Of a stretch of DNA of 7,899 bases, positions 1 to 7,899 are shown one piece after another; positions within the stretch are counted from its first letter, which is position 1, and each line of letters starts with the position of its first letter. Position numbers and translations under genes: made by a program. The stretch covers positions 1 through 7,899 of the forward strand of contig JAFOBK010000196.1 of NCBI GenBank assembly GCA_017381835.1, written 5' to 3'. The stretch comes from Oscillospiraceae bacterium (GTDB taxonomy: Bacteria > Bacillota_A > Clostridia > Oscillospirales > Oscillospiraceae). Under the pieces are notes generated by a model that saw nothing but the letters and a program-made list of their open reading frames with translations, was not told the DNA's origin and made no database searches.

Positions 1-650
1 CCGGTGCAGATCAGCTTCGCTCCATTCTGCTTCCGCTCATCCTTGTCCAAAACAAAAATCGCATCCACCGCACCGCTGATGCCGGTGGTGCCGGAGAGCT
101 TGTTGACGGGATCCCGGTCACTCTGCTTGCGCAGATGATGTACCAGCAGAATGGAGATGCGCTGGGTATCCGCAATGCGTTTGAGCTTTTGCAGTTCCTC
201 ATAGTCGCCGCCATAGGACGGCTCGCCGCTGCTGCTGCGCACCATCTGGAAGGTGTCGATGACCACCAGCACCGTGTCGGGATGCTCCCGGACGAATTTC
301 AGAATCTGCGCTTCCAGATCGTCCGCCAGAGAACCGGCGGCATTGGCAAAGAACAAATTCGCCGGAGCCTCATCGGTGATGCACCCCAGCCGCTGCTGAA
401 CCCGGAAGTAGGGATCCTCCAGACAGAGATACAGCGCAGTGCCTTTCGCAGTTTCCAGATTCCAAATGGGTTCGCCCTTCGCAACCCGCACACACAGATC
501 CATCACCATCCAGGACTTCCCCACCTTCGGCGCACCGCCGAGAATGCTCAACCCCTGGGGCAGCAGACTCTTCACACAAAACTTCGGCGGGGACAGGTTC
601 ATATCCAGTAAGGTTTCGCCGTCGATGACAGACAATTCTCGTTCATCCAT
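1..650 (-). CDS. RepA/AAA_25-type RecA-fold ATPase, 3' end cut off by window
   Basis: This is the N-terminal 216 residues of an ATPase that continues beyond the left edge. It starts at the ATG at 650, with AAAAGGAGG (658-666) seven bases upstream. Residues 38-46 are a Walker A motif (GGAPKVGKS). LYLCLED at 73-79 fits the segment that follows the first strand-helix unit in RecA/DnaB-like proteins. VLVVID at 127-132 is Walker B, and LLVHHLRK at 168-175 is the conserved strand followed by the H-x-R/K motif of RepA-like hexameric helicases. SGTTGISGAVD at 186-196 matches the usual continuation. Such proteins are known from plasmids, integrative elements and prophages, where they act as replicative helicases or helicase-loader-like ATPases. 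That role is inferred from the family; helicase activity and the missing C-terminal domain cannot be judged here. It is transcribed divergently from the gene at 789 and shares its control region. Confidence 0.88.
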   Translation of the reverse strand, partial: MDERELSVIDGETLLDMNLSPPKFCVKSLLPQGLSILGGAPKVGKSWMVMDLCVRVAKGEPIWNLETAKGTALYLCLEDPYFRVQQRLGCITDEAPANLFFANAAGSLADDLEAQILKFVREHPDTVLVVIDTFQMVRSSSGEPSYGGDYEELQKLKRIADTQRISILLVHHLRKQSDRDPVNKLSGTTGISGAVDAIFVLDKDERKQNGAKLICT

Positions 651-672
651 TTCTTATCCTCCTTTTCTGTAT

Positions 673-700
673 TTGCAAATCGCACCTTGCATGATATAAT
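673..700 (+). promoter_or_regulatory. Sigma-70-type promoter for the gene at 789
   Basis: A -35-like TTGCAA (673-678) is followed after 16 bases by a perfect -10 TATAAT (695-700), which predicts a transcript start near 707. The leader would be about 80 nt and would contain the 14-bp inverted repeat and the AGGAG ribosome binding site at 778-782. The match is by eye and the start site is unmapped. Confidence 0.6.
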
Positions 701-724
701 GTAATCGCCGTTAACCGAAATTGA

Positions 725-753
725 AATATGAAAGTGATCTTCACACAAATCAA
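725..753 (-). promoter_or_regulatory. Possible promoter for the leftward ATPase gene
   Basis: Read on the minus strand, TTGATT (753 to 748) and CATATT (730 to 725) are separated by 17 bases, each matching the consensus at four of six positions. The start would be near 718, about 68 bases before the ATG at 650. The spacer coincides with the left arm of the 14-bp inverted repeat. The box matches are only moderate, so this is a candidate. Confidence 0.35.
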
Positions 754-768
754 GGAAGATCACTTTCA
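729..768. repeat. Perfect 14-bp inverted repeat, candidate operator or leader hairpin
   Basis: The arms TGAAAGTGATCTTC (729-742) and its exact reverse complement (755-768) are separated by 12 bases. The repeat lies within the predicted 5' leader of the rightward gene, and its left arm and loop overlap the candidate leftward promoter. It has no T-run after it on either strand, so it is not an ordinary terminator. It could be a dimeric regulator's operator controlling both divergent genes, or a structured leader. The symmetry is seen directly; the function is inferred. Confidence 0.7.
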
Positions 769-788
769 GACATACACAGGAGTTGATT

Positions 789-1760
789 ATGATGGAACAG
801 ACGCCGGGATTGTATTTGACTCTCATGGATGATGGAGCTATCAGGAAACACCTCATCACTGCAACCGGCGCAGTGATTGAAGAAGAATCCACGATCATGA
901 ATGAGTTGATCCTGTACTCCGAGATCGACTATACGCCTTACGCAGATTTGATGGAGCATCTGGATAGTTGGAATTTCCACTTGCAGATCAACGGCGAGGA
1001 AATATTTGAAGATGTGAATATGTTTGAGTTTCATCGCTTCGCAACATTAGCCGATGAAACACTTGCCCTTCTGGAAGAAAGCCGTCCTCTCAGCGGAACA
1101 CTGATGCGCCTTCAGCTGGATCAGCATGTTCCCTGCGATGACGGCAGTGCTATGTATCCCTTCCTGGCGCATGAGCAAGCGATGCTCTGTCTGAAGGAAC
1201 CCATGCTGTTTCAGTTCACAATCAAGAGTGTGCTGTCCGATCTGGAAGAAAAGCTTCCCATCGATACCGAAAACAAATATGACTACCTTCGCAAATCGCA
1301 GTTCACGCAAATTACGATCCTTGACGGAACACTTTCATCTCAATACTATTTCTCTTCTGAAGAAGAATACTGCCGGTTTCTCCTGCTGCATTTCATCAAC
1401 CGCAACCCCAACGTGGCTCTGTGTCGCTGCTGCGGAAGATTCTTCATTCCGAAGACGAAAAAGAAAACTCTTTATTGTGACCGCATTGTCCATGAGGGGA
1501 AAACCTGCAAAGAAGTTGCGCCTCGGCTCAAACACAAAGTCAATTCTCAAAACGAAATCATCATTGAAGAATTTGACCGTGCCAAGCGAAGAATGTACAA
1601 GCGATACGAGCGTACACTGGACGAAAAGAAACCCTCCGGTAAGGATCTGGAATATACCCAATATTATGCATGGCTGAAGAAGGCGGCCGATGCACGTGAC
1701 AAGTGTCTTGCCGGAGAGATGCCTGAAGAGGAAGCATTGAAGGTCATCAACGTTCCGTAA
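789..1760 (+). CDS. DUF6076-like protein with four-cysteine zinc-finger-like motif
   Basis: This 323-residue soluble-looking protein has no signal peptide or membrane segment. The start is placed at ATG 789, six bases after AGGAG (778-782). An ATG at 792 is equally possible, and an upstream TTG at 783 abuts the ribosome binding site and is unlikely. The N-terminal two thirds are acidic and have no motif I know. A cluster C212-x2-C215-x14-C230-x9-C240 follows, with conserved-looking GRFF (216-219), a lysine run (224-226) and YCD (229-231); it is probably a zinc knuckle. After it comes a basic helical stretch (about 245-275, with RAKRRMYKRYER), then a YYAWL segment and a C-terminal tail. I recognise this as DUF6076-like, a family of unknown function in Clostridia. 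The zinc knuckle plus basic helix suggests nucleic-acid binding, which is inference. It leads a likely two-gene operon with 1834-2136. Confidence 0.8.
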   Translation: MMEQTPGLYLTLMDDGAIRKHLITATGAVIEEESTIMNELILYSEIDYTPYADLMEHLDSWNFHLQINGEEIFEDVNMFEFHRFATLADETLALLEESRPLSGTLMRLQLDQHVPCDDGSAMYPFLAHEQAMLCLKEPMLFQFTIKSVLSDLEEKLPIDTENKYDYLRKSQFTQITILDGTLSSQYYFSSEEEYCRFLLLHFINRNPNVALCRCCGRFFIPKTKKKTLYCDRIVHEGKTCKEVAPRLKHKVNSQNEIIIEEFDRAKRRMYKRYERTLDEKKPSGKDLEYTQYYAWLKKAADARDKCLAGEMPEEEALKVINVP

Positions 1761-1802
1761 GTTTGGAAGTATTGACACTTGTAAAATCCATTGCGGAGAG
1801 TT

Positions 1803-1832
1803 AACATCACCAACAACTTTGGAGGTGATGTT
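1803..1832 (+). promoter_or_regulatory. Inverted repeat overlapping the ribosome binding site of the next gene
   Basis: AACATCACC (1803-1811) and GGTGATGTT (1824-1832) are exact reverse complements with a 12-base loop. The right arm contains the 3' part of the very strong ribosome binding site GGAGGTGAT (1821-1829), directly before ATG 1834. When folded it would hide part of the site, so it could modulate translation. The hairpin is modest and its effect is inferred. Confidence 0.5.
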
Positions 1833-1833
1833 T

Positions 1834-2136
1834 ATGAAAGAATACTTCGAAACACTGATAGCTCACATTACGGAACACCCACCTGACTGCGGGGACGCCG
1901 ACTCCATCCTGGTACTTCTCTATGAAACCTACAATACAGTTAACACTATGGACGACGACCAGATCAAGGCAGATTTCAATGTGCTGTATCAGACAATGAA
2001 CGGCATGGTGCTGCGAGAGGTAGACAGGATTATCTACCCCGTCTGTACACTCTGCCGGGATCATGAGCGGGCTGGATTTATTCATGGTGTGCAAATCGGT
2101 GTCCGCCTTCTTCAAGAATTGGAAAGCGACGAATGA
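1834..2136 (+). CDS. Small uncharacterised protein, possibly DUF6809-like
   Basis: This 100-residue cytoplasmic-looking protein starts at ATG 1834, four bases after GGAGGTGAT. The TTG at 1819 lies in front of that site and is rejected as a start. It is acidic and predicted largely helical, with no signal or membrane segment. C71-x2-C74 sits just before a C-terminal helix with the pattern ERAGFIHGVQIGVRLLQEL (78-96). That F-x-x-G-x-x-x-G-x-R-L ending resembles small clostridial proteins of the DUF6809 type, but the assignment is tentative and no activity is known. It follows the DUF6076-like gene by 73 bases with no terminator between them, so the two are probably cotranscribed. A TTGACA at 1772-1777 lacks a convincing -10. 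Its downstream terminator has been split by the insertion sequence. Confidence 0.75.
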   Translation: MKEYFETLIAHITEHPPDCGDADSILVLLYETYNTVNTMDDDQIKADFNVLYQTMNGMVLREVDRIIYPVCTLCRDHERAGFIHGVQIGVRLLQELESDE

Positions 2137-2186
2137 TTCTAAAACGCAATCCGCTGCAACATCCGCAGTGACCAAAACAGAAAGCT

Positions 2187-2207
2187 AAAAGGGAGCGGCC
2201 CGCGGTC
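2187..2207. terminator. Left half of a bidirectional terminator interrupted by the IS
   Basis: AAAAGGGAG (2187-2195) is the exact reverse complement of CTCCCTTTT (3832-3840) on the far side of the insertion sequence. Removing the element and one target duplication gives a 9-bp stem, one C/A mismatch, four more pairs including one G-T, and a CGC loop, with A-run and T-run flanks. This suits a terminator between two convergent operons, 50 bases after the stop at 2136 and 6 bases after the stop at 3847. Confidence 0.7.
2198..2207. repeat. Target site duplication, left copy
   Basis: GCCCGCGGTC directly precedes the left inverted repeat and recurs at 3821-3830 directly after the right one. Because bases at the junction are ambiguous, an 8-bp duplication (CCCGCGGT, 2199-2206 and 3822-3829) with one extra base on each IS end fits equally well. 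Confidence 0.85.
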
Positions 2208-2220
2208 CAATACCATTAAG
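2208..2220. repeat. IS left terminal inverted repeat
   Basis: CAATACCATTAAG pairs with the reverse complement of 3808-3820, with one mismatch (A versus G at the fifth base). Confidence 0.85.
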
Positions 2221-2259
2221 ATAGCGGCCTTGGTTACCAAGCCCCTCTCATAACGAACG

Positions 2260-2288
2260 AGTGCATCCCGCGAGGGATGCACTTTTTC
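2260..2288 (+). terminator. Rho-independent terminator inside IS left end, rightward
   Basis: A perfect 10-bp stem (AGTGCATCCC at 2260-2269 with its complement at 2274-2283) closes a GCGA tetraloop and is followed by TTTTTC. It faces transcripts entering from the 789-2136 operon, so it would stop them about 50-80 bases inside the element before they run antisense through the transposase gene. Confidence 0.88.
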
Positions 2289-2308
2289 TGTAAAAAGGGC
2301 ATGACAAG

Positions 2309-2332
2309 TAAGCAGATTGCGAAATCTGCTTA
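2309..2332. repeat. Second hairpin downstream of the transposase stop
   Basis: TAAGCAGATT (2309-2318) and its exact complement (2323-2332) enclose another GCGA loop, 25 bases past the transposase stop codon. There is no T-run after it in either direction, so it is not a classical terminator; it may stabilise or help end the transposase transcript. Confidence 0.6.
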
Positions 2333-2357
2333 AAAAGAGCTGTTCAAATGGGGAAAG

Positions 2358-3668
2358 TTATGCTACCCTATAGAGGAAACCATTGAATCTTGGTCGATTT
2401 GCGTTTCTGGGAGCCTTCCGGTTGGGTCGGACAGGCACAAGATTCCTGGAAATATTGGTTTCAGCATCTGGCGGAGCTACGGATCCACGGAGAAACAGCC
2501 TGCATATATGTACGGCGGCAGAAAAGTTTGTCTGGTAAACATACTTTTCGCTTCGGTAGTGAACGGTTATATGAGACGTAACCAATTCACAGAAGTTGTA
2601 CATAAGACATCTGGCGAAAATCTCCTGGGAGATGTACTCCGCCTTTTTGCTTACCGGCTGCTTCAAACCAATGGTGTACTTCAAATCTCTAAAAGATGTT
2701 TCGATACCCCAGCGCAGATTATAAAGATGCTTGATTTCACTGGCAGGAAATTCGTCAGCAGACAAATTTGTAACGACTGTTTCGTAAGTATCTTCGGAAA
2801 TACGGAATCTGACAAAACGAACATTCAGATCATAATATTGGTTGTCATGCAGATCAATGTAATCGAAGGGCGAGGAATTGGGCAGACAGCGATACCGGGC
2901 TGGTTCATCTGCTTTCATTTTCTTGAAAGCATTTGTCTGCTTTCTGGTCAGAGTAATTGTTTTCCAAATATCCAGATCGCAGGCAGGCTTAAATTGAAAC
3001 GGACTTATTATCCCTGCGGTATCCCGAATCCGGATAAGGTATTTCCAGCCTTTCTTTTCCATATGAGCGATTCCATTGTAGGCTTCATAGTTTCTGTCTG
3101 CAATAAGGATCGCTTTTGGAATAGAAGAACGGTCGGTCATCTGTACCAGAGCAGCATTCTCATTCATTTTCCGGCCCTTTTGAATCAGAATATCCTGATA
3201 AGTTCTGCTCAGCAGGTCGTATACAGCATTGATATGGAGCAGACTATAGTGCTTTTGTCCATTTGCTCCGGGATAGTAGGAATCAGGATCGTTTGGATCA
3301 GCAAAGATTTGCAGATCAGAGCCGTCAGCTGCAAGCAGTTGGTATCCTTTGTAAAGCTGCTCTGTGACAGCTTGCTCGTTAAATCGGTGAAACAGGTATT
3401 CCAGAGCTTCCGGAAGAAGTTGTGCCCTGCGCTGCACAAAGGCCGAAGCGGATGCCATATCGGCTGAGCAATGAAAATGGTCGATCAGTTCATTTCGGAG
3501 TGAACCACCGCCCATAGAAACCATCATTGCCAATACTTTTTCAAACGGCAATTTCCTGTCCCTCCGAAAGTTTCGTTTCGGGTCAGTCACATACAGCCAG
3601 TGGTGAGCAGACATTTCGTGAATCAAGTCATACAGGGTGTTTTTTAGTTTCTCTATGTATTTTCCCAT
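2358..3668 (-). CDS. IS4-family DDE transposase
   Basis: This 436-residue transposase catalyses cut-and-paste movement of the surrounding element. The RNase H-like catalytic residues are visible: D115 in LLAADGSDLQ, D191 in ILIADRNYEAYN and E323 in YNLRWGIETSFRDLKY. The last segment is a perfect IS4 signature Y316-x2-R319-x3-E323-x6-K330. The N-terminal ~100 residues should hold the end-binding part (inferred from the family), and residues about 220-300 between D191 and E323 form the beta-rich insertion typical of IS4. The start is ATG 3668, eight bases after AAGGAGG (3677-3683). The gene appears intact, with no frameshift or internal stop. Its expression is probably low: a terminator lies upstream and its candidate promoter has a perfect TTGACA but no good -10. 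Confidence 0.95.
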   Translation of the reverse strand: MGKYIEKLKNTLYDLIHEMSAHHWLYVTDPKRNFRRDRKLPFEKVLAMMVSMGGGSLRNELIDHFHCSADMASASAFVQRRAQLLPEALEYLFHRFNEQAVTEQLYKGYQLLAADGSDLQIFADPNDPDSYYPGANGQKHYSLLHINAVYDLLSRTYQDILIQKGRKMNENAALVQMTDRSSIPKAILIADRNYEAYNGIAHMEKKGWKYLIRIRDTAGIISPFQFKPACDLDIWKTITLTRKQTNAFKKMKADEPARYRCLPNSSPFDYIDLHDNQYYDLNVRFVRFRISEDTYETVVTNLSADEFPASEIKHLYNLRWGIETSFRDLKYTIGLKQPVSKKAEYISQEIFARCLMYNFCELVTSHITVHYRSEKYVYQTNFSAAVHICRLFLRGSVAPPDAETNISRNLVPVRPNRKAPRNANRPRFNGFLYRVA

Positions 3669-3723
3669 CGGATGAGCCTCCTTAAAAATGCTTACAAGGC
3701 GGCATGTCCGATTTTTCGCACTT

Positions 3724-3729
3724 TGTCAA
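3724..3729 (-). promoter_or_regulatory. Candidate -35 box of the transposase promoter
   Basis: On the minus strand a consensus TTGACA (3729 to 3724) lies between the incoming terminator and the transposase start. The six bases 17 further on are CATGCC, a very poor -10. A weak promoter would suit a self-limiting insertion sequence, but no activity can be claimed. Confidence 0.35.
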
Positions 3730-3751
3730 GTACTTTCTTTGAAATTATGAA

Positions 3752-3794
3752 GAAAAAATACCCCTATGCCACTTTTTCGGTAGCATAGGGGTAT
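3752..3794 (-). terminator. Rho-independent terminator inside IS right end, leftward
   Basis: ATACCCCTATGC (3758-3769) and its exact complement (3783-3794) form a 12-bp stem with a 13-base loop. On the minus strand the stem is followed by a T-run and then CTTC. It sits upstream of the transposase gene in the same direction and would stop transcripts arriving from the hsdR operon. Such hairpins are known in IS4-family elements to prevent activation of the transposase by outside promoters. Confidence 0.82.
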
Positions 3795-3807
3795 CGGGTT
3801 AGATTAA

Positions 3808-3820
3808 CTTAATGGCATTG
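3808..3820. repeat. IS right terminal inverted repeat
   Basis: CTTAATGGCATTG is the partner of 2208-2220 with one mismatch. The transposase reads away from this end. Confidence 0.85.
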
Positions 3821-3830
3821 GCCCGCGGTC
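3821..3830. repeat. Target site duplication, right copy
   Basis: GCCCGCGGTC is identical to 2198-2207 and lies directly outside the right inverted repeat. Confidence 0.85.
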
Positions 3831-3831
3831 A

Positions 3832-3840
3832 CTCCCTTTT
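3832..3840. terminator. Right half of the interrupted bidirectional terminator
   Basis: CTCCCTTTT complements 2187-2195 exactly. It lies six bases past the stop codon of the metallopeptidase gene, so before the insertion it would have been the 5' half of the hsdR operon's terminator, read on the minus strand as AAAAGGGAG. Confidence 0.7.
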
Positions 3841-3846
3841 GCTCGT

Positions 3847-4578
3847 TTATAGATAATTTGCGGTATTCTCGTCCAGCACTTTCTTCCGCTCTCTCCAGTC
3901 CGGCATCAGCATTGTCAGGAATGCATAATACTGTTTAGAATGGTTCGGGTGGATAAAGTGGCAAAACTCATGGGTAACAACATACTCGATGCAATATCTT
4001 GGTGCTTCCAGAAGCCGCTTGTTCAGGGTGATAATCCCTTTCTTTGCCAGGCAGGAACCCCATCTGGTCTCCATATCCCGGATTCTCAGGGTAGGCATCG
4101 CAACTCCGTACTTCTGGAAAATGGGATATACCTCAGCAACAATCTCACCGAAAACCTGCCTGCACTGCTGATCAATGAATCTTGAGACCATCCGCTTTTT
4201 CTTCTCGAAATCCATTGGATCCCTGACTTGCAGATAGAGATGGACACCGTCAGAGGAAATCTGATCCTTAGCCGCCTGCACAACCTGGAGCCGAAGACCT
4301 CTGCCCTGGATATAAAAGGTTTCACCACTGACATACTGCTTGGGCTGTGGTCTATACTGTGCCTGCTCTGCAAACCGCTTCTGGGCGTTCAGAATAAAGC
4401 TGACCTTACTTTCCAGAAAAGCATCCACCTGTTCATCAGGAATGAGCTTGTTGGCAGACACGTAAACAGACCCATCACGGCGAACATGCAAATTCAGGTT
4501 CTTGACATTCTTTCGTTCCAGCTCATAGGGAATTTGTTTCCCTTCAGCACTGATGGTTCGCTTTTGAATTTGTTCCAT
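3847..4578 (-). CDS. YgjP/SprT-like (M48-type) zinc metallopeptidase, DUF45 family
   Basis: This 243-residue cytoplasmic protein has no signal peptide or membrane segment. The zinc-binding HEFCH motif is at 203-207, and H213 within HPNHS (210-214) is the likely third ligand. RWGSC at 172-176 and MPDWRERKK at 225-233 are typical of the YgjP-like family. The N-terminal half (about 15-100) is the beta-rich region seen in these proteins. The length is normal. The gene begins at ATG 4578, whose A is the last base of the hsdR stop codon, with GGAGG (4584-4588) inside the end of hsdR, so translational coupling is likely. Family members are often found beside type I restriction genes; what they cleave there is not known to me. 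The protein is complete, with the insertion sequence only 26 bases past its stop. Confidence 0.9.
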   Translation of the reverse strand: MEQIQKRTISAEGKQIPYELERKNVKNLNLHVRRDGSVYVSANKLIPDEQVDAFLESKVSFILNAQKRFAEQAQYRPQPKQYVSGETFYIQGRGLRLQVVQAAKDQISSDGVHLYLQVRDPMDFEKKKRMVSRFIDQQCRQVFGEIVAEVYPIFQKYGVAMPTLRIRDMETRWGSCLAKKGIITLNKRLLEAPRYCIEYVVTHEFCHFIHPNHSKQYYAFLTMLMPDWRERKKVLDENTANYL

Positions 4579-7500
4579 CAGAACCTCCGCAATGCCACGG
4601 TTTTGACATTCTCAATGATCTTATCAATAACCTCAAAGTCCAGTTTCAATCCTCTGTCCTTCTCGTAGTCATAGAACAGATCATCAATGTCCTGGGAGAT
4701 CCGATCGTGGATCGTCTGGTTATTCGTCCAGTCGACCTGGCTGTGCTTTGCGATAATGGCAGTAATCTCAATCGCGATCTCTGCAGCAAAATCCGCCGTC
4801 ATCTCTTCTACCTGAGCTTCATCAAACAGCGCAGAAAGCACACCGTAGAACGCCTGGGCATGGACATTATGCTTGATAGACTCCGGATAGCTGACGGTAC
4901 TCTTGCCTGCATGGTAATCCTCCATGATACTGCGCATCTTTGCCAGATACTCTGCTTCGCTGATCACCTTCTCCTTGTACTGCTCCAGCGCATCCTTGAT
5001 CCGCTTGGAGAAGCTATCGTAGTACGCAGGGTTCTCGGTATACTTGGAACTGATGCTTCTCGACAGTCTGCTGGTGATGGCATCTGCCTTCGCCCGCAGG
5101 GATCCCAGCTCTTCCAGTTCTCTTTCAAAGTCATCCTTGTTCAGGATGTCCACAGGATTGGAAATCTGCTTCAGACCGGCAACAGGCAGATGCGTATCCA
5201 GCAGATTCTGCATCAGAGGCTCATATTCGCTATTGTCGATAGCATCGCAGTAACGAATCTTCACGCTGCGGCGAACCTTCGAGAAGAAGACAAACGTATC
5301 CTGATAGCGCTTCAATTCATCCTTCGGAATCGCAGCATATACCTGTTCAGAATTTAGCGCCAGATTCAGCGCCCTGCCGAAGGAACACAGCCGATTATAG
5401 AAACTCTCCCGCTTCTTTTCATCTGCCAGCGCGACCTCAATTGCTTCCGTATCTTTCTTGTTCTTCACATCGTCGAACAGATCAACCAAGTTTGTGTAGG
5501 CATCACGAAGCCGCCCCAATGCTTCCAGGACATCGACCACGACACCCTTCAGATCACCGCCGTCAAAGTTTTCCAAGCCTGCACCGCTGTACATATCCAT
5601 GGCTGCATCTAGTTTCTGAATCAGTCCTCGGTAGTCAACAATCAGACCATATTCCTTGCCCTCCCGCAGACGGTTGGTTCGGGCAATGGCCTGGAGCAAG
5701 CCATGCTCCTTCAGTTCCTTGTCGATGTACAGCACCTGACAAACCGGTGCATCGAAGCCCGTCAGCAGTTTGCTACACACGATGAGAATGTCGATCTCGC
5801 CATCGCAGAACTTATTCTTCATTGCTTCTTCGTAGGCATCCGCATCACCGTACTGCTTCATCATCTTTTCCCAGTACTCGATGACCATATCATCGGTGCC
5901 TTCGTCGATATCATCCACACTTTCACGCATGTCGGGAGGGGAAATCACAACCGCACAGGTCAGATCGCCAAACTGCTCGAAGCATTTCAGATATCGGATA
6001 GCATCACGCTTGTAGTTGGTGGCCAGCATGGCCTTGAAGCCGGGATCCTTGAAGCCCAGGAGGAAATGGTTGTTGATATCCAGGGCGATTCGTTTGATTC
6101 TGGCATCCGTGGAGGTCAGTCGGCGGATGCTGCTCCATTTCTGGCGCAGATCTTCTTTCTGCGCATCTGTCAGGCGTTTCGTGGTCTGCTTGAACCACAT
6201 ATCGATGTTTTCCTCGTCTACCTTCTGTTCAACGAACCGTCCTTCGTAAATCAGAGGAACAATCGCACCGTCCTCAACACCGTCTCGAATCGTGTACTTG
6301 TGGATCAGTTTGCCGAATTTGGCCATCGTGTTCTTCTCACGCTTCATCAGCGGCGTACCGGTAAAGCCGATGTAACAGGCGTTGGGGAAAACAGTTCGCA
6401 TCTTGGTGGCCATGGCGCCATAATTGGAGCGGTGGCTCTCGTCGATCAGGACAAACACATCCTGAGAATAATTCTTGGCATCCAGCCGCTCTGCGGTAAT
6501 GAACTTATTGATGATGCTGGTAATCACATCAGCCTTGCCGCTGGTGACCAGCTCCACCAGATGCCGTCCGCTGGTGGCTCGTGCAGGATTCAGCCGAGTG
6601 TGGGCAAATGTGGCTGCGATCTGACCGTCCAATTCCTTACGATCGGTGACGATGACCACACGGGGATTGCAGGATGCCAGCTCCATCAGGATGTATTTCG
6701 CCAGCATGACCATCGTCAGGCTCTTGCCGCTGCCCTGGGTGTGCCAGATGACACCGCTCTGCCGGTTTCCCTTGGAATCCTTCTCCTTAATGGTCTTTAT
6801 GATCTCCTTAATGGCGAAATACTGCTGATAACGGGCGATCTTCTTCACATTGGCATCGAACAGAACGAAATAGCGCACCAGCTCCATGACCCGCTCCCGG
6901 CTCAGCAGCGAAATGATGTTTCTGTCCTGTTCCGTGGGGATCCGATCCGGCACCAGGGTCGCCAATGCGTTCTGCGAAAAAGCCTCGTCTTCCTCTTTCC
7001 ACACATTCCAGAACTTCTTGGGCGTGCCGGTGGTGGCGTATTTTACCGCATTTTTGTTGGTGGCCATGACGATTTGGGCATACTTGTATAGTTGGGGGAT
7101 GTACTCGGCCTGCTGGTTGCGGATGTTCTGCTCCACGGCCTGATCCACGGAGACATGGGGAGCCTTGCACTCGATCACGGCGAAGGGAATGCCGTTGATG
7201 AAAAGCACGATATCCGGACGAGCATCGTGCCGCTTGTCCCGGCTGTCTACGGCGAATTCCTCGGTCACATGGAAGAGGTTGTTGTCCCAGTTGTCCCAGT
7301 CGATGTATTTCAGATTGAAGCTGAGGGACTTGCCGCCGCCCACGGTTTCGGGATAGCTTTTGCCCAGCAGGAGGGCATCGTAAATCTTCTCACTGGTGCG
7401 CACCAGACCGTCCACCAGCGGCTCGTCCAGCTCGTCCATAGCTCGCTCGATGTTGGCGGCGGAGAACTCATTTTCTGCACCGGCATAGGTGTAGCGGTTC

Positions 7501-7667
7501 AGTCTGCGCAGCTGCCCACGGAGGATATCTTTCAGCAGAACATGGTATCTGCTGCCCCGCTGTTTCTCGCAGTCCTCCGGGGAGATGTAGGTATATCCCA
7601 TGGACTGGAGCAGTTCAATGGCCGGAATCTGGCTGACATTGCGCTCCAGATAGGCGTTTTGGTCCAT
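4578..7667 (-). CDS. hsdR: Type I restriction enzyme R subunit (HsdR)
   Basis: This 1029-residue subunit translocates DNA using ATP and cleaves it, working in a complex with HsdM and HsdS. The N-terminal PD-(D/E)xK nuclease is visible as D152 in ARPDIVLF with E166-C-K168 in AVIECKAP, followed by a glutamine-rich helix. Helicase motifs follow in order: Walker A HTQGSGKS (309-316), DESH (409-412), TGTP (436-439), LLTGFDAP (634-641) and QAIARTNR (659-666). The remaining ~360 residues are the helical C-terminal part expected to contact the methylase core. All catalytic residues and the normal length are present, so it should be active. The start is set at ATG 7667, seven bases after GGAGG (7675-7679); an in-frame ATG at 7703 has no comparable site and lies before that GGAGG. 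The metallopeptidase gene overlaps its stop codon. No hsdM or hsdS is in the window. Confidence 0.95.
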   Translation of the reverse strand: MDQNAYLERNVSQIPAIELLQSMGYTYISPEDCEKQRGSRYHVLLKDILRGQLRRLNRYTYAGAENEFSAANIERAMDELDEPLVDGLVRTSEKIYDALLLGKSYPETVGGGKSLSFNLKYIDWDNWDNNLFHVTEEFAVDSRDKRHDARPDIVLFINGIPFAVIECKAPHVSVDQAVEQNIRNQQAEYIPQLYKYAQIVMATNKNAVKYATTGTPKKFWNVWKEEDEAFSQNALATLVPDRIPTEQDRNIISLLSRERVMELVRYFVLFDANVKKIARYQQYFAIKEIIKTIKEKDSKGNRQSGVIWHTQGSGKSLTMVMLAKYILMELASCNPRVVIVTDRKELDGQIAATFAHTRLNPARATSGRHLVELVTSGKADVITSIINKFITAERLDAKNYSQDVFVLIDESHRSNYGAMATKMRTVFPNACYIGFTGTPLMKREKNTMAKFGKLIHKYTIRDGVEDGAIVPLIYEGRFVEQKVDEENIDMWFKQTTKRLTDAQKEDLRQKWSSIRRLTSTDARIKRIALDINNHFLLGFKDPGFKAMLATNYKRDAIRYLKCFEQFGDLTCAVVISPPDMRESVDDIDEGTDDMVIEYWEKMMKQYGDADAYEEAMKNKFCDGEIDILIVCSKLLTGFDAPVCQVLYIDKELKEHGLLQAIARTNRLREGKEYGLIVDYRGLIQKLDAAMDMYSGAGLENFDGGDLKGVVVDVLEALGRLRDAYTNLVDLFDDVKNKKDTEAIEVALADEKKRESFYNRLCSFGRALNLALNSEQVYAAIPKDELKRYQDTFVFFSKVRRSVKIRYCDAIDNSEYEPLMQNLLDTHLPVAGLKQISNPVDILNKDDFERELEELGSLRAKADAITSRLSRSISSKYTENPAYYDSFSKRIKDALEQYKEKVISEAEYLAKMRSIMEDYHAGKSTVSYPESIKHNVHAQAFYGVLSALFDEAQVEEMTADFAAEIAIEITAIIAKHSQVDWTNNQTIHDRISQDIDDLFYDYEKDRGLKLDFEVIDKIIENVKTVALRRF

Positions 7668-7707
7668 GATTTTGCCTCCATTCGGATTGATTTCAAAAAG
7701 CACGAAT

Positions 7708-7734
7708 AGCGGGGCGGGATTATCCCGCCTCGCT
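7708..7734 (-). other. Strong hairpin between the upstream gene and hsdR
   Basis: GGCGGG (7713-7718) pairs with CCCGCC (7724-7729) around a five-base loop. After one mismatch (7712/7730) four more pairs form (7708-7711 with 7731-7734). It begins two bases past the stop codon at 7736. On the minus strand a T-run (CTTTTTG) starts seven bases beyond the stem, so termination would be weak or partial. It could reduce hsdR transcription relative to the upstream gene or protect a transcript end. Confidence 0.6.
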
Positions 7735-7735
7735 C

Positions 7736-7899
7736 TTAATAAAAACGCATTGTAGCAAAATAGGTCAAGGTCATTTGCAGAATTTCGGAAGGGCTTTTTC
7801 CGGCATCAATAATCGCTTTCAGCTCTCGCTTCATTTTCTCACTGTAATTAGGACTGTTATCCACGGTCTGCTTCAGTGCTTCCTTTGTCAGATGTTCCG
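7736..7899 (-). CDS. C-terminal 53 residues of an unidentified leftward gene
   Basis: An open frame enters from the right edge and ends at TAA (7738 to 7736). The visible residues are hydrophilic and helical, with a lysine/glutamate-rich part (KMKRELKAIIDAG, residues 21-33 of the fragment), then SPSEILQMTLTYF, and finish in ATMRFY. I do not recognise the family and find no motif. It is not the typical end of HsdS or HsdM that I could name. The other two frames on this strand contain early stops, which supports the reading. It lies upstream of hsdR in the same direction, so it may belong to the same operon. Confidence 0.6.
   Translation of the reverse strand, partial: EHLTKEALKQTVDNSPNYSEKMKRELKAIIDAGKSPSEILQMTLTYFATMRFY

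Follow-up and report, generated by a model that had tools for sequence, protein, structure and literature searches.

IS4-family insertion sequences located at the dyad axis of short, mostly terminator-like inverted repeats

We identified a group of IS4-family insertion sequences that are mostly centred on short inverted repeats of the host DNA, and the likely explanation, in which we have good confidence, is that this lineage targets the dyad axis of such a repeat, in the sampled branches mostly that of a terminator-like hairpin. One member lies in the window (the whole stretch of DNA analysed, 7,899 nt from an Oscillospiraceae bacterium), where it splits a host hairpin between convergent genes. 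The features of the window are as follows.

783-1760, plus strand: host ORF, DUF6076 protein (Pfam match over 786-1760)
1819-2136, plus strand: host ORF closest to the site on the left, from the ORF list (1822-2136 matched nothing in Pfam or NCBIfam)
2187-2196: left outer arm of the host hairpin split by the element, AAAAGGGAG and a mismatched C
2198-2207: left 10-bp target duplication, GCCCGCGGTC, near-palindromic, corresponding to the hairpin loop and inner stem
2208-3820, minus strand (that of the transposase): IS4-family insertion sequence, 1613 bp, with ends CAATACCATTAAG / CAATGCCATTAAG resembling those of relatives
2259-2287, plus strand: inward terminator-like hairpin inside the element, GAGTGCATCCCGCGAGGGATGCACTT then a T-run
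2358-3668, minus strand: transposase, 436 aa, with DDE and YREK motif (NCBIfam NF033592, Pfam DDE_Tnp_1, invariant residues)
3753-3795, minus strand: inward terminator-like hairpin inside the element, GATACCCCTATGC...GCATAGGGGTATT then TTTTC on the minus strand
3821-3830: right 10-bp target duplication, GCCCGCGGTC, read directly from the sequence
3831-3840: right outer arm of the host hairpin split by the element, a mismatched A and CTCCCTTTT
3847-4578, minus strand: YgjP-like metallopeptidase, the host gene closest on the right (Pfam-type match)
4578-7703, minus strand: host gene for the type I restriction enzyme R subunit, HsdR (profile matches)

As an earlier note on this DNA had described, the arms outside the duplications (AAAAGGGAG at 2187-2195 and CTCCCTTTT at 3832-3840) are exact reverse complements, the near-palindromic duplication is centred on CCGCGG (2200-2205), and the joined empty site forms a single hairpin with a CGC loop. 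This hairpin is 31 nt long and has 9 + 4 pairs, with a C.A mismatch and a G.U pair. It folds at -17.7 kcal/mol, a value equalled by 0 of 200 shuffles, and at -22.2 kcal/mol in its 43-nt context. The site indeed lies between the stop codons of convergent genes: the stop of the plus-strand ORF ending at 2136 is 50 bp ahead of the left arm, and 6 bp separate the right arm from the end of the minus-strand YgjP-like ORF. The flanking A-run and T-run are present as well, but each strand has a T-run of just 4, and the tail score of 3.5 falls below our cut of 3.90. Like an intrinsic terminator, the split host site has a stable hairpin following a stop codon, and it looks like a stop signal for transcripts of the two neighbouring gene clusters. 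It forms 10 of 11 centred pairs, which is reached by 0.34% of 124,236 sampled host positions and by 0.82% of 20,940 positions taken from the 120 bp downstream of an ORF.

The termini of the window element, read directly, are CAATACCATTAAGATAG and CAATGCCATTAAGTTAATC, and they resemble the ends of the relatives (CAATGTCATTAAGTTAAG), which come with 10-bp duplications. The match between the duplications grows to 11 bp (GGCCCGCGGTC) when the last G of the element is included, and the element can alternatively be delimited with CCAAT ends and an 8-bp duplication; going by the relatives, we favour CAAT ends with a 10-bp duplication. The transposase matches NCBIfam NF033592 (IS4 family) with 177 bits, against a curated cut-off of 115, as well as Pfam DDE_Tnp_1. 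In a 25-row transposase alignment, D115, D191 and E323 are invariant, with 75 and 131 residues between them, as are Y316, R319, E323 and K330, which make up the YREK motif. The IS4 family is defined by D(60-110)D(100-150)E spacing, a Y(2)R(3)E(6)K motif, a single-ORF transposase and a duplication of about one helix turn (PMC2266710), and the window element, with its single 436-aa ORF and 10-bp duplication, has all of these. By hand comparison, it also fits the pattern given for subgroup IS4 in Table 1 of the same source (ends -AATR--------WTW----, 1400-1650 bp, 10-13-bp repeats), with CAATA...ATA and CAATG...TTA, 1613 bp and 10 bp; the printed IS4Sa pattern CA------T fits too, so that the ends do not distinguish between the two subgroups. 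The predicted structure of the transposase (mean pLDDT 65) was too weak for a structure search, and comparison with solved structures gave no match. Among the best 120 matches listed from the protein database, copies were 75-100% identical to the window transposase and came without genomic context, and a search of genome contigs and viral contigs with its own peptides confirmed no close relative. An end pattern resembling that of the window element, seen in viral contigs (L314), was rejected, as tblastn found no related transposase there.

We then compared the insertion sites of this and related elements, with transposases 34-50% identical to that of the window; the lineage occurs in many bacteria of gut, rumen and soil, which by record title are mostly Bacillota. 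Copies were picked by matching ends and 9-12-bp duplications, with hairpins disregarded; those that lay at a contig end or whose flanks were unequal (many among 80 pairs) lacked a duplication and were left uncounted. The 131 candidate end pairs were reduced to 84 distinct ones by their 22-base flanks in either orientation, a step that unites copies within one repeated hairpin (for example, L144); all of these but L162, which has an N in its flank, were scored, giving 83. The duplication was 10 bp in 71 of the 83 and 9, 11 or 12 bp in the others, within the finder range of 9-12 bp. Many sites come from few lineages, and the largest element cluster contributes 28 of the 83. A hairpin was called at 9 or more of 11 pairs centred on the duplication, and a T-tail at the score cut given above. 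The counts, with background frequencies for host positions, intergenic positions and the 120 bp downstream of ORFs, were:

At least 9 pairs: 55/83 copies; 2.3% host, 3.0% intergenic, 3.5% downstream
At least 10 pairs: 46/83 copies; 0.34% host, 0.65% intergenic, 0.82% downstream
All 11 pairs: 27/83 copies; 0.028% host, 0.13% intergenic, 0.16% downstream
Inverted repeat with T-tail: 44/83 copies; 0.17% host, 0.42% intergenic, 0.69% downstream

Thus, the comparison of reconstructed empty sites with background proposed in the earlier note came out in favour of a site preference. With equal weight given to the 33 element clusters, the fraction of sites with at least 9 pairs was 0.58, and 21 of the 33 clusters had at least one such site. 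By contrast with this group, only 1 of 18 IS256 and ISL3 control elements from the same genome set was on a centred inverted repeat (Fisher p 1.7e-6); these 18 were kept from 44 loci via 23 candidates, five of which (L257, L303, L304, L306 and L313) were judged wrong-ended and excluded. By eye, controls L251 and L255 lie in or beside terminator-like hairpins, as apparently does the uncounted L261.

The preference is for the axis itself. In the first 50 copies, the signal was present in 28 at the exact centre, in 9 and 10 one base to either side, and in 0-7 at each of the remaining 22 shifts. Partner columns of the two arms at d = 4-12 pair beyond what composition predicts (49 sites; p 0.0005-0.002 per column, 2000 shuffles). 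Furthermore, the parity of the duplication tracks that of the axis: when the 55 good stems are split by duplication length, all 5 odd-length cases have an odd axis, and 34 of the 50 even-length cases an even one (Fisher p 0.006). The earlier note had reasoned that the arms would belong to the element if they occurred at every copy; arm sequences instead vary from site to site, so the arms are not element ends, the exceptions being repeated hairpins hit more than once (G227 and some C. manihotivorum sites).

Hairpins with a tail are preferred: at equally good hairpins, a T-tail is present at 78-80% of sites vs 8-29% of the background. However, the scored tail is weak at the G227 and G332 sites (L143, L146, L147 and L149) and none was seen on inspection of the IS1675 site L334, so that a T-tail is not required everywhere. 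The side of the stronger tail shows no preference relative to the transposase (41 vs 41), and a by-eye impression that the tail falls on the transposase 3' side was dropped on this count. An earlier folding count (a centred stem in 40/50 copies vs 608/2945 intergenic controls, and a right tail in 12/50) was superseded because the T-tract had been paired into the stem. The idea of terminator targeting raised for the window element is therefore largely upheld and extends to the whole group, with the amendment that the centred inverted repeat is what the branches have in common and the T-tail is frequent but not needed in every branch. As about two thirds of the examined relatives lie in such hairpins, the group seems to pick landing sites that are safe for genes.

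The remaining 28 of the 83 copies score below 9 of 11, and 17 of them score 7 or less. Some low scorers resemble offset or bulged hairpins by eye; L034, L074, L156, L158, L245 and L249 do not. In a transposase tree of the group and just two IS1675-type rows (one with 18% of columns filled), copies with and without a hairpin were not clustered.

In addition to splitting host hairpins, the elements carry hairpins of their own. The window element has an inward-facing one at both ends: the folding energy is -22.8 kcal/mol (z -5.5) for the stretch 2247-2292 and -26.2 kcal/mol (z -7.6) for the stretch 3738-3800. Judged by sequence, the former (2259-2287) would halt transcripts coming from the left genes and the latter (3753-3795) those from the right operon. 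Among 39 distinct elements, an inward terminator-like hairpin is present at the left end in 30, at the right end in 29, at both in 23 and at one end at least in 36, compared with 0.5% and 1% in shuffled element ends. The elements may thus replace the terminator that they split, which suggests co-evolution of target choice and element design.

In the scenario that we propose, the transposase itself probably selects the site and would cut at a distance of about 5 bp to each side of the dyad axis. The duplication of 9-12 bp, usually 10 bp, would then consist of the loop and inner stem, and the outer arms, together with the A- and T-tracts, would finish outside the element. Host and element hairpins alike presumably terminate transcription: host transcripts deprived of their terminator could be halted soon inside the element, in the window within its first 80 bp, and the inward hairpins would shield the transposase gene from read-through.

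The dyad would be sensed either as an extruded DNA hairpin or cruciform, or as a palindromic duplex with flanking A/T tracts, and because any palindrome can be read either way, the two readings overlap. Tentatively, and with more doubt than confidence, we suggest that a DDE-transposon lineage finds intrinsic terminators by DNA secondary structure, a transposase dimer docking on the dyad of the extruded hairpin or cruciform beside the A/T tracts and matching the distance between its cuts (9-12 bp) to the loop, with the inward terminators at the element ends taking over termination for the neighbours. Recognition of a palindromic motif by sequence or duplex shape (A-tract, purine-rich arm, pyrimidine-rich arm, T-tract), without extrusion and with terminators as its commonest genomic match, is a serious possibility that we place a little short of even. 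Target specificity has been reported for the IS231 subgroup; host flanks have A in 82% on the left and T in 76% on the right at d = 13, the bias being strong over d = 11-15; a weight matrix alone discriminates sites from background with an AUC of 0.967; and a GGGTATACCC-like core is common to IS1675-type sites. However, sites have 9.2 pairs vs 7.0 at host positions of matched weight-matrix score (0 of 200 draws as high), and the G227 and G332 targets have the reversed layout of a GC-rich outer and an AT-rich inner stem, both of which speak against this reading.

Random landing, with insertions in terminators surviving as the least harmful and aided by the elements' own hairpins, would account for the location of most sites at gene 3' ends (flanking genes are divergent in just 4 of 52 contexts) and for the possible replacement terminators, yet survival explains neither the centring to within about one base, nor the link between duplication parity and axis, nor the excess over positions just downstream of genes, and the IS256 and ISL3 elements behave differently; we consider it quite improbable. 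Attraction of the transposase to paused RNA polymerase, an R-loop or a nascent RNA hairpin at terminators would fit the preference for tailed over equally good untailed hairpins, but palindromes with a weak tail or none are used in some lineages and, as a weaker argument, orientation is unbiased with respect to the stronger tail, which makes this route unlikely. Finally, the arms at the window could belong to the element or stem from an assembly join. A search for a strain with the empty window locus found none (the right flank matched in 8 of 394 genomes, the three long matches at 68-69%), a plasmid search gave no near match, and three YgjP relatives have 3' ends too diverged for comparison, with candidate hairpins in L349 and L350. 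Such an artefact is nevertheless very hard to credit, given that the arms of the relatives differ while their ends and duplication length are shared.

To our knowledge, few DNA transposons have a known general means of sparing genes. Group IIC introns are mobile elements that land at intrinsic terminator hairpins, as the present group does, but they are retroelements that reverse-splice beside the stem and lack both a DDE transposase and a target duplication. Hairpin-seeking insertion sequences are already known, namely IS1272, assigned to the IS1182 family, and ISRm22, and the present group is a further variant. IS1272/TnSha1 is reported to use hairpins as targets with no primary-sequence specificity, and RNA-seq confirmed five of its seven named targets as transcription terminators; it inserts bluntly into the stem and deletes part of the hairpin, with no target duplication and both orientations at one site (PMC4923244). 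The present group instead duplicates the loop region (9-12 bp) and retains both arms; direct reading shows both duplications and both arms kept at the window, unlike the IS1272 mode, the relatives having been selected for a duplication. ISRm22, of the IS4 family, sits at the palindromy axis of Sinorhizobium meliloti REPs with direct repeats, all nine copies being in REP sequences (PMC1525189), whereas the targets of the present group are diverse in sequence and mostly tailed terminator-like hairpins, with the exception of G227, where one repeated hairpin is used. The IS4, IS4Sa and IS231 subgroups are alike in DDE and YREK motifs, a single ORF and duplications of about 10 bp, and strong target-arm specificity is described for some family members; in the available text of this IS4-family source, the word terminator has 0 occurrences (PMC2266710). 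A preference for the axis of terminator-like hairpins that is exact to about one base across diverse sequences would provide a testable safe-site rule. The group would be a case, beside IS1272, of structure-like target choice, from a different transposase family, and is a candidate for insertion tools directed to the 3' ends of operons.

IS1675 (Lactococcus; named from a plasmid annotation) and its Enterococcus relatives share their ends with the group and have transposases about 41% identical. Of 15 IS1675-type copies read, 12 have an exact 10-bp duplication, and 7 of 13 scored, some sharing one site, have a stem of at least 9 pairs; just one, L091, is among the 83. They differ from the rest in the GGGTATACCC-like core of the copies read and in having at least one site (L334) without a T-tail. 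A natural empty site was found for an Enterococcus relative of IS1675, with the hairpin intact and 100% identity over 290 bp in three plasmid records. We also observed a syntenic element-free interval in another genome, which holds a terminator-like hairpin of different sequence.

The window carries an IS4-family insertion sequence with the 10-bp duplication GCCCGCGGTC on both sides, and the arms AAAAGGGAG and CTCCCTTTT lie beyond the duplications. Its features are:

2208-3820, insertion sequence of the IS4 family, 1613 bp
2358-3668, minus strand, transposase of 436 residues (NCBIfam IS4 model and Pfam DDE_Tnp_1)
2259-2287, plus strand, inward-facing terminator-like hairpin with T-run
3753-3795, minus strand, inward-facing terminator-like hairpin with T-run

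The transposase scores 177 bits against the NCBIfam IS4 model (cut-off 115), matches Pfam DDE_Tnp_1 and contains the DDE residues and the YREK motif, which are hallmarks of the IS4 family and invariant in our 25-row alignment. With the element and one duplication removed, the rejoined site folds into a hairpin whose stem has 9 plus 4 pairs and whose loop is CGC (-17.7 kcal/mol; none of 200 shuffles folds as well). It is located between convergent genes, 50 bp past the stop codon of one and 6 bp from that of the other. The observation in the earlier note is thereby confirmed. An empty site for the window itself was looked for and none was found. At 3847-7703, a YgjP-like metallopeptidase gene follows hsdR of a type I restriction system with a one-base overlap.

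Because close relatives were present in the protein database but lacked genomic context, copies were compared across a wider group of related elements with matching ends. Of 495 relatives on genome contigs, the 25-row alignment, used as the query, retrieved the best 80 loci (44-52% identity), and 10 further loci came from viral contigs. The ends CAATGTCATTAAGTTAAG are common to the relatives, and 10-bp duplications are frequent among them. Pattern and protein searches of related genomes, combined with region fetches, yielded 131 end pairs with 9-12-bp duplications (84 distinct), hairpins being ignored when copies were chosen. Transposase identity to that of the window is 34-50%, with a median of 47% (69 sites, alignments of more than 300 residues).

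The earlier note had suggested comparing the empty sites of other copies with background. Each rejoined site was scored for symmetric pairs out of 11, with the centre at most 1 base from the middle of the duplication and the best of five registers taken; 83 sites, including the window, and 124,236 sampled host positions were scored identically. At least 9 pairs were found at 55/83 sites versus 2.3% of host positions, at least 10 at 46/83 versus 0.34%, all 11 at 27/83 versus 0.028%, and a stem with a T-tail on either strand at 44/83 versus 0.17%. Without the window, the counts are 54/82 (9 pairs), 45/82 (10) and 44/82 (with tail). With genes defined by open frame only, the background was 3.0% (9 pairs), 0.65% (10) and 0.42% (9 with tail) for 71,665 intergenic positions, and 3.5%, 0.82% and 0.69%, respectively, for 20,940 positions lying up to 120 bp downstream of an ORF. 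When 33 element clusters are weighted equally, the fraction with at least 9 pairs is 0.58. The remaining 28/83 copies fall below the 9-pair score, 17 of them with 7 pairs or fewer, and copies of a single transposase occur on either side of the cut.

Centring is accurate to about a base (first 50 copies). Columns at distances of 4 to 12 from the axis pair far above shuffled partners (49 sites), complementarity reaches 9.2 pairs versus 7.0 in host positions of equal weight-matrix score (attained in 0/200 draws), and the flanks at distances 11-15 are A-rich on one side, then T-rich; thus, both composition and complementarity carry signal. In the 55 good stems, duplication length tracks the axis (odd on odd 5/5, even on even 34/50, p 0.006), three of the five odd cases being similar sites in one genome, G003. 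In C. manihotivorum, one element type, 1690 bp long, is represented by five copies (L123, L126, L128, L130 and L132) that have similar hairpins and 11-bp duplications, and two copies of the same size (L125 and L129) have 10-bp duplications.

Terminators are favoured over palindromes in general. Among host hairpins of equal quality, the share with a T-tail ranges from 8% at 9 or more pairs to 29% at 11 pairs (367,325 positions scanned), compared with 78-80% of group sites with comparable hairpins, and both flanking genes are directed away from the site in 4/52 good-stem cases. The elements of genomes G227 and G332 occupy hairpins whose outer stems are GC-rich, whose inner stems are AT-rich and whose scored tails are weak, and the IS1675-type copies have GGGTATACCC-like cores in common, one of them (L334) without a tail; the axis is the feature that unites these lineages with the rest of the group. 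The G227 (L143, L144, L146, L147) and G332 (L149) copies form a branch, 39-41% identical, with hairpins of the ggggacg...cgtcccc type and a reversed terminator layout; at least three G227 copies are inserted in copies of one repeat. At L334-L347 and L091 (IS1675 and relatives, Lactococcus/Enterococcus plasmids), the GGGTATACCC-like core lies within a longer palindrome, and several IS1675-type copies adjoin Fst-type toxin-antitoxin or BRCT-domain genes.

A natural empty site exists for L346, a relative of IS1675 from Enterococcus: its joined flanks, hairpin included, are 100% identical to three plasmid records over 290/290 bases. For the L284 copy of genome G946, one of four related genomes compared (G1016) keeps stretches of both flanks at 66-69% identity, and the interval between them lacks the element and holds a strong terminator-like hairpin, unlike that of L284 in sequence.

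These data are best explained by a transposase that probably targets the dyad axis, which may be sensed either as an extruded hairpin or as a palindromic duplex with A/T tracts. Tolerance alone, whereby insertions survive where they are least harmful, leaves the centring to a base unaccounted for. IS256- and ISL3-type control elements, sought in 20 of the group's genomes, gave 18 usable sites, 1/18 with 9 pairs and 0/18 with 10. Judged by eye, two IS256-family copies (L251, L255) lie in or beside terminator-like hairpins, as perhaps does a third (L261), which the control finder had skipped, so that insertion sequences in these genomes may occur in such settings fairly often; it is the centring on the axis, not the terminator-like surroundings, that sets the group apart. 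A coupling of target choice to transcription is less likely, but possible; orientation bias is absent (41 versus 41).

IS231 is the nearest precedent for recognition of a palindromic duplex, its target specificity being noted in an IS4 review, whose text describes strong target-arm specificity in some members and does not use the word terminator (PMC2266710). IS1272/TnSha1 inserts into terminator hairpins with partial deletion of the hairpin and no duplication (PMC4923244), whereas the window element has a 10-bp duplication and both arms. ISRm22, an IS4-family element likewise found at a palindrome axis, lies on the axis of REP palindromes (PMC1525189). Among the matches listed from a literature set with few subscription papers, none describes targeting of terminators by this group.

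Mobile insertion cassettes are known for IS231. At L157:3001-5065, a 2065-bp element with group ends and a 10-bp duplication, but no transposase match, lies in a terminator-like hairpin; on our reading of the sequence, its two ORFs resemble a metallo-beta-lactamase-fold hydrolase and a methyltransferase, and it is perhaps such a cassette. A 133-bp MITE-like element with group ends is found at L106:1501-1633 (duplication GGGAAATCCC).

In other insertion sequences, hairpins are known to protect the transposase gene against transcription that enters from outside. Across 39 distinct group elements, inward-facing terminator-like hairpins occur at the transposase 5' end in 30/39, at the 3' end in 29/39, at both in 23/39 and at either in 36/39, and dinucleotide-shuffled ends give them at 0.5% and 1%. 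These hairpins could also replace the split terminator. Outward-facing hairpins are rarer (14 and 20 of 39), and the inward-hairpin counts in 12 control elements are 2, 6 and 2.
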